From NCBI GenBank assembly GCA_018829445.1, contig JAHJTV010000060.1:1-64000 (forward strand): a stretch of DNA of 64,000 nt, in the 5' to 3' direction. The notes below the pieces were generated by a model. That model had not been told where the DNA came from. It worked only from the letters and a program-made list of their open reading frames with translations, and searched no databases. The position numbers and the translations under genes were made by a program. The DNA is from a bacterium (GTDB lineage Bacteria > SAR324 > XYD2-FULL-50-16). Shown here piece after piece: positions 1-64,000 of this stretch. Position 1 is the stretch's first letter; each line of letters begins with the position of its first letter.

Positions 1-32
1 ATATCACCGCTCGTCCTGATATCTGGCAGCAT
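1..32 (-). CDS. 5' end of an unidentified gene leaving the window
   Basis: An ATG at 32-30 on the minus strand is preceded, about seven bases upstream, by a full AGGAGG. The visible product is only MLPDIRTSGD, too short to assign. Its position inside the probable inserted element makes a transposase the simplest guess, but nothing in these ten residues proves it. Confidence 0.4.
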   Translation of the reverse strand, partial: MLPDIRTSGD

Positions 33-134
33 TTTCCGTCCTCCTTCCTGTGGGTTGATGATTTGGGATGGTTGACGGAATTATCTACTGATAAGTGTCG
101 TTATGTCAATGAATCATTTCATAAGTATCGTTGT
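1..134 (-). mobile_element. Possible edge of an inserted element
   Basis: Read on the minus strand, the deaminase gene ends abruptly and is followed by two imperfect copies of a 13-base motif (121-133 and 91-103 on the plus strand, ATAAGTRTCGTTR, 11 of 13 identical, 30 bases apart). About 60 bases further on there is a strong ribosome binding site and a new start codon. Closely spaced terminal repeats followed by a gene reading inward is how several insertion sequences begin. The element runs out of the window, so its family, far end and target duplication cannot be seen. This is inference from layout. Confidence 0.35.
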
Positions 135-1612
135 AGGGTTATATGTTTAGCGCAATTGTGACATGGAAACGTGGTACAGTAAATAGCTGCCCCCATTGTA
201 CTAATATTGTTCCGGGCACAAGCAAGAATAGCTTCCATTTCTGCATGAACAACTCGACCGTATTCTGTGATGTCTTTGATTCGACTTTTCTTTAGACAAC
301 CTTCAATTACTTCTCTATGTTCTTTAGGAACTTTTTCTAAAATGTCTTGGATTATTCTCTGTTTTTCTTTCGCATTTGAATCTTCTCCCCGTTTATAATC
401 TCTCCCATCTTCTGCGTCAATAATTTCGTTTCTTTCCTCATTGTATTCAGGCCAATAAAGACCACCTCCAGCTTTTGGGATATCATTAGCACCTGTTGCC
501 ACAATGTTTTTGTCCTTTGCTACTACTGCTCCAATTTGACGTGATAAATCTGCAGAGCGTAATGAAGCGGAAAAAGCCATGAACATTGCAAATTCATCAA
601 ATGTTGGAGTTACATAGGGTCTGCCAAACATTAAATCAAGAATTCTCCATAGATCATTTTGAAATTTATCAGAATTCCCATCAAAATGAACAAAAAAGTC
701 TGATAAGTGAAAAGTGTCTTGAGTATGCTGCCCAGAATCATCTATTTCATTTTGATCCCTTTCAATTAATTCAGATGCTTGATCCTCACTTATATTTTTT
801 AGATTTTTTGTTAAGTAGTTGAATCTTCTCTTTTCATCAGCATAAACGCCGATCAAAAAGAATCCACTTGAGTAGATTTTTCTAAATCGATGAACTTCTT
901 CGGGATTTTTTAATGAGTTAATAATAAAAGCTTTTCTTTTAAAAGGAGCTGGTTGATCCCTTCCACTTTGTGACGTTCTGATCTCATTAATCTTAGCAGC
1001 AGTAGCAAGTGCAAGAATTGAATAATCTCCAGTTTTCTCTCTAATTTTATTACCTTCAGTCATATAAGTAGATATTCTCGTATAATCGGAATCACTATCT
1101 TCTACATTTCTAAACTCTTTTATTATTTGTTGAGATATTCTTATCTCATCCGTATTATAATTAAATGAACGTAAACGATCCCTTATAATAGTTGTAACTT
1201 GGGATAGATTCGTTCCAACAGCACCAACTAATCCTATTATCAGTTCAGAATCGGGATATGAATCATCAAAATAATGTTCTTCCTTAGTTATATTTTTTTC
1301 TTGAATGGTTTGTTTGCCTGGAATTGAATCCTTGAGGGCAGTATCCAAATTATTTAGATCAGTTTGAACCGGATTAGCAGTATCATCATCACCTTTTAAT
1401 AATCCGTTAACAGAAATCTTAAGTATTTCGGATACTTCATTTTTTCCCTGAAAATTGACAGTTCCAGTCGATGGATACCAATTAAGGATACTTCCATTCT
1501 TATGTTTGAATTGTTTTTGGTTTTCATTTAGGTCATTCCATTCACCATCCTGTTCAAGCGCACTTAGTTTTTCTTTTAACTCTTCAAATGTACCTGTAAA
1601 TTTCATTTTCAC
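119..1612 (-). CDS. Anti-phage dCTP deaminase-like protein, C-terminally truncated
   Basis: This 497-residue protein has the layout of the AvcD-type anti-phage dCTP deaminases. There is a P-loop-like domain near residue 127 (GLVGAVGTNLS) and a C-terminal cytidine/dCMP-deaminase fold with HAEMEAIL (zinc ligand His456, catalytic Glu458) and PCHNC (zinc ligands Cys484 and Cys487). Family members deaminate dCTP on infection and starve phage of nucleotides. The protein stops only ten residues after the second zinc cysteine (…AKHITLQRYL), so the last strand and helices of the deaminase fold are missing. The break coincides with a repeat pair and a new gene start, which suggests disruption by insertion. 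It lies 108 bases downstream of hsdS on the same strand, has an AAGGTG ribosome binding site, and is probably cargo of the same defence locus. The truncated product may be inactive. Confidence 0.8.
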   Translation of the reverse strand: MKMKFTGTFEELKEKLSALEQDGEWNDLNENQKQFKHKNGSILNWYPSTGTVNFQGKNEVSEILKISVNGLLKGDDDTANPVQTDLNNLDTALKDSIPGKQTIQEKNITKEEHYFDDSYPDSELIIGLVGAVGTNLSQVTTIIRDRLRSFNYNTDEIRISQQIIKEFRNVEDSDSDYTRISTYMTEGNKIREKTGDYSILALATAAKINEIRTSQSGRDQPAPFKRKAFIINSLKNPEEVHRFRKIYSSGFFLIGVYADEKRRFNYLTKNLKNISEDQASELIERDQNEIDDSGQHTQDTFHLSDFFVHFDGNSDKFQNDLWRILDLMFGRPYVTPTFDEFAMFMAFSASLRSADLSRQIGAVVAKDKNIVATGANDIPKAGGGLYWPEYNEERNEIIDAEDGRDYKRGEDSNAKEKQRIIQDILEKVPKEHREVIEGCLKKSRIKDITEYGRVVHAEMEAILACARNNISTMGAAIYCTTFPCHNCAKHITLQRYL

Positions 1613-1720
1613 CTTAGAAAATTAATTTAATCTTTATCGATATAAGTTTATCAATTGCACCTTCCAAAAAAACTAATCTTTTTTACTAACTGCTTTTATA
1701 GGAGTCTTCCTTTTCATATT

Positions 1721-3025
1721 TCAGATATGTTCCAACATCTTATCCGCTGGTTCTTCATTTATGTCTTGAGGAACCAGTTCACCTCGGAATGCTTTGACCA
1801 AGATGGAAGCCGTCAATTTATCAACCCCATTCTGGGCTCTTTTAAGTTTTTCTTCCATTTGACTAGCAACGGAAAACAGGGATTCTACTCTTTTCACGAT
1901 TTCCTTTTGCTCGTCCATCTCAGGAAGGTTGACTTTGATTGAACAGACTTCCTTGCTGTTAATATTATGTACTCCACTAGTCGATCTTGCACCTACTTCG
2001 ATTTGTTTTCTAATTTTTGGAGAACTCATGTGAATTTTTAAGTATTCAGGAAGGATTTCTTCCTTTTTTAAGCGTAACCGAATTAAATATCCCGCATAAA
2101 GAAATCCCTCTTCATCTTTTGATATTATATTAACTTTTCCAATTAAAGAAGCGCTTCCATTTGATCGTATTAAAAGTAAATCCCCTTTTTTTAGAGATAG
2201 GCTTTCCAACTCTCTCTCATTGAAATCAGCATATTTCATATCCGTTTTATCAATTCCATGATCACTAATATTCGGTATTCTAAGAACTGGAGTTAAGCTG
2301 TCATCATATGAACACTTTTTTGAGGTTCCATACCGAATTCCTTCAATGAGATTTTCAATGGTGTTTCTCTTCCAATTGTATTCTATATTTTTATGATTCC
2401 GCCAATCCTCAGTCAACCTCCCGGAAGTAGCATCAGCCAAAACAGATTGGCGGAAGCGTTTGATGATTTCTGGGACTTTATCCAAACGGGCTTTGCAGGT
2501 ATCAACTTTGGCGAGGAGGCAATCCAGTTTGTCGGCGATGCGTTTTTGTTCAAGGAATGGTGGTATTTTTATAGGAATCTTAGCAGCATTCTTTCCTGAT
2601 AACTCAAGAAAGGTGGTTCCACTCGATAGCTTTTCAGCAATGGATTTTGAGTTTCTAAGATAATAGTATACATATTTACTATTAACCCCTTCTTTCAAGA
2701 CAAAACTCTTAAACCCCTGATTAGTTGCAACTGGATTACTAGCGATAGCCACATAGCCCACAGGGGCCCTACTGGAGAAGAGTACCGTTCCTTCGGGCAT
2801 CAAGGTTGCTGAGGATGTATCAAGTCCTTTTTGACTTAAAAATCGTTTCCCATGTGATATATGGATTTTTTTGTATCCGCTAAGATCGGCTGGAGTTATC
2901 CAAGGAATACCATCCTTATCAACAAAATTTGATTCATCTTTTGTTTTTGGTGTACCTCCACCAACAACTTTTGCAATATCTCCTATCAAACTTTCAACCC
3001 AACCTTGAGGCAAATCTTCACTCAT
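1721..3025 (-). CDS. hsdS: Type I restriction-modification specificity subunit HsdS
   Basis: This 434-residue protein is the DNA-recognition subunit of a type I restriction-modification complex. It has the usual two target-recognition domains (about 5-155 and 210-365). Each is followed by a conserved helical spacer: EQKRIADKLDCLLAKVD near 160 and DEQKEIVKRVESLF near 368. The C-terminal helix contains the typical LVKAFRGELVPQD. Each recognition domain reads one half of a split target, so the specificity is specific to this strain and cannot be predicted by eye. The start codon shares one base with the hsdM stop (TAATG), indicating translational coupling. Length is normal and both recognition domains look intact. 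Confidence 0.95.
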   Translation of the reverse strand: MSEDLPQGWVESLIGDIAKVVGGGTPKTKDESNFVDKDGIPWITPADLSGYKKIHISHGKRFLSQKGLDTSSATLMPEGTVLFSSRAPVGYVAIASNPVATNQGFKSFVLKEGVNSKYVYYYLRNSKSIAEKLSSGTTFLELSGKNAAKIPIKIPPFLEQKRIADKLDCLLAKVDTCKARLDKVPEIIKRFRQSVLADATSGRLTEDWRNHKNIEYNWKRNTIENLIEGIRYGTSKKCSYDDSLTPVLRIPNISDHGIDKTDMKYADFNERELESLSLKKGDLLLIRSNGSASLIGKVNIISKDEEGFLYAGYLIRLRLKKEEILPEYLKIHMSSPKIRKQIEVGARSTSGVHNINSKEVCSIKVNLPEMDEQKEIVKRVESLFSVASQMEEKLKRAQNGVDKLTASILVKAFRGELVPQDINEEPADKMLEHI

Positions 3026-4467
3026 TACTCAACCTCCTCAACACCCAGTTCGTGCAAGATATCTGTCAAATCTGCCATTGCCCCTTCAAGTTCAACCATA
3101 GCTTCTCGGGCTAAGAAATCCGGTTCAGGTAAATTGGCAGCATCTTCGAGGGAATCGTCCTTCAGCCAAGAGATATCGAGTGATTCGTCCCTCTCTAAAA
3201 TAAATTCCCTTGTGAACTTGCGGAGCCTGCCAGTTTCACCCAAGTCTTGCCGTTTTGCTTTTCCATATGGATCAGTTCCATAAGATTGAACAAATTCTGT
3301 AAAGTGATTTTTAGTTAAGGGAGTGTTCTTCCCAAAATTGGGCATGTTGGATCTCAGGTCAAATACCCAAACCTCTTTGGTATTGCCTTTTTCTGTTTTG
3401 CCCCTGGTGAAGAACAGTACATTGGTTTTAACACCTTGAGCGTAGAAGATTCCTGTTGGTAACCTAAGAATTGTATGAAGATTACACTTTTCCATTAAAT
3501 CTTTACGAATGTTTTTCCCAATATTACCTTCAAAGAGAACGTTGTCGGGGAGAACGACCGCTGCCCGACCACCGGGTTTTAATCCTCGGTAAATATGTTG
3601 AAGAAAAGCCAACTGCTTATTACTTGTGGGATAGGTGAAATCGTCCCTTGAGGGTAATCCCCCACCTTTTTTGGAACCAAACGGTGGATTAGTTAAGATT
3701 AGATCTGATTTTGGAAGCTTCTGTCCCTGTGGAGATAAGGTATCCCCATACATCATTCCTGATTCGGGAGCATCACTATCCAAACCGTGAAGCATCATGT
3801 TCATCATTGCCAGACGGTGGGTATCCTGGACGTGTTCCATTCCGAAGAAAGTTTTGTTTTTATAAGTGTTGAATTCGACCTCTGAGAGTTCAAAGACATC
3901 ATGCCTCTCCCTCAGGTAATGATTAGCAGCGATCAGGAAGCCTCCCGTACCGGCAGCTGGATCTTGAATCACCTCTCCCAGTTTTGGCTGCATCAATTCC
4001 ACCATTACATTAATGAGAACCCTAGGGGTAAAGTACTGACCCGCACCGGACTTCTTTTCATTGGCATTTTTCTCAAGCAATCCCTCATAGAGATCCCCCA
4101 AACCTTCCTGTCGTGCAGAATACCAGTCCAGTTCGTCAATGCTGGTCACTAAGGAACTAAGTGTCGTTGCCTTTTTGATAAACGAGGAAGCGTTGGTGAA
4201 GATCTCCTGAACCTGCCTGCTTCCTTTCGTTCCCAGGTGAATCAGCATGATCTTATAATGTTCCAATCGATCGGGAGCGGGTTTGTTCACCAAATCTCTC
4301 CACCGGTAGCCTTCGGGGATTTTGTCTTCCTGTTCGGTCTCTTCTGCCATCTTGAGGAAAAGAAGGTAAGTCAATTCCGTGACGTATTGATGGTAAGTGA
4401 CCCCATCATCCTTCAGCATATTACAGAGGTTCCAAAGCTTGGCTACAATATCATGTGTTACTGTCAA
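3025..4467 (-). CDS. hsdM: Type I restriction-modification DNA methyltransferase HsdM
   Basis: This 480-residue adenine-N6 DNA methyltransferase subunit carries an N-terminal helical HsdM domain, the GQYFTPR segment (143-149), the S-adenosylmethionine motif DPAAGTGGF (169-177) and the catalytic NPPF (260-263). With HsdS it forms the modification enzyme that protects host DNA. The start is a TTG at 4467-4465, preceded by an AGGAG about eight bases upstream. The gene lies 16 bases after hsdR and overlaps hsdS by one base, giving the order hsdR-hsdM-hsdS. All catalytic motifs are intact. Confidence 0.96.
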   Translation of the reverse strand: MTVTHDIVAKLWNLCNMLKDDGVTYHQYVTELTYLLFLKMAEETEQEDKIPEGYRWRDLVNKPAPDRLEHYKIMLIHLGTKGSRQVQEIFTNASSFIKKATTLSSLVTSIDELDWYSARQEGLGDLYEGLLEKNANEKKSGAGQYFTPRVLINVMVELMQPKLGEVIQDPAAGTGGFLIAANHYLRERHDVFELSEVEFNTYKNKTFFGMEHVQDTHRLAMMNMMLHGLDSDAPESGMMYGDTLSPQGQKLPKSDLILTNPPFGSKKGGGLPSRDDFTYPTSNKQLAFLQHIYRGLKPGGRAAVVLPDNVLFEGNIGKNIRKDLMEKCNLHTILRLPTGIFYAQGVKTNVLFFTRGKTEKGNTKEVWVFDLRSNMPNFGKNTPLTKNHFTEFVQSYGTDPYGKAKRQDLGETGRLRKFTREFILERDESLDISWLKDDSLEDAANLPEPDFLAREAMVELEGAMADLTDILHELGVEEVE

Positions 4468-4483
4468 TGCTTGCTCCTATTGC

Positions 4484-7400
4484 TTATTGGGCCTGTTTCT
4501 TCCAGACCAGTTCATTAATGTCTTCTAAAAGCTGTTCTAGTTTCCCTTCAAAGACCCTATTGATTCTATTAAATCCGCCAACTTCACGGAATTGAGCACT
4601 GTTCATGCTCTCCTTGTCAACGATGAATTCCTTTTTCATCTGGGTAGCAATCCTCTTCAGCCAGGTCTCTTGGGGTTTTGTCCATTCGGTTGATGTTAAA
4701 ATACCTTGAACTGCTATATCAACTCGCTGTTCCCATGAAATCAGTGCATCACCCAACGCAGCCTGTCTGATAAATCCGATAATCCCTGCTGCAATATTCG
4801 CATTTGATGTTGCCTTGTAGGCTGTTTGCAGATCCCGTTCACGAAACCCCTGCAACTCCAATTTCAATTGAACTTCTTTGAGTTCTTTGCGAGTTAGGCT
4901 CCGTGGTCTCTGAAGAATAATTTTCAATGCTGCGATGTCATTGGTTGGATCTGTGATGAATTTTCTGAACCCTTCAATATAGTCTTCCGGCTTTTCAACT
5001 CTGCCATCCCCATAGCCAATGCTGATTTCCTTGATTCTGTCAGGTTGTTCAGAGATCGGGATAAAAGTCGGACCAGAATCACCTTTCGTATCCAGAAGTT
5101 TTCCAATATCTGAGTTCTTTTGGAACCATTCAAATACCTTTTCAATGGGCTGGGACATGATGTCGATAATGAATTCTTCAGGAGTCTTATCCGTCTTTAC
5201 TTTGAATCTCTGTTTTTGATTCTCATCCAGAAATCTTTTCTTTGCCTGAAGCTTGGCGATGAATTGATCCCTAGCATGTTTCTTCAACTCGTTATTGGCA
5301 ACAGTGCGGATCTCATTTTCCAATTGTGTAAACGTGACCTTCGGATCTACCACTACCGGTTTCATATCCGTATAGTTTTGGAGACCCGCATAAACATTCA
5401 CCGCATCATAAATGCGGAATACTTCTTTACCGATTTCATCACATAACCTTGTTGCCCTTCCCAGCATCTGATCAAACAATATCCGGCTGTTAACCTTTCT
5501 GATAAAAACGAGGTTACAGATCTGGAGCACATCGATCCCGGTTGTTAATAAATCCACCGTTACGGCTACATTGGGGAATTTCTCATTCTTGTATTTTCGG
5601 ATCTGCTCCAAGGGCTTATCAGCCTTGCCCGTGATTTTCTTGACTGCATCATCTTCAATTTCCCCATAGACCTTTTTAAATTCTTTCTTGAGAAGATTGA
5701 CTACAAGATCCGCATGTCTGTCGTTAACGCAGAATATTAGGGTTTTTTCATCCAGGCTGGGGTCAATTTCTTTAGCTAAACATTCACAGACCACTTGATT
5801 GAAGGGTTCGGTGATGACATTTTTGTTGAAGGCGGAAACATCAAAGTCCAGTTCATCGGGTGTATTATGAAGTTCAATTTCTCCGGTGGAGGTATTGAGG
5901 ACTTTGACTGAGGAGTTCTTATCCCAGTGGACACCTTTTTCAGAGAGTTCTGTTTTGATGGTGTAGGGTGGTTCATGATCAACCAGATACCCATCCAAAA
6001 CAGCTTCCCTGTAACTATAGCTGTATATTGGTTTTCCGAAGATATCGGTGGTATGTAGAGCGGGGGTTGCCGTTAGTCCGATTTTGACGGCATCAAAATA
6101 GTCAAGGGCTCTGCGGTATTTTGAAATGTAATCTCCCTGGCTCCTGAATAACAGTTCTTCATCGCTCATCTCCCGGTCCAACAGGTATCCTCTGTGACAC
6201 TCATCCACAATGATGCAGTCGTACTGATCAACCTTGGGTTTCAGGGATTCATCCCCTGCGTAAAGAATCCGTCTGACCATGCCCTGAATGGTTGAGATGT
6301 GGACGGAAGTTTCTCTGTCGGGGATCGCATCCCCAAGTTCCTTGATGGCAAAGATATCAGCAAATTTCTGAAGACCTACCATCTCTGTATCCTTAAAGGC
6401 ATTGGCTGCCTGTTCACCAAGAGCGGACCTATCAATTAGAAATAGGATTCGTCTGAATCTCTGGGCTTTTAGTAGGCGAAATATCAGAGCAATACTGGTT
6501 TTTGTCTTTCCCGTGCCGGTGGCCATTGCTAAAAGTGCTTCTTGTTTGCCTTCCATGATGGCTTTTTCGGTCTCGACTATTGCATTCTTTTGGTAATACC
6601 TAAGGGGAAAACCAAAAGAGAAGGTCATTTGGGCTAGTTTCTGTTCGGCATCGTCAATATCAACCCGGCTGAGATCGATCAATCCCTGGGGAGTATACCA
6701 GGACTCTAAGGGTCGCCTTAGATTCTGGGGTCTCCTAACATCGCAGAACCAGATTCCACTCTGTGTTTCCAGTTGTCTGAGGAAAGGTCTTCCGTTTGTT
6801 GAGAAGACGAATGGGATTTGGTGATCTTCCCATGGTCCACCTTGAAGTTCACAGCAATCCTTTAGGTTGAAATCCCGGCTGTACCTTTTGGCTTGGTCAA
6901 TAGCTGCGGAGACATCCAGGTTCTTTCTTTTGGCTTCAGCAATTCCGATGGCTTGAAGTCCGTTGAATAAAACATAATCAGCGGGTCCACTGGTTGTGGG
7001 CCATTCAGCGATTGCTTTGTATTTGCCTTTTTCGGGCCTTACCCCTTTTGCAAACCTTATGTTTTCGGTATCTACGATCCATCCAGCTGCAAAAAGTTGT
7101 TGGTCTATCAGTTTACGGGTATCTGCTTCCGTCAGTTTAATTTTATCAGCAGCTTGTTTGGATGCTGTGATTGTCTCCTGAATTTCCTTCTCTGTTTGTT
7201 CTCTGGCTTTTAGCTGGAGTTTTTCCAGTTCCTCTTCGTAAAGAGCAACTTCTTGTTTGGCTTGTTCCTCGGTTTGTTGTGCAAGTTCAAGGGCGGCATC
7301 TAATTCAGTCCAGGCTTTTTGGGATTCATTTTCGGCTTCCTTTCTTTTTTCAATCTCAGTCTGGGTCAGCTTTTCAACACCTTCGACTTTTTCCACCAGT

Positions 7401-7882
7401 TCATGAATCTGATTGCGGGCTTCCTCAAGCTCACTCTTTAGTTCAGCAGTTGCATCAGCGGGGTTAGGTGGGATTTGAAAGGCACCAGGTTTGTAGGTAT
7501 TGTCTTTGAAAACCCTGAAAAAATGAACAGACAGTTGATGGGCAAACCTTAGATTTTGGAGAGCTATCTTAGTCGTCCCGATTCCTTCGTGTATCGCATC
7601 ATTTCCAGCTTTACGAATGCTATGGAACATTTCCGCCAGGTTATAATCAAGATAGCCCTGATATTTTAATTCCTTTAAAACCTGTGCTTGCTCGTAATGT
7701 CCTTCGGTATAGATACCGATCCGGGCAGCGATATTTTTAGCAAGGAATTCACCAAACAATCTGAGCTTCGCCAAGGAAGATGATGGATCAGTCAGGCAGT
7801 ACCGCTCCGCCATTGCGGCTTGCTTGACCAAAGCAGGATCAAGATCTGATAGAAACTGAAAATTGGGGGAAAGTAAATTCAT
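4484..7882 (-). CDS. hsdR: Type I restriction endonuclease/translocase HsdR
   Basis: This is the 1,132-residue motor and nuclease subunit. Domains in order are: a DUF4145-like N-terminal domain (about 10-120), a charged coiled coil (about 145-250), a PD-(D/E)xK nuclease domain with Asp302 and the EAK motif at 316-318, and a superfamily-2 helicase core. The helicase core has Walker A ATGTGKT (454-460), DECH (560-563) and TATP (604-607). A C-terminal domain follows, like that of EcoEI-type R subunits. With HsdM and HsdS it translocates unmodified DNA and cuts at a distance. It is the first gene of the operon. A short inverted repeat (ACCTG…CAGGT, 7891-7906) overlaps the presumed ribosome binding region and could affect expression. 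All motor and nuclease motifs look intact. Confidence 0.96.
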   Translation of the reverse strand: MNLLSPNFQFLSDLDPALVKQAAMAERYCLTDPSSSLAKLRLFGEFLAKNIAARIGIYTEGHYEQAQVLKELKYQGYLDYNLAEMFHSIRKAGNDAIHEGIGTTKIALQNLRFAHQLSVHFFRVFKDNTYKPGAFQIPPNPADATAELKSELEEARNQIHELVEKVEGVEKLTQTEIEKRKEAENESQKAWTELDAALELAQQTEEQAKQEVALYEEELEKLQLKAREQTEKEIQETITASKQAADKIKLTEADTRKLIDQQLFAAGWIVDTENIRFAKGVRPEKGKYKAIAEWPTTSGPADYVLFNGLQAIGIAEAKRKNLDVSAAIDQAKRYSRDFNLKDCCELQGGPWEDHQIPFVFSTNGRPFLRQLETQSGIWFCDVRRPQNLRRPLESWYTPQGLIDLSRVDIDDAEQKLAQMTFSFGFPLRYYQKNAIVETEKAIMEGKQEALLAMATGTGKTKTSIALIFRLLKAQRFRRILFLIDRSALGEQAANAFKDTEMVGLQKFADIFAIKELGDAIPDRETSVHISTIQGMVRRILYAGDESLKPKVDQYDCIIVDECHRGYLLDREMSDEELLFRSQGDYISKYRRALDYFDAVKIGLTATPALHTTDIFGKPIYSYSYREAVLDGYLVDHEPPYTIKTELSEKGVHWDKNSSVKVLNTSTGEIELHNTPDELDFDVSAFNKNVITEPFNQVVCECLAKEIDPSLDEKTLIFCVNDRHADLVVNLLKKEFKKVYGEIEDDAVKKITGKADKPLEQIRKYKNEKFPNVAVTVDLLTTGIDVLQICNLVFIRKVNSRILFDQMLGRATRLCDEIGKEVFRIYDAVNVYAGLQNYTDMKPVVVDPKVTFTQLENEIRTVANNELKKHARDQFIAKLQAKKRFLDENQKQRFKVKTDKTPEEFIIDIMSQPIEKVFEWFQKNSDIGKLLDTKGDSGPTFIPISEQPDRIKEISIGYGDGRVEKPEDYIEGFRKFITDPTNDIAALKIILQRPRSLTRKELKEVQLKLELQGFRERDLQTAYKATSNANIAAGIIGFIRQAALGDALISWEQRVDIAVQGILTSTEWTKPQETWLKRIATQMKKEFIVDKESMNSAQFREVGGFNRINRVFEGKLEQLLEDINELVWKKQAQ

Positions 7883-8330
7883 TTGTCCATACCTGCTGAT
7901 ACAGGTGAAAAATCAACTCGGAAAAAATCTTGTCTTTCAGTAGTATCCAACAAAGATCTAACCACTATTCAAAGGAAAAGGCAACTTAGATGATTGTTTT
8001 TCTATGGATTTTGAATAGTACTCATGGGAACTCATATTGACAAACCAAGTTCAACTTTCAATAATCCCCAAACAGCAACAATCTGATAAACAAAGTAGAT
8101 TAAGGAAAACAATAAAACTGAAAAATCGAAAATCGTAGAAAAACTGGTATAGGAAATGGGCTGCTTTATTGGCATTGAGACCAGTTATTGTCTTCTTTGA
8201 TTACTATCCAACAGAATCCGATACACTTATTAATTATTGGATATTATGACATATTGTTGTTCTGACAGAGGACAAGTAGGCTTTTAAGAAGAAGTGAGAA
8301 ATAATATTTTAACCTAAGAAAAGAGGAATG
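7883..8330. promoter_or_regulatory. Intergenic region between hsdR and the cysteine-rich gene
   Basis: This 448-base AT-rich stretch separates the divergent hsdR operon and the small plus-strand gene, so it should hold promoters for both. The only discrete structure I see is the 5-bp inverted repeat ACCTG/CAGGT at 7891-7906, just upstream of the hsdR start. No RNA gene or further coding region is apparent. Confidence 0.35.
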
Positions 8331-8678
8331 ATGGCTAAAATTATCAAGAATGGAGGGCAGCGGCTTAGGGATGAATTTGAAATTGTCTTTTATTACACCG
8401 AGGAGTATGGCGGGATGGAGTGTTCACATTTCAGTTGTTCAATAGAAGGAATACCAGATATATGCAATATGCGAGACCAGAGATGTTATGATACATGCTG
8501 CACTACGGGAGAATGGGAAGGGAAGCCTCTAAAAACACCAGTTATCGAAGAGTATTCTCGCCTCTTTCAATATCCTGCTGTGCTACAGTGTGATTGTGGG
8601 AAAATCTTTCCACTCATTGCCCCAACAATTAGGTGTGAATGTGGGTGTATCTACAACAATCGAGGAGAGCCTGAATAA
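8331..8678 (+). CDS. Small cysteine-rich protein, function unknown
   Basis: This protein of about 115 residues has no recognised family. It has an unusual density of cysteine: an HFSC segment near residue 34, several isolated cysteines, CYDTCC near residue 63, and a C-terminal CDCG … CECGC cluster with two close CxC pairs, like a zinc ribbon. I chose the second of two consecutive ATG codons because the upstream AGAGGA is too close to the first. It is transcribed away from hsdR and sits between the restriction operon and the transposon-rich segment. A metal-binding or nucleic-acid-binding role is a guess from composition only. Confidence 0.6.
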   Translation: MAKIIKNGGQRLRDEFEIVFYYTEEYGGMECSHFSCSIEGIPDICNMRDQRCYDTCCTTGEWEGKPLKTPVIEEYSRLFQYPAVLQCDCGKIFPLIAPTIRCECGCIYNNRGEPE

Positions 8679-8811
8679 TCCTTTTGATTGATCGTTTGCA
8701 GAAGGACTCCAAATTTAGGTTAAATAAAGACTAGAAAAGGCACCTGTATTGATTGAAGAACTAATTCACAGATAATTGTTTAACGAATAGTGACTGTACA
8801 AAATGAAGGTG

Positions 8812-8825
8812 TCACCCATTAAAGT
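8812..8825 (+). repeat. 14-base direct repeat, copy 1
   Basis: The sequence TCACCCATTAAAGT occurs here and again, identically and in the same orientation, at 9400-9413, so the copies bracket the STAS-like gene. A close partial copy (10 of 11 bases) lies at 9572-9582. The copies may be ends of mobile elements or recombination scars. Immediately downstream is an imperfect hairpin (GTTGCGTT 8845-8852 pairing with AACGCAAC 8883-8890). Confidence 0.55.
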
Positions 8826-8912
8826 GTTTGGTCAGGCTTGCGTTGTTGCGTTTAATTATTACTAGGTTATTCTGGATACAAGAACGCAACCCCGAAACAA
8901 ATAAAGCAAAGC

Positions 8913-9407
8913 CTAACATTTCGAATTTATGGCCCATTTCTCGGCGTCGGTGAAGGACAGGAAGAGGTCAACTTTTTTGCCATTTAATTCGCAGTATTCC
9001 CTGAAGAGTTGCACGGAACTAAGGCTCAGATCATCTTCGGATACCAGACCGATTCTATTGCGGATTTGATCTTTCCATTGTTCGGAAAGCGATTTTACTG
9101 TTTGCTCGATAGAATCGCAGTCGAAGTAAGACCAGTCGGCCTTGGATGTATCCCAGATCAGCGGAAAATCGGCCGGGAAATTTCCTGAAACGATCAGTTT
9201 TTCAGACGCCTCAAGGATTTTTTCCGTCGACAACCTGCCTTCCAGCTCAATCAGTACGAACCTTCCCTTAAAATACAGATTTACTTCATCGCTCTTTGTC
9301 ATGATCAATTTGAGAAATTTCTGCAGAACTTTTTTTTCGTTGTTATAACTACATTCGACCTCAATAATCAACAAGATTTTCTTTTCGCAAAATCCGGGAT
9401 CACCCAT
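8913..9407 (-). CDS. SpoIIAA/STAS-like domain protein
   Basis: Up to 164 residues. From about residue 36 the sequence resembles the small SpoIIAA-like/STAS group: beta strands YFKGRFVLIELEGRLS, a helix, FPLIWDTSKADW, a long helix, then RIGLVSEDDLS and a terminal FTDAEKWA helix. The molecular role of this group is not known; some members act in regulation by partner binding. The ATG at 9407 falls inside the copy-2 repeat and has no ribosome binding site. The real start may be the ATG at 9302, giving 129 residues, which begins exactly where the domain begins. The gene is flanked by identical 14-base repeats and lies 14 bases from an insertion sequence, so it looks like part of a transferred segment. 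Confidence 0.55.
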   Translation of the reverse strand: MGDPGFCEKKILLIIEVECSYNNEKKVLQKFLKLIMTKSDEVNLYFKGRFVLIELEGRLSTEKILEASEKLIVSGNFPADFPLIWDTSKADWSYFDCDSIEQTVKSLSEQWKDQIRNRIGLVSEDDLSLSSVQLFREYCELNGKKVDLFLSFTDAEKWAINSKC

Positions 9408-9413
9408 TAAAGT
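9400..9413 (+). repeat. 14-base direct repeat, copy 2
   Basis: Identical to 8812-8825. It contains the upstream ATG of the STAS-like reading frame (9405-9407, minus strand) and ends seven bases before the left end of the insertion sequence. Confidence 0.55.
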
Positions 9414-9420
9414 TACGAAT

Positions 9421-10964
9421 TGTCCCTGTTATGCGGAAATGGTACCACTGATAAACCCGGATGATCGGTATTACCGAGATTGAAATTCAGGGTGAACCGA
9501 AATCAAATGTGAATGGAAAAGGGTTTTTGCCAGAAATTATGGGCAGAAAACCTGATTTTTGACGCACTTCTCCTATTAAAGTCCTGATTCCCAGCTTTCA
9601 TTTTATCCGACTCAAGCTGCTTTCCTTATTCTATAAGTAGTTACTATCGTTTCCTGAAAACTTTTAATTTCCAAATTGGCAGGAACATCTTTATTGGTTT
9701 TTGGTACAAAAGGAACAACTTTATCTCTGAAAACCATACCGGGAGTAGCACTTCCCAAAAACTCATGAGGACGCCAGTTATTATACCATTGGGAAAATTT
9801 ACTGCAAAGGTGGGTAAGATGCCGATATCCTCGGATGATAGTAACCTTTTCCAACTATTCGTGTTTCAAGGTTTCGATTACTCGCTCTGTTACAACGATG
9901 CTTCCGTGTTCTCCGACTGCACCATATCGGATTTTCGCCCCATTTGAATCAATGAACTCTCCAAAAGCAGCGCTGGTAAAGACACTTCCGTGATCCGAAA
10001 TGATGTGCTTGGGCTTTCCAATATTTTCGAACGCCGCTTCAAGTGCATTGATCACAAATCCAGTGCTGGGTACTTCAAGTGGTGTTACTGCCACAACTTG
10101 GCGGGAGAAATGATCAATGGCAACCAGAACGCAGATCTTCCATAAACCCCAATAATATACTTCCGTTAAATCAATACTCCACAAATGATTGGGGTACCAG
10201 GCCGGGATTCGACAACCATTTTCGCTCTTTGTTAGATAATTTTTTGAGCACCTTATTGATTGCGGATTCCTGGGCTTGGGATGTTGTAAGATGTTACGAA
10301 CGGTCGAAGCAGCAAGGAATATGTTCAGAAGTTTTAATTGATTGGAGATTCGAACTCTGCCCCAATCGATATTATCTTTGGAAATACGCCAAACCAATGC
10401 GGCTAAGGATTCCAGTGTTTTATTCCAGGGTTGTCGATTGGGTTTAGGAGTATCGTCAATTTGTCTTAACCATCGATACAAGGTGGATCTGGCAATACCA
10501 AAGGTCTTGGTTACATGTCGTTTTGGTATTTGGAAGTACTCCATATGCCAGAGAATAAATAACCTTTCTTTCAGATTGTATCGAGCTTTACTTGAAGATG
10601 AATGGATCTGTTTCTGGAAAATTGTAATTTGAGTTTCAAGTTGATAGATTCTATCGCGGAGGAAGACAATTTCCTTATTTTTCTCATCAATGGGCAACTT
10701 TGCTATTGACTTCAATCCGAGTTTTCGAAATTTACCTGCCCAGGCTGCCGCCAACAGTGCGGCTTTTAAAATCATAGAAACAGCATAAACCATGATTTCT
10801 GTTTGCTTCTTCATTGCGGTCAAAATTGAATCAGCTATTTGTAAAATTGGCTTCAAAATGACCGATGAATAACATAAACTTGTATCACTACGCAATGGAA
10901 TGATGACTTAATAACCGTGTATTATCAATTTATTGGATGGTCCCATTATCGCATGACAGGGACA
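9421..10964 (-). mobile_element. Insertion sequence with 27-bp terminal inverted repeats
   Basis: The 27 bases at 9421-9447 and the reverse complement of 10938-10964 match at 23 positions. Both begin TGTCCCTGT and end ACCA. They enclose 1,544 bp containing a single DDE transposase on the minus strand. I see no clear target-site duplication: the left flank is ACGAAT and the right flank is GGGTGA. The transposase carries an in-frame stop, so this copy is probably not autonomous. Confidence 0.85.
9612..10895 (-). pseudogene. DDE/integrase-core transposase interrupted by an in-frame amber stop
   Basis: An N-terminal helix-turn-helix (RHVTKTFGIARSTLYRWLRQ) is followed by an rve-type integrase core with the acidic triad SIDLTEVYYWG, HIISDHGSVF and the helix ending VTERVIETLKHE. 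There is then a TAG at 9855-9857. The same frame continues for 80 codons with the normal end of such enzymes (FSQWYNNWRPHEFLGSATPGMVF). Related enzymes often have tryptophan near this point, so a TGG-to-TAG change is the likely cause. Read through, the protein would be about 427 residues; the first 27 may not be translated, with MKKQTEIMV an alternative start. Loss of function is inferred; suppression or readthrough is not excluded. Confidence 0.85.
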
Positions 10965-11357
10965 GGGTGACCCTTTTTCCTTTCTATAAGGTAAGTCAAA
11001 AGAAGACTTGACCCCTTTTTCTGACGGTTGTAAAAGTCTGAGTGATTTGATAATTTTAATTCATAGACAAAACAATTTTTCTTGGAAAATGTCCCGACTC
11101 TTAACTGATACGTGCTCAATTGATGGGCCATTTATGTTTTGATGATAAATCGGATTGCGGTTGACAGGTAAGTCACAAAGACTGACAAGTCTTTGACCCT
11201 CTGAGGAAGATGCACCATTGTCTGTAATAAAACCTTGTGTAATCACATTAAGCCTTTGAATATTATTCATTATAGATAAATATTTCGATTTTCCACAGAT
11301 GATTCGAATGGATTTGATGAGGATAAAAGGGACTGTATCCATACTATTAGAGGATTT
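10965..11357. other. Leader region upstream of the MoxR gene with two related hairpin motifs
   Basis: This 393-base region between the insertion sequence and moxR has no convincing gene. Two related motifs stand out. The one at 10989-11014 and the one at 11166-11199 both start AGGTAAGTCA and end TTGACCC. The second contains a perfect 8-bp hairpin (CAAAGACT-GACA-AGTCTTTG, 11176-11195). They could be operators, attenuator hairpins or element remnants. Confidence 0.45.
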
Positions 11358-12209
11358 ATGACAAACGATAAAACAAACCAGTTTATTGGTGCCCAGAAAT
11401 ATATTTTAGACAGTGAGTTAGCGCAAATTGTCAACGTTTCCATGCAACTTGAAATGCCTTTGCTGTTAAAAGGAGAACCGGGCACAGGAAAGACCATGCT
11501 GGCACACGCCATCGCTGAAAACCTGAAAATGCCACTGATTGTGTTGAACGTAAAATCAAGTATGAAGTTGGTGGAAACCTTGTATCAATACGACACTCTC
11601 ACTCGACTGAACGACAGCCGTTTCGGAGATTCCAGCAGGGATGTCTCCAATATTGAAGACTATCTGAAAATGGGAAAAATCGGGCAGGCTTTCACCTCTG
11701 ATCAACGGGTGGTGTTATTGATTGATGAGATTGATAAGGCCGATACCGATTTTCAGGATGATATGCTGGATGTGTTGGATCAGATGCAATTTGATATAAT
11801 CGAAGTTGATAAGACCATTTCGGCAAAACATCGACCGATTTTCATCATCACTTCAAATGCAAAAAAGGATCTGTCTGACCCGTTTCTTGGCCGATGTAAT
11901 TTTCATCATATTGCCTTTCCTGATCCCAAAATGATGCGAAAGATTATTGATGTCCATTTTCCCAATATTGATCAGCAGTTAGCGGAGAATGCCATTGAAA
12001 CCTTCTACAAACTACGTGAAATGGACGCCATTGAAAAACGACCGGCAACACGTGAATTAATCAACTGGATCAGGGCACTAAATGCAGATCCTGATTTCAA
12101 GGCTGATGATTTGATTGATAAGGAAGTCCCATTTTTAGGAGTTTTATTCAAGAAAAGCGGTGATTTCTCCCGGGCTTCAAACTACTCAAAAAGAAGACGA
12201 CGCTTCTAG
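11358..12209 (+). CDS. MoxR-family AAA+ ATPase
   Basis: This 283-residue AAA+ ATPase has Walker A GEPGTGKT (about 38-45), Walker B LLIDEIDK (about 120-127), a sensor-1 region (FIITSNAKKDL) and an arginine-finger region (FLGRCNF). MoxR proteins act as chaperone-like ATPases that, with a von Willebrand-A partner, mature or activate enzyme complexes, often by metal insertion. The start has AGAGGA about five bases upstream. The partner VWA gene starts ten bases after its stop. The C-terminus is unusually basic (SKRRRRF). The client is unknown. Confidence 0.9.
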   Translation: MTNDKTNQFIGAQKYILDSELAQIVNVSMQLEMPLLLKGEPGTGKTMLAHAIAENLKMPLIVLNVKSSMKLVETLYQYDTLTRLNDSRFGDSSRDVSNIEDYLKMGKIGQAFTSDQRVVLLIDEIDKADTDFQDDMLDVLDQMQFDIIEVDKTISAKHRPIFIITSNAKKDLSDPFLGRCNFHHIAFPDPKMMRKIIDVHFPNIDQQLAENAIETFYKLREMDAIEKRPATRELINWIRALNADPDFKADDLIDKEVPFLGVLFKKSGDFSRASNYSKRRRRF

Positions 12210-12218
12210 GTTAAAGCT

Positions 12219-13409
12219 ATGTTTATAGATTTTTTTTATACGCTGAAAGAGGTAGGAATATCCATCAGTCCGACCTCTTTTCTGACACTGCAGAGAGCCT
12301 TGCGATTGGGTCTTATCAACTCGGTTGGGGATTTTTATACGACAGCCAGGGCAATTCTGGTCAAAAGCGAGAGATATTTTGACCTGTATGATCAGGTGTT
12401 TGCCTATCATTTTAAAGGTGTGGAATTACCGGATTATGAAAGTCTGGAGATGGATGAAATTGCCAGAGGACTCCTGGACGAGTGGCTGAAAAACCCTAAA
12501 GAGATAGCGGATGCCCTTGGTATTGATGAATCCGAACTGAAAAACCTGTCCCCCGATGAACTGCTTGAATACTTCAAAGAACGCTTAAAAGAGCAAACAG
12601 AGCGGCATGATGGCGGCAACAAGTGGATCGGCACCGGCGGGACTTCTCCGGTTGGTCATTCCGGATATCATCCTGGAGGAATGCGAATTGGCGGGGTTTC
12701 CAAAAACAAGTCCGCTGTTAAGGTTGCCGGAGAAAGGCGGTATAAGGACTATTCCGTTGATGCTCCCCTGACCAACGCTTCAATTGGTGAAGCGCTTAAG
12801 CGATTGAGGAATCTGATCCCGTCCGGCCCTAGAGATCAAATCAATGTAGATCAAAGCATCTACCAGACCGTAAAAAACGCCGGTGAAATCGAAATTGCGT
12901 TTGATCGCAGTCTCAAGGATCGACTGAAAATTTTTCTGTTTATCGACAATGGAGGCTGGTCCATGGACCCCTTTATTCCCATTGTCCAAACCATTTTTGA
13001 CTATGCACGAGCTCAGTTTAAGGATATCAAAACCTTTTTCTTCCACAACACAATTTTTGAAACCGTCTGGGAAGATCCCAAACGCTATACCAGGGCAACC
13101 CTGGTGGATGATTTTCCCCGTTTTGACCCGGAAACCCGATTGATCTTTGTCGGAGACGCCAGTATGGCTCCCCACGAATTGATGGCCAGAAATGGATCTA
13201 TCTATTCCTTCGAAACCAGCGGCAAGCCAAGTATAGAGCGGCTGAGGTTTCTCACCGAACTGTTCCCTCACTCCGTCTGGTTGAATCCGGTCGCTGAGCA
13301 CGCCTGGGGCTACACCCAGACAATCCAGGTAATCAGAAATGTGATTGAGATGTTCCCACTCACTCTGGATGGACTCGAAAAAGCCGTCGCCCACCTGGTA
13401 AAAAAATAA
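12219..13409 (+). CDS. CoxE-like von Willebrand-A domain protein
   Basis: This 396-residue protein has a helical N-terminal half, a Gly/Pro-rich linker (about 130-160) and a C-terminal VWA fold. It is the usual partner of the upstream MoxR ATPase, and the two are almost certainly cotranscribed. The metal-ion adhesion site is non-canonical: where VWA domains have DxSxS, this one has Asp243-Asn-Gly-Gly-Trp-Ser248 (FIDNGGWSMD). The downstream FVGDASM segment could supply the other acidic ligand. CoxE itself helps mature carbon-monoxide dehydrogenase, but no such enzyme is nearby, so the client cannot be named. Confidence 0.85.
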   Translation: MFIDFFYTLKEVGISISPTSFLTLQRALRLGLINSVGDFYTTARAILVKSERYFDLYDQVFAYHFKGVELPDYESLEMDEIARGLLDEWLKNPKEIADALGIDESELKNLSPDELLEYFKERLKEQTERHDGGNKWIGTGGTSPVGHSGYHPGGMRIGGVSKNKSAVKVAGERRYKDYSVDAPLTNASIGEALKRLRNLIPSGPRDQINVDQSIYQTVKNAGEIEIAFDRSLKDRLKIFLFIDNGGWSMDPFIPIVQTIFDYARAQFKDIKTFFFHNTIFETVWEDPKRYTRATLVDDFPRFDPETRLIFVGDASMAPHELMARNGSIYSFETSGKPSIERLRFLTELFPHSVWLNPVAEHAWGYTQTIQVIRNVIEMFPLTLDGLEKAVAHLVKK

Positions 13410-13428
13410 TTCTTCCAACATCAAAATG

Positions 13429-13446
13429 ACGCCCAAACCTGGGCGT
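13429..13446 (+). terminator. Hairpin after the VWA gene
   Basis: A 7-bp perfect stem (ACGCCCA/TGGGCGT) with an AACC loop begins 20 bases after the VWA stop codon. No T-run follows, so it may be a weak terminator or only an RNA-stabilising hairpin. Confidence 0.4.
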
Positions 13447-13558
13447 TATCCAACTAATAAAATAGAAGATTAATCACCAACTTGTTTTCTATTGTCAAAA
13501 CAGCTCGGATTGGATAAAAGTAAACAAATGTACATTAAAATCCAAAATACCGAACATC

Positions 13559-16003
13559 ATGAATAAGCTGACCTACTATATAAATTCCACGTTCAAAGAT
13601 AATATAAAATCCCGGATTTCAATTGAAAAATCGGAAGGAGAGTATTCTGATTTTCCCGAGGGGCTGAGACCTGAACTGGTTTCAGCCCTTGAAAAACAGG
13701 GGATTCATAATCTCTATGATCACCAGAGCAGCGCTTTTCAGTCCATAACGAACAACCTGGACACGCTTTTGGTCTCCCATACGGCCAGTGGGAAAACCCT
13801 CTCTTTTTTTCTACCCATACTGAATGAATATATAAACACGGAAAATCCATTCTCCGTATTATTACTCTATCCAACCAAAGCACTTTCCAGAGACCAGGAA
13901 AATACCTTCGGCTCTCTTATGAGCGTTGTTGAAAAGAGTGGTCGCTTGGGGACTTTTGACGGTGATACACCCCAGGATGAAAGAACCCGCATCCAGAGAT
14001 CCAGTGATTTTATCATCACCAATCCGGATATGCTTCACGGGGGTATCCTGCCGAATCATAACAGGCGTTGGAAAGACTTCCTGTCCCGTTTAAGATACAT
14101 AGTTATTGATGAGGTTCACATTTACAGGGGTGCCTTTGGGTCTCATGTAGCCAATGTATTCCGACGCCTTTTAAGGGTTTGTGAAATCCATGGCAGCAAA
14201 CCCTGCTTTATATGTTCTTCGGCAACGGTTGGAAATCCCGGGGATCATGTCAAGGCACTCTTCAGGCGGGAATTTAACTTAATAGAAAAGGACAGCGCTC
14301 CAAAACCAGCCCGAACTATCTACTTCCTGAATCCCTCACTGGCCCAGAGTGCCGGCCATGCCTTGTACCGAAAAGGAACAGCATCCATTTCAATCCCGTT
14401 GATCAGGGAAGCGGTTAAACAAAAAGTCAGAACGATCTGCTTCTGCAAGTCCCGCCAGGAAGTGGAACGATTGCATCGCGCCGTCACCGACGGTTTTCCC
14501 TCCCTGAAATCGCTGGTTAAACCCTATCGCGGTGGATTGCTGCCCAACGAAAGAAGAGAGCTGGAAAGAGATCTGGCGAAAGGAAAAATTATCGGAATTA
14601 TTACCACCAATGCTCTGGAATTGGGAATTGACATCGGGGATTTACAGCTTTGTATCTTATCGGGTCACCCGGGCACTCTTGCCAGTTTCTGGCAGCAGTC
14701 AGGCCGGGTGGGTCGCAAGGATAAATCTTCAACGGTTGTTTTTATTGGAAAAGACACTCCAATCGATCAGTTTTTGGTGCATCATTCCGATTTTATCACC
14801 AAAACCCCGGTTGAACAGGCCCTGCTCAATGCGGATAACCCCTATATTCTGCTTCAGCATTTGCCCTGCATGGCCCATGAACATCCGCTGAGAAACGAAG
14901 AAAAGGGCTTTGATACAATGGTCTATGAGGAAGCTGTCCAGATCTTAAAGGAGAATAAAACGATTGTTCCCTACCGTGATACATTCCGGTACTCACTGCA
15001 GGATTATCCGGCTCGAGGGGTAAACCTGAGAGGAATGACCGATTATAACGTGGAGATCTACTGCGGTTCGATTGTGATCGGTGAGCTTGACCCCATTGGT
15101 GCCCGTGGCGAACTGCACAAAGATGCCATTTATCAGCATCTGGGGAAAAAATACATGTCATTGGAACTGGATCTGGAAAAGAAGCTTTGCCGGGTTGAAG
15201 AGGTCAATGTCGACTACTACACGCAAGCCCATTGGGAAGGTCGGGTTGAATTGACCGAGACTGAAGAGCGCAAGGAGATCCACGAAGCACTATTTGATTT
15301 TGGATACATTCACTACAACAAACAACCAAAACTGTACAAAAAGATTAGGGAACGGACTTACGAAAACATTGGATATGGTCCCATAACTTTGCCCCCGTTT
15401 GAATACGATACAACAGGCTTATGCATGCTGCCACCCCGATCCTGGGTTACGGAGATGGAAGCAATAGACAAGCGTTATATCGGAGCAGCACTCTATGGAT
15501 TGAGTTACCTGCTTCGTCATACCTCACCGGTTTTCTGCATGGCGGATACCAAGGATATCGAAACCGATGTCTCCATGATAGAAGCCGATGATCAGATCTG
15601 GAAAAGCGCTCTTTATGTTTTTGATTCCATTGAAGGAGGTGTGGGATACTCGGAAAAGATATTTGAGAAAATTGAGCTTTGCCTGCAGCTTTGTCTGGAC
15701 GTGATAACCAGTTGCGATTGTATTTCCGGTTGCCCGGCTTGCGTCCCTCCCTTGCCGCCGGGCGTGACGAATGAAGACCTGGAAAATCTGCTAATAGAAT
15801 CAAATGCATCTGTTGCCTGCACAACCTCTTTGTTGTCCATGCTATTGAATGGAGAAGTCAAAAATCCATCTGTAGAAACCATTCAGACCAAATTGCATGA
15901 TGCATTTGAGTTGACAAAAGAGGATACGGAAAGAATGGATATCAAACATAAACTGGGAAGAGCTGCCAATATTCTTCAGAAAAAAAGGGAACGCATCCAT
16001 TGA
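13559..16003 (+). CDS. MrfA-like DEAD/DEAH helicase with C-terminal cysteine domain
   Basis: This 814-residue superfamily-2 helicase has Walker A HTASGKT (74-80), DEVH near 185 and SSAT near 220. The second RecA domain includes ITTNALELGIDIGDL and the motif-VI segment QQSGRVGRKD. A C-terminal DUF1998-type domain carries clustered cysteines (CDCISGCPAC, near 719). This matches the mitomycin-repair factor A / YprA group, which unwinds DNA during repair of crosslinks and bulky damage. The next gene encodes the matching exonuclease, which strengthens the call. The start has no clear ribosome binding site. The protein is slightly longer than Bacillus MrfA. Confidence 0.88.
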   Translation: MNKLTYYINSTFKDNIKSRISIEKSEGEYSDFPEGLRPELVSALEKQGIHNLYDHQSSAFQSITNNLDTLLVSHTASGKTLSFFLPILNEYINTENPFSVLLLYPTKALSRDQENTFGSLMSVVEKSGRLGTFDGDTPQDERTRIQRSSDFIITNPDMLHGGILPNHNRRWKDFLSRLRYIVIDEVHIYRGAFGSHVANVFRRLLRVCEIHGSKPCFICSSATVGNPGDHVKALFRREFNLIEKDSAPKPARTIYFLNPSLAQSAGHALYRKGTASISIPLIREAVKQKVRTICFCKSRQEVERLHRAVTDGFPSLKSLVKPYRGGLLPNERRELERDLAKGKIIGIITTNALELGIDIGDLQLCILSGHPGTLASFWQQSGRVGRKDKSSTVVFIGKDTPIDQFLVHHSDFITKTPVEQALLNADNPYILLQHLPCMAHEHPLRNEEKGFDTMVYEEAVQILKENKTIVPYRDTFRYSLQDYPARGVNLRGMTDYNVEIYCGSIVIGELDPIGARGELHKDAIYQHLGKKYMSLELDLEKKLCRVEEVNVDYYTQAHWEGRVELTETEERKEIHEALFDFGYIHYNKQPKLYKKIRERTYENIGYGPITLPPFEYDTTGLCMLPPRSWVTEMEAIDKRYIGAALYGLSYLLRHTSPVFCMADTKDIETDVSMIEADDQIWKSALYVFDSIEGGVGYSEKIFEKIELCLQLCLDVITSCDCISGCPACVPPLPPGVTNEDLENLLIESNASVACTTSLLSMLLNGEVKNPSVETIQTKLHDAFELTKEDTERMDIKHKLGRAANILQKKRERIH

Positions 16004-16782
16004 TAAATAAAACATTTGTTCATTGTCCCGGAATAGGCCCCAAGACAGAGGAACGCATTAAAAAATCCGGTATCAAATCATGGCAGGAATGCCTCATAAA
16101 ACAGGACGATTTGCCGTTTGCCGGAAACAAAAGACAAGCCTTTCTCCGGCAGATCGAAAAGAGCATCGTTGCCTTAAACAAACACGATATCAATTATCTG
16201 GTGTCCGCATTGCCCACCAAGGAACACTGGAGAATTCTGGCGGAATATTTTGACAAGGTAACCTTTTTCGACATTGAAACAACAGGACTTTCCTCCTATG
16301 ACAGCCTGATAACGGTTATTGTCTGTTATCAAGCAGGCAGGCTGCATACCTTTCTTTACCAGGAAAACCTTGACGATTTTCTGAACTTTGTTGAAGAATC
16401 AAGCTTGCTGGTGGCATTTAATGGCAACAGTTTTGACGTACCCTTCATCGAAAAATCCTTTAATATTCCAGATATCGGCTGTCCATACATTGATTTGCGC
16501 TGGATCTGTTATCACGCCGGTTATGAAGGCGGTTTGAAATCAATTGAAAAACAGATGCACGTTCACAGACCGTCACGAATTGAATCAATTGACGGATTTG
16601 AAGCGGTCAGTCTTTTTCTGGATTGGCAGAATGGAGATGATGAAGCGCGAAAAAAGCTGGTCGCCTATTGCCAGGCTGATGTCCTCTCAACTTATCTGGT
16701 TGCCCACAGGCTACTGGATGAATTGGGAATCCAGATGCCTGTTGTTCAACAAGAGAATATCTTTGACAAGATCACTTCTTAA
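16000..16782 (+). CDS. MrfB/YprB-like DEDD-type exonuclease
   Basis: This 260-residue protein has an N-terminal helix-hairpin-helix-like segment ([17 protein letters not shown]) and then an RNase H-like exonuclease domain. Visible acidic residues are FFDIETTG (Asp91, Glu93), [10 protein letters not shown] (Asp near 146) and YCQADVLST (Asp near 226). It belongs with the YprB/MrfB proteins that cooperate with MrfA in mitomycin-lesion repair. Translation starts at a TTG (16000-16002) that overlaps the mrfA-like stop codon (TTGA), so the two are tightly coupled. It is shorter than Bacillus MrfB and lacks a C-terminal extension. Confidence 0.85.
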
Positions 16783-16811
16783 AAACTCATTATATTTATC
16801 TTAAAGGTGAA

Positions 16812-17429
16812 ATGAAAACCCATCCATTCTCTCTTACAGATTTCAAAAGATTTACAAAATCGCTGTTCGTTTCCTTGGTAACCATTTGCATGTTTTCCGC
16901 AATCGGTATGGCCGAATCACCCTCAGAAGGCTTATTTTCTGAGATTCACACAAATAAAGGTGTAATCAAGCTGAGACTTTTTTATAAAAGAGTTCCTGCC
17001 ACTGTTGCCAATTTTGTCGGTCTGGCGGAAGGTACTAAAAGCTGGGTGGATTTGCGAACAGGAAAAGTGATGAATGTACCGTTGTATAAAAAACTGAAAT
17101 TCCACAGGGTAATTGACAACTTTATGATTCAGGGTGGAGATCCACTCGGTAACGGCAGGGGCGGCCCGGGGTATCGATTTAAAGACGAGTTTCACCCGGA
17201 TTTAAAGCACGACAAACCCGGAATCCTTTCCATGGCCAACGCCGGTCCCAACACCAATGGCAGTCAGTTTTTTATCACCCATGTTCCCACTCCCTGGCTG
17301 GATAATAAACATGCCGTGTTCGGAGAGGTTATTGAAGGCATGGATGTCGTTAACCGTATTCAGCAGAATGATGATCTGATAGAGATAAAAATCATCCGTA
17401 AGGGAAAGGAAGCGGAAGGTTTCAAATAG
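16812..17429 (+). CDS. Secreted cyclophilin-type peptidyl-prolyl isomerase
   Basis: This 205-residue protein has a signal peptide (hydrophobic segment about 17-36 ending GMAES) and a complete cyclophilin domain. Characteristic segments are [45 protein letters not shown] and [19 protein letters not shown]. It should catalyse cis-trans isomerisation of proline peptide bonds in the periplasm and help fold exported proteins. AAAGGTG precedes the ATG. It lies 29 bases after the exonuclease gene and may share its transcript, though a functional link is not evident. Confidence 0.93.
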
Positions 17430-17473
17430 ACCTGAAGATCATCGGCTCTTGTCAGTTTAATGTTCGGTTCCAT

Positions 17474-18823
17474 TTAAGATTTCAATCCTAACTTTTTGAG
17501 CTTTCGATAAAGCGTACTCTTGTGTATACCGAGCTCTCGTGCAGCTGCCGCATAGTTATTGTTGTTATTGGCAAGAGCTTCCAGTATGATTTTATGCCGC
17601 GGAGATTCAGCGTGCTGATCACAAGATTCTCTTGAAGATTTGTCGATCATTACGTTTTTTAAAACATCGGGAAGATAGTCATATTTAATAACTCCATTGC
17701 CGCAGAAAATATAGATTTTTTCTATTATATTTTCCAATTCTCGCACATTACCTGGATAATTGTAGGCCATGAAGTAAGGCAGGGTGTTTCTGGAGATGAG
17801 TTTTATTTTATTTTCTCCTGATTTATTTTTCCGATCTACAAAATATTCGATCAGTAAGGGAATATCTTCCTTTCGTTCACGTAGGGCAGGGAGTTTGAAT
17901 TCCATCACATCAATGCGGTAGTAAAGATCTTTACGGAATTCTTCTTGTTTGACAGCCTCGTAGAGGTCTTGGTTAGTTGCAACAATGACGCGCACGTCAA
18001 CCGGAATTGACTTAATCCCTCCAAGCGGGACAATCTGTTTTTCTTGTAACACACGAAGGAGGCGCACTTGAAATGCAGGACTGGTTTCACCGATCTCATC
18101 CAGAAAGACTGTACCGCCTTTAGCGACTGTAAAATGGCCGGGTTTGTCTTTAACAGCATCCGTAAAAGCTCCGGCTTTGTATCCGAAAAGCTCTGATTCC
18201 AATAGTGTATCCGGTAGTGCCCCACAGTTTATGGCAACAAAAGGTTTATCTTTTCTTGGTCCCAAATCGTGAATGGCTCGTGCAAGCAGTTCTTTCCCTG
18301 TTCCGGTTTCACCTTCAATTAAGACCGTGCTTGACGATTCTGCAACGTAGGGAACAATATCAAATATCTTTTTCATGGTAGGGCTTTTGCTGATCATGTC
18401 TCCAACACGATAGCAGGTTTTTAAGTTATCTCCGATTTTTTCAACCAATCTTAGATCTCGAAAAACACCAATACAACCAATGATTTCTTTGCTTTTTGTT
18501 TTTAAGGATGTGGTTGAAATATCGATAGGTATTTTTTCTTCACAGTGACTTAGGATACTGATAAAAGAATCATTGAAAGATTTACCCTCAGAAAGAGATT
18601 TTTTGACAACACAGCCGGAATTGCACTTGTTTGACTTAAAAACATCCCAACAATGTTTACCAAGCGCCTTATCCCGTGATATTCCGGTGGTTTTCTCAGC
18701 CCCATGGTTAAAGGAGGTGATTTTCAATTCATTGTCAACAGTGAATATTCCATCTGAAACACTGTCGAGAATCAATCCACTGGTAATTGGGGAATGTTTG
18801 ATACTGTAATTAGTATGTTGCAT
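17474..18823 (-). CDS. PAS-domain sigma-54-dependent transcriptional activator (copy 1)
   Basis: This 449-residue activator has a PAS sensor (about 12-125), a sigma-54 AAA+ domain with Walker A GETGTGKE (171-178) and Walker B FLDEIG, and a Fis-type helix-turn-helix at the end (YAAAARELGIHKSTLYRKLKK). It should drive transcription from -24/-12 promoters by remodelling sigma-54 RNA polymerase. The loop that touches sigma-54 reads GAFTDA (218-223) rather than GAFTGA. The PAS domain has Cys58, Cys67 and Cys71, which are conserved in the second copy and suggest redox or metal sensing. AAAGGA precedes the ATG. It lies downstream of hdrB on the same strand, so it is a likely regulator of the Hdr locus. 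Confidence 0.9.
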   Translation of the reverse strand: MQHTNYSIKHSPITSGLILDSVSDGIFTVDNELKITSFNHGAEKTTGISRDKALGKHCWDVFKSNKCNSGCVVKKSLSEGKSFNDSFISILSHCEEKIPIDISTTSLKTKSKEIIGCIGVFRDLRLVEKIGDNLKTCYRVGDMISKSPTMKKIFDIVPYVAESSSTVLIEGETGTGKELLARAIHDLGPRKDKPFVAINCGALPDTLLESELFGYKAGAFTDAVKDKPGHFTVAKGGTVFLDEIGETSPAFQVRLLRVLQEKQIVPLGGIKSIPVDVRVIVATNQDLYEAVKQEEFRKDLYYRIDVMEFKLPALRERKEDIPLLIEYFVDRKNKSGENKIKLISRNTLPYFMAYNYPGNVRELENIIEKIYIFCGNGVIKYDYLPDVLKNVMIDKSSRESCDQHAESPRHKIILEALANNNNNYAAAARELGIHKSTLYRKLKKLGLKS

Positions 18824-19060
18824 TTATCCTTTCGATTCAAATCGTTCTCTTCCCTAAAATCGGGGAATCAAACAAGAACTTACGCCATTATCCGGGAATC
18901 CTGCTCAGGGTACACTGAAAACAGATTAGATATTCCGATCATTACAAAATATCTGACTTTACATTCTGCACTCCAACCTTTAAACAAAATAACCATTTTA
19001 TTCAGACATCGAAACACAACAGCATCTATTTGACATTATTATGTCCGCATACAGTCAATG

Positions 19061-19966
19061 CTATGACGCATGGATTTTTGGTACACGACCTTTATCCAGC
19101 ATTTCAAGTTTCAGTCGAAATTTCTTTGTCACTGAGAGATTGAGATCCAGACGAAGATCTGACCGTGGAATTTTCATGGCTAATCCCAACAATTGGGGAA
19201 GATATAAAATAGAAACATTTAAATCTTCATGTTGTCGCTTGGAAATTTTTTGCTGATTAGCTTCCAGGTTTATTTGACACATTGGACAAACAGTAACGGT
19301 AACATCGGCCGGCTTGGCCTCTCTTAATATCGAGGTCACTAATTCAATGCTGATTTCCGGTTTTAAATTTATATGAGAAGCGCCACAACAGGTTCCCCCC
19401 ATACCCCATGTGTGCACCTGGGCGCCAGTCGCTTTAATCAGGGGTTCCATGGAGTGAGGATCTTCAGGATCATCGAACACGGCATAAGGACGAATACACT
19501 GGCAGCCATAATAAGGGGCAACCCTGATATTGGATAAAGGGCGGGTTACCAGTGATTGAATGGTATCTGCTCCAATGCTGACGGCTAAAACATCTAAAAG
19601 GTGCCTGATTTTTAATCGATTGTGAAATCGCAACCCCTCGATTTCCAACACTCTATTAATTTTTTCCAGTAATTCTGGGTCTTTAGCAGCTTCTTTTGCC
19701 GTTTTTGTTAAATTGAGATAACAGGCACTGCAGGGGACTAGAATTTCGTCGCTTGCATCCATCCTTTCAGCAAGAGCCAGCGTCCTGGCCGGCAATACAA
19801 AAGAAAGCAGTGTGCTGGTTGCTTCTGCTGCGCTTGCACCGCAGCATGTCCAATCCGGAATTTCATATAGTTCAACACCCAGTTCCTTCATCAGAACCCG
19901 GGTAGATTGATTGTATTCTAAAGCTGTGCCATCTAATGAACAGCCTGGAAAGTAAAGGAATTTCAT
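19061..19966 (-). CDS. hdrB: Heterodisulfide reductase subunit B-like protein
   Basis: This 301-residue protein has two CCG domains. The first has Cys9, Cys41-Cys42 and Cys79/Cys82 (FPGCS, WTCCGAS, PCSACY). The second repeats this pattern (YYGCQC, GTCCGAS, CPMCQ). In HdrB these cysteines bind the noncubane iron-sulfur clusters that reduce disulfides. The native disulfide in bacteria lacking coenzyme M is generally unknown. The start overlaps the hdrC stop by four bases (ATGA), with GGAG eight bases upstream. All cluster cysteines are present. Confidence 0.93.
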   Translation of the reverse strand: MKFLYFPGCSLDGTALEYNQSTRVLMKELGVELYEIPDWTCCGASAAEATSTLLSFVLPARTLALAERMDASDEILVPCSACYLNLTKTAKEAAKDPELLEKINRVLEIEGLRFHNRLKIRHLLDVLAVSIGADTIQSLVTRPLSNIRVAPYYGCQCIRPYAVFDDPEDPHSMEPLIKATGAQVHTWGMGGTCCGASHINLKPEISIELVTSILREAKPADVTVTVCPMCQINLEANQQKISKRQHEDLNVSILYLPQLLGLAMKIPRSDLRLDLNLSVTKKFRLKLEMLDKGRVPKIHAS

Positions 19967-20541
19967 ATATTTTTCTCCATTTCTTCAACTTTCTTGAACA
20001 ATGCTCCTAATGGCAAATCTCCTTTTGATCCAAAATGGGGTGACAATTTTCCTTTGGACATCAGCTTCAAGCCTAAGGATGCAAATTTAAGGACAACCAT
20101 GGGATCTGTCAGAGTTAAGAAAAAGTGTGTCATCATACCTAGTTCTCTGACCCTTCCGTGATCATTGACGCTGTCAAGAAAACTCTTATAAAAAAGATTC
20201 GCTATTTTATATTCTGAAAGTTTTTCTCTAACCGCGATCAGTTTTAGTTGATGCATGGCATCGGTGAGCGGCAGCCCGCGAGGACAACGCAATGTGCAGG
20301 AGTAGCACGACGAACACAGACTGAATGTTCGACTATGAAAAATGGCATCTTTTTGTCCCATCAATACCATACGCCACAATTGTCGGGGTGTATGATCCAT
20401 GGCAAACTCATTGGGGCAGGAACCTGTGCACGTGCCACATTGAATACAGGACTGAATCATCTCCCTGATATGTTTCAAACTATCGCTACTGGGATCAACT
20501 TCTTGGTAATTTTGGGTTTGTTCTACCTGATTCATCTTCAT
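19963..20541 (-). CDS. hdrC: Heterodisulfide reductase subunit C-like iron-sulfur protein
   Basis: This 192-residue protein carries electrons between HdrA and HdrB. Two [4Fe-4S] motifs are visible: Cys32, 35, 38 and 42 (CIQCGTCTGSCP) and Cys76, 79, 82 and 86 (CSSCYSCTLRCP). Two ATG codons lie six bases apart; AAGGTG precedes the first closely, and the second is also possible. hdrB follows with a four-base overlap. There is no membrane segment, so a soluble cytoplasmic complex is expected. Confidence 0.93.
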   Translation of the reverse strand: MKMNQVEQTQNYQEVDPSSDSLKHIREMIQSCIQCGTCTGSCPNEFAMDHTPRQLWRMVLMGQKDAIFHSRTFSLCSSCYSCTLRCPRGLPLTDAMHQLKLIAVREKLSEYKIANLFYKSFLDSVNDHGRVRELGMMTHFFLTLTDPMVVLKFASLGLKLMSKGKLSPHFGSKGDLPLGALFKKVEEMEKNI

Positions 20542-20795
20542 GCACCTTTTTATTTGTCATTAACGTTATATAGATAAATCGTGTACCATCCAGTGACTTA
20601 CCTGATAGAATTTCTTAAAACAGTTCAACAATAACCCTTCCCTTTAATCGATGGAGAATCTTTATCACCATCCCCAATATTCAGGTTCTGACCTTTTAAG
20701 CTGGCAAAAAACGACCGCAATCAAATTGGCATTCAACGCTTCGGACCTCGAAAAGAGAAGGAATCGAATAATCCGCTGAATAGGTGTTTCAGAAA

Positions 20796-21053
20796 TCAGT
20801 TTCTAAATATCCATTCATTATGATCCACAATCTTGTATATATCGTTGCAGGAACCTTTTTTACCTGTTTTCCTGATAATATTTCTGCCTTCAAGCTCTTT
20901 TAATCCTTTTTCATAGGTCTGTTCCGACCCCTGCCAGACTTCCAAAATTTCCTGCGTTGACACACGAGGATCATAGTAAGCAAGACCTTCAAAACAGAGG
21001 AATAGCGATATCGTTTCAATTGATAGATCCATTCTAAAAATATCTGTTCTCAT
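20796..21053 (-). CDS. Small winged-helix-like protein inside the Hdr locus
   Basis: This 85-residue protein resembles a helix-turn-helix/winged-helix module: an all-helical first half (IETISLFLCFEGLAYYD), STQEILEVWQGSEQTYEKGLKELEGRNIIRKTG as the probable recognition region, then a short wing. A strong AGGAGG lies seven bases before the ATG. It sits between hdrA (183 bases) and hdrC (254 bases) on the same strand. A regulatory role in this locus is plausible but unproven, and no exact family is recognised. Confidence 0.65.
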   Translation of the reverse strand: MRTDIFRMDLSIETISLFLCFEGLAYYDPRVSTQEILEVWQGSEQTYEKGLKELEGRNIIRKTGKKGSCNDIYKIVDHNEWIFRN

Positions 21054-21235
21054 AGTTTTCCTCCTGTTGCTATAAGATGTACAAGTTCACAAGTCCGGGA
21101 CTCAATACCTACCGACAGGTTTATTCATTCCCAGTGTTTATTTACCCGAACTCCCTTCATAACTCCATCACCGAGAGTCCTTTCTCCTTTTTTAGAAGAA
21201 AGGGAATCTCTGACACTGGATGGAACACTAAATTA

Positions 21236-24200
21236 TCATGCAATGACATGTGTAATGCCTCCTAACAGACCGTCGATTTCGGCAAAGATCTGTTTTTCAT
21301 TAAAATGTCGAATTTGAGCGGCACTACTTGGACAGTGGCTCGCGCAATTGCCGCAACCTTTGCATAATGCTTCATTAACTACTGAGACACTTCTAAATTC
21401 ATCGAACTCAATCGCAGTGTAGGGACACAACTCAATACAACTTTGACAGCCCACGCAAATATCAGCATCGATGCTGGAGATCATTGAAGGAACTGTGATC
21501 TTTCCTTTATCCGATAATATCATTGCTTTTGCAGCTGCTCCGGAAGCTTGAGCTACAGTATCCGGTATATCCTTAGGTCCTTGACAGGTACCGGCTAAAA
21601 ATACGCCATCATTAGGTGTGTTTAAAGGTGCAAGCTTAGGGTGCTCTTCCAGGAAGAAACCATCCGAACCAATGTTTATACCGAAAGTTCTGGCTACATC
21701 TTGAGTGTCTTGACGAGCTTCCATGGCCATACAGAGTATAACCATATCCACAGGAACTCTGATTCTTTCTGCAAGCAATGTGTCTTCAGCTATCGCAATC
21801 ATATCGCCTTTGAATTCTGTTTCCTTGCCTTGGTGTGTAATTTTAGCAACTTTACCACGGATAAAATTTGTTCCCTCATCTTGACACCGCTGGTAAAACT
21901 CTTCATATCCCTTTCCATAGCAGCGTTGATCAATATAAAAGTCGAAAACCTTGGTGTTGTGTCCAACCTTCTCTTTGATCAGATGGGAATATTTCAAGGC
22001 ATACATGCAACAAACCCTGGAACAATACTGATGGAAATTGATATCCCGGCTGCCAACACAATGAATTAATGCCACACTTGTTGGTTTTTTAGTGAACTCT
22101 CCATTCTCATCGCGAATAAGAATCTCTCCACTTGTGGGACCGGTAGCATTACAAAGCCTTTCAAATTCCAAACTTGTATAAACATTTGGATAAACCCCAT
22201 AACCAAACTGTTTTATTTTATTGGCATCCATCAGGTCGTATCCGGTTGCAATAATAACTGATCCGACATCGATCTTCTTTATTTCGTTCTGCATATCATG
22301 ATCAATTGCTTTGGCTTGGCATTGGTCAACACAAAGCTTACACTCACAGCAACCTCCGCAGTTGATGCATTTGGCAGCCTCACTTTGTGCCGCCTGTTCA
22401 TCAAAGTTCAGATTAACCTCATCAAAAGATCGCTTTCTGGCATTTGGTTCCAGAAAAGTGGCTTTTATACGTTCGCTTTTAACAGCATCTATAGGAATAG
22501 GTACAAATCCTTTTTCTTTTGTCACCTTGGTTTGTTTTTGCTCTTCTATGAATAGATCCATCTCATCGTTTAGATACCTTTCAATAGCTGTTACTGCCTT
22601 ATGCCCGGCTGCGATTGCCTCAATGACTGTCGCTGGTCCTGTCACTGCATCCCCGGCTGAAAAAACACCGTTGACTGAAGTTTCCATGGTTATCGGATTC
22701 ACATTGAAGGTTCCCCACTTCGTCAATGCAACATCTATTTCTTCCAGAATTGGTGAGGTCTCAGGTCTTTGACCAATGGCTGGAATGACCATATCGCATT
22801 CAATGATAAACTCACTGTTCTTTACAGGAACAGGACGCCTTCTGCCGCTTTCATCAGGAGGTCCCAATTCATTTTTAATGACCTTGATACCGACGACCTT
22901 GTTTTGTTCAACAATAACTCGCTGTGGTGAAACCAGATTAATAAAGTTAATACCCTCTTCCTTGGCCTCGAAAATCTCCTCATGATCTGCAGGCATCTCT
23001 TTTTCTGACCTGCGGTAAGCTATTGTGACTTCTTTCGCCCCCACTCGTAATGCTACCCTGGCAGCATCCATGGCAACATTTCCACCACCAATCACAACCA
23101 CTCTTTTCCCGACATCCTTGCTTCTTTCGAAGTTGATTTTATTAAGGAAAATTACCGCGTCAACTACACCATCCGAGTCTTCATTTTCGATATTCATGGA
23201 AATGGGTAAATGAGCCCCTATGCCCAAAAAGATTGCGCTATAACCCTCTTTTTTTAAATCGGACAGGGTAAAATCGCGACCCAGAGTATGATTCGTTTTA
23301 ATTTCTACCCCGGTAGATAGGATATGGTTGATTTCCTTATCAAGTATTTCAGGAGGAAGCCTGTAATCCGGAATACCGCTTCGCAGCATTCCACCGGGTT
23401 TTTGCATTTTTTCAAATAGGGTGACACCAATCCCTTTCAATCTCAGATAGTAAGAGACTGTTAAGCCGGCCGGTCCTGATCCGATTACAGCAACTTTTTT
23501 ATTGCTTGGTTCAATGTCAGGAATCGGAACCTTGTCAAGATCGGCATGATCTGCAGCAAACCGCTTCAAATCTCTGATCGAAATAGGAGCATCAACTTCT
23601 CCCCTTCGACATGCACTCTCGCAAGGATGAGGGCAAACTCTCCCAAGCGTCCCAGGTAGGGGAATTCGTTCCATGATGATATTCAGTGCTTGCTGGTAGT
23701 TGCCGACTTTTACCATCTGCACATAACCCTGTACGTTGGTGCCAGCAGGGCAGGAAACTTTACAGGGTGCTGTATCCCTTTTATCGATGGTATAGGTAAT
23801 CGGAACAGCCTGTGGGAAAGCGCGATAGACTGCTTTTCGAGTCTTTAATCCAACATCCCATTCGTTGGGAAGTTCAACAGGGCAGACTTTTTCACATTCA
23901 CTGCAACCGGTACAATTATCTTGCACATATCTGGAATTCTGGAAAACCTCGACATTAAAACTTCCCACTGATCCATTAATGGAGTCCACTTCACTAAGGG
24001 TCAGCAACTCAACATTAGGATGCTGAACGATTTCCACCATCTTGGGAGTACCGATACAAGCCGCGCAATCAAGTGTTGGAAAGGTTTTGTCGAATTGCAA
24101 CATATGACCTCCAATCGTGGTGGTTTTTTCTACAAGGTAGACTTTTTTCCCGGATGCAGCGATATCCAGCGATGCCTGCATGCCAGCTATTCCGCCACCA

Positions 24201-24640
24201 ACGACCATGATGTCTGGATGAACATCCACCGTTTTCTCATGAAGCGCTTGGTGATATCGAACGCGATTGATAGCACCAGCAGATAAAATTTTGGCTTTTC
24301 TTGTCGCCAACTCCCGGTCAGTAGTAACCCAGGAGACTTGCTCCCGAACCGAAGCCATTTGAAAAAAATAAGGATTAATACCAGCAGATTGGCAGGCTTT
24401 TTGAAAAGTTTTTTCATGCATCCTTGGAGAGCAAGACGCAACAACCACCTTGGTTAGGTTATGTTTTTTTATCGAATCAATGATCAACTCTTGTCCCGGG
24501 TTGGAACACATAAACTTATAATCGGTTGATACTACAACACCTTTCAACCCTCCAACAAAACTTGCGACTTCAATAACATCAACCATATGTGCGATGTTAA
24601 TCCCGCAGTGACAGATAAAAAAGCCAATTCTCTCATTCAT
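21236..24640 (-). CDS. hdrA: HdrA-like flavoprotein fused to a GltD-type NAD(P)H oxidoreductase module
   Basis: This 1,134-residue fusion has these parts in order: an HdrA N-terminal domain with cysteines at 10 and 12; an FAD-binding motif (GGGIAG, 148-153); the HdrA cysteine segment DCAACIG (191-197); and a ferredoxin motif (243-253). An inserted module then resembles the small subunit of glutamate synthase, with iron-sulfur cysteines (293-344), FAD GSGPAG (387-392), NAD(P)-binding GGGNVA (518-523) and a closing GVFSAGDAV (about 658). A cysteine-rich segment (758-774), the rest of HdrA and two C-terminal [4Fe-4S] ferredoxin motifs (about 1066-1108) follow. The GltD-type module probably links NAD(P)H to the flavin-based electron-bifurcating HdrA core. 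No hydrogenase, MvhD or Flx gene is nearby, so the fused module is the only evident electron entry. Confidence 0.9.
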   Translation of the reverse strand: MNERIGFFICHCGINIAHMVDVIEVASFVGGLKGVVVSTDYKFMCSNPGQELIIDSIKKHNLTKVVVASCSPRMHEKTFQKACQSAGINPYFFQMASVREQVSWVTTDRELATRKAKILSAGAINRVRYHQALHEKTVDVHPDIMVVGGGIAGMQASLDIAASGKKVYLVEKTTTIGGHMLQFDKTFPTLDCAACIGTPKMVEIVQHPNVELLTLSEVDSINGSVGSFNVEVFQNSRYVQDNCTGCSECEKVCPVELPNEWDVGLKTRKAVYRAFPQAVPITYTIDKRDTAPCKVSCPAGTNVQGYVQMVKVGNYQQALNIIMERIPLPGTLGRVCPHPCESACRRGEVDAPISIRDLKRFAADHADLDKVPIPDIEPSNKKVAVIGSGPAGLTVSYYLRLKGIGVTLFEKMQKPGGMLRSGIPDYRLPPEILDKEINHILSTGVEIKTNHTLGRDFTLSDLKKEGYSAIFLGIGAHLPISMNIENEDSDGVVDAVIFLNKINFERSKDVGKRVVVIGGGNVAMDAARVALRVGAKEVTIAYRRSEKEMPADHEEIFEAKEEGINFINLVSPQRVIVEQNKVVGIKVIKNELGPPDESGRRRPVPVKNSEFIIECDMVIPAIGQRPETSPILEEIDVALTKWGTFNVNPITMETSVNGVFSAGDAVTGPATVIEAIAAGHKAVTAIERYLNDEMDLFIEEQKQTKVTKEKGFVPIPIDAVKSERIKATFLEPNARKRSFDEVNLNFDEQAAQSEAAKCINCGGCCECKLCVDQCQAKAIDHDMQNEIKKIDVGSVIIATGYDLMDANKIKQFGYGVYPNVYTSLEFERLCNATGPTSGEILIRDENGEFTKKPTSVALIHCVGSRDINFHQYCSRVCCMYALKYSHLIKEKVGHNTKVFDFYIDQRCYGKGYEEFYQRCQDEGTNFIRGKVAKITHQGKETEFKGDMIAIAEDTLLAERIRVPVDMVILCMAMEARQDTQDVARTFGINIGSDGFFLEEHPKLAPLNTPNDGVFLAGTCQGPKDIPDTVAQASGAAAKAMILSDKGKITVPSMISSIDADICVGCQSCIELCPYTAIEFDEFRSVSVVNEALCKGCGNCASHCPSSAAQIRHFNEKQIFAEIDGLLGGITHVIA

Positions 24641-24732
24641 TCCACATTCTCTTCCAATGGATGACCGATCTAGAAATCATCATGTTCTAGGCAATATTCA
24701 AGACTCAGTGTTCAAATAGTTACTTTTTATTC

Positions 24733-24749
24733 TGCACCAGATATGCCAG
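24733..24749 (-). promoter_or_regulatory. Putative sigma-54 (-24/-12) promoter for hdrA
   Basis: On the minus strand the sequence reads CTGGCATATCTGGTGCA. The -24 GG and -12 GC elements are separated by exactly ten bases, matching TGGCA-N…-TGCA of sigma-54 promoters. It points toward hdrA, with a predicted start near 24722 and a leader of about 80 bases. Two sigma-54 activator genes flank the locus, which supports the call. Confidence 0.6.
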
Positions 24750-24861
24750 GTGGTAGTTCTAAAGATCGCCAAATAAAATAACTAAATTTAACAGGAGCTT
24801 ATAAGAGATCGAAAGGAAAAAAGATACATTGAGAATAAGAACAAAGTAGCATAGTGCACCT

Positions 24862-24906
24862 TTTTTAATAGAAAAGTCGCGTTTATTGCGACTTTTCTAT
24901 TAAAAA
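24862..24906. terminator. Perfect 19-bp hairpin, probable bidirectional terminator
   Basis: The arm at 24862-24880 is the exact reverse complement of 24888-24906, with a 7-base GTTTATT loop. The outer ends of the arms are T-rich on one side and A-rich on the other, so each strand ends in a U-run after the stem. It lies about 190 bases past the stop of the upstream activator gene and would isolate it from the hdrA promoter. Confidence 0.7.
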
Positions 24907-25095
24907 GTAAAAATATCAGTAAATAAGACAATTATGAGGCAATATAGTAGCAGAATATGCGACCTTATACAATTATTGGCTTCAGCAATAACCCAGGAAA
25001 AGTCTTTTGGAAGTATTATTAGTTCTAAAGGCGAACCAAAAACCAGTTATATTCAAAAAATTACCAGAGAGGTGCGCGATTAAGCAGAAAGAGAA

Positions 25096-26526
25096 TTAGC
25101 CACGGGAAAGTAGCCCATCCAGGGGGATTTCATTTTCTTGATCCGGTGGGTTCTGATCAAGATGCTTGTTTTTCTTGGGAGGAGTCATTCCCAGTTTTTT
25201 CATTTTACGGAAAAGGGTGCTTTTATGGATGCCAAGTTCCCGTGCCGTTTCCAGCCGGTTGAAATTATTTCTTTTTAGTGCTTCTTCGATCACTATGACT
25301 TCATTCGGGTTGCAATTTTTGCATAACCCCATACTACTTATCCGGGAAATGGCATGTGGGTGTATTTGTTTAGACAGATGTGTCAACTGAATGGTATCTT
25401 CTCGGCAGAGGATAAAGGCTCTTTCAATGATATTCTCCAACTCCCTGATGTTGCCTGGAAAATCATACATCATTAAGGCATGTAAAACATCACTATCCAC
25501 GCCTCTAATTGATCTGTTGGTCAATCGGTTTCGGCGCTTGATAAATCGATCAACCAACAATGGTATGTCTTCTTTTCGCTCTCGAAGCGGTGGAAGCTCC
25601 AGCCGAATGACATCAATTCGATAATAAAGGTCTTCCCGAAACAGTCCTTTTTCAACGAGGCTTGAGAGATTCTTGTTAGTCGCAGCAATAACGGTCACAT
25701 ATGTTTTAACCGGTTTTAAGCCACCCAACGGAGTATACTCTTTCTCCTCCAATACTCTTAACAGTTTGACTTGAAAAGCAGAACTGGTATCACCAATTTC
25801 ATCAAGCAGGATAGTCCCATATTTTGCCATTGCAAAGTGACCGGGTTTATCTTTCACCGCATGGGTAAATGCTCCTGCTTTGTAGCCAAAGAGTTCCGAT
25901 TCCAGAAGGGTATCTGGTAATGCCCCGCAGTTAATAGCCACAAATGGTCGGTTACTGCGATGGCCGGAGTTATGTATGGCACGAGCCAGGAGTTCTTTTC
26001 CGGTTCCCGTTTCACCTTCTATTAACACGGTACTTTCACTGTTAGCGATTTGAGGAACGAGTCTAAAAATGTTCTGCATAACCGGATTTCTGCTTATGAT
26101 ATCTCCCAGTTGAAAACGCGAATTCAACTCTTTTTTAAGCTCGTCGATAAGGGTTAAATCCCGGAACGTCTCAACTCCGCCGATAACATTTCCTTCTTTA
26201 TCCTCTAAAATAGCAGCAGACATGCTCACAGAAATCCTACCCTTTTGTTTATGCATTATGACTGCAGATAAATTGATATACGATTTCTTTTCTTTCATAG
26301 TGCGACGTAAAACACAGTTTGCATCACACAAATTTGAACGAAAAATCTCGCTGCATGGTTTTCCTATTGCCTCATGACGAGAAAATCCCGTAATTTTTTC
26401 AGCCGCTTTATTGAAGGATTTTATTTTAAAAGCCTCGTCAATGGTGAAAACCCCGTCATTGATACTTTCGAGAATAATGTCTGTCGCAGTAGAGTTAATG
26501 CATTCGTCGCAAATTTTTTTACTCAT
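25096..26526 (-). CDS. PAS-domain sigma-54-dependent transcriptional activator (copy 2)
   Basis: This activator of about 476 residues is a paralogue of the one at 17474-18823. From the ATG at 26526 (preceded by GGAAA) its residues align one for one with copy 1: Cys58, Cys67 and Cys71 in the PAS domain, Walker A at 171-178 and the sigma-54 contact loop at 218-223 all have the same numbers. That supports this start over one 19 codons upstream. The contact loop reads GAFTHA rather than GAFTGA. The C-terminal Fis-type helix-turn-helix (RLETARELGIHKSTLFRKMKK) is followed by a 30-residue tail rich in Pro, Asp and Asn. It lies upstream of hdrA on the same strand and is a likely regulator of the Hdr locus. 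Confidence 0.9.
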   Translation of the reverse strand: MSKKICDECINSTATDIILESINDGVFTIDEAFKIKSFNKAAEKITGFSRHEAIGKPCSEIFRSNLCDANCVLRRTMKEKKSYINLSAVIMHKQKGRISVSMSAAILEDKEGNVIGGVETFRDLTLIDELKKELNSRFQLGDIISRNPVMQNIFRLVPQIANSESTVLIEGETGTGKELLARAIHNSGHRSNRPFVAINCGALPDTLLESELFGYKAGAFTHAVKDKPGHFAMAKYGTILLDEIGDTSSAFQVKLLRVLEEKEYTPLGGLKPVKTYVTVIAATNKNLSSLVEKGLFREDLYYRIDVIRLELPPLRERKEDIPLLVDRFIKRRNRLTNRSIRGVDSDVLHALMMYDFPGNIRELENIIERAFILCREDTIQLTHLSKQIHPHAISRISSMGLCKNCNPNEVIVIEEALKRNNFNRLETARELGIHKSTLFRKMKKLGMTPPKKNKHLDQNPPDQENEIPLDGLLSRG

Positions 26527-26783
26527 AAAAGTTTCCAGGATTTTGTAGCGGTTCTTTTGGACAGAATAGGGATAAATAAGCAAATAAACGGCAGGATTAA
26601 ATTATCACACCTTACGCTCAGAACCTTTGCTTCAGCATATTAGCCCCAAAAAGGATATGTCAAGATGAGAAGAGTAGATGATAAGTGAGATGAGAAGAAG
26701 TTGCCAATCTACTGTCAAGGCATTCTTCCCGAATTTGGAGAAAACAATGTTCTCTTCAGTAGATGTTTTAATAGTGCGGTCAG

Positions 26784-27044
26784 ATGAAAGGGGAGCAATA
26801 TACATACAACCGAAAAATTAACCTTTATAAATATCCTGCTCCTGTTAATAAAAAACTGGTGGGTATTTCCGCTAACAAACTGGGAAAATGGCCCTTACTC
26901 TATAATTTGGAAAAGGAACCGTATGAAAATTATGATCTCTCAGATAATGATCCGGAATTGGTTGCCAAAATAGCAGTTATCATGAATCTATGGGAGAAGC
27001 AGATGTCTGAAAATCCGTCAGGTATTATAAGAAGTTCCGAGTGA
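26784..27044 (+). pseudogene. Remnant of a sulfatase (C-terminal piece only)
   Basis: These 86 codons resemble only the last 85 or so residues of the intact sulfatase 170 bases downstream. For example, KLGKWPLLYNLEKEPYENYDL matches QLGNRWPLLYNLETDPGESYNV, and both end with a tryptophan-helix followed by NP-G. No catalytic core is present and an in-frame stop lies just upstream. It is most likely the tail of a second, deleted sulfatase gene. Confidence 0.7.
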
Positions 27045-27216
27045 AGTCTTAATGTTAAAGTGTCATCAAATAAAAGCGGAAATGGGAGCTTTTTATTCGA
27101 TATGTGTCCCGCGATTTCAGGGAATCTGCTCGACAGGTTATCAATGACGCTAAACTAATTCAACCCTTATAAAAGAATCCAACAGCCTTAATCGAAATTC
27201 GAATCGTGAGCACAAT

Positions 27217-28734
27217 ATGACTAATGAACAAAACCAACACCATTTGACAAGACGTGATCTGCTTAAAACTAGCTTAACCGCGGGAGGGATAGCTCTAGGC
27301 ATGACAGCTGTCGGTAGTATTAGTCGCGTTTTACCCTGGTCTTCAACAGCGTTGGCGGCAAACACATCAAAACCGAATGTTGTAATTATTTATTGTGACG
27401 ACTTGGGATACGGAGATCTTGGATGCTATGGCAGCAAAGCCATCGAGACGCCAAATATAGATCAACTGGCAAAAAATGGTGCCCGGATGACGGATTATTA
27501 CGCCTGTAACGCAGTTTGCGCTCCTTCACGAGCAGGATTGCTGACAGGACGATATCCTCTTCGATCGGGTGTTATTGGCAATATTTATCCGGATGACGAA
27601 CCTCTCAAACGTGTTATTTCCAGGGAATACCTTGGCGCCGCATTTCAGTCCCTCGGAGGACTTGATGTCAGGGAGGGAAAAAAGATCTCCGGTATCCCCG
27701 AAAAGGAATTGTTGATGGGAGAAGCTTTGCAAGGAGTAGGTTACAGGACCGGCATGGTAGGCAAGTGGCATCTGGGAGACTATAGTCTTGAACCACGATT
27801 CAATCCCAGACGAAACGGGTTCGATTTCTACTTTGGTGTGCCGCACAGCAACGATATGCTCCCCTGCCCACTGTTTCGTAATGAAGAGATGCTTGAAGAA
27901 AATATCGGTGAGGATCAAGCTAAACTGACAGGATTATATACGAAAGAAGCGATTCAGTTCATCAAGGAATCAAAAAGAAATCCTTTTTTTCTCTACTTTG
28001 CTCATACTTTCCCTCACCAGCCGTTGTATGCCTCAGAAAAATTTGCAGGCAAATCCAAAGCCGGAAAGTTTGGTGATGCTGTTGAGGAGATAGATTGGAG
28101 TGTTGGGAAAATTATGGAAACCCTGATTGAAATGGGAGTTGAACAAAACACCCTGATCTTTTTCACCAGTGATAACGGCCCATGGTATGAAGGAAGTGCG
28201 GGGCCGTATCGTGGACGAAAAGGACAAAGTTATGAGGGCGGTTTCAGAGTTCCCATGATTGCTTCCTGGCCTGGTCATATTCCAGCTGGAAGTATCTGCA
28301 GCCAGCCGATGATGAATATCGATCTATATCCAACCATTCTGCCATTAGCGGGAGCGGAACTGCCAAAAGACAGGATTGTTGACGGTCGTAACATCATGAA
28401 CCTACTGACAGGTCAAGGAGAAAAATCTCCTCATGAAGCCTTGTTCTTTTATCATTATGATCTTCTTGAAGGTGTTAGGGTAGGTAAGTGGAAGTATTTC
28501 CGCAGAATCAATCGATATACCTGGCCGGTACCTTTGGATGCGATCGAACTCCCCAATAAACTCGGAGGGGATCAACTCGGAAATCGATGGCCTCTTCTCT
28601 ATAATCTTGAAACTGATCCGGGGGAAAGTTATAACGTTATCGACACTTATCCTGAAATAGCTGAAACGCTTAAGAATATCTTGCATAAATGGGAAACCGA
28701 AACGGAAAAAAACCCAAAAGGGTGGTTGTCATAA
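27217..28734 (+). CDS. Tat-exported Cys-type sulfatase
   Basis: This 505-residue protein of the arylsulfatase group begins with a Tat signal (TRRDLLK, hydrophobic stretch, ALAA at about 48). The core has the first metal-binding motif CDDLGYGDLGCYG, the active-site signature CAPSRAGLLTGRYP, GKWHLGD, and FTSDNGPWYEG near the second metal site. The signature cysteine must be oxidised to formylglycine before the enzyme can hydrolyse sulfate esters. Export as a folded protein fits modification in the cytoplasm. No convincing formylglycine-generating enzyme or anaerobic sulfatase-maturating enzyme is seen in the window. The substrate is unknown. A truncated relative lies just upstream. Confidence 0.93.
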   Translation: MTNEQNQHHLTRRDLLKTSLTAGGIALGMTAVGSISRVLPWSSTALAANTSKPNVVIIYCDDLGYGDLGCYGSKAIETPNIDQLAKNGARMTDYYACNAVCAPSRAGLLTGRYPLRSGVIGNIYPDDEPLKRVISREYLGAAFQSLGGLDVREGKKISGIPEKELLMGEALQGVGYRTGMVGKWHLGDYSLEPRFNPRRNGFDFYFGVPHSNDMLPCPLFRNEEMLEENIGEDQAKLTGLYTKEAIQFIKESKRNPFFLYFAHTFPHQPLYASEKFAGKSKAGKFGDAVEEIDWSVGKIMETLIEMGVEQNTLIFFTSDNGPWYEGSAGPYRGRKGQSYEGGFRVPMIASWPGHIPAGSICSQPMMNIDLYPTILPLAGAELPKDRIVDGRNIMNLLTGQGEKSPHEALFFYHYDLLEGVRVGKWKYFRRINRYTWPVPLDAIELPNKLGGDQLGNRWPLLYNLETDPGESYNVIDTYPEIAETLKNILHKWETETEKNPKGWLS

Positions 28735-28881
28735 AATCGTAAAAAAGCAGCTTAAATGCAATCCATGCATTGTTGTACAATTAACTGTTTAAATGAGAAT
28801 TCAACCTGGGCTCATGACGCCATGATAACAACCTTCTTGGCTGTGGAAGCGTGGAGGGCAAAGTAAGAATTAAAAATCAAA

Positions 28882-28909
28882 GCCTCATGTCATTCGCTAA
28901 ATGAGGCTC
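28882..28909 (+). terminator. Hairpin between the sulfatase and HtpX-like genes
   Basis: AGCCTCAT (28882-28889) pairs perfectly with ATGAGGCT (28902-28909) across a 12-base loop, with CAGTTTTCG a few bases beyond. It lies about 150 bases after the sulfatase stop. The rest of the 386-base gap to the next start holds no evident gene. Confidence 0.4.
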
Positions 28910-29120
28910 GTCAGTTTTCGTATCCTGCCAACTTGACCTATCCTTGTTATATCACATCTCACATAAATACCTGTTTTTATAGCCTTGTAAATTTTCATGC
29001 CTGGTATATAAAATGCAGTTTTGATAACAAACAGCTTGATACGGTTTGTTGTCGAAATTAAGACCAAAAGCTTTTAAACGTAATGGCGGTAATTTCATTA
29101 AACAGGTGGGAAGGAATATA

Positions 29121-30098
29121 ATGAATCGAAAACAGTTGGATCAAATTTATTTACCCTCAAAAAATGGATATACAGTAATCAACACCGATGGAATCAGGGG
29201 AAATAACAGATCGCAGCGGACTCAGTCAGAGTTAAATCTCAACTGGTTCTGGTACAAAATTAAGAATCATTTTCAGTTCAGCCTAATGCTGATTAGTATG
29301 GTATCTATTCTTGGGTATATCGGTTACGCCATCGCCGGAACATTAGGGGTGTTGTCAACTATGATCGCTATTGGAATCAGTATTTTTGTAAGATCCGGTT
29401 TTAAAATCGAACAGATCCTGGCAAAGAAAAACGTCCGTTTGATCCGTCCTTTTGAAGGAACAACTCTTTATGATCTGCTTGAACGGTTGATTCGTAAGGC
29501 CGGTTTGGAGAAAAAACCTTATCTTTTTTTGGATTATTCTCCGGAGATCAATGCCTATACTATTGAAGACAATGAAAAATCAGCAATAATTGTATCAAAA
29601 GGGTTATTGGAGAACCTTAATCAAAGAGAGTTGAATGGGGTATTAGCTCATGAAGTCGCTCACTTAAAAAATAGAGACGTACGAATAATGCTGTTTACGG
29701 ATCAAATAAGAAATCTGACTGCATACATGGCATTCTTTGGGCAGATTCTGTTGCTTTTCAGCATTCCCTTTCTTGTTGTCAACCAGATGGTAATCCCCTG
29801 GATAGCGATTCTGTTACTCATCCTTTCGCCGACAGTGAACCTACTGTTTCATGTTGCACTGTCGAGAAACCGTGAATTCAGAGCCGATCTGGATGCAATA
29901 GCGCTATCGGGAGATGCAATGGGTTTGGCAATGGCTTTAAAGAAAATTAATATTCAGATGAGTCTCTGGAAAAAGCTATACGCTTCCTATTTAAAGAATG
30001 TCCCGGAAATCATGCGTACTCATCCGAATACCAGGGCTAGAATTGCACTGCTGGAGAAATTAGATGTTCTTGAGAAACGGGAATTAACCTGGCTTTAG
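29121..30098 (+). CDS. HtpX-like M48 membrane metalloprotease
   Basis: This protein of about 325 residues has two closely spaced membrane segments near the N-terminus (after FQFSLMLIS and around GVLSTMIAIGISIFV), the zinc motif HEVAHLKNRD, a second membrane hairpin (about 200-245) and the third-ligand region NREFRADLDAIAL. This is the layout of HtpX-type proteases that degrade misfolded membrane proteins. I chose the ATG at 29121 because GGAAGGA lies just upstream; a start 25 codons earlier has no such site. The C-terminal MRTHPNTRARIALLEKL matches the family end. Confidence 0.88.
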   Translation: MNRKQLDQIYLPSKNGYTVINTDGIRGNNRSQRTQSELNLNWFWYKIKNHFQFSLMLISMVSILGYIGYAIAGTLGVLSTMIAIGISIFVRSGFKIEQILAKKNVRLIRPFEGTTLYDLLERLIRKAGLEKKPYLFLDYSPEINAYTIEDNEKSAIIVSKGLLENLNQRELNGVLAHEVAHLKNRDVRIMLFTDQIRNLTAYMAFFGQILLLFSIPFLVVNQMVIPWIAILLLILSPTVNLLFHVALSRNREFRADLDAIALSGDAMGLAMALKKINIQMSLWKKLYASYLKNVPEIMRTHPNTRARIALLEKLDVLEKRELTWL

Positions 30099-30453
30099 TC
30101 ACGAATCGGATAACAGGTAAGAGTCTGGAGTTAGGCCAAAATCAACTCAATAAATGTGTGATTCAACATGTTCCCGGCTGTTATCCATTTTGGCCTAGTC
30201 ACCGGTGTTCATCTTCGGCCAATTTTTCATTTCCATCCTTTCTGTCTCACTCCGTATTCATCCCGCAGGTTTTTGCCCTGTGAAAAGCATGAACCTGTTC
30301 CAAAGCAACATACTGTTATTATGCATTATATTATAATTACATATTGTTTGTTTTTCTATTGAAAGACTATTCTGTTTGGCACAATTATTTCAATATAACA
30401 ACTATTCAGTTACATATCAGTTGGGAAAACATTCCGGACAAAGTGGAGGAAAC
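30099..30453. other. Intergenic region after the protease gene
   Basis: This 355-base gap contains the paired arms described at 30108-30197 and an AT-rich stretch (about 30300-30420) that probably holds the promoter of the small downstream gene. No tRNA is visible. Confidence 0.4.
30108..30197 (+). ncRNA. Possible structured RNA with pseudoknot-like pairing
   Basis: Two perfect pairings interleave in the gap after the protease gene: GGATAACAG (30108-30116) with CTGTTATCC (30178-30186), and TAGGCCAAAAT (30132-30142) with ATTTTGGCCTA (30187-30197). The order a-b-a'-b' is that of a pseudoknot. The region is also bracketed by TAGTCAC at 30096-30102 and 30196-30202, so a small mobile repeat is an alternative. 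No known RNA family is recognised. Confidence 0.3.
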
Positions 30454-30660
30454 ATGAACAGATGGACAATAAATAAAAGAAGGGGCAAAAAATCTACATC
30501 GTTCAAACCCAATCACGATGAGATCAACTCAGCTGTCGAAGAATATTTGAAAAATGGCGGTGTAATCAAGAAAATAGCTGCAGATGATAACAATTTACAG
30601 CAATTTGTACAACAAAAGGAATCTTCTTCAATTGTTGATGAATTTCTGTTTGGACAGTAG
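30454..30660 (+). CDS. Small basic-to-acidic protein, unknown function
   Basis: This 68-residue protein has no recognised family. The first 20 residues are very basic (NRWTINKRRGKKSTSFK); the rest is helical and acidic (HDEINSAVEEYLKNGGVIKKI … SSIVDEFLFG). A clear GGAGG lies six bases before this ATG, so it is preferred over an ATG 26 codons upstream. It is convergent with the large orphan gene that follows, ten bases away. Confidence 0.6.
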   Translation: MNRWTINKRRGKKSTSFKPNHDEINSAVEEYLKNGGVIKKIAADDNNLQQFVQQKESSSIVDEFLFGQ

Positions 30661-30670
30661 TGACGCAATC

Positions 30671-32986
30671 TTAGAATACAGCAAAAGTGCTTTTTAACAT
30701 CTTGGTCAGTGTTTCCTGATTTTCTTTTCGATACTGGTCCTGATAAAGCACTTTTACCCCGTCTTTGGTCAATTCAATCATCTGCTGAATATTGAATTTT
30801 CCAGAGGCAAGTTGGATGATCGGAGTCTCTTTGTATTTTGATTTTTCCTGTTTTAAATGTGAGATTAAGATCCGAACAATCTCAGAATCCCCGTTAATGA
30901 CAAACAGATTAAAATCCTGAAAACCAATTTCATTCCAAATCGATTGAAAATATTGGGAGAGCTGTCTGGCGTTATAACCTGCCAATTTTGATAAAACATC
31001 CTTTTCCTCGAAGTCCAGATCTGTTTTATTATCCTCCACTTCCTCATTCTCATTAATCTCAATGGGCAAAGAATAAGCAAATTTTGGCGTTTTATGAATT
31101 CGACAGAATTCAACTTTGTCAGTATCCATAAAAGTGCTTTCCAATGCTCTTTGAATTCTATTGCAACTCTTCTCATCCTCGGAAATCATGCAGATCTTTT
31201 TAATCTTGTCCGATGAATACCGTTTAAATTCCAGATCCCGATAATACGCCTGAACAGAAGCAAACAGATCATCGGCAACTCTCTCATAGACCTTGTTCAA
31301 TTCTGCGTAGAAAGCAAGAAATGACAGGTTTTTCAATCGTTTCTCACAATTGCTGATCTGATTCCTGAGATTGTCTATGGCCTCACCCAAGGGAGGATAT
31401 TGCTTTAAAGAAAGCTCATCCTCGAACTCCTTAAACTTCCTTTGAAGGAGAGCCTTGGTAGTTACACTGCAAATGATTATTCCATCATGCAGAAAGATTT
31501 CAAGACACTCGATATCCAATTTTACAAGTGATTCAAGGCTGTTGACCTGCTTTGTAATATTTAAAAATGTTTTGTTATTGGTGTCTCCCAACTGTTGGTC
31601 GATGGTTTCTGCCTGCTTAACGCTGTCAAAAACTATCAGCACATTTTCATTACGGGCTACCGCCACATCGCAATCCTGTTCATTCCATGTTTCAGATATT
31701 TCAACCAGATTTTTCAGAATATCCATTTTGTTGCCGGCAATCATATCCATGTACCGTTGTTGATCATCAAGGGCTTTGGAATTGGACAGCGCTTTCAGCT
31801 GATCTTCAAGTTTTTGCAGTTGGGCCTGGGTCTGGCTGTTTTGTTTATTAATCCTGAGAAGATCGAAGGATTCTTCTTCCAAAACAAGGAAATCCGGATC
31901 GACTTCGCTGATACGGTTGATGGTTCTGATATCTAAATCGTTATCCTTTAGATTCACAGTGAAAGAGAAGGGAGTTTCCTGATCATTATCTGACCTGATA
32001 CCAATGAGAAATCGATCTGCGGAATCTGCCAATTGATCCGCTGTAATGGTGCTCGAAAACCCATTCTTCAGCAAAATTCGTTTAAATGCTTCATGAAGTG
32101 GCGGATAATCGGAAGTTACAGTGATAGGGGTGTTGGCTTTTATGATACTGGCTGACTGGTAAAGATTATCGTTAAGATAAAGACTACAGCGACTTCTCGC
32201 TAATTCTTTTATCTTAAACAAAACTGTTTTGTAATCAATTCCTTTTTGTTTTACCTGCCGATATCCTATTACATGGTCAATGGGAATATTATCCGTTTCA
32301 AGCCTTATAATATCACGGAAGTACAATCCGGGACTTAAATAAAACTTCCCCTTGTAGCTCAGGCACCCTTTGTAATCCTTAAACCGGATTTTACTCCCTG
32401 TTTCTTGTCCAATACGTTCACAAAGGCTTTTGGGTTTTAGATCCAATCCGTTCCAGCTAATCGATTCAACTGCACTCCATGGAGCAAAACACACTTGGTC
32501 TTCTTTATTCAAACAACACTCTTGAGCGGAAAAAGTAATATGCGGAGTCGGCGCTATCTCTGTAAGTAGGGTTACCTGATCTTCGGCGAACCAATCGGCG
32601 CTCTTGATCTGGATTCGATTCAGCCTTCTAAATTCGATCTCCTGGTAGGGATATGTTTTTATATAACTATTTATAACCTTGTGCGGTTTTCTTTCAATTA
32701 GAAAAAGGTAAGGATAATCGATCAGATCTTTTGACAGATATGTCTGAAAAAAACTCTCAAAATCCACAAAGTTTTTAAATATATCCAGAGTAGTGAATAT
32801 AAAATCCGGTCTTATATCCGCCAGTTTATTGAGGCTGTTTTCTTTGAAACGAGACCATTTAAATTTTATATGATCAAATTTTACATCAATTTGATCTTTA
32901 GCAAACATATCCTCTAAAGAGAAACAAAATTTCTTCCAGAAGAATTGATCCAGTCCCAGTCCTAAAATATTTATTATCTGATTCAC
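30671..32986 (-). CDS. Large orphan protein (771 residues), unknown function
   Basis: I recognise no domain. There is no signal peptide or membrane segment, so it should be cytoplasmic. The N-terminal 115 residues (ILGLGLDQFFW … IRPDFIFTTLDIF … PYLFLIERKP) look like an alternating alpha/beta fold resembling a degenerate receiver domain. A segment near 385-400 and the last 140 residues (…DFNLFVINGDSEIVRILISHLK…) have a similar pattern. Between them are long helices and an acidic patch (NENEEVEDNKTDLDFEEKD, about 661-679). It is divergent from a TerB-like gene, with 264 bases between starts, suggesting a shared control region. Confidence 0.6.
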   Translation of the reverse strand: MNQIINILGLGLDQFFWKKFCFSLEDMFAKDQIDVKFDHIKFKWSRFKENSLNKLADIRPDFIFTTLDIFKNFVDFESFFQTYLSKDLIDYPYLFLIERKPHKVINSYIKTYPYQEIEFRRLNRIQIKSADWFAEDQVTLLTEIAPTPHITFSAQECCLNKEDQVCFAPWSAVESISWNGLDLKPKSLCERIGQETGSKIRFKDYKGCLSYKGKFYLSPGLYFRDIIRLETDNIPIDHVIGYRQVKQKGIDYKTVLFKIKELARSRCSLYLNDNLYQSASIIKANTPITVTSDYPPLHEAFKRILLKNGFSSTITADQLADSADRFLIGIRSDNDQETPFSFTVNLKDNDLDIRTINRISEVDPDFLVLEEESFDLLRINKQNSQTQAQLQKLEDQLKALSNSKALDDQQRYMDMIAGNKMDILKNLVEISETWNEQDCDVAVARNENVLIVFDSVKQAETIDQQLGDTNNKTFLNITKQVNSLESLVKLDIECLEIFLHDGIIICSVTTKALLQRKFKEFEDELSLKQYPPLGEAIDNLRNQISNCEKRLKNLSFLAFYAELNKVYERVADDLFASVQAYYRDLEFKRYSSDKIKKICMISEDEKSCNRIQRALESTFMDTDKVEFCRIHKTPKFAYSLPIEINENEEVEDNKTDLDFEEKDVLSKLAGYNARQLSQYFQSIWNEIGFQDFNLFVINGDSEIVRILISHLKQEKSKYKETPIIQLASGKFNIQQMIELTKDGVKVLYQDQYRKENQETLTKMLKSTFAVF

Positions 32987-33250
32987 GCTATCCTATGGTT
33001 AATCGAATGCACCTTTTTCCAAAACGTTTTCTTTGGTATCTTTTCATTTCAATAAGCATCCTCACAATCATTTTGTATATGAATCCATGATTGTTTTCAA
33101 TATGTACTTCATTCAATTGAATATTTCCTTCTATGTTATCCATTAGCTCTTTCTTTTTTAGTATTTAAAGAGTATTAAATAAAGGGTCAGGTCGATATTT
33201 GCTGATAAAACCGGATCTGCCTGAACCAAACTTATAAAAAAGACGACTAA

Positions 33251-34132
33251 ATGTTTTTACCATCTGAAGAATCTCAAAAACTGCAAAGGTCACTTTTAGC
33301 AAATCGTTGTGAAAACCGGGTAGACAGTCTTCTTCAATTTGGATCTGACTATTTCTTTGCTCTTTTTCCCAATTCAACAATAGCATCAATTAATTCAGGG
33401 ACCAGATCCACGTGGCCTTCAAGCAAAGTGATCCGTTTACAGGGAGAAAGGATAAAACGGTATATTTTGGATCTGTTAAAACTATGCAATCAGATCTGTG
33501 ACGGTGAAGAGGACTATGTCTTGCCCGGAGAATCGATATCAATCCCTCACAAAATAAAAGAAACTGTTCTGGAAACTTGTGTTAGAATGCTGGTATTTGG
33601 TCGCGATTTAACAGATATTGAGTACTACTTCCTCGATGAAGTCGGCAAAGCCCTCAAAATCGGAGCCGAAGAGGTCTATGGTGTCATTGAGCAAGTCTTG
33701 TACGAAGAAAGAAAGGCTATTTTTATGGACCTGAAACAGCATCTTTCAACGAAACAGAAAGAGGTCTGCGCCATGTTATTGGTTAAAGCCATCAGGGCAG
33801 ATGATAGGGTTCACCCTGCCGAAATCAAGTATTTCGAGATAGTATCTGACCTGTTGGAGTACAACCAGGCCAGATTGGAAAAATTCTATCGTTCATTTGA
33901 CATGTTGGAAAAGGACTTACCCATGTCATTAACCGATGAGATTTCCGTATTCCTTTTTAAATACCTGGTTGAAATCGTGATGTGTGATAAACATTATGAT
34001 CCTGAAGAATCATTATTCATCAAAAAGATTGCAGAGGCTTTTAATATGGATCGGTATCAGCAAGATGCGATATTGCAACCCATCACAGCAGCTTTAATGG
34101 TCAAAGCCGATCTCTTTCAAAAGCACCTTTGA
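33251..34132 (+). CDS. TerB-like helical protein
   Basis: This 293-residue protein is probably all-helical. The C-terminal half resembles the TerB/tellurite-resistance-like fold, with paired helices carrying acidic residues (AIRADDRVHPAEIKYFEIVSD and VMCDKHYDPEESLFIKKIAEAF) that are metal-binding candidates in that family. The N-terminal 120 residues are unassigned. No strong ribosome binding site is visible before the ATG. It is divergent from the 771-residue orphan and followed after 53 bases by a methyltransferase-like gene. Tellurite resistance itself should not be inferred. Confidence 0.65.
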   Translation: MFLPSEESQKLQRSLLANRCENRVDSLLQFGSDYFFALFPNSTIASINSGTRSTWPSSKVIRLQGERIKRYILDLLKLCNQICDGEEDYVLPGESISIPHKIKETVLETCVRMLVFGRDLTDIEYYFLDEVGKALKIGAEEVYGVIEQVLYEERKAIFMDLKQHLSTKQKEVCAMLLVKAIRADDRVHPAEIKYFEIVSDLLEYNQARLEKFYRSFDMLEKDLPMSLTDEISVFLFKYLVEIVMCDKHYDPEESLFIKKIAEAFNMDRYQQDAILQPITAALMVKADLFQKHL

Positions 34133-34185
34133 CAAATTCTTCAGTTCTGCAACTATTCTACCTCATCTCCACTTAAACCATTTCC

Positions 34186-34914
34186 ATGGATACAATTTTT
34201 GACGATCACAACACCCTGACCCAACTAAAAAAAATTGAGGGGGCATTCTTAGCCCTTGCATCGGACAATAGTATCATTGATGATTTTCCGACTATAGCAA
34301 CTGCGGCAAAAGACTATGTTTCAAAATCAAGCCAGGGATACAATGATGATACGGAGATCGCTTTTTTAAATCTATATTGTGAAATACATCGTTCAGGTTC
34401 CGTTTACTCATCGAATGAGCGAGAGCAATTGGATAAAAAAAATGGTTACTTCAATCATCCCGGTGGCATTTCTCCTCTTTTGCATGCAAAGCCTTATATT
34501 GATGAGAATACCGTCCTCGCTGATCTTGGAGCTGGTAATGGATTGCAGGGACTCCTATTTCAATATCTTTATCCCCATCAACAGACCTTACAGGTAGAAT
34601 TGTCCACCGAAATGATTCATATCGGTAAAAAATTCCAAAAAGCGTTAAAGATACCGGAAGATAAAGTGCGATGGGTCAATGACAACATTATGAATTTTGA
34701 GTTGGATGAAATTGATTTTTTATACCTCTACAGGCCTTCCAAACCGATCAAAGATGGAATAGCTCTTTATAAGAACCTGCAAGCAAAACTTTCCAATAGG
34801 AACAGATCATTAACCATTTTCAGCATTGCCGATTGTCTGAAGGATTTTCTACCGGTACAATACAAAGAGTTTTATAACGACGGTCATTTAACCTGTTTTT
34901 CCCTGGATTGCTGA
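34186..34914 (+). CDS. Class I methyltransferase-like protein
   Basis: This 242-residue protein has an S-adenosylmethionine motif I, LADLGAGNGLQGLLF (about 111-125), then acidic QVELSTEM as motif II, and NDNIMNFELDEIDFLYLYRP around motif IV. The first 100 residues are helical and unassigned. The substrate is unknown. It is followed 13 bases later by lpxC and may be cotranscribed with it. Confidence 0.65.
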   Translation: MDTIFDDHNTLTQLKKIEGAFLALASDNSIIDDFPTIATAAKDYVSKSSQGYNDDTEIAFLNLYCEIHRSGSVYSSNEREQLDKKNGYFNHPGGISPLLHAKPYIDENTVLADLGAGNGLQGLLFQYLYPHQQTLQVELSTEMIHIGKKFQKALKIPEDKVRWVNDNIMNFELDEIDFLYLYRPSKPIKDGIALYKNLQAKLSNRNRSLTIFSIADCLKDFLPVQYKEFYNDGHLTCFSLDC

Positions 34915-34927
34915 ACAGCAAAAAACA

Positions 34928-35788
34928 ATGAATCAGACAACCATAAAGAATTCGATTATCTTAAAAGGCGGCGTTGGATTGCACTCCGGGGAAAAAACGG
35001 ATCTGTTTTTCTTTCCTGCGGAAGAGGATCATGGAATAGTATTTTTCCGTGGTGATAAAAAGGTTAAAATACCAGCGAATTACAAGTATGCAAAACCAAG
35101 CGCCCTTTGCACTACCATCGAAAATAAAGGGGTGGAAGTCACAACAATCGAACATCTGCTGTCGGTTTGTAATGGGCTTGGGATAGACAACATGCTGATT
35201 GAACTGCATGGAGTCGAGGTTCCCATTATGGATGGCAGTGGTCATGAGTTCTATTCCGCTTTGCAGTCAGCCGGTTTGAGGCAGCTTTCTTCTCCTAGAA
35301 AGGTTATTGAGATTCTTGAGACTGTGATGTATCAAGAAAATGAAATCACCATATTTGTCTCTCCTTCAGATAGATCCAATTTTACTTTTTCAATAGACTT
35401 CGACCACAAGCAAATCGGACAGCAGGAGGTTAATTTCCAGTTGAATGAGAGAAACTATGCCGAGAAAATAGCCAAAGCAAAAACATTCGGTTTTAGAAAG
35501 GATTATGAAAAACTCTTGAAGCAGGGATTAGCCAAAGGGGCGAACAATAAAAACGCTATAATCCTTGATGATGAGGGCAATATTGAAAATATGGAGGCGA
35601 TGACCTGGCTAAATGAACCCAATTTGCATAAAATCCTGGATCAAATTGGTGATTTTTATCTGGCAAATAATTATAGAATTATCGGAGATGTTTTCTCCCA
35701 CAAAAGTGGCCACTCATCTCATCTGGCATTCATCCGCAAGTTGATGGATGAATGCACAGACAAATACGTTATTGTAGCTGACACCTAG
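34928..35788 (+). CDS. lpxC: UDP-3-O-acyl-N-acetylglucosamine deacetylase LpxC
   Basis: This 286-residue zinc deacetylase carries out the committed step of lipid A synthesis. Zinc ligands are visible at His76 (TIEHLLS), His234 and Asp238 (HKILDQIGD). The catalytic histidine is His262 in the KSGH motif, and MDGSG and AKTFGF are conserved. The length is normal for a single-function LpxC. It shows that the organism makes lipopolysaccharide. There is no clear ribosome binding site. It is convergent with hemL, with only three bases between the stops. Confidence 0.96.
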   Translation: MNQTTIKNSIILKGGVGLHSGEKTDLFFFPAEEDHGIVFFRGDKKVKIPANYKYAKPSALCTTIENKGVEVTTIEHLLSVCNGLGIDNMLIELHGVEVPIMDGSGHEFYSALQSAGLRQLSSPRKVIEILETVMYQENEITIFVSPSDRSNFTFSIDFDHKQIGQQEVNFQLNERNYAEKIAKAKTFGFRKDYEKLLKQGLAKGANNKNAIILDDEGNIENMEAMTWLNEPNLHKILDQIGDFYLANNYRIIGDVFSHKSGHSSHLAFIRKLMDECTDKYVIVADT

Positions 35789-35791
35789 GGA

Positions 35792-37078
35792 CTATTTAAT
35801 GCTTTCAATCGCCTGTTTGAAAGCGTTTCTTGTTTTTTCCAGATCCTCCTCCGAGTGAGCTGCTGACATGAATGCGGCTTCAAACGCTGATGGCGCCAGA
35901 TAGATCCCCTGGTTCAACATCGCTTTAAAGAACTTGGTAAATAGAGCAGTATCACACTTTAAGGCGTCGTCAAAATTATTCACATCCTGATCAATAAAGA
36001 AAAAGCCAAACATGCCACCCACCTGCTGAACACGATGTGGAATGGATGACTTGCCCAAAATATCCTTGATTTCATTCATCAACCATACGGCCTTGCTTCC
36101 TATGTTCTCATATACACCCGGTTTATCCAACTCCTTCAAAGTTGCCAATCCTGCAGCCATGGTAACCGGATTTCCGGATAGTGTGCCGGCCTGATAAATA
36201 CTGCCGGCAGGTGAGACTCTTTTCATGATATCAAATCTGCCGCCATAAGCACCGACAGGTAATCCTCCCCCAATAATCTTACCCAGGGTAGTCAAGTCAG
36301 GAATAATGTGGAATAGTTCCTGGGCTCCCCCTTTGGACACACGAAAACCAGTCATGACTTCATCAAAAATGAGTAATATCTTTTCCCTGTCACACAGGGA
36401 TCTTAAACCGTTTAGAAAATTACCTTTAGGTGCAATAACGCCCATATTGCCTGCAACCGGTTCAAGTATGATTGCGGCAATTTCATCGGGATATTCCTCA
36501 ACCAGTTGCGTGACATTATCCAAATCATTGTACCTGGCAATCAGTGTTTCCCCGGCAAAAGACGCCGGTACGCCCGGGGAATCAGGCTGTCCGAAAGTAG
36601 TCGCTCCCGACCCGGCTTTCACCAATAAGTGATCGGCATGGCCATGATAGCATCCTGCAAATTTTATGATTTTATCTCTACCGGTATATCCCCTTGCAAC
36701 CCTGATAGCACTCATAGTAGCTTCAGTACCGGAATTAACCATCCGAATGCATTCAATATTGGGCATCATTTTCTTGACCTGTTCTGCCATTTCGACTTCG
36801 GCTTCCGTGGGAGCGCCAAACGATAGCCCTTTTTTAACAGCCGATTGCACAGCATCAATTACTGCAGGATGAGCATGACCCAGTATCATAGGTCCCCATG
36901 ATCCGACATAGTCGATAAATTCGTTTCCATCCACATCGTAAATCTTGCTTCCTTCTGCTCTCTTTATAAATAACGGATTCATATTGACAGATCTGAATGC
37001 TCGAACCGGGCTGTTAACTCCTCCAGGAATCGAAGCCTGAGCTCTATCAAACAGTATTCTTGATGTTGTTGTAATCAT
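35792..37078 (-). CDS. hemL: Glutamate-1-semialdehyde 2,1-aminomutase HemL
   Basis: This 428-residue PLP enzyme converts glutamate-1-semialdehyde to 5-aminolevulinate for tetrapyrrole synthesis by the C5 route. It has the catalytic Lys267 in TTLGKIIGGGLPVGAYGG, the family N-terminus (SIPGGVNSPVRAF), NSGTEATMSAIR and FDEVMTGFRV. An AGGAG lies about seven bases before the ATG. It follows the porin gene by 28 bases on the same strand and may share its transcript. Confidence 0.97.
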   Translation of the reverse strand: MITTTSRILFDRAQASIPGGVNSPVRAFRSVNMNPLFIKRAEGSKIYDVDGNEFIDYVGSWGPMILGHAHPAVIDAVQSAVKKGLSFGAPTEAEVEMAEQVKKMMPNIECIRMVNSGTEATMSAIRVARGYTGRDKIIKFAGCYHGHADHLLVKAGSGATTFGQPDSPGVPASFAGETLIARYNDLDNVTQLVEEYPDEIAAIILEPVAGNMGVIAPKGNFLNGLRSLCDREKILLIFDEVMTGFRVSKGGAQELFHIIPDLTTLGKIIGGGLPVGAYGGRFDIMKRVSPAGSIYQAGTLSGNPVTMAAGLATLKELDKPGVYENIGSKAVWLMNEIKDILGKSSIPHRVQQVGGMFGFFFIDQDVNNFDDALKCDTALFTKFFKAMLNQGIYLAPSAFEAAFMSAAHSEEDLEKTRNAFKQAIESIK

Positions 37079-37106
37079 AACAACTCCTATTCTTGAGGTT
37101 TCTAAT

Positions 37107-38675
37107 TTAAAATTCGTAGCTTAGGTTCAAACCCATAAGGGTAAACTCTTTCTCTTCTCCAGTCGGTCTCACATTATCATTTGGAGTGTAAGCATTGTCT
37201 GGCTGCAAAACAGCGATGAAAGCACCTACATCCACTTTATCCTCAATTCTCCACGTTACCTTAATGTCAACTTCCTGACCGATTTTTGTTGATTTTTTTT
37301 CTTCTTCGCCAATTACATTGTAATAGACTGCCTGGTTCCGACTAAAAACATAATAGGCAACATTTACAATCAGATCGCTTTTGTCCGAACGATAGCCTAC
37401 ATCAAGGGAATAGAAATTCAAATTGGAAACAGAGTGTCCCTCTCCAACCCCATATTTGCCATTGAAGTAGATAATTGCATCACCAAAATCACCCTTTTGA
37501 ACTTCCATAAATGCAGTTGAGTTCCTTTCCCAAAAGTTTTCACCATCTTCAAGCTCACTCCCGGAAGCGGAAAACCCGGTCAGGTTGACATTCCAGTTTT
37601 GATAGATCCGATAATCCACATTTAGATAAACGGCGTTTCCAAATATGTCCTTTTTAGACAGGCTTTCCTGTCCGGCATTATCAGCTCCGACATAATAGTG
37701 TCTTTTTCCGTCCAAAACCAGCCAGTTCAGCTTGAGCAGAAAGTCATAATAATTCCAACCCAGATTAAACCCCATATAACTGACTTCATTATTATCAAAA
37801 TATACATAATCCGTATTGTTTGACGAATTAACTGTCGTGGCATGATACGTTGAATGCTCTCCCGTCCACATTCCCATATTTGATGCCGGAATATGGTGCC
37901 CTTCATACCTGATGTTTAATAACTCAACATTAAACGACAACTCCTGTCGGGTTCCTTTTTTCACCCATGGATCCGACACGATACTGCCAGACTCATAAAC
38001 AGGATAATCAAGCTGTACCCAATACAAAGCGGCATCACCTCCTTCTCCCAGTCTTGCCCCGCCAACATAATAGCACCATGTTCCAATTCGGCACTGCTGG
38101 GATATTGCATTTGCTCGTCCCTGATAAATCAATCCGATACCGTCACCTACGTTGATAAACTGTTTTCCTATTTTGAGCTTCGCATTTGGATTGTGATTAT
38201 ACTCCAGATAGGCTTCCCTGAATATAACCAACATGGCATCATCACTTGCATCACCCTCCTCGTCAGGATAATTGTTATCATATGAATCGTCCTGATCTGA
38301 AACCAGGGTTGATCTGTTTCCCAAGTACGCATTTACCGACATATTGGTGTTGATTTTTGATTTTATTCTCAGTTCAATATCCTGGAACAATTTACCGGAA
38401 ATATTTTCACCGTTCACTATCCCCTCCTTTTGGGTAGCGTAGAATGCCTTGTATGATCCTTCAATTTGTGCCCCGGGATTAAAATAACTGCTTTCCTCAA
38501 CTATTTCGTATTCGCCTTGTTTTAAAGGCGTAAACGGCTGCTGTGCACTCACAGAGACTGATACTGATATGCCGATCAGTGTTAAAATCAGAAATCGACT
38601 GATTTTAAAAGCTATTTCTGTTATTAGTCTTTTTTTCAACACTCCAAGTCCATGTTTTATCAAATCCATATTCAT
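37107..38675 (-). CDS. Outer-membrane beta-barrel (porin-like) protein
   Basis: This 522-residue exported protein has a basic N-terminus, a hydrophobic signal segment (FLILTLIGISVSVSVSAQQ) and then many alternating aromatic/polar strands. It ends in LMGLNLSYEF, the aromatic-terminated pattern recognised by the BAM machinery. It resembles the alginate-export/long-barrel porin type more than trimeric porins, but the exact family and substrate are not recognised. A second ATG two codons in is an alternative start. It lies upstream of hemL on the same strand. Confidence 0.8.
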   Translation of the reverse strand: MNMDLIKHGLGVLKKRLITEIAFKISRFLILTLIGISVSVSVSAQQPFTPLKQGEYEIVEESSYFNPGAQIEGSYKAFYATQKEGIVNGENISGKLFQDIELRIKSKINTNMSVNAYLGNRSTLVSDQDDSYDNNYPDEEGDASDDAMLVIFREAYLEYNHNPNAKLKIGKQFINVGDGIGLIYQGRANAISQQCRIGTWCYYVGGARLGEGGDAALYWVQLDYPVYESGSIVSDPWVKKGTRQELSFNVELLNIRYEGHHIPASNMGMWTGEHSTYHATTVNSSNNTDYVYFDNNEVSYMGFNLGWNYYDFLLKLNWLVLDGKRHYYVGADNAGQESLSKKDIFGNAVYLNVDYRIYQNWNVNLTGFSASGSELEDGENFWERNSTAFMEVQKGDFGDAIIYFNGKYGVGEGHSVSNLNFYSLDVGYRSDKSDLIVNVAYYVFSRNQAVYYNVIGEEEKKSTKIGQEVDIKVTWRIEDKVDVGAFIAVLQPDNAYTPNDNVRPTGEEKEFTLMGLNLSYEF

Positions 38676-39330
38676 ACAAGCTCACTGTTTGTAATTGAGT
38701 AATACGATAATTAGTTATGTGTTGTGATAAGCCTTTTACCTACCCTAAAATTCTATTTACCGCAATTTGATTAAGCTGTTCTTCTTGACGCGCTTCAAGC
38801 TTAAAATTTATAGTGGTTTTGGGATTAAGGCGTCTGATCGTTATTGTGATTGCAAATTGCACCTGATGAGTGTCTGAACAATAACCATGTCAAGCCTAAT
38901 GATTATCTATATAGCGGTCAGATATTCTAGATAAGGATTTCAGATTTCAGCAGTCAGTTGTCAACATTTGGATTTATAACAACCAAAAACACTTTGGTTT
39001 TTGGCTGAAAGCTGAAGGCAATTCGAGTTTCAAGTTGAATCTTTTTGTTCAAGCAGTATTATAATTGAAAACAGAGACTTTTAGTTCAGACACCAATTAC
39101 GCTTAAATTAATATTCAAGACAATTCCGCCGGTAGCTTTTAGAACTTTTAATATTTTAGAGTTATTGCTATTCTTTCACTCAGTTTGATATTGTCTTGGA
39201 GAATCAGCTAAGAAATCCTTCAAAAACCGAGGAAGCTATCTTATTACTCCTTTATGGAACATTTATTGCTTTCAATGCGTAACAAACTGTAAGAAAAGAT
39301 AATCATTTCAGAACAACATTTGATACAACA
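38676..39330. other. Long intergenic region between the porin and MBL-fold genes
   Basis: This 655-base AT-rich stretch separates divergent genes and should contain both promoters. An 8-bp hairpin (CCAAAAAC 38983-38990 with GTTTTTGG 38997-39004) sits inside larger imperfect arms (TTTCAGC … GCTGAAA). I see no tRNA, no coding region with a ribosome binding site and no repeat array. Confidence 0.4.
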
Positions 39331-40761
39331 ATGCAAACAAACTCACTAATTAGTCGGTATCCATTGACTGAAGGGTCGGAGTTGTACAGCACGCCTTTGG
39401 GCAATATTCTTATCGGCTGTCCACCGGAAATCTTGAAAGTCATGTTGAATAAACATGTTCCCATGCCCGACACAATTGTAATTCCTGGAACGCTTCATAA
39501 GTTCAATTCGTCACTAGCGTGTCTGGAATTTCCATTTTATCATTTTATTTTTATCCAGCAGGGCTTGGCTCGGGGAAAACGGTTTAAGATCTACGCAAAA
39601 AAATCTATCTGCAGTAAGTTGAAAGAGATGCTTCGTGTCACCCTGGTTGGTCCAAGTTACGACGAAATCATTAATGTTGAATCAAAACTAAAAGTCCCTT
39701 CAAAACTGAGCAAGCAGAAAGCTAAACAGATCGTTGCCGAAACTGAATTCCTTGCTCCGAAAGATAAAAATGGAAAACCATACAAATTGAAGGAGATGGT
39801 TGAATTCATTTCCTTGGAAATTGGGGATAAGGAAACAGTATACAAACCATTTCAACAATATCCTGAAGTAACCATTGAGCGTGCCGGAGAAGATGAATTT
39901 GTGTTAACGTGTGATCGCACACTAAAAAGTAAGTTGGTTATTAATTCACCTTTGGATCCCGTCTATAAAATAAAAGGTGTAAAGGCTTCTAAGTCTGAAA
40001 GAGAATCCAAATCACAGTTTAGCGTTCGTTGCTTGGGAGCCAGTGAAGGATTTGATCCCACTCAGCCAGCCAATGGTTTCCTGTTTCGATTCAAGGGAAA
40101 ATGGATGTTATGGGATTGCCCCGCTTTTTTGCACAGGCATCTTGAAAAAATCGGACTCAACCTGGAAAAAATAGATGCTGTTTTTATTTCTCATGTGCAT
40201 GAGGATCATCTGGACATCATGGAGAGTATTGGCCAGAACAAGAAAATTGAGCTTTACACTTCTCCTGAGATTTATCACTGTATGCTGTTGAAATTAATGG
40301 CAATACTTGAGTGCACCTATCAAAAGGCACAGGAATACTACAATTACCATCCTATTTATGCCAACAAACCTTTTAATCTCTTCGGAGCTTCATTGGAGGT
40401 GTTTTATTCCAGTCATGCAATTCCGGCTTTAGGATTAAAGTTGCAGGTTGAAAACGGGGCGAAGACATCCAGTGTATTCCTATCCGGGGATACATTGTCC
40501 AGAAGAATGCTGGATACTTTAAATAAATCTGGTGTTTATAGTAAGGCAAGATATGCTGAGCTGATTGATTCTCTGCCTGAAAACCCATGTCATGACATTT
40601 CTTTTGTGGATGCTGGAAGCGGCGCAATACACGGAGATCCGGAAGATTATATGGATAATCCCTGTAAAATTGTCTACATGCACACTGGTAAAAAACTGGC
40701 AAATATACCCTCCAATCATTTGCTCTTAAAGGCTGGTCAGTATTTTGTAATTCATAAATAA
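39331..40761 (+). CDS. MBL-fold metallo-hydrolase with N-terminal extension
   Basis: This 476-residue protein has a C-terminal metallo-beta-lactamase fold: SHVHEDHLD near residue 289 (the HxHxDH zinc motif), a later histidine (SSHAIPALG), FLSGDTLS and a terminal MHTG histidine. It resembles the phosphodiesterase/RNase Z side of the superfamily. The first 230 residues are a separate domain of unknown function. The nearby cyclic-nucleotide-binding gene raises the possibility of cyclic-nucleotide chemistry, but this is only context. No clear ribosome binding site. Confidence 0.8.
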   Translation: MQTNSLISRYPLTEGSELYSTPLGNILIGCPPEILKVMLNKHVPMPDTIVIPGTLHKFNSSLACLEFPFYHFIFIQQGLARGKRFKIYAKKSICSKLKEMLRVTLVGPSYDEIINVESKLKVPSKLSKQKAKQIVAETEFLAPKDKNGKPYKLKEMVEFISLEIGDKETVYKPFQQYPEVTIERAGEDEFVLTCDRTLKSKLVINSPLDPVYKIKGVKASKSERESKSQFSVRCLGASEGFDPTQPANGFLFRFKGKWMLWDCPAFLHRHLEKIGLNLEKIDAVFISHVHEDHLDIMESIGQNKKIELYTSPEIYHCMLLKLMAILECTYQKAQEYYNYHPIYANKPFNLFGASLEVFYSSHAIPALGLKLQVENGAKTSSVFLSGDTLSRRMLDTLNKSGVYSKARYAELIDSLPENPCHDISFVDAGSGAIHGDPEDYMDNPCKIVYMHTGKKLANIPSNHLLLKAGQYFVIHK

Positions 40762-40964
40762 AGTTTTACAGCTTTACAGCAAAAATCAGGCTTAAGGTTG
40801 AAGAAGTTTAGGTATGACAGCATGTTAATAGTATACAACTCAATAATCACTGGATTTTTAGAGACTGAATAGTGCATTTGCCCCAATGCCACTTGACAAC
40901 AATTGTCTTCAGTCGATTCACCTAGCCCAGATAAACTGGATAAGCACCTTAAAAGATCGGTCAA

Positions 40965-41450
40965 ATGTCAAAGAAGTGTTTTGTCGGTATTATTACAAGT
41001 TTTTTCTTGGTTAGTTTTGCTTTCTATAGCATACTGGTAGCAAAGTCAGGTCCGTTCCCGGTTAAGGGGCAGATCTTCGACCATAACGATCAACCATTTG
41101 GTACAGCTCATGTTTATCCCCGGTATGTTGAAATTTTTGATCTGGAAAACCGGCAAGTTGGGAAGGTTGGAATATTAGTGGAACAAGGAATTGCAAAGCT
41201 ATTTCTTGTCGAACAAAGCGAAAACAGAATGCTAGTGGGATATGCAACCAAAGGTCAAATTTTCAATCAAAATGATAAGATAGTAGGTACTTACTTTTAC
41301 ACTCCCACCTGGTCTTTTGTATATGACTTAAAAGGGGTTAGAGCTGGCAAGGTAAAATGCATTGCCTGGCCAAGGGTATGTGCTGTCGGCGTGGGAGGAT
41401 ATCTTTTAAAACTCTATAATACTAAAGGCAGCGATGGAAAAACACCGTAA
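40965..41450 (+). CDS. Exported beta-flower-type repeat protein
   Basis: This 161-residue protein has a signal peptide (hydrophobic segment about 6-24). The mature part contains a repeated beta unit: KGQIFDHNDQPFGTAHVYP … VFDLENRQVGKV-type and KGQIFNQNDKIVGTYFYTP … VYDLKGVRAGKV-type segments, about 60 residues apart. This pattern fits small 5-fold beta-flower proteins, whose function is unknown. Its end overlaps the start of the Memo-family gene by 17 bases, so the two are coupled. Confidence 0.65.
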   Translation: MSKKCFVGIITSFFLVSFAFYSILVAKSGPFPVKGQIFDHNDQPFGTAHVYPRYVEIFDLENRQVGKVGILVEQGIAKLFLVEQSENRMLVGYATKGQIFNQNDKIVGTYFYTPTWSFVYDLKGVRAGKVKCIAWPRVCAVGVGGYLLKLYNTKGSDGKTP

Positions 41451-42246
41451 ACCTGCAGTTGCTGGAATGTTTTATCAGAGCAATCCTCAAAGGCTGCGCA
41501 ACGAAATTGATTCTTTTATCTCATCTTCCCCGAAAAGATCAAGCGAGAAAGTCAAATTCCTGATTTCACCTCATGCAGGTTATGTCTATTCCGGCAAAAT
41601 TGCAGGGGAATCATTTGCAGAAGTAAAGGGCGAGTCTTACGAACATGTGATTCTTTTAGGTCCTTCACACAGGCATCATTTTCACGGTATGGTTGAATCA
41701 GACTCCTTGTATTGGGATTTACCCCTGGGAAGCCTTAAAATAGCAGCCGTTGACTCACCTGGAATACATCAGAATTTTGGTTTTCATGAGAATGAACATT
41801 GCCTGGAGGTTCAACTTCCTTTTCTACACTCGTTATATCCGGATGCTCGATATTCGCCTATTCTACTCTCTGGTTCTTTCGAGGAGGCTAACAAGTATGC
41901 GGATACTCTAAAATCATTGGATTCCGATGAAACTCTATGGGTCATCAGCTCCGATTTTAATCATGTTGGACCGAATTTCCAGCATTATCCGGAGCAATTC
42001 GGCTACCATTCGGGTGAATCAATGGATCTGGAAGCCATTGACTTTGTCACCAGAGGAGACATCCAGGGTTTTATAGCATTTATGAAGAAAACAAATGCAA
42101 CCATTTGCGGCGCATTGCCGATTCTGGTGGCCATGCACCTCATCAAAAAGTTGAATCGAAGAGGCTTTGTTTTTAAAAGTTATGACTGTTCCGGAAAGCA
42201 GACCGGGGACTCGAACTCCGTAGGTTATGCTGCTTTGTATTGCTGA
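41434..42246 (+). CDS. Memo-family protein (AmmeMemoRadiSam component B)
   Basis: This 270-residue protein matches the Memo/DODA-like fold: RKPAVAGMFYQSNP at the start, SPHAGYVYSGKIAG with a metal-ligand-type histidine, LLGPSHRHHF, HCLEVQLPFL, SSDFNHVG, and NSVGYAALY at the end. In many bacteria it is encoded beside an AMMECR1 protein and a radical SAM protein; neither is seen here. The biochemical role is unsettled. The start lies within the end of the upstream gene. Confidence 0.9.
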   Translation: MEKHRKPAVAGMFYQSNPQRLRNEIDSFISSSPKRSSEKVKFLISPHAGYVYSGKIAGESFAEVKGESYEHVILLGPSHRHHFHGMVESDSLYWDLPLGSLKIAAVDSPGIHQNFGFHENEHCLEVQLPFLHSLYPDARYSPILLSGSFEEANKYADTLKSLDSDETLWVISSDFNHVGPNFQHYPEQFGYHSGESMDLEAIDFVTRGDIQGFIAFMKKTNATICGALPILVAMHLIKKLNRRGFVFKSYDCSGKQTGDSNSVGYAALYC

Positions 42247-42318
42247 TGATAATTATGTAGAATAAATAAATGACGCAAAAATGCTCAAAGTATTACAAAA
42301 ATAATAAATATAGAGATT

Positions 42319-42825
42319 ATGCTAGACAAAAACGAACTGATTGCCAGACTCAAGGACTTTTCCCTGTTTGAAGATATTGCAGATGACAATCAAAAAATGG
42401 AAAAAGTGGTTGCCATTTTAAAATCAAAAACCATTAAGGCCGGTGAATATATTTTCAGACAGGGTGATCAAGGTGAAGAGCTCTTCATCTTGATTTCAGG
42501 TGCGGTAAGAGTCTGTAAAACCACCATGCAAAAAGAGGAATACACAATCGTAGATCTGAAAGCTGAATATAATGTATTCTTTGGAGAAATCGCTTTGATG
42601 GATAGTGATAAACGCTCGGCCAGTATTAAAGTACTGGAAGATTGTGAGGTATTGGTTATGGAGAAAGACAATTTCACTCAGCTGGGCAACGAGTATCCAG
42701 AAATTGGCCTTCCCATTACCCGGGTAATTGTCAAACGCATTTGTGGCAATCTGCGCAATGTTAATAATGATGTCATTCTTCTCTTTGATGCCCTTGTCAA
42801 TGAAATTCAGTCAACCCAGTTATAG
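42319..42825 (+). CDS. Cyclic-nucleotide-binding domain protein
   Basis: This 168-residue protein is a single CRP-like cyclic-nucleotide-binding domain. It has the roll segments AGEYIFRQGDQGEELFILISGAVRV and a phosphate-binding-cassette-like region, FFGEIALMDSDKRSASIKV. There is no DNA-binding domain, so it is a sensor or scaffold rather than a transcription factor. It is convergent with the ATPase gene that follows. The ligand and partner are unknown. Confidence 0.9.
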   Translation: MLDKNELIARLKDFSLFEDIADDNQKMEKVVAILKSKTIKAGEYIFRQGDQGEELFILISGAVRVCKTTMQKEEYTIVDLKAEYNVFFGEIALMDSDKRSASIKVLEDCEVLVMEKDNFTQLGNEYPEIGLPITRVIVKRICGNLRNVNNDVILLFDALVNEIQSTQL

Positions 42826-42836
42826 TTGTCCAGATC

Positions 42837-44762
42837 CTACTCATAAAGTTGCAACACCGACAGTTTCTCAAGTCTTTTTCTTTTTAGCCTATCAATTCTG
42901 GGTTTCAAAATCGCCTTATCCAAATCCTTAAATGACAAACCCTGTTGATCATGAAGGTCGTTGGCAATGAACTCAAGAAACCTGTCTTCTGAAACAGTCT
43001 GCAATCCATTAATATCATTATAATTCGTTACTTCCCCGTCAATGATTTTATAGTTAGCAAACGTCAACGTATACCAAAAAGCTGCCTGGGACTGACTCAA
43101 CCTGATATCAATGCCTCCCTTATCTTTAAACTCCTTGAGAGTTTTATTCGTTCTTTTCCATACTTCGGCACCGGGAAATTTTGATCGCCTTTCTCTGATA
43201 TAATAAACTTTATTAGTCAGATTATCCTCCAAGAATTCAACTCCCCTTCTGAGTTTGGCATCGACAGCTCGATGGTGTTGCGCGTCATCAATTATAAACG
43301 CAATCTTTGTTTCTCCTTTTTCCTCAATGTCTATCACGCATTCACAATCGATATATTCCTTTTCACTCTTGGCTACTTTGACCGAGGCTACTTTAAAACC
43401 TGATTTTTGAGGAATACTGTTCAAATAGATGCCTAGCGTGCGTCTTAATCTCATTCGATCCGGAGCGATCTCTTTTAGATTTTTTTTAAGATTTGCATAT
43501 TCTCTTTTTAACAGGTTCATCAAAACAGAGTTTACTGATTCGAATTGATCTCCGATCGGATTATCCAAAATCTCGTTTAATACCCGGTTGGCTTCAAATA
43601 TAATTTCCCTTGGACTTAAGATCTCGGATTGAAAAACCTGGGTAAGCTTTTGTTTATCAATAGGATAAAAATCGTCTCCAATGTCTTCACCAAATATAAA
43701 ACTCAACCTGGCTTTGACTATATTCAGTGCATCGCTGGAATCACATCCTGTTAATACTGCGGTATTTGAGTGAAGTCTGGAAACAACATGCTGGTTCAGT
43801 TCATGACTGAAACGCTCCTCCCACAGTTGCCCTCTAAAAAAGGCGATGGGAAGCATGGCATATGTGTGATCCACAAGAAACTCCAGCATTTTACCAAATG
43901 AGTGCACATGATCCAGTGTATTAAGATTTTCCATTCGATCAAAACAGACAACCAGTAATCGGCCATATTTTCCCAAAATCATTCCAATCGAATTTAAAAT
44001 ATCCCGAGCTTCTTGTTCCAGAGCGCGTTCAGACATATCTATTCGCTTTGCCACTCCCAGTTCTTCACAATCCCTTTCATCCAAAACAACGCTTTTCAGC
44101 CAGCTGATCGAATGTGATCTATGATGAATACACCGGTACTTAAGGAACACATTCACAAAGTTCCTATCTATTCCCGAAAAGGTATTCATCAGATAGTTTC
44201 TTGCTATCTGCTCAAACTTGGGGTTTTCAAGCACAGATTTAAGAATTTTTGAGCTGAGATAGCTCAATGGGTTTTGTCGCAGTTTCTGGATAAGTCCTTT
44301 CTGCTCCTGTCTGGTAATGGACGTAATTTTTATCTTTTTTCCCAGCAGATCCAACAGGAAAAGCCCAAATAGACTATCCAACTGAGAGGCAATTTTATCC
44401 TCTTTTATGGGACGGCATAAACTGACTGCAATTTCCCTCAACAGATATCTGAATGTCTGGTGCGGATCTTCGATGGGTTGTATATATGAGAACAGAAAAA
44501 GAGAATTATCTTTTATCTTACGTTGCAGGAGGCGTGAAATGAGATGGGTTTTTCCGGCTCCCGCTTCTCCGAGTATCAAACAGGATATTCCGTCTTGGAC
44601 ATTATTCAACTTTTGATCAATAAGTCGGCTTATTAGCGAGTATGCCTTATCATTGATGGATTGGATATCTGGAAATCGGTTGACCCATGGATCTCCTGTG
44701 CTTGCGGAAACAAACGGATTATTTGTTTTCAGAATCTCAATTTTGGTGCTTGCTTCAATCAT
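42837..44762 (-). CDS. P-loop ATPase of unknown function, partner of a winged-helix protein
   Basis: This 641-residue protein has a STAND/AAA-like N-terminal half with Walker A GEAGAGKT (65-72) and a Walker-B-like strand LLVVCFDRMEN (Asp275 followed by Arg rather than Glu). A long helical middle follows. The C-terminal region from about 470 has the strands CECVIDIEEKGETKIAFIIDD, then YYIRERRSKFPGAEVW, and may form another alpha/beta domain. A nuclease fold there is only a guess. It starts with an 8-base overlap with the upstream triple-winged-helix gene, so the pair form one operon. Similar ATPase plus winged-helix pairs occur in conflict and DNA-processing loci, but I recognise no named system. 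Confidence 0.7.
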   Translation of the reverse strand: MIEASTKIEILKTNNPFVSASTGDPWVNRFPDIQSINDKAYSLISRLIDQKLNNVQDGISCLILGEAGAGKTHLISRLLQRKIKDNSLFLFSYIQPIEDPHQTFRYLLREIAVSLCRPIKEDKIASQLDSLFGLFLLDLLGKKIKITSITRQEQKGLIQKLRQNPLSYLSSKILKSVLENPKFEQIARNYLMNTFSGIDRNFVNVFLKYRCIHHRSHSISWLKSVVLDERDCEELGVAKRIDMSERALEQEARDILNSIGMILGKYGRLLVVCFDRMENLNTLDHVHSFGKMLEFLVDHTYAMLPIAFFRGQLWEERFSHELNQHVVSRLHSNTAVLTGCDSSDALNIVKARLSFIFGEDIGDDFYPIDKQKLTQVFQSEILSPREIIFEANRVLNEILDNPIGDQFESVNSVLMNLLKREYANLKKNLKEIAPDRMRLRRTLGIYLNSIPQKSGFKVASVKVAKSEKEYIDCECVIDIEEKGETKIAFIIDDAQHHRAVDAKLRRGVEFLEDNLTNKVYYIRERRSKFPGAEVWKRTNKTLKEFKDKGGIDIRLSQSQAAFWYTLTFANYKIIDGEVTNYNDINGLQTVSEDRFLEFIANDLHDQQGLSFKDLDKAILKPRIDRLKRKRLEKLSVLQLYE

Positions 44763-45471
44763 CGGTTATCCAAGTAGCTGTGAGCCTCAAGCGCCCGGTA
44801 TTATCAATATAGGATTGTTCAATTTCTGATTTTGAGAAAGTCGATGGATCACCCCCCTGCAGTTGTATCACCAATTCGGACTTTAACCATTCCAAAACCC
44901 TGACGAACCTTTCATTCGACCAATTTAATTCTTCACGAATCAGATGAATCCTGACAAACCTTCTTCCCTTGCTCACTTTATCATAGGCGTTTTTAAACAG
45001 TTTCTTCTCCTGAACGTCATCCTGTCTAACACTCTCTGCGGAACCGCCATCAGACGAAATTATGAATCCTTTCAATAGATGGGTTTTTTCATTAATGACC
45101 CCTTTCAGTTCACCGTTTTTAAACAGATCATTTAAGATCTCAACGAAGGTGCGATTATTTATCGGCAGTAACGATCTTAATCGCTTTGATGAAAGGTTGG
45201 GGTTTTCCCTGATTTTGTTTAAAACAATATCTTTCAACAGGAGATTAAAAGCAACATAACTTGATCTTCCATTCCTAAGGATAGTCAAATTTTCACCAAG
45301 GTGGAGCAACAGACGATTGATCACCTCTTTTACCGAGGACTTTCCTTTTTTTAAACCGAGGGATCTGACAGCTTCTACAGGAAGACCGTCTCTTACCTGG
45401 TTTACTGTCAAATAATCCTTTTTCCGTTGTCTTAACAACTGCTCCACCAACTTGTTTATTTGTTCATCCAT
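44755..45471 (-). CDS. Protein with three winged-helix-like segments, partner of the ATPase
   Basis: This 238-residue protein has what look like three helix-turn-helix/winged-helix units. The first is about 1-75 (YLTVNQVRDGLPVEAVRSLGL … NGRSSYVAFN). The second is about 78-140 (NLSSKRLRSLLPINNRTFVEILNDL). The third is about 160-238 (RIHLIREELNWSNERFVRVLEWL … GRLRLTATW). This suggests DNA binding or protein scaffolding. Its stop region overlaps the ATPase start by 8 bases. No named family is recognised. Confidence 0.65.
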   Translation of the reverse strand: MDEQINKLVEQLLRQRKKDYLTVNQVRDGLPVEAVRSLGLKKGKSSVKEVINRLLLHLGENLTILRNGRSSYVAFNLLLKDIVLNKIRENPNLSSKRLRSLLPINNRTFVEILNDLFKNGELKGVINEKTHLLKGFIISSDGGSAESVRQDDVQEKKLFKNAYDKVSKGRRFVRIHLIREELNWSNERFVRVLEWLKSELVIQLQGGDPSTFSKSEIEQSYIDNTGRLRLTATWITDD

Positions 45472-45706
45472 GCTTTTTTTCTTTTATTATGATTAAGCAA
45501 ACAGAAATCATGGGTATGTTATATAATTTGCCGCAGGGTTCGGTCAACAAAAGCTAACACAGGCTTACCTTACCTGATGTTCAGCCGCATCTGCGTTCCT
45601 TCATTGACATCAAGTCACATCAAATCTATGATTACAGGCAAAACTATCGAATTGCCGACATAATAAACAGATACTAAAATGTAGCACGCAAATTTAATTA
45701 ATCATC

Positions 45707-47125
45707 ATGGATCAGATCGATAAAAGTACACTTGTTAATCAATTAACTTCTCTATCTCCAAAGAAAATTCTGGTTATCGGAGATTTAATGCTGGATCAGT
45801 ATATTTGGGGTTCGGTTCAAAGGATATCACCGGAAGGTCCAATACCTGTTTTAAATGTTGATAGAGAGGAGTTCAGACTTGGAGGCGCCGCGAATGTTGC
45901 GGTAAATATCAATTGTCTGGATTGTGTGGCGTTGCCGGTTGGGATTGTTGGAAAGGATCATTCTGGTGAGAAGCTGCTCAATATTTTTGAACAACATCAC
46001 ATATCCACCGAGGGGATTATTATCTCTGAGAACTTCCATACCATAGTCAAGCAGAGAGCGATAACAGATCAACAACAATTGTTGAGGATAGATTACGAAT
46101 TTCAGGTTGAAAATGATGCTGCAATACAGAAGGAAATCTGGAAAAAGACTGAGGAACTCCTAAATACGGTTGATTGTGTTGTGATATCTGACTATGCAAA
46201 AGGTGTTCTTAAAAAAGATCTCATTGCCTACATAATCAGGAAAGCAAAAGAGCGAAAAATCCCAATAATCTGTGACCCTGGCAAGGGAGTTGATCTGGCC
46301 TGGTATAAGGGGATCACGGCGATCAAACCCAATCGATTTGAAACAGAACAAGCTACAGGAATTCGTTTGAAGGATGAGGAATCGATATTAACTGCAGCAA
46401 ATACTCTTAAGAAAGCTTGTGGAGCGGAATTTGTAACGATCAGCCTGGATAAGGACGGAATTCTCTTTTTTAAAAACATCAAGGACTACTCTTTTATGGA
46501 GAGTAAGGTTCCGGAAGTATATGATGTAACGGGCGCAGGTGACATGATGATCAGTACAGTCGCTGTCTTACTGGCGAATAAGGTAACCCCTCTTTATTCC
46601 ACCTACGTGGCCAATATTGCAGCAGGTTTGGAAACATCACACTTAGGTGTTGTACCGATTCCCTGGTCTGAAATAATGACACAGATAGTTGAAGATGGAT
46701 TTAATAAAAAGATCATCAAAATATCCGATCTTATTTCTCTACTCCAGAGACATAATCATTCCTCCCTGATCTTTACCAATGGGTATTTCGACAATATCTC
46801 AGCCGGGCATCTCAGGTTTCTGCTGGAAATTAACAAAATTCCGGGAAAACTAGTGGTTGCGCTCAATAGTGACGCCTGTATAAAGCGACAAAAGGGAAGT
46901 TTCCCGCTGTTGAAAGAATTGGACAGGGCACGTTTGCTTGCCAGTATTGAAAATGTTCACCATATTATAATATTTGAAGAAGATGACGCATCTGCTATCA
47001 TCACTCAACTGTCTCCGGATGTGGTTGTTAAGGGTGCCGAGTTTAAAGGACAGGACATTCCTGAAATGGAGGCAATTAATAAAGTGGGAGCGAAAATTGA
47101 ATATATTCCACATTTTTCCTGGTAG
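45707..47125 (+). CDS. hldE: HldE-like heptose-7-phosphate kinase / heptose-1-phosphate adenylyltransferase
   Basis: This 472-residue bifunctional enzyme belongs to ADP-heptose synthesis for the LPS inner core. The PfkB-type kinase half has GGAANVAVNI, ISDYAKGVL, PNRFETE and VTGAGD near residue 278. The nucleotidyltransferase half has TNGYFDNISAGHLRFL and VVKGAEF. The nucleotide-binding HxGH motif of that half is altered: where relatives read FDILHAGH, this one reads FDNISAGH, so the first histidine is replaced by serine. The kinase half looks intact; activity of the second half is uncertain. No clear ribosome binding site. Confidence 0.9.
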   Translation: MDQIDKSTLVNQLTSLSPKKILVIGDLMLDQYIWGSVQRISPEGPIPVLNVDREEFRLGGAANVAVNINCLDCVALPVGIVGKDHSGEKLLNIFEQHHISTEGIIISENFHTIVKQRAITDQQQLLRIDYEFQVENDAAIQKEIWKKTEELLNTVDCVVISDYAKGVLKKDLIAYIIRKAKERKIPIICDPGKGVDLAWYKGITAIKPNRFETEQATGIRLKDEESILTAANTLKKACGAEFVTISLDKDGILFFKNIKDYSFMESKVPEVYDVTGAGDMMISTVAVLLANKVTPLYSTYVANIAAGLETSHLGVVPIPWSEIMTQIVEDGFNKKIIKISDLISLLQRHNHSSLIFTNGYFDNISAGHLRFLLEINKIPGKLVVALNSDACIKRQKGSFPLLKELDRARLLASIENVHHIIIFEEDDASAIITQLSPDVVVKGAEFKGQDIPEMEAINKVGAKIEYIPHFSW

Positions 47126-47174
47126 CTTTCAAACTCAGGTGTTTTGATTTAACTTATAGATTCCGGATTTTGTT

Positions 47175-47735
47175 TTGCTTAATATCGTAGGTGGAAGATT
47201 TAGAGGCGCCAAACTGTACTCCCCAAAAGGCGGGGATGCCCGGCCTACATTGGGTCGCACCAGAGAAGCAATTTTTAATGTATTATCCTGTCGATATGAC
47301 CTCCAGGAATACAGAGCAGTTGACTTATTCGCCGGCAGTGGTGCTTTGGGGCTTGAAGCGGTTAGTAGAGGAGCCGAAAGCGCAGTTTTTGTTGAAAATA
47401 ATAAGCAAAACTGTCAGGTTATCTCTAAAAACATAAAAAAACTGGATGTCGGAGATTGCTGTCAGGTATTTTCGGAAAACGTCATCAGCTGGATTAGCCG
47501 ATACAATTGGTCGATCGATAAGAATCTGTTTCTGATAGATCCTCCCTATAACACGCCCTTGGCTCAATCAGTTCTCGAAAGTCTGGGGCAAATGGCCGGT
47601 TCTCTGACATCAAGCCTTATTGTAATCGAAGCTCATAAATCGCAGGTATTTAAAACTCACAAATGTTTTCAATCGTTTCAACAAAAAAAATACGGAACAA
47701 CAACAATCGACTTCTTTGAAGTCCTAAAACAGTAA
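47175..47735 (+). CDS. rsmD: 16S rRNA (guanine966-N2)-methyltransferase RsmD
   Basis: This 186-residue methyltransferase has the family N-terminus (NIVGGRFRGAKL … RPTLGRTREAIFNVL), the S-adenosylmethionine motif VDLFAGSGALGLEAVSRGA and the catalytic IDPPYN. It modifies G966 of 16S rRNA during 30S assembly. The only start consistent with the family is a TTG (47175-47177). Length is typical. Confidence 0.93.
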   Translation: MLNIVGGRFRGAKLYSPKGGDARPTLGRTREAIFNVLSCRYDLQEYRAVDLFAGSGALGLEAVSRGAESAVFVENNKQNCQVISKNIKKLDVGDCCQVFSENVISWISRYNWSIDKNLFLIDPPYNTPLAQSVLESLGQMAGSLTSSLIVIEAHKSQVFKTHKCFQSFQQKKYGTTTIDFFEVLKQ

Positions 47736-47741
47736 GGGAAA

Positions 47742-48476
47742 ATGAAACCATTGTTGACGATCTTAATGTTAGTCTTTCTGTTTGTACCTCTCGCAAATGC
47801 AGGTAATGGATCATTTCTCATCATAAAGTCGACCTACCTCTATCCTGAAAAAAACCAGGAAGGGAAAAAATTTCTGACCCGGATTCATGAAGCCTATGAG
47901 GTAATTAACATCTATAAACCGCAGCAGAAATCATTGATGTTTGAAATTGAGTTTCCCAAGGATGATAATACCATTATTGGAACCGGTTTTGTCGTTGAAA
48001 CAGAATCGGAATTAAAAGAACTCGGAAATAAAAAAGTAAGAGTCTATCAGGAGTTACCGCAACAAAATACCAATTTAACCACCTATCATCTTGTTCCTTC
48101 CAACCAGTTATCTTTCACGGGAAAACAGCTGGAGTCTCCGGATTTTCAGAATCTAACCTGGAAAGCGGTTAATTTCAAAACCAATGCCCCCTTAAGAGTG
48201 TGGGTGCCTGAATGGGCTGGAATCTATCGTCCGGACAAGGATGCAGAATGGCTGACGATGACTTACAAATCGGTGATCAAGAAGAACCTCGATAAGGATC
48301 TGTTAAACAAAATCTTAATGGGACAGGTTGAAATCGGTTTTACGAAAGAACAGGTTAAAATGGCACTGGGTGATCCATTAAAAATGCAACTGATTGAAGA
48401 TAACACCAAATTGGAATGGATCTATACAAACAGGAAAGTTATTTTTGTGAAAGACGTGGTTTCCAGGGTTTTATAG
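47742..48476 (+). CDS. Exported protein with a BamE/SmpA-like C-terminal domain
   Basis: This 244-residue protein has a signal peptide (LTILMLVFLFVPLANAG). The middle is unassigned. The last 60 residues (MGQVEIGFTKEQVKMALGDPLKMQ … LEWIYTNRKVIFVKDVV) have the SmpA/OmlA fold pattern, found in periplasmic or outer-membrane-associated proteins. No lipobox is visible, so it is probably soluble in the periplasm. It starts seven bases after rsmD. Confidence 0.65.
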   Translation: MKPLLTILMLVFLFVPLANAGNGSFLIIKSTYLYPEKNQEGKKFLTRIHEAYEVINIYKPQQKSLMFEIEFPKDDNTIIGTGFVVETESELKELGNKKVRVYQELPQQNTNLTTYHLVPSNQLSFTGKQLESPDFQNLTWKAVNFKTNAPLRVWVPEWAGIYRPDKDAEWLTMTYKSVIKKNLDKDLLNKILMGQVEIGFTKEQVKMALGDPLKMQLIEDNTKLEWIYTNRKVIFVKDVVSRVL

Positions 48477-48489
48477 AAAGATTCCATAT

Positions 48490-50124
48490 CTATTTTGAAG
48501 ATTTTGCACATCTGAATCCAACATCCTCCCAACCATAGACAGGATTACTGCTATCTCTGAACCAGCCCACGGTATAAGACGATGGTTTTGCCCATGATCC
48601 ACCCCTGATTACTTTTTCCTGTCCAATTTTTGAAGACTGATACGGACTGCCAGGATACGGCCTTAAGTAGCTATCCACCCACTCTCTAACATTGCCCGCC
48701 ATATGTTTTACTCCATAGGGAGAGTAATCTTTGGTTTGTGAATCAGCTATTTCCGGTCCCAATGTGCCTGATTCCAAGGTGCGGGCATAACCATCATAAA
48801 ACTTTTCTCCTCTCCACGGATATGTCCGCCCATTGCTGCCTCTGAAAGCCTTTTCCCATTCAACTTCTTTCGGCAATCGTTTATTCTGTACTGAACAATA
48901 CCGATATGCATCTTTCCAGTTGACCATCACCACAGGATCTTTCTCCTTGCCAACAGGAGGAACTCCTCCAGGCCATGATTGTGGCGGCCTATGTTTGAAT
49001 TTTTTTACAAAAAGATAATACTCCGTATTGGACACTTCTGTTCGATCTATATAAAAAGATTGTAGCGGTACTTTGAACATGGGAAAAGATATCTCCCCGC
49101 CTTTGTCTGATCCCATGATAAATTCTCCACCGGGAACAAACATCATTTTGTTTTCCGATTTAGACGATTTTCCTGAAGATATATTTTGGGGTTGCTCGCT
49201 GGAAGCCCCGCTGAATCTGATTGTTTTAGCCCACTCAATGACGCCATTATAGATATTCAGCATCTTCAATGATGCTATATATTGATTTCCGCGTCTGGTT
49301 ACTCGGCCATAGATGAATGCATCCACGCCGTATAGCTCCCCCATCTTTTTTGCTTTTTGCTCGTCTATGAAGTCTTCCATATTGAGCTTTTGCTCCTCCA
49401 AGATCAATTGCAGGTTCTCCCTGTCAACAACCTGAAAGTTCCCATCTTTTGTTATGGCAACCGAAAGATAATCAATTACCTTGTTGGAGTCAAAATCACT
49501 GCTGATGTTCCAAAAGCTGATCTGGTTTATCCTGCTGGCTTTTAGCCTTTCCAGATCATCTTTGATGGATAGACTGGTTTTCACTGCCAGGTTTTTAATG
49601 GTGACGGTATCGACTGTCAGGTTCTCCAATTGAAATATATCGGCCCAGACAATCGCAGAACTCTCAACATCAATTGCCTTAAGAACAATTGTATCTTCAT
49701 AGTAACTGCCATATACAAACAGATCTACACCAAGCAGTTTTCCCAATTCCTTATAAGTATCAGATGATACCATCCCCGATAAATTGAACCGTTGCTCCCG
49801 CAGGATTAATTGTAATTTTGATCTGTCAATAACACGAAACCTTCTCTTTTGAACCAGTTCGTTCTCTGTAAAATCGATCAATTCATTGGTAACTGATTTT
49901 TCTAAATTCCCTTGGATACGGGAAAAAGCCACTGTTCCGTATTTCCTTCCCGGAACTTCGCTAATGGATTCGGCTATCTGTTGAGCCAACTGAAGCGTAT
50001 CAAAACACAGTGCTGTCTCAAACGTTAAAACCGTGATAACTATTATTAACAAGACAATCCTGCAAATGAAAAACCCCCGTCTTTTTTTATTGTTGGTTTT
50101 TTGTATATAATCTTTTGAAATCAT
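48490..50124 (-). CDS. Fusion of two CsgG-like domains with a SUMF1/FGE-like domain
   Basis: This 544-residue protein has an N-terminal membrane anchor or signal (VLLIIVITVLTFETALC). Two tandem CsgG/FlgO-like domains follow (about 55-185 and 195-305), each with RxRVIDRxxLQLILREQ-like and GVDxFxYG segments. The C-terminal SUMF1-type domain (about 328-544) has MMFVPGGEFIMGSD, EVSNTEYY, RLPKEVEWEKAFRG, MAGNVREWV and DVGFRCA. The cysteine pair used by true formylglycine-generating enzymes is absent near the end, so it is unlikely to activate the sulfatase. A surface or secretion role is more likely. It is convergent with the BamE-like gene. Confidence 0.82.
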   Translation of the reverse strand: MISKDYIQKTNNKKRRGFFICRIVLLIIVITVLTFETALCFDTLQLAQQIAESISEVPGRKYGTVAFSRIQGNLEKSVTNELIDFTENELVQKRRFRVIDRSKLQLILREQRFNLSGMVSSDTYKELGKLLGVDLFVYGSYYEDTIVLKAIDVESSAIVWADIFQLENLTVDTVTIKNLAVKTSLSIKDDLERLKASRINQISFWNISSDFDSNKVIDYLSVAITKDGNFQVVDRENLQLILEEQKLNMEDFIDEQKAKKMGELYGVDAFIYGRVTRRGNQYIASLKMLNIYNGVIEWAKTIRFSGASSEQPQNISSGKSSKSENKMMFVPGGEFIMGSDKGGEISFPMFKVPLQSFYIDRTEVSNTEYYLFVKKFKHRPPQSWPGGVPPVGKEKDPVVMVNWKDAYRYCSVQNKRLPKEVEWEKAFRGSNGRTYPWRGEKFYDGYARTLESGTLGPEIADSQTKDYSPYGVKHMAGNVREWVDSYLRPYPGSPYQSSKIGQEKVIRGGSWAKPSSYTVGWFRDSSNPVYGWEDVGFRCAKSSK

Positions 50125-50314
50125 ATCTTTATTTCAAATTTTTAGTTTCAATTGATTTTTTTCGTCGTAGAGTATGCTAACTAATTTCGTTCCTGTTGGG
50201 GACGAATACCACTCTTCCAGTAGATTTTTATTTGAGGATAATTAACATGTTTAACGTAATATAGCCTATCCTCATACATCAAGCAACACAAGCGGTTAAA
50301 ATGGATAATATACC

Positions 50315-51046
50315 ATGTCACTATTTATCGTTTCACTTCCCATCGGAAACCCGGAAGATATAACTTTGCGGGCAATCAGCGTTATAAAAGAAGCAGACTT
50401 TATAATCTGTGAAGAGTTCAAAAACGGTCGTATAATTCTAAAAAGCTTAAACATAGAAAAAGATCTTTATTGTTTAAACGAACATAATGAACAATCGGAA
50501 TCTGATCCTATTATTCAAAAACTCTTACATGGACAAAAAGCAGCCTTATTTTCCGATTGTGGAACACCTCTTTTTGCTGATCCTGGTACTCACCTTGTCA
50601 ACCGCTGTGTGGAACTTGGAATCCGGGTGGTTCCCGTACCGGGTGCATCTTCAATATTGGCAGCTCTGGTAGTAGCAGGAATCCCAATTAAACAGTTTTA
50701 TTTCGCCGGATTCCTGTCCAGAAAATCCGATGAAAGAAAAAAAGAGATTAGTACACTAGCTCAATTCACCTGCCCGATTATAATCTATGATACGCCCTAC
50801 CGACTCAAAGCTCTCCTTTCTGATCTTCAAACAGAGCTTTCACCAACAAGACAGATCATTATCGCTTTTTCCCTAACACAACCACAAGAAAAAGTGGTGC
50901 GGGGATCTATCGCTGAGATTTCCAAAGAATTGGGAAACAAACCTCCAAAACAGGAATTTGTATTAATTTTATGCCCGTTGCAATCAAAGAAAAAAAGCAA
51001 GAAGTATGTCAATAAACAGGGAAGGGGAAGGAGATCGAAGGGTTAA
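50315..51046 (+). CDS. rsmI: 16S rRNA (cytidine1402-2'-O)-methyltransferase RsmI-like
   Basis: This 243-residue tetrapyrrole-methylase-fold protein has LPIGNPEDITLRAI, AALFSDCGTPLFADPG, VPVPGASSILAALVVAG and the FAGFL segment of the family. RsmI methylates the ribose of C1402 in 16S rRNA. The C-terminus is very basic (KKKSKKYVNKQGRGRRSKG), longer than needed for the core. It stands alone, divergent from the CsgG fusion gene and convergent with the UbiD gene. Confidence 0.88.
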   Translation: MSLFIVSLPIGNPEDITLRAISVIKEADFIICEEFKNGRIILKSLNIEKDLYCLNEHNEQSESDPIIQKLLHGQKAALFSDCGTPLFADPGTHLVNRCVELGIRVVPVPGASSILAALVVAGIPIKQFYFAGFLSRKSDERKKEISTLAQFTCPIIIYDTPYRLKALLSDLQTELSPTRQIIIAFSLTQPQEKVVRGSIAEISKELGNKPPKQEFVLILCPLQSKKKSKKYVNKQGRGRRSKG

Positions 51047-51138
51047 ATACCAACTCCTTCTAACATAACAATTAAATAGAAAAATTAGTGTCTGGATTTA
51101 AATTGTCGATTTTTTTTCTTTGGTTCATTGATCTGACA

Positions 51139-52929
51139 TTATTGTCTGTTCCTGCAATTTTTGTCGATTGCACCTCCCCATTTTCTCTCAACAGCGTTGT
51201 TAATCTGTTCATTTTCAACGAGTTCAGAAGGATACCAGGGTTTCATCCTGCAGTCGACGACTATTGGTCCGTCAAATCCAATGTGCATTCTTTGAACAAC
51301 TGTTTTTCCATAGATATCTGCAGCCGGTTCAAATCTTGTGAAAACATGCCAGATAAAATCAGAGGTGGATCGGCATACTTCCTGCGGATCATCCACAAGA
51401 AAAACCATTGAAAAGCCGTCAATTGCCGGTTCATGGACTAGCTCATTTGCCAGATCAGGTTTCAGGTGATAAGGATCTCCCTTCACACACAGAGCCCCGG
51501 GACAAAACAATTGAGCTCTTGAAAACGCTGAATGTTTAAAGTTCTCCGTTATTTTCTCTTTAAGATTTCGTTTTTTATCTCCGATACCCATCAGAATTGC
51601 TTTACTTCCCTTGTTTACCTGAGGGCCTGTGTAATCAAGTGTATCCTGTGAAATATTTGATAGAATATAGAGATCATTTTTAAAATCTGCACACTCTAAG
51701 GCTTTAACCAATAGTGTTTTGAAATCTTTGATGTCACAATCCCCATCGTGAATAATTAAAAACTTGGTTAAAGACAGCTGCCCTTCTCCCAGAATTTTGA
51801 GAGCTGCTGTAAAAGCCTCCTTGTAATACCTGTTCTTGACAATTGCTCCGGCCAGCGAATGAACTCCCGACTCTTCATATGCCCAGACTTTTTCAACATT
51901 TTTCAATACTAACGGGTAGAGTGGTTCCAGAATATCCTGAAGATATTCCGTAATATAGTGATCTTCCTGGGGAGGTCTTCCAACGACTGTTGCTGGAAAT
52001 ACCGCTCCATCCCGATGGTATATCTTTTCAACATTTAAAAACGGATAGTCATGTTGAAGAGAGTAATAACCATAGTGATCTCCAAACGGTCCCTCCGGTT
52101 TTCTCTCTCCCGGCGGAATATTGCCAACAATCGCAAAATCGGAATCCAGCACGATTTTTCTTCCAAGTTCTTCTGTTTTTTTAACGCTGAGTTTCTCTCC
52201 CATTAACAAAGAAGCAAACAGTACTTCCGGGATATCTTCCGGCAACGGAGCAATTGCCGCAATTGTCAATGCCGGAGGTCCTCCGACAAAGATGCATGCG
52301 GGTAACGATCTGTTGCGGATTTCCGCTTCATGATAGTGATTTCCGCCCCCCCGATTAATCTGAATATGCATTCCGGCCTGTCTTTCGCTGAAGAGCTGAA
52401 TTCTGTACATCCCCAGGTTACTTTTTTTTGTGACAGGGCTCTCAGTGTAAACCAAAGGCAAAGTGATAAACGCACCGCCATCTTCCTGCCAACTTTTTAT
52501 CTGGGGAAGCAGTTGAAGATTTGGAGGATCAATTTTGTTCTTTAAGACAGGTCCATTCCTTTTATGTTTGACTCCCAGCTGTATCCCCTGCCAGACAAGT
52601 GATTTTGCCCGTAAGAGTTTGCCGAGATTCGGCGGGAAAATATTCAACACCAAATCGGCAAATTGATTGATAAATTGTTTTGGTTTGTCTCCAAAAGCCA
52701 AATCAAGTCTTCTTTCAGAGCCGTATAGGTTTGTGGCAACTGGGAATTTAGTTCCTTTGACATTTGTGAATAAGATCGCAGGACCTTTTTTACTGCAAAC
52801 CAATCGTTGAACTCTTGCCAGCTCAAGATTGGGATCAATCTGCTCTTCAAATACCCAAAGTTCACCATTCTCTTTCAATTTATCCAGGAAATCCCTGGTG
52901 CATCTCATCGGCTTTTTGTTATTTTTCAT
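51139..52929 (-). CDS. UbiD-family decarboxylase
   Basis: This 596-residue protein matches the UbiD fold. It has the N-terminal part (GELWVFEEQIDPNLELARVQRLV, GSERRLDLAFG), the middle part (MYRIQLFSERQAGMHIQINRGGG, GGPPALTIAA, PEGPFGDHYGYYS) and the C-terminal FVVDD-type region (SMVFLVDDPQEV). UbiD enzymes use prenylated FMN made by UbiX to decarboxylate aromatic or unsaturated acids; UbiX is not in the window. The substrate could be a quinone precursor or a catabolic acid. Its start overlaps the end of lspA by 11 bases. Confidence 0.9.
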   Translation of the reverse strand: MKNNKKPMRCTRDFLDKLKENGELWVFEEQIDPNLELARVQRLVCSKKGPAILFTNVKGTKFPVATNLYGSERRLDLAFGDKPKQFINQFADLVLNIFPPNLGKLLRAKSLVWQGIQLGVKHKRNGPVLKNKIDPPNLQLLPQIKSWQEDGGAFITLPLVYTESPVTKKSNLGMYRIQLFSERQAGMHIQINRGGGNHYHEAEIRNRSLPACIFVGGPPALTIAAIAPLPEDIPEVLFASLLMGEKLSVKKTEELGRKIVLDSDFAIVGNIPPGERKPEGPFGDHYGYYSLQHDYPFLNVEKIYHRDGAVFPATVVGRPPQEDHYITEYLQDILEPLYPLVLKNVEKVWAYEESGVHSLAGAIVKNRYYKEAFTAALKILGEGQLSLTKFLIIHDGDCDIKDFKTLLVKALECADFKNDLYILSNISQDTLDYTGPQVNKGSKAILMGIGDKKRNLKEKITENFKHSAFSRAQLFCPGALCVKGDPYHLKPDLANELVHEPAIDGFSMVFLVDDPQEVCRSTSDFIWHVFTRFEPAADIYGKTVVQRMHIGFDGPIVVDCRMKPWYPSELVENEQINNAVERKWGGAIDKNCRNRQ

Positions 52930-53401
52930 CTTTTGACTCTTTTTTTCTGAAACTCTGCCAGACGATCAATACGAAACCAAAACTGATTAAATCATCCGCA
53001 AGATTGTTGACAAAAAAACTCTTCTCAAAAAAATGAAAAAACATATAGTCGGTCACTTGTTTTCTAACGGCACGGTCGATTAAATTACCAATGGCACCCG
53101 AAAGAATCAGGCTGAATCCCCACATTTCGCCCTTAGTCAAATTGTGGCGATTCTTAAAAATAAAAATGCACAATCCGATAATGACCAATGCCGATACTCC
53201 AGTTAATATCGGGACTCTGATGGCAGAGGGGATGTCGGCAAGCAGACTGAAAGAAATCCCCTTGTTTTCTTGATACGTCAAATGGACAAAGTTGGGAATC
53301 AGCTCAATATATGAACTGGAAGTCAGTGTATTTCTGACAATAATCTTAATTATTTGATCAATAGAAACCAAAATAGATATGACAACAATATAGATTCGCA
53401 T
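52919..53401 (-). CDS. lspA: Lipoprotein signal peptidase LspA
   Basis: This integral membrane aspartyl protease of about 160 residues cleaves lipoprotein signal peptides. Four hydrophobic segments are visible. Catalytic aspartates lie in GAIGNLIDRA and in VNNLADDLIS. I chose the ATG at 53401 (MRIYIVV) over a TTG three codons upstream. The second catalytic motif is slightly unusual (NNLADDLI where many have NVADS). Its 3' end overlaps the UbiD gene start by 11 bases. Confidence 0.9.
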   Translation of the reverse strand: MRIYIVVISILVSIDQIIKIIVRNTLTSSSYIELIPNFVHLTYQENKGISFSLLADIPSAIRVPILTGVSALVIIGLCIFIFKNRHNLTKGEMWGFSLILSGAIGNLIDRAVRKQVTDYMFFHFFEKSFFVNNLADDLISFGFVLIVWQSFRKKESKDEK

Positions 53402-53720
53402 AATCTGCAATAAATACTTTTAATAGGAATAGCTTTTCATCGGTATGTAAGATAAAAACATGATACTACATAATTATCGATTATATGCCAAGATGTGAAT
53501 TTGAGATCCGGGTTTGACCATTGTCTTGTTTTTCTCTTTGACAATCCTCCAGATATGCATATAAGAAAATAGGTTGAAATAGATGAAAAAACCGAAGTTA
53601 CCAAAACAAGAGCACTATTTCCGGAATACCCGAATTTAATCATGTTGATTCCAATATGATTTTTTGCTTGTTCTTTTTAATAGTCGGTGTTCCATACAGC
53701 TCAGGTAGGTTTATTACGCA
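53402..53720. other. Intergenic region between lspA and the binding-protein gene
   Basis: This 319-base AT-rich gap between divergent genes should contain both promoters. I see no gene, strong hairpin or repeat in it. Confidence 0.4.
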
Positions 53721-54863
53721 ATGAAAGCCGATTCACTGAAAAACCTAAGGGGACAGGGGAAAAACCTGCTGATGATAACATCAGTAATGATGATCCTCCT
53801 GTTCAGCGGATGTGAAAAAGAAAGCATCATAAGAATCGGAGTGGCTGTTCCGCAAAGCGGTGATTTAGCTCTTCAAGGTATCTCAACAAAAAACGCAGTG
53901 ATGCTTGCTGCGGATATCCAGAATTCTTCCGGCGGTATTTTAGGCAAAAAGATCCAGATTATTGCCGAAGACGATGTCTGCAAACCTGAAATCGCCACCA
54001 ATGTCGCCACGAAGCTGGTTCGCGAGGACATAGTCGCCTTGATCGGACATTTTTGCGACAGGGCGACTATTGCGGCGATGCCTGTTTATCAAAACAACAA
54101 CATTCTGGTAATCTCACCATCTTCCATATCTCCTGAATTGACACTGGAAGGCAATTATTCCCTGTTTTTTCGAACAATCCCCCATGAAGCAACTCAAGCG
54201 ATGTTACAAACAAAGTTTATTGCTGAATACTTAAAGGCAAAAAGGGTCGCAATTGTCCATGACAAAGGTTTTTACGAAAAACAGATGGCTACCACTGTAA
54301 AAGACGGGTTAGTTAAAAGAAAAATTGAAGTGGTACTTTTAGTAGGAATTAAAACAGGTGAAGCCGATTATTCCGATCTTATCGGAGAATTAGAAACAAT
54401 GAATCCCGAAGTCATTTTCTTCAGCGGATACTATCCCGAAGCAGCGAAAATCGTTGCTCAATCAAGAAAGATAGGAATCAAGGCCGATTTTGTTTCGGGT
54501 GACAGATTAAAGGATCCTTCTTTTATTAAAATAACCGGGAAGTATGCTGAAGGATTCTATGTCTCATCTACCATCGATATCTCCAAGAATCCTTTAACAA
54601 TCCAGGTTAAAAGGGAACTGAAAGCAAGAGGACAGGACCCCGGTAATTATGGGCTTCAGGCTTATGCCGCTATCACATCGGTTTTTAATGCCATAAAAAG
54701 ATCCAATTCCACAAAAGCCGAAGACATGGCGAAAGTATTAAGATCGGAATCGGTAGCAACTCCATTGGGAGATATCTCTTTTGATAAAAAGGGAGATGTG
54801 GTGGGATCAGGATTTATAATCTACCAGGTAAAAAATGGCCGATTTGTCACTGTCGACTGGTAA
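53721..54863 (+). CDS. Branched-chain amino-acid type ABC substrate-binding lipoprotein
   Basis: This 380-residue protein has an N-terminal lipoprotein signal with a lipobox-like LFSGC at about 29-33. It is followed by a periplasmic-binding-protein type 1 fold of the LivJ/LivK kind: IRIGVAVPQSGDLALQG, IAEDDVCKPEIATNVATKLV, IGHFCDRATIAAMPVY and VISPSS. It should capture an amino acid or similar solute for an ABC importer. The permease and ATPase genes are not adjacent, so the transporter partner is unknown. The lipoprotein signal fits the neighbouring lspA. Confidence 0.92.
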   Translation: MKADSLKNLRGQGKNLLMITSVMMILLFSGCEKESIIRIGVAVPQSGDLALQGISTKNAVMLAADIQNSSGGILGKKIQIIAEDDVCKPEIATNVATKLVREDIVALIGHFCDRATIAAMPVYQNNNILVISPSSISPELTLEGNYSLFFRTIPHEATQAMLQTKFIAEYLKAKRVAIVHDKGFYEKQMATTVKDGLVKRKIEVVLLVGIKTGEADYSDLIGELETMNPEVIFFSGYYPEAAKIVAQSRKIGIKADFVSGDRLKDPSFIKITGKYAEGFYVSSTIDISKNPLTIQVKRELKARGQDPGNYGLQAYAAITSVFNAIKRSNSTKAEDMAKVLRSESVATPLGDISFDKKGDVVGSGFIIYQVKNGRFVTVDW

Positions 54864-55102
54864 ATGCTTTTTATCTCCCCTGTTTCTTTGCTCAATAGAT
54901 ACTCAGCTTTACCCCGAATGAACTCCCGATATTCAATTATAATTTTATCCTGCCATCAGACCTACTGATGAATCATTTACTGAAAAGACACAATAGGGTA
55001 AAAGAGGTAATAGAAACAACCCTTATGGGCAAGGAAAGCAATTAATACAAATATCACTGATTCTGATACTAGAAACTACTATTCAATTTTCAGGAATTAA
55101 TT

Positions 55103-55933
55103 ATGATTTCGAAAAATCTCTCCCTAAGAATAATGACAGGGCTTCCTCTGGCTGCTGCTGCTATTTGGTACATTTTCGGTGCAAACGAAATTATTTTCCG
55201 AGTTATCACTGTATGTATCGGTTTTATAGCGTATTACGAATACGGTAGTGCCTTGAAAAGCAAAAAAGTGCCGGTTTGGTTTCCCCTCCTTTTTCTCTCT
55301 CTAATCTTAAGCTTTATCTCCTTCTGGCTGTTTTTGACTGACCGGAACGAAGCAGCTTTGGTATCCTTATTGGTATTGACGGCTTTAATCACTCTGTTTT
55401 CAATTTCCAATAATGCCCGCAGGCACAAGCTGTTTTTCTGGTATCTTTTTCCGATCCTTTGGATCGGATTGCCGCTTATTATCGTTTACCTGCTACGATT
55501 TAGAGTAATTGAAGGCAAAGGTTCCCAATTGATCTTTTTTCTGGTCTGGATTGCAGCTTTTAATGACATTGCAGCCTATTTCGGAGGAAAACGTTTTGGA
55601 AAACGCCCCCTGGCTCCGATAATCAGCCCCAAAAAAACCATAGAGGGCAGTGCGTTCGGAATTCTGGGAGGTTTGATCTTTGGACTGCTTCTGATTTTTG
55701 TTTGGATGAATGATCTTTTCCCTGTATGGAAAGCAGTTTTTATAATTGTGCTTGTGGTTATAGCAGCTCAAGCAGGCGATTTAATCGAGTCAAAGTTCAA
55801 ACGATACTGCGGTATTAAGGACTCAAGTGGTCTAATCCCTGGTCATGGGGGATTACTTGATAGAATAGATGCCTTTCTGCTTTCATTACCGCTTTACTTT
55901 GGGTTATTGTATATGTTCAGAATAATATATTAA
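55103..55933 (+). CDS. cdsA: Phosphatidate cytidylyltransferase CdsA
   Basis: This 276-residue integral membrane enzyme makes CDP-diacylglycerol for phospholipid synthesis. Several hydrophobic segments span the protein. The family signature is present near the C-terminus (CGIKDSSGLIPGHGGLLDRID), as is ISPKKTIEGSAFGILGG. AGGAA precedes the ATG. It is followed by dxr and rseP, a common neighbourhood for cdsA in many bacteria. Confidence 0.95.
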   Translation: MISKNLSLRIMTGLPLAAAAIWYIFGANEIIFRVITVCIGFIAYYEYGSALKSKKVPVWFPLLFLSLILSFISFWLFLTDRNEAALVSLLVLTALITLFSISNNARRHKLFFWYLFPILWIGLPLIIVYLLRFRVIEGKGSQLIFFLVWIAAFNDIAAYFGGKRFGKRPLAPIISPKKTIEGSAFGILGGLIFGLLLIFVWMNDLFPVWKAVFIIVLVVIAAQAGDLIESKFKRYCGIKDSSGLIPGHGGLLDRIDAFLLSLPLYFGLLYMFRIIY

Positions 55934-56202
55934 TCACTAATAGCACGCATTTTGGAGTTGAACCCAACCATCTTGTGTGCTGCTTCCTTTTTACAGCATG
56001 GGTATTTTTTATTGTTCCATGTTCACCTGCTATATAAACCCAGTCCCCTGGATTGGTTTATGGTAATCAGAGATTTACTTGTTACACCCCAAATAAAACA
56101 TAACTCTTCGCTGTTTTTTATAATCAAACAGTTTTAGTATAAAGTTTTACCGGTGTTTTTTCCAAATCTCACCATTTGAAAAACTTATTATTCACCAAAC
56201 TC

Positions 56203-57432
56203 ATGGATAACGCTGTTCAAGGGATTACAATTCTTGGTTCTACAGGTTCAATCGGTCAAAGTACTCTTTCGGTTGTAGATCACAATCCAACTTTGTTCAG
56301 AATTGATGGACTAAGTTGCTTGAACAACGTGGAAATGCTTGCCAAACAGGTTCTGAAATATTCGCCCAAAATTGTTGCAACAGGTGAGAATAAATCTGAT
56401 GATTTAAAGAAATTGCTGGGGAATAAAGCCAAAGAAGTTCATATTCTTGAAGGGAAAGAAGGGTATATCGAATTGGCCAGCTCCCCTGGATCAGACAAGC
56501 TGGTTGCCGCCATGGTCGGTGCCGCAGGAATCGAACCTGTTATTGCAGGAATCAGGTCAAAAAAAACAATTGCTCTTGCAAATAAGGAATCAATGGTACT
56601 GGCAGGTTCGTTGTTATTATCAGAGGCCAGTAAAAATAATGTAAAAATACTACCGATTGATAGTGAGCATAACGCAATTTTCCAGTCCTTGTATGGGGAA
56701 AAAAAGGATCATTTGGACTATATCACGTTAACCGCATCGGGTGGTCCTTTCAGAACCAGGAATCTGGATGATTTCCCGTCTATAACTCTCAAGGAAGCCT
56801 TGAACCATCCCAATTGGAATATGGGGAGAAAAATTACCATTGATTCGGCAACCATGATGAATAAAGCTCTGGAAATTATTGAAGCAAAATGGTTGTTCGA
56901 TATTGAAGCCAGTCAAATCAGGGTTTTAATTCACCCACAATCGATTGTTCATTCAATGGTGACATTTAAAGATGCTTCTACTATCTGCCAAATGGGAACA
57001 CCGGATATGAGAATTCCTATTGCGAACTGTCTTGGTTTTCCAAAAAGGATCACTTCCGGGAGTAAATTTTTAAACTTAGCTGAAATAGGAACTCTGACTT
57101 TTGATGAACCTGATTTAGCTAAATTTCCTACCATTCAAATGGCGTATGAGGTAATCCAATTGAGTGGTGGTGCTCCTGCTGCCTTGAACGGCGCTAATGA
57201 AGAGTTGGTCAGCTACTACCTCGACGAAGACATTACCTTTATCCAAATATTTGATTCCCTGGAGCTGTTAATGTCAAAATTGAAGACACTGTTTGCATCA
57301 AGTGATATTTCTCAATTCCCATTTTTGAAGAAAATCGAACAACTTAGTGATGCAATTCAAGCTGATGCCTGGGGAAGAAATTTTATTAAACAGCTGTTTT
57401 CTAAAACGGGTGAATTGGCAGTAAATTTCTGA
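56203..57432 (+). CDS. dxr: 1-deoxy-D-xylulose-5-phosphate reductoisomerase Dxr
   Basis: This enzyme of about 409 residues belongs to the non-mevalonate isoprenoid pathway. It converts DXP to methylerythritol phosphate using NADPH. Visible are the nucleotide motif ITILGSTGSIGQS, LANKESMVLAG, LPIDSEHNAIFQ and PNWNMGRKITIDSATMMNKALE. I chose the ATG at 56203; a TTG nine codons upstream is also open. Neither has a clear ribosome binding site. Confidence 0.95.
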   Translation: MDNAVQGITILGSTGSIGQSTLSVVDHNPTLFRIDGLSCLNNVEMLAKQVLKYSPKIVATGENKSDDLKKLLGNKAKEVHILEGKEGYIELASSPGSDKLVAAMVGAAGIEPVIAGIRSKKTIALANKESMVLAGSLLLSEASKNNVKILPIDSEHNAIFQSLYGEKKDHLDYITLTASGGPFRTRNLDDFPSITLKEALNHPNWNMGRKITIDSATMMNKALEIIEAKWLFDIEASQIRVLIHPQSIVHSMVTFKDASTICQMGTPDMRIPIANCLGFPKRITSGSKFLNLAEIGTLTFDEPDLAKFPTIQMAYEVIQLSGGAPAALNGANEELVSYYLDEDITFIQIFDSLELLMSKLKTLFASSDISQFPFLKKIEQLSDAIQADAWGRNFIKQLFSKTGELAVNF

Positions 57433-57452
57433 TTTATTTTATCCGACCAACC

Positions 57453-57470
57453 AGAAGCCCCCCGGCTTTT
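57453..57470 (+). terminator. Probable terminator after dxr
   Basis: AGAAGCC and GGCTTTT form a 7-bp stem with one G-T pair and a CCCC loop, ending in four T residues, 21 bases after the dxr stop. The short T-run makes it a moderate candidate. Confidence 0.5.
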
Positions 57471-57558
57471 ACCAAAGGCATTTAATCATCAGGTTTTACA
57501 TTGTCTTGCTACTGCAGCTGTGTTTGTAAATCATTAGATCTTAAACAATTGGATTATT

Positions 57559-58851
57559 ATGTTTATTACAATAATTACCGTAATTCTGGCGTTGAGCTTC
57601 TTAATATTTATTCATGAACTTGGACATTACCTTGCGGCAAAAAAAGTCGGGGTTCATGTCATGGAGTTCTCAATCGGGTTTCCGCCTAAGGTTTTCTCAA
57701 GGATCATTGGAAAAACGGAATACATAATTTCCCTTATTCCCATCGGTGGATATGTCAGATTGAAGGGGCAGAGTATTGACGATGAAGATACTTCTGATCC
57801 GGAAAATTATGCCGCAAAGTCCGCTCTGGAACGATTATTTATTCTGGTTGCCGGTCCCCTGATGAATCTTCTGGTCGCCTTAGTATTGATGCCTCTTGTT
57901 TTCTACATTGGATATGAAATACCCGCATACCTTAATGAAGCACCCGTGATTGGATCGGTTGATCCGGGGAGCAAAGCTGAGATTTTGGATATCAAAAGGG
58001 ACGATCTTATTCTTGCAATTAATGACAAGGACGTCTCAACCTGGAAAGAGGCTCAAAGCCAGATCTTATCCTCCAAGGAGCCTATTATTCTTGTAAAGAT
58101 AAGAAGAGGGCAGGAGATCGGCCATCGAGCGCTTAATTCTGGCTACTTCAGCGCCCCTGAAGGCATCGGCTGGCATGCCAGGATCACTCCTGTTATCGGG
58201 AAAATCTCCCCGAATTCTCCGGCAGAAAATGCGGGTCTTCAGCTCGATGATAATCTCATTGAAATCAATAATGTAAAGATTTATGATTGGTCACAAATTT
58301 CGCCAATTATTCAAAATTCCAATGGAAATCCAGTCTCCTTTGTTATTGATAGAAATGGACAACGAAAAGAATATATGATATCTCCCACATTGGAAGATGA
58401 GTATAATTACTGGATTATTGGAATCAGTAGTAAAACAGAGCAGGTATCTGAAAATTTTACCAACTCAATCACCTTGGGTGCAAAACGAGTATACTATTTA
58501 ACCACCAGAACGTTTGTTTTTTTATTTAGACTTATCACCGGCCAAGAAAAAAGCGATTCCGTTGGTGGTCCCATCATGATTGCCAAGATGATGGGACAGG
58601 CAGCCCAGACAAGTATCAGCAGTCTGTTAACATTGGTTGCTTTCATTAGTCTTCAATTTTGTATTTTTAACCTTTTGCCTATTCCTGCACTCGATGGCGG
58701 TCATGTGTTGTTTCTGGTGATTGAGAAGATTTCAGGTAAAACTCTGTCAAAAAGCTTACGCTTGTCAATCCAACGAATTGGTTTTTCCCTTCTTATGTTT
58801 TTGATTCTATATATTTCGGTTCAGGACGGATTGAGATTATTCGGAAACTGA
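57559..58851 (+). CDS. rseP: Site-2 intramembrane metalloprotease RseP
   Basis: This 430-residue membrane protease has the zinc motif IHELGH (His19, Glu20, His23) in the first membrane segment. Two PDZ-like domains lie in the periplasmic part (around 125-185 and 210-275). The second catalytic segment is NLLPIPALDGGHVLF (about 377-391). It cleaves membrane-anchored anti-sigma factors and signal-peptide remnants. It follows dxr in the usual cdsA-dxr-rseP order. No clear ribosome binding site. Confidence 0.95.
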   Translation: MFITIITVILALSFLIFIHELGHYLAAKKVGVHVMEFSIGFPPKVFSRIIGKTEYIISLIPIGGYVRLKGQSIDDEDTSDPENYAAKSALERLFILVAGPLMNLLVALVLMPLVFYIGYEIPAYLNEAPVIGSVDPGSKAEILDIKRDDLILAINDKDVSTWKEAQSQILSSKEPIILVKIRRGQEIGHRALNSGYFSAPEGIGWHARITPVIGKISPNSPAENAGLQLDDNLIEINNVKIYDWSQISPIIQNSNGNPVSFVIDRNGQRKEYMISPTLEDEYNYWIIGISSKTEQVSENFTNSITLGAKRVYYLTTRTFVFLFRLITGQEKSDSVGGPIMIAKMMGQAAQTSISSLLTLVAFISLQFCIFNLLPIPALDGGHVLFLVIEKISGKTLSKSLRLSIQRIGFSLLMFLILYISVQDGLRLFGN

Positions 58852-58890
58852 TCCCGAAAATAATTGGGACACTATTATTCTAATATAATA

Positions 58891-59853
58891 ATGAAGCAGT
58901 ATAATATCTTAATTTATGGAACAGGTGCTGTAGGGATATACTTCGGCGGAAAACTATACCAGGCTGGTTTTAATACTACATTTGTTGATCTACCGGAGAA
59001 AGTAAGAAAGATTGAAAACAAGACGCTTTCAATTCGATCTGAAGGATCAAAAGACTATGTTTTCAGTCCTCCGATCGTCGAAGACGTTTTCGATCTTCCG
59101 GTACAAGATATCGTTTTAATCTGTGTAAAAGCATTTCAAACTTATGACATTGCCTTAAATTTATTGCCGGTCATTAAACCGACTACCATTATTCTTTCCC
59201 TCCAGAATGGGTTGGAAAATGAGCGAATATTATCCGATTTATTGGGAAAAAATCTGGTGATGGGTTCTGTAATTTACTTCAGTGGTATTTTAGACGGCCC
59301 CTCAACAGTGGTTAAAAAGGCTCCCGGTCAAATTATCTTTGGGGAAACGGATCATCAGGGGTCTCAAAGGGAGGAGTGGTTATCCAAAATATTCTCCCAT
59401 GCAGACATCAATCATAAGATTTCCAGGAATATCAACCTTGAGGTATGGAAAAAATTTATCTGGAGCAACGCTTACAATTCTGTCAGTGCTCTTACTTCGA
59501 CAACATTGAAACAGATCCATCAAGCGGAAGGCATCCTGCATACTATCAGACAAATGATGACCGAAGTGCAGCAAATCGCAGAAGCAGAGGGAATTCAAAT
59601 CCCAAATCAAATCCTTGATGAACTGATTAACTCAGCTGGAAATTACGCTGATGTCAAAACCAGTATGTTAAAAGATATGGAATCCGGGCAAATGCCTGAG
59701 TTGGAAGCTATTGTTGGTGTTGTTCTTAAAAAAGCCGAGAAGCATGGAATAACAACTCCTGTCAACCAGACTATCTATAATTTAATCCGATTATCGCTAA
59801 AAAATATTGACTATCAAACAGAAGAAAAAAATGCCCTGGAAAGACCTCTCTAA
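58891..59853 (+). CDS. Ketopantoate reductase-like protein
   Basis: This protein of about 320 residues has an N-terminal NAD(P)-binding motif ILIYGTGAVGIYFGG and the ketopantoate-reductase pattern: VKAFQTYDIA, LSLQNGLENERIL, and KFIWSNAYNSVSALTSTTL, with KTSMLKDMESGQMPELEAIVG near the C-terminus. PanE makes pantoate for coenzyme A, but several relatives act on other 2-oxo acids, so I leave the gene symbol blank. The ATG at 58891 is preferred over a TTG upstream. Its end overlaps the next gene by 23 bases. Confidence 0.85.
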   Translation: MKQYNILIYGTGAVGIYFGGKLYQAGFNTTFVDLPEKVRKIENKTLSIRSEGSKDYVFSPPIVEDVFDLPVQDIVLICVKAFQTYDIALNLLPVIKPTTIILSLQNGLENERILSDLLGKNLVMGSVIYFSGILDGPSTVVKKAPGQIIFGETDHQGSQREEWLSKIFSHADINHKISRNINLEVWKKFIWSNAYNSVSALTSTTLKQIHQAEGILHTIRQMMTEVQQIAEAEGIQIPNQILDELINSAGNYADVKTSMLKDMESGQMPELEAIVGVVLKKAEKHGITTPVNQTIYNLIRLSLKNIDYQTEEKNALERPL

Positions 59854-60613
59854 CTATTTTGAGACCATACCAACAGGTTTTTTACAAAACCTCTTTAAAG
59901 ACAGCGAATATCCATGGTCTCCCATTAAAAAACTTTCTGCAGGCATTGAATCTTTTTTTGAAGGTTTAGGCAGCCAAGGCAACTTACCAGCTGACAGAAA
60001 AGTATTTAGGAACTCTGAAGGCATTCTGAAAGAGGGAGCTTATTTTATCCAGGAATCTGAAATTCTTAAAGAAGATTTTATCGATACAGAACTAAAGATC
60101 CTGATCAAGTCCGGTACACTGTTGGAATCAGGCGCTACAATTAAAAACCATTCAATTATCGAGAGCAATTGCGAGATAAGACAAGGCGCTTATATTAGGG
60201 GATTTGTCTATATCGGTGAACAATCGGTTGTTGGTCATACAACCGAAATCAAGAACAGTATTTTTTCAAAGCACGTGGAAGCAGGGCATTTTGCCTATAT
60301 AGGCGATACTATTATTGGATCATATGTAAACCTGGGGGCGGGAACAAAAATTTCCAACCTTGAATTCAGAACCCTTAAAGCAAAACAGAATAATCATTTT
60401 CCCGAGATCAATGTACTTATCGATAATCAAAAGATTCAAACCGGTTTATCCAAATTCGGAGCTATTATAGGTGATGGATGTGAAATAGGCTGTAACGCAG
60501 TTTTATGCCCTTTTGTTTTGTTGCAGCAAAAAAGCTGGGTAATGCCAAATATTTGCGTCTTAAAAGGTATTTATAAAAAGGGGACGCTACTAAGAGAATC
60601 AAGCAGAAAATAG
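59831..60613 (+). CDS. Left-handed beta-helix (hexapeptide) acyltransferase-like protein
   Basis: This protein of about 260 residues has a hexapeptide-repeat middle: IKSGTLLESGATIKNHSIIESNCEIRQGAYIRGFVYIGEQSVVG, then IGDTIIGSYVNLGAGTKISN and FGAIIGDGCEIGCNAV. This resembles the acyltransferase half of GlmU-type enzymes without the nucleotidyltransferase half. The start at 59831 lies inside the previous gene, a 23-base overlap. Substrate and product are unknown; a sugar-nucleotide or membrane-sugar role is only a family-level guess. Confidence 0.75.
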   Translation: MPWKDLSNYFETIPTGFLQNLFKDSEYPWSPIKKLSAGIESFFEGLGSQGNLPADRKVFRNSEGILKEGAYFIQESEILKEDFIDTELKILIKSGTLLESGATIKNHSIIESNCEIRQGAYIRGFVYIGEQSVVGHTTEIKNSIFSKHVEAGHFAYIGDTIIGSYVNLGAGTKISNLEFRTLKAKQNNHFPEINVLIDNQKIQTGLSKFGAIIGDGCEIGCNAVLCPFVLLQQKSWVMPNICVLKGIYKKGTLLRESSRK

Positions 60614-61010
60614 AACCGGGACAAATATCAATCCTTTCAACAGACAATGAGGCAACTCTGCTTTTTCCAAAACTTCCCACTGCTTACAGGTGTCAGAAAA
60701 AGCAAGAGTGTTTTAGGTTACAATTCACTTCAGGCATATATTTGGATGATAAATAATCAGCAGTGAATCTACTGGCAAGAATAAGTACAAAACAATTAAA
60801 AAAACCGTAGATTATGTTTTTTTTTACTACTGGTAAGCTTTTTGCTTTCATCGCTGTAATCTTCATCGGGAACGATGAACAACAACCACGTTAATGGGCT
60901 CATTTTTTTCGTTTTGATATAACTGTTATCTGGATCCATTTGATTAAGTCAGATTAACTTCAATCTAATAGCTCTGCTTTTTGTCTATTCTACATAACAC
61001 ACCATAAATC
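60614..61010. other. Intergenic region before the cation exchanger gene
   Basis: This 397-base AT-rich gap holds a short perfect hairpin (TTCATCG-GGAA-CGATGAA, 60862-60879) and no gene I can support. It probably contains the promoter of the exchanger gene. Confidence 0.4.
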
Positions 61011-61988
61011 ATGGATTATAGTATTGTTCTAATAAACTTACCCCTGGCAATTGTTTCCATTCTTCTGCTTTGGAAAGGTTCCGACTGGGTTGTAACATCT
61101 GCCTCTAACATCGCTTTCTCACTGGGTATTTCGGATTTGGTGATTGGCCTTACCGTTGTCGCTCTGGGAACATCAGCCCCAGAGTTTGCAGTCACGATCA
61201 GTGCTGCCATAGCTGGTAAAGCTGATATTTCCGTAAGCAATGTTGTTGGTTCCAATATATTCAATCTGGGCTTTATCCTGGGAGGCACCGCAAGTGTTTA
61301 TGCCATCAGTACAACGCCTAAACTGGTCTATCGAGATGGTTTTTTCCTGATATTCGTAACAATTCTCCTGAGTTTTTTCCTGTTTGGCACGGATCTGTTC
61401 AGCCCGACTCCAACAACTACTGGGGCTATGACTCGGGTTGAAGGAAGCATTTTGGTTTTACTCTTTCTAGCCTATCTGTCAATGCTGTTCATAAAAAAAG
61501 AGGATATTACCGATGGGATAGAGCATGAAAAAGTTTCCTGGAAGGACGGGTTGTTATTGATCCTGGGCCTGGCTGCCGTAGTATATGGTGGACATCTATT
61601 GGTTAACTCCTCCTCAAATATCGCCAAGGCTTTTGGTGTATCCGACTGGGTTATCGGGGTGACGATTGTGGCAGCTGGCACATCCGCGCCTGAATTGGCT
61701 ACTTCAATTATGGCTCTGGTTAAAGGTCGACACGGCATGGCAATCGGCAATCTGATCGGCAGTGACCTGTTTAATCTTTTAGGAGTACTGGGATTAGCGG
61801 CTATTATCCGCCACCCCCTTGAAGTATCCCCCGAAGCAAGAAGTAGCATGTACATGCTGATGGGAATGGTAGTCCTGGTCGTGATCTTTATGAGAACCAA
61901 TTGGAAGATCTCCCGATTACAAGGTTTTACCCTTGTAGTAATCAATCTTGTCAGGTGGATATTTGATTTTATGGGCAAAGTAGACTAA
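61011..61988 (+). CDS. Calcium/sodium antiporter (CaCA family, YrbG-like)
   Basis: This 325-residue membrane protein is built of two inverted repeats typical of the CaCA family: GLTVVALGTSAPEFAVTISAA with VSNVVGSNIFN, and GVTIVAAGTSAPELATSIMAL with IGNLIGSDLFNLLG. These motifs form the ion-binding site. It should exchange Ca2+ for Na+ across the inner membrane. Signature residues are intact. Confidence 0.93.
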   Translation: MDYSIVLINLPLAIVSILLLWKGSDWVVTSASNIAFSLGISDLVIGLTVVALGTSAPEFAVTISAAIAGKADISVSNVVGSNIFNLGFILGGTASVYAISTTPKLVYRDGFFLIFVTILLSFFLFGTDLFSPTPTTTGAMTRVEGSILVLLFLAYLSMLFIKKEDITDGIEHEKVSWKDGLLLILGLAAVVYGGHLLVNSSSNIAKAFGVSDWVIGVTIVAAGTSAPELATSIMALVKGRHGMAIGNLIGSDLFNLLGVLGLAAIIRHPLEVSPEARSSMYMLMGMVVLVVIFMRTNWKISRLQGFTLVVINLVRWIFDFMGKVD

Positions 61989-62045
61989 CTCGGTTTTACA
62001 CATCCCAACAGTTTTATAATAATTAAGATTCAAGAAATAGCTACA

Positions 62046-62951
62046 ATGCCTTTTTCACTTTATCCAGATAATCGAAAAAAAAAGAGATCCCTTCCAAGGC
62101 GATTCCCCGTTATTTTCCCCTTGGTTGTTTTTATTCTCATTTTAATAGGCTATCAGATCTCCGAAAAGACCTATAATAAGCCATCAATTGGTGTTGTGGA
62201 GCTGAATGGTATTATCCTTGAGTCTGAAACAATTATCAAGAAACTCAGGATTTTGGAAAGCAATCCTTTAGTTAAGGGAATCATTATCCACATAAACAGC
62301 CCAGGTGGTGCCGTTGCACCCTCACAAGAGATCTTTACGGAAATTCTGAGAATCAGACAATTTAAGAAAGTCTACGCCTCAATCGCCTCAACCGCAGTTT
62401 CCGGTGGATATTATGTAGCCATAGGGGCTGATAAAATTTATGCAAATCCTGGTTCGATGGTGGGTAGTATTGGTGCTATCATTCAGACTTTCAATTTTGA
62501 AGAATTGCTGAACAAAATCGGTATTAAATCCGAAGTTATAAAATCGGGGAAAAACAAAGATATGGGATCAATATTCCGACCGATTGAATCAGAGGAGAGG
62601 AAGCTGCTTGAAAGTGTTATCTTTGATACACATGATCAGTTTGTGACCGCAATTGCAGACCGCAGGCCCATGGAATTGGAAGAAGTAAAATCCATTGCCG
62701 ATGGAAGAGTGTTTACAGGTAGACAAGCGAAACAGATAGGTCTGGTTGATCAGCTGGCAAGCTTCAGGGAAACAGCAGAAGAGTTAAGGAAAAATCTGGG
62801 GATTAAGGAAGAAATGTCCCTCGTTTACACCCCGGATAAGGAAAAATTGATCGAATCCATTATCGAACTGGATTCTGTTTCAATCCTCAAAAAGATTTCA
62901 TCCCAAATGGGACTTTTTTATCTGACCACCTCATTCTTAGAAAAACAGTGA
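62046..62951 (+). CDS. sppA: Signal peptide peptidase SppA
   Basis: This 301-residue serine protease of the ClpP/crotonase fold has a single N-terminal anchor (VIFPLVVFILILIGYQI). The catalytic serine is Ser119 (STAVSGGYYVA) and the catalytic lysine is about Lys171 (SGKNKDMGS); INSPGGAV near 84-91 is conserved. It degrades cleaved signal peptides. The length and single-domain form resemble short bacterial SppA proteins. Confidence 0.93.
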   Translation: MPFSLYPDNRKKKRSLPRRFPVIFPLVVFILILIGYQISEKTYNKPSIGVVELNGIILESETIIKKLRILESNPLVKGIIIHINSPGGAVAPSQEIFTEILRIRQFKKVYASIASTAVSGGYYVAIGADKIYANPGSMVGSIGAIIQTFNFEELLNKIGIKSEVIKSGKNKDMGSIFRPIESEERKLLESVIFDTHDQFVTAIADRRPMELEEVKSIADGRVFTGRQAKQIGLVDQLASFRETAEELRKNLGIKEEMSLVYTPDKEKLIESIIELDSVSILKKISSQMGLFYLTTSFLEKQ

Positions 62952-63005
62952 TCTCATATCAGACACACAGGTCGGACGAAAAAATAATCCAAAAAATTTA
63001 ATCCA

Positions 63006-63836
63006 ATGAACCCAAATTTTCACCCTGAGCTTAGTATTGAGTTTTTAGGATGCTCTAAAGATCCAGTAGAGATTTTCTACTCCGCTTTCCAACAGAATTG
63101 TTCCCAGGAACGCGCTTCTGACATATGGATGAGTATTCAAAACCGGGAAATTGCCTATGAAACGATGTGCCAACTTCTCAATAAGAATTATCCTGAAAAA
63201 AAACTCACATCCCAGATACAGGTTCATTTTATTTTTATCATTAAAAATGCCAGTTCCCGATGTCAGAGTTTATTGACTCATCAAAAAATAGGACTGGAAT
63301 CTGCCGAAATGTCATCAAGCATGACATTACCTGCCGATATGCAAACACAGTTTGTAACTCCGCCTGCCTTCACAACAGACAGTAAAATTCTGGCTCAGTG
63401 GAATCATTTACAGAGTGCGATGATGTCTTTTTATAATGGTTGTCTTGAGAAGGGAATCAGTCATGATGATGCCAGCCTGGCTTTACCAGACGCTCATGCT
63501 CATATGTTTAGAAGACAGGTATCGTTGAATTTTAGGGGAATGCAGGAGTTTCTGGATGAATCGATGTGCCATAAAACCTACTGGGAATTAAAAGAAATTG
63601 CATTTCAGATCTATGCGCACATGAAGCTTGAATTCCCCACACTGGCAAAAAGACTCGGTGCAAAATGTTGGGAAAATAGAAACCTGTATTGCGATGAACC
63701 ATATGATTCTTATATAACCTGCAAATGCAGCCATTCAAGACCTCATAAATCAAGTTTGATCGACTTTTTTCAAAGGGAAAGCTGTAAGGCATCAACAGAT
63801 TGCCGTCAAAAAGAATCCTATTATCATTTAACATGA
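63006..63836 (+). CDS. ThyX-like protein with degenerate catalytic motif
   Basis: This 276-residue protein has the overall pattern of flavin-dependent thymidylate synthase. It shows the strand-helix IFIIKNASSRCQSLLTHQKIGLESAEMS (about 76-103), FVTPPAF, SFYNGCLEKGISHDDASLALPDA, then NFRGMQEFLDESMCHKTYWELKEIA and a C-terminal cysteine tail (CWENRNLYC). The RHR signature that binds dUMP and flavin in true ThyX is reduced to THQ (91-93). A nucleotide-binding or lost-function role is more likely than synthesis of dTMP. Whether another thymidylate synthase exists is not visible in this window. No clear ribosome binding site. Confidence 0.6.
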   Translation: MNPNFHPELSIEFLGCSKDPVEIFYSAFQQNCSQERASDIWMSIQNREIAYETMCQLLNKNYPEKKLTSQIQVHFIFIIKNASSRCQSLLTHQKIGLESAEMSSSMTLPADMQTQFVTPPAFTTDSKILAQWNHLQSAMMSFYNGCLEKGISHDDASLALPDAHAHMFRRQVSLNFRGMQEFLDESMCHKTYWELKEIAFQIYAHMKLEFPTLAKRLGAKCWENRNLYCDEPYDSYITCKCSHSRPHKSSLIDFFQRESCKASTDCRQKESYYHLT

Positions 63837-63909
63837 CGTTTTGTGGCATAATATTTGTATTTCATCTCTTCAGTTGATTGAAATCAAATAAACCAGAAAA
63901 GGAGTCGTT

Positions 63910-64000
63910 ATGATAAATCAAATAGTTAAAAGAATCTCGTCTGAGTTGGAAAAATTCGCAAAGCACAATATTTCCATCGATCGAGCTTTAGATCTTATCG
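63910..64000 (+). CDS. 5' part of a gene running off the window
   Basis: An ATG at 63910 is preceded by GGAG five bases upstream and opens a frame to the window edge (MINQIVKRISSELEKFAKHNISIDRALDLI…). About 30 residues are visible and no family can be assigned. The segment looks helical. Confidence 0.6.
   Translation, partial: MINQIVKRISSELEKFAKHNISIDRALDLI

Follow-up and report, generated by a model that had tools for sequence, protein, structure and literature searches.

A class of anti-invader systems termed HerA/FtsK capture was predicted in 2024 by Rakesh, Aravind and Krishnan (PMC10853773). Its members combine an Orc/Cdc6 AAA+ ATPase with an inactive restriction endonuclease (REase), an active REase, and HerA/FtsK, and one set includes FtsK_alpha (PMC10853773). 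A subset of the class also carries a rapidly evolving protein made of two to four winged helix-turn-helix (wHTH) domains (PMC10853773). The same domain pairing is reported for SspB, a triple-wHTH protein, and SspC, an Orc/Cdc6 ATPase (PMC10853773), and BREX uses related Orc/Cdc6 and wHTH combinations in BrxA and BrxC (PMC12839542). In the following sections, these systems are compared with a gene pair encoding a triple winged-helix protein and a P-loop ATPase. The pair lies in a 64,000-nucleotide stretch of DNA from a bacterium of the SAR324 phylum (contig JAHJTV010000060.1), here called the window.

Gene pair and its site beside hldE

The wHTH gene lies upstream of the ATPase gene on the minus strand, and the pair is antisense to both of its flanks, a cNMP-binding protein gene and hldE (Table 1). 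The original prediction placed both open reading frames correctly and gave their overlap exactly, an arrangement that suggests translational coupling. Three other genomes contain homologous pairs of the same gene order and similar lengths, free of internal stops, which indicates that both reading frames are real and not products of chance. These pairs also overlap or abut, and their ATPases are 49%, 36%, 35%, and 34% identical to that of the window. No further gene belongs to the operon of the window pair, and the GC content of the two genes is that of their surroundings. In the divergent intergenic region, scans for promoters and terminators remained at chance level and gave no convincing minus-strand promoter, and Rfam returned no match.

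Table 1. Position of the gene pair, its motifs and domains, and its flanking genes in the window.
Feature	Position	Strand	Remarks
cNMP-binding protein gene (flanking, outside the module)	42319..42825	+	Left edge of variable site; 11 bases past ATPase stop
P-loop ATPase gene, 641 aa	42837..44762	-	Probable AAA+ of AAA_16/AAA_22 (Orc/Cdc6-STAND) type
C-terminal alpha/beta domain, residues 436-570	43053..43457	-	Element order a-b-b-b-a-b-a-b; model, low confidence
Altered Walker B, residues 274-280, FDRMENL	43923..43943	-	Arg at catalytic-Glu position; Glu278 kept
Walker A, residues 65-73, GEAGAGKTH	44544..44570	-	G65, E66, A67, G68, G70, K71, T72, and H73 invariant
Overlap of wHTH and ATPase genes, 8 bases	44755..44762	-	Probable translational coupling
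Triple winged-helix protein gene, 238 aa, first of the pair	44755..45471	-	ORF; AF2 model; Foldseek
Divergent intergenic region between pair and hldE	45472..45706	.	235 bases; promoter and Rfam scans
hldE-type gene (flanking, outside the module)	45707..47125	+	Right edge of variable site

Within the SAR324 phylum, four of 52 genomes carry the pair, at five loci in total, and the wHTH and ATPase genes occur together at every one of them. Beyond the phylum, genomes were covered by a single search with the window protein. No relatives were found in phage records or viral contigs.

One of the other loci, L002, has its gene order in common with the window and carries the pair at the same site; its cNMP gene is reduced to a fragment. 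In the same-genus genome G047, a glycerophosphotransferase-like gene is found at this hldE-MEMO site instead, and genomes G044 and G045 have neither, so that the two genes flanking the site are adjacent. The pairs that G045 and G047 do possess sit at other positions. Conservation in core synteny alone had been named as evidence against the original prediction; instead, close relatives have the same site empty or occupied by another gene. The pair is thus accessory, not core, although two lineages share the hldE site. This common location implies that the pair has stayed there for some time and is not freely mobile. Between the window and L002, divergence of the pair exceeds that of every flanking gene compared: identity is 49% for the ATPase and 41% for the wHTH protein, and lies at 53-82% for the eleven flanking genes that are intact.

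The glycerophosphotransferase-like gene occupies or shares the variable site at L026:5589-6848 and L002:9923-11179. The site beside hldE seems to collect accessory genes.

Domains of the two proteins

The AF2 models of both proteins were built from two sequences, those of the window and L002. For the wHTH protein (mean pLDDT 74), the model contains three winged-helix-like units. The best PDB matches found by Foldseek are tandem winged-helix structures, namely Pol III chain 8iue_P (E 2e-5) and the C-terminal fragment of SelB (1lva, E 1e-4), with further matches to TFIIIC and UFL1/DDRGK1. Model and matches agree with the three units originally read from the sequence. Their low TM-scores (0.2-0.3) support the presence of winged-helix units and not membership of any specific family, such as kinship with DndG, SspB, or FokI. 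A PDB profile search with the protein gave nothing useful, and the viral fold library returned generic wHTH matches only. The most conserved part is the third unit (residues 158-238), which bears an LQGGDP...G-x-LR motif and has 22 invariant columns out of 81 versus 2 out of 77 in the first unit.

The 641-aa protein is a probable AAA+ ATPase. It scores just under the Pfam gathering cut-offs for AAA_16 (29.2 vs 32.6 bits) and AAA_22 (25.2 vs 27 bits), both of which are exceeded by an FtsK-fused homologue. The AF2 model is poor (mean pLDDT 51); the AAA+ subtype is therefore not secure, and the Orc/Cdc6 assignment is putative. Searches of Pfam, PADLOC, NCBIfam, and PHROGs with the ATPase produced P-loop matches only (AAA_16, AAA_22, KAP, and a short stretch of Avs2). 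Identity as Avs2 or KAP was rejected, as the matches are confined to the P-loop.

Walker A is nearly invariant across the five SAR324 ATPases. All five have the Walker B sequence F-D-R-[LM]-E-N-L, and the cyanobacterial relatives described below have F-D-Q-L-E. The position of the catalytic glutamate is thus held by Arg or Gln, respectively, and the acidic residue at the third position past the Asp is retained. The intact Walker A and altered Walker B of the original reading are both borne out (Table 1). Between them, the low-confidence model places a helical insert of approximately 150 residues (about 100-265), in keeping with the long helical middle that had been proposed.

The C-terminal region of the ATPase (residues 436-570) displays an REase-like order of elements with no ExK, and its third strand ends in I-D-[DNQ]-[AS]. 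Foldseek matches of the ATPase model with probability >0.5 include SfsA (0.97), APOBEC3F (0.82), MUS81-EME2 (0.69), EndoMS (0.60), and a viral RNA polymerase subunit. SfsA, MUS81-EME2, and EndoMS have PD-(D/E)XK-type folds. All of these matches have E >0.1 and none of the ATPase matches has E <0.001, so the support they lend is weak. Neither the full ATPase nor the C-terminal domain gave anything useful in profile searches of the PDB (the PDB searches returned myosin P-loops and designed TPR proteins), and no sequence match was found for the domain. We infer, with low confidence, that residues 436-570 probably form an inactive, catalytically dead REase-type domain. In the predicted class, the inactive REase sits between the AAA+ core and a wHTH at the C-terminus (PMC10853773); the ATPase model resolves no such wHTH. 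The alpha/beta region noticed originally is thus seen in the model, albeit at low confidence, but its interpretation as an effector finds no support: the region contains no nuclease motif that could be recognised and looks more like a dead REase-like fold. In family scans, likewise, neither protein showed a nuclease or any other effector domain that could be recognised.

FtsK fusions, neighbouring genes, and cyanobacterial relatives

In two sister loci, L013 of G046 and L012 of G047, the ATPase is fused at its C-terminus to an FtsK/SpoIIIE motor. FtsK_alpha (1.2e-5) is recognised in the G047 protein together with FtsK_SpoIIIE (2.3e-42). The fused motor shares 34% identity with the window genome's own FtsK. 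No captured FtsK was found in the window locus or elsewhere in the window genome, which has one strong cellular-type FtsK only. A specific kinship of the FtsK-fused form with SspH was rejected, as the match covers the FtsK motor only and the cellular FtsK scores almost as high (216 vs 223 bits). A tree rooted with the cyanobacterial outgroup separates the window and L002 from G045 and the two fusions (support 62 and 93). This topology weakly favours a single gain of FtsK over repeated loss.

The genes adjoining the pair differ between loci. Beside the G046 fusion pair is an FRG-domain gene (PADLOC candidate PDC-S15), with PP2C and kinase genes close by; the G045 pair adjoins a DUF4143 ATPase (PDC-S01), and the neighbours of the G047 fusion are metabolic. 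The window pair has no adjacent defence gene; the nearest recognised ones, a type I R-M system and a dCTP-deaminase homologue, are about 35 kb away. Defence-type genes are thus found beside some relatives (G046, G045, and the cyanobacterial ones) but not beside the window pair or the G047 fusion.

Several other features of these regions were observed. At L013 (16363-17094 and 8816-12127), the fused module is flanked by the FRG gene, the kinase and PP2C genes, and two unmatched ORFs, whose proteins (9624-10823 and 10795-11469) belong to no Pfam or PADLOC family. Phage-tail-like genes, baseplate-type as judged by eye, are located at L011:14000-20000, approximately 10 kb from the G045 pair. In the window, a defence cluster at 119-7882 comprises the dCTP-deaminase homologue (PADLOC dCTPase, 2.5e-143) and the type I R-M genes (hsdS-like, MTase_I, and REase_I), and a 771-aa protein with no PADLOC match is encoded at 30671-32986.

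Outside SAR324, relatives of the ATPase half only were found (22-24% identity, E 5e-7 to 9e-6). They are encoded on cyanobacterial plasmids, on which no wHTH homologue was found. The DEDDh exonuclease-ATPase proteins of Nostocales and Synechococcus plasmids (e.g., BBD63242.1) have a homologous ATPase half with the same F-D-[QR]-x-E Walker B. However, they differ from the window ATPase by an N-terminal exonuclease fusion and another C-terminus. The genes beside the cyanobacterial relatives encode a helicase, a hypothetical protein, and PLD (DISARM-like by order, from annotation only), HerA and NurA, or TIR and macro. These exonuclease-ATPase proteins look like a separate candidate family. Such fusions are present at L008, L009, L031, and L032, near varied defence-type genes.

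Proposed function and comparison with known systems

The explanation to which we lean, with modest confidence, is that the pair is a minimal, FtsK-less counter-invader module of the Orc/Cdc6-type HerA/FtsK-capture kind. An anti-invader function is predicted from architecture and neighbours. This reading draws on the strict co-occurrence of the two genes, their patchy distribution and fast divergence, the FtsK fusions, the defence-type neighbours, and a domain set like that of the predicted class (PMC10853773). Against it speak the stable site, the ordinary GC content, the metabolic neighbours in G047, the poor ATPase model, and the absence of an adjacent defence gene, an effector domain, and a viral relative. 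A defence-type pairing of an ATPase with a DNA-binding protein, as first proposed, thus remains the best-supported reading of these accessory genes, but precedent exists and the pair is not wholly undescribed.

In its mode of action, the window pair most likely corresponds to the recognition and ATPase components of a HerA/FtsK capture system. The triple-wHTH protein would bind DNA and recognise the target or tell self from non-self. Together with it, the AAA+ ATPase, whose nucleotide binding is intact but whose Walker B catalytic residue is replaced, would assemble on DNA and may act there as a clamp or switch that is slow or gated by ATP. The putatively dead REase-like C-terminal domain of the ATPase could offer a platform for binding DNA or a partner. 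In the sister loci, the fused FtsK motor would pump or intercept invading DNA. In the window version, the bound DNA may be passed to a partner encoded elsewhere, or replication or transfer may be blocked by occupancy. A bolder proposal, rather unlikely in our judgement, is that the two genes constitute a self-sufficient anti-invader system with no nuclease or translocase. In such a system, foreign DNA would be blocked by occupancy once the wHTH reader had loaded onto it an AAA+ clamp that is impaired in hydrolysis and bears a dead REase domain, and the FtsK fusion would be a later upgrade in this family.

Other roles can be considered for the pair. Domesticated mobile-element or partition machinery, in which an Orc/Cdc6/TnsC-like ATPase and a DNA-binding partner would act in replication, segregation, or transposition targeting, is unlikely. 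AAA_16/AAA_22 P-loop ATPases do include such proteins, an FtsK fusion fits DNA segregation, and distant relatives are found on cyanobacterial plasmids, one of them beside parAB. However, the window locus contains no integrase, transposase, or convincing repeats, its chromosomal site is common to L002, and the neighbours of several relatives are defence-like, not replicative.

The pairing of a triple-wHTH protein with an Orc/Cdc6-type ATPase is shared with the PT and BREX systems through SspB-SspC (PMC10853773) and BrxA-BrxC (PMC12839542). The window pair could likewise scan DNA for a separate modifying enzyme, as a DNA-modification or target-scanning module. This role is quite improbable, as neither a DndC-type sulfurtransferase (DndC model) nor PglZ was found in the window genome and the three other carrier genomes (88-93% complete), PADLOC gave no match to Ssp or Brx proteins, and no modification gene adjoins any of the five loci.

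It is very improbable that the window pair is the degenerate remnant of an FtsK-fused system whose effector was lost. The two FtsK-fused sisters and the lack of another captured FtsK in the window genome would agree with such a loss, but three separate FtsK-less members keep intact ORFs of 633-641 aa, and the tree nests the fusion beside the FtsK-less G045 with an FtsK-less outgroup, albeit with weak support (62). Least probable is an ATP-gated transcription regulator of the neighbouring core genes, which the winged helices, the divergent orientation to hldE, and the setting among core genes would suit, but three loci lie at other sites with entirely different neighbours, and most relatives have hldE without the pair.

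If the counter-invader reading is correct, the pair would provide a small, two-gene experimental entry to an anti-invader class that is so far mainly a genomic prediction. It would also offer a natural comparison between forms that carry a fused FtsK pump and forms that do not, showing what a DNA translocase adds. Furthermore, the little-studied SAR324 phylum would contribute a candidate defence family that is absent from the defence catalogue searched.

Among known systems, SspFGH/DndFGH have an ingredient list in common with the pair and its fused forms, consisting of an FtsK/HerA motor, a P-loop protein, and a triple wHTH (in DndG); the window proteins have no PADLOC or NCBIfam match to SspF/DndF or SspG/DndG. 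As in Orc/Cdc6-coupled HerA/FtsK capture, compared here by description, a probable AAA_16/AAA_22-type ATPase with a possibly REase-like C-terminal alpha/beta domain is accompanied by a separate, fast-evolving multi-wHTH protein. FtsK_alpha and an FtsK motor are likewise present, but in the two sister loci. Because neither FtsK nor an active REase accompanies the window copy, it should not be counted among the full members of the class. The original view that the pair matches no named system holds insofar as it has no family in PADLOC, Pfam, NCBIfam, or PHROGs, but it needs amending in that the FtsK-fused sister loci match several features of the class predicted in 2024 (PMC10853773). The pair is uncatalogued in the libraries searched and is best taken as a two-gene, translocase-free variant of a class that was already predicted.

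Follow-up and report, generated by a model that had tools for sequence, protein, structure and literature searches.

A 544-residue protein encoded on the reverse strand at positions 48490-50124 of the window (the whole 64,000-nucleotide stretch of SAR324 DNA that was analysed) combines a likely export signal, two CsgG/LpoB-type domains and a SUMF1-type domain without the FGE cysteine pair. With a probability of about one half, it is read here as a soluble periplasmic adaptor of the SAR324 cell envelope, in which the twin domains would dock to envelope proteins and the SUMF1 domain would bind a partner. No name or described function for this SAR324 gene was found in the literature searched, and the arrangement of known domains is new as far as searched; the combinations CsgG with SUMF1, CsgG with FGE-sulfatase and SAR324 with CsgG returned no paper from literature in which subscription papers were mostly not covered. 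The features of the gene are as follows.

48490..50124, reverse strand: whole gene, 544 aa, with a likely export signal, two CsgG/LpoB-type domains and a SUMF1-type domain (ORF, Pfam, AlphaFold2)
50005..50124, reverse strand: residues 1-40, basic N-terminus and hydrophobic stretch, a probable Sec signal peptide (sequence, lipobox pattern scan)
49630..49944, reverse strand: residues ~61-165, first CsgG/LpoB-type domain, best fold match GNA1162, Z 10.8 (Pfam, model, self-alignment)
49210..49530, reverse strand: residues ~199-305, second CsgG/LpoB-type domain, best fold match LpoB, Z 13.7 (Pfam, model, self-alignment)
49156..49209, reverse strand: residues ~306-323, poorly conserved linker (orthologue alignment)
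48502..49155, reverse strand: residues ~324-541, SUMF1/FGE-fold domain with K513 and T518 at the FGE cysteine positions and C410 and C539 invariant (Pfam, phmmer, model, alignment)

The reading frame was open from its ATG. In Pfam, FGE-sulfatase was matched at residues 324-541 (E 1.9e-41), and CsgG (E 5.2e-23, best at residues 213-276) and LpoB (E 1.2e-15) were each matched in two stretches; the first CsgG-type half could be aligned with the second (28% identity, E 7e-17). The domain boundaries were thus supported by profile search. The sequence-only reading had described two CsgG-like domains fused to a SUMF1/FGE-like domain without FGE cysteines, and this layout was borne out by Pfam, the internal repeat and the structural model, and the lack of the cysteines by sequence alignment; complete CsgG domains were not, since the CsgG profile was covered only at positions 36-99 and 30-97 of 210. 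Because the profile match is partial, the 'CsgG domains' are treated here as CsgG-superfamily (LpoB/TolB-N-like) modules and not as complete CsgG channels. A CsgG secretion pore, one of the functions that had been considered for such domains, was rejected because of this partial match, which leaves out the hairpin part of CsgG, and because the secondary structure of the AlphaFold2 model contains no extra CsgG hairpins; the lipobox pattern was also found in none of 28 orthologues.

The 28 orthologues comprised 27 from the ORF script (the gene of the window included) and one, from genome G011, added from its match in locus L059; the alignment does not include the copies of G017, G045 and G046, all three truncated at contig ends. 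A hydrophobic N-terminal stretch was present in 27 of the 28, the exception being G011, whose sequence was taken from the start of the match only. As judged from sequence, the protein is probably exported, with a signal of the Sec type.

When the protein was aligned by phmmer with FGE of bacteria and of human, K513 and T518 stood opposite both cysteines of the GGSY-x-C-xxxx-C stretch, which we take to be the active pair of FGE; PDB titles naming C336S and C341S agree with this assignment. No orthologue had a cysteine at either position (0/28), and FGE was on this account rejected as an identity, although its fold was matched (Pfam as above; Z 17.2). After residue 45, exactly two cysteines were present in all 28 orthologues, C410 and C539, from which we infer a single C410-C539 disulfide. 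E451, D466, R480 and W532 were invariant in the 28 orthologues and were found in 5, 1, 1 and 0, respectively, of 15 other SUMF1 domains, a comparison set taken from earlier matches and not a random sample.

Two AlphaFold2 models were available, both of modest mean confidence. The first (5 sequences; mean pLDDT 65, pTM 0.51) contained two N-terminal alpha/beta domains alike in strand and helix order and of good local confidence, and the second, of the SUMF1 part (15 sequences; mean pLDDT 69, pTM 0.73), contained stretches below 50. For the SUMF1 part, the highest fold matches were largely tied (EgtB, Z 18.1; SUMF2, 17.6; CalU17, 17.6; FGE, as above; ToxD, 17.0; PorK, 16.7) and were followed by PvdO (16.3), Tvp1 (15.7), SenA (13.0) and Mtd (10.3). 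The best single-stretch alignment to a PDB sequence was to ToxD (67.3 bits), with W384 and the LESG/VEAG stretch that holds E451 in common, while whole-sequence E-values for FGE and ToxD were tied. Two further identities were rejected by NCBIfam cut-offs, namely an EgtB-type sulfoxide synthase (79.7 bits against 360, with no DinB match at E <= 1) and GldK/PorK (56.6 bits against 350, TIGR03525).

These matches bear on the main rival, a periplasmic enzyme in which the SUMF1-fold domain would catalyse a non-FGE reaction and the CsgG-type domains would only place it at the envelope. The matches to EgtB, CalU17, PvdO and SenA, the alignment to ToxD, a toxoflavin biosynthesis protein, and the subfamily-specific invariant polar residues E451, D466 and R480 speak for catalysis, but the FGE cysteines and a DinB-type partner domain such as that of EgtB are absent, and no recurrent biosynthetic partner was recognised among neighbours most of which have no assigned identity (hldE- and ubiD-like genes occur in one family); on balance, an enzyme is considered unlikely. 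The same part of the model touches on a receptor, exposed at the cell surface or secreted, that would display the SUMF1 domain to outside ligands, as some surface or phage receptor proteins have C-type-lectin-like folds too (Tvp1 and Mtd among the matches). This was judged very unlikely, given that a surface anchor was not noticed by eye and that the SUMF1 domain is well conserved and not hypervariable (mean column majority 0.61 over the 28 orthologues).

Of the N-terminal domains, the second was closest to LpoB (127 aligned residues, rmsd 2.9) and also matched TolB (Z 8.3), and the first was closest to GNA1162 (103 aligned residues, rmsd 2.8). PelC (Z 7.8, first domain) and FlgT (Z 7.5) were matched in a Z range where a match may reflect merely a common arrangement, and the LPHT ring (Z 7.6) was also among the fold matches. 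The binding site of LpoB on PBP1B is the UB2H domain (PMC7267771). A role like that of LpoB, as activator of a peptidoglycan synthase, would be in keeping with the fold match of the second domain and with the Pfam LpoB match, and genomes G037 and G038 hold both the studied gene and a clear UB2H match. Against it, the protein scored 57.1 bits where the equivalog cut-off of LpoB is 110.55 (NCBIfam TIGR02722), it has no lipobox, and the genome of the window (G000, 93% complete) gave no UB2H match. Across the 52 SAR324 genomes, UB2H was matched at E <= 0.001 in 15, with 8 above the cut-off, but strong full-length matches (E <= 6.7e-20) were confined to three, G037, G038 and G039, the last of which has no studied gene. 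Weak matches also arose in a control search (6 of 14 genomes, some of them Gram-positive); those in long frames, most of them above 1,000 aa, are presumably transcription-repair coupling factors. LpoB itself is thus an unlikely identity, and an activator of that kind seems quite improbable.

A flagellar or chemotaxis-linked periplasmic protein resembling FlgT would share the probable export and solubility of the studied protein as well as the matches to FlgT and the LPHT ring; FlhA was found in 51 of the 52 genomes, and response-regulator-type genes (cluster 13, a nature we assume from sequence, one member being CheB-like) lay within the examined flanks of six loci. FlhA was, however, also present throughout genus g19, whose 17 genomes lack the studied gene, and the FlgT-type Z scores are low, so that this reading is given very little credence.

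Returning to the soluble periplasmic adaptor, we favour it because LpoB/TolB-N-type domains bind envelope proteins, the genome of the window has no UB2H match, FlhA does not track the gene, and the SUMF1 domain carries invariant residues specific to its subfamily. The earlier suggestion of an envelope scaffold joined to a non-FGE binding module is compatible with the likely export signal, the absent FGE cysteines and the adaptor-type folds, as far as sequence and models indicate.

SAR324 was treated as a phylum in the genome set (52 genomes), whereas NCBI places it under Deltaproteobacteria. Homologues with the same gene architecture were matched in 31 of the 52, three of them (G017, G045 and G046) as contig-cut pieces only. 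By family, the counts were 10/10 in f1, 0/1 in f2, 10/10 in f3 (G017 cut) and 11/31 in f4, where the copy of G046 is in two pieces and that of G045 is only a piece of the first domain at the edge of a contig. In f1, the matches extended over most of the gene length in 10/10 genomes and, together with the occurrence in 31 of 52 genomes of the phylum, this argues that the arrangement is not a product of chance. The gene was absent from G039, G044 and G049 and from every one of the 17 genomes of g19, several of these genomes being incomplete.

In a maximum-likelihood tree, f1, f3 and f4 each fell on one side of a branch (support 90/74, 93/93 and 98/100, respectively), with only the f4 branch reaching the tool's starred level; G171, a genome from another phylum, formed a long branch and G011 had an unusual composition. 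The grouping by family fits vertical descent with loss, and the sequences are consistent with a gene that is old within SAR324.

Beyond the phylum, 331 of the 383 genomes searched lie outside SAR324. With a profile of the CsgG-type pair (E <= 1e-12, best six candidates per genome), 12 of the 331 matched, 11 of them only in part and mostly over about one domain. The remaining one, G171, matched over both domains (2-261) up to a contig end, and it was the only one of the 14 genomes of its phylum to match; locus L149:1-909 (reverse strand) holds a tandem CsgG-type pair outside SAR324 that is cut at the contig end. A full-length profile gave mainly SUMF1-only matches outside the phylum (best three candidates per genome). 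Among plasmids, 228 records matched, none over more than 80% of the query; the 25 matches listed covered the SUMF1 part, some extending into the second CsgG-type domain, and the CsgG-type pair alone was matched in one record. On a large plasmid, a Pseudoalteromonas CsgG/HfaB protein (L105:2818-3903) is encoded in a row with a gene for a lytic transglycosylase. Separately, a g19 genome without the studied gene encodes a 477-aa SUMF1 protein with an N-terminal part that Pfam does not match (L155:3238-4668).

The combination had been called odd, and this holds for the twin layout, which was unnamed in the literature searched, but less so for the pairing itself, since a protein with a single CsgG/LpoB-type domain and a SUMF1 domain exists in a SAR324 genome (L162:2826-4310), above Pfam's curated cut-offs for both domains (CsgG 25.9 bits against 20.8). 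Weaker cases are L161:3729-5378, also in SAR324, with CsgG just under the cut-off (20.7 bits against 20.8), and L152:3426-4667, outside SAR324, with TolB_N and DUF3280 matches under the cut-off beside SUMF1. Alignment to the pair profile with hhalign gave probabilities of 91% for L162, 40% for L152 and 22% for L161. No relation of the L151 N-terminus to the CsgG-type pair was seen, and L156, which resembles L152 on inspection, was matched by neither CsgG nor TolB_N. Because such single-domain proteins exist, the pairing of CsgG-type and SUMF1 domains probably arose more than once.

Neighbours of the studied gene differed among families. In f1 it was divergent from a gene, which we take to be rsmI-like, in 10/10 genomes, with a ubiD-like gene and another that we would name hldE-like also nearby; in f3 it adjoined a presumed SMC-like gene in seven loci. 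In f4, a gene for a protein of ~190 aa lay downstream on the same strand, 9-225 bases away, in eight loci; it was side by side with the studied gene in G046, and on another contig, cut, in G048.

L093:10560-11144 and equivalents in f4: gene for a ~190-aa putative outer-membrane barrel, downstream of the studied gene

By profile search, this gene was found in 10 of the 11 f4 genomes with the studied gene and in none of the 20 without it (Fisher p 2.5e-7, ignoring relatedness); the eleventh is G045, where a contig end truncates the studied gene. Because 17 of the 20 gene-less f4 genomes belong to one genus, the co-occurrence amounts to few independent events. On inspection, the C-terminus of the protein resembled an outer-membrane barrel signal; two examined members had no Pfam match, and no K or R occurred in the first 15 residues of six out of six examined, which is odd for a signal peptide. 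The protein is a putative small outer-membrane barrel. Its gene was absent from f1 and f3 in the profile search, one weak hit in G003 (E 0.001) apart, so any partnership with the studied protein would be specific to f4.

Convergent on the studied gene in the window (47742-48476, forward strand) is a gene whose product is probably exported and weakly resembles BamE at its C-terminus, with a score below the Pfam cut-off. It lay near the studied gene in nine of the ten f1 genomes, directly convergent in seven, and was found in 20 of the 52 SAR324 genomes, in f1, f2 and f3 but in none of the 31 of f4; because of this absence, and because it is present in G051 without the studied gene, it is not an obligate partner. 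Further along the window (42837-45471, reverse strand), a gene for a 641-aa AAA-type ATPase overlaps a 238-aa gene; PADLOC matched the ATPase weakly to Avs2 (E 4.2e-5), and the two genes are possibly a STAND-like pair.

As an adaptor, the protein would be exported by Sec, lose its signal peptide and form its one disulfide. Among characterised relatives, LpoB acts with PBP1B and TolB with Pal, and PelC and FlgT are found in rings; by analogy, the twin LpoB/TolB-N-type domains may, within the periplasm, bind one another or other envelope proteins. The SUMF1 domain would perform no FGE chemistry and would hold one specific partner protein or glycan by means of E451, D466, R480 and W532, here assumed to lie in the cleft. 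In f4, that partner could be the putative barrel encoded directly downstream. A more detailed version, offered as speculation, is a SAR324-specific adaptor whose twin modules carry the SUMF1 domain as a non-FGE docking head in an undescribed periplasmic complex; it might do part of the Lpo/Tol role in SAR324, with the barrel as a dedicated partner in one family and with loss in one genus. The conserved and apparently old protein offers a testable case of an envelope protein that reuses the SUMF1 fold with no FGE chemistry, and of LpoB/TolB-N modules whose genome gave no match to a UB2H partner.

Compared with known systems, the N-terminal domains are like LpoB, the TolB N-terminal domain, GNA1162, PelC and FlgT in fold, core sequence and envelope location, but the studied protein carries tandem copies followed by a SUMF1 domain, with no lipobox and no UB2H match in its genome. 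The CsgG/HfaB curli channel shares with it a Pfam CsgG match, which in the studied protein spans part of the profile only (30-99 of 210) and is not accompanied by a lipobox. FGE/SUMF1 and SUMF2 have the same fold as its C-terminal domain, in which the FGE cysteine pair is lacking. PorK/GldK, of the type IX secretion ring, likewise places a SUMF1 fold in an envelope ring, but the studied protein falls under the GldK cut-off; ToxD (PDB 7spq) shares W384 and the E451 stretch, but it is a biosynthesis protein and the match is only to its SUMF1-type part. The single CsgG-type proteins with SUMF1 (L162, L161 and L152) show the same pairing of domain types, with one CsgG-type domain and other sequence where the studied protein has two.
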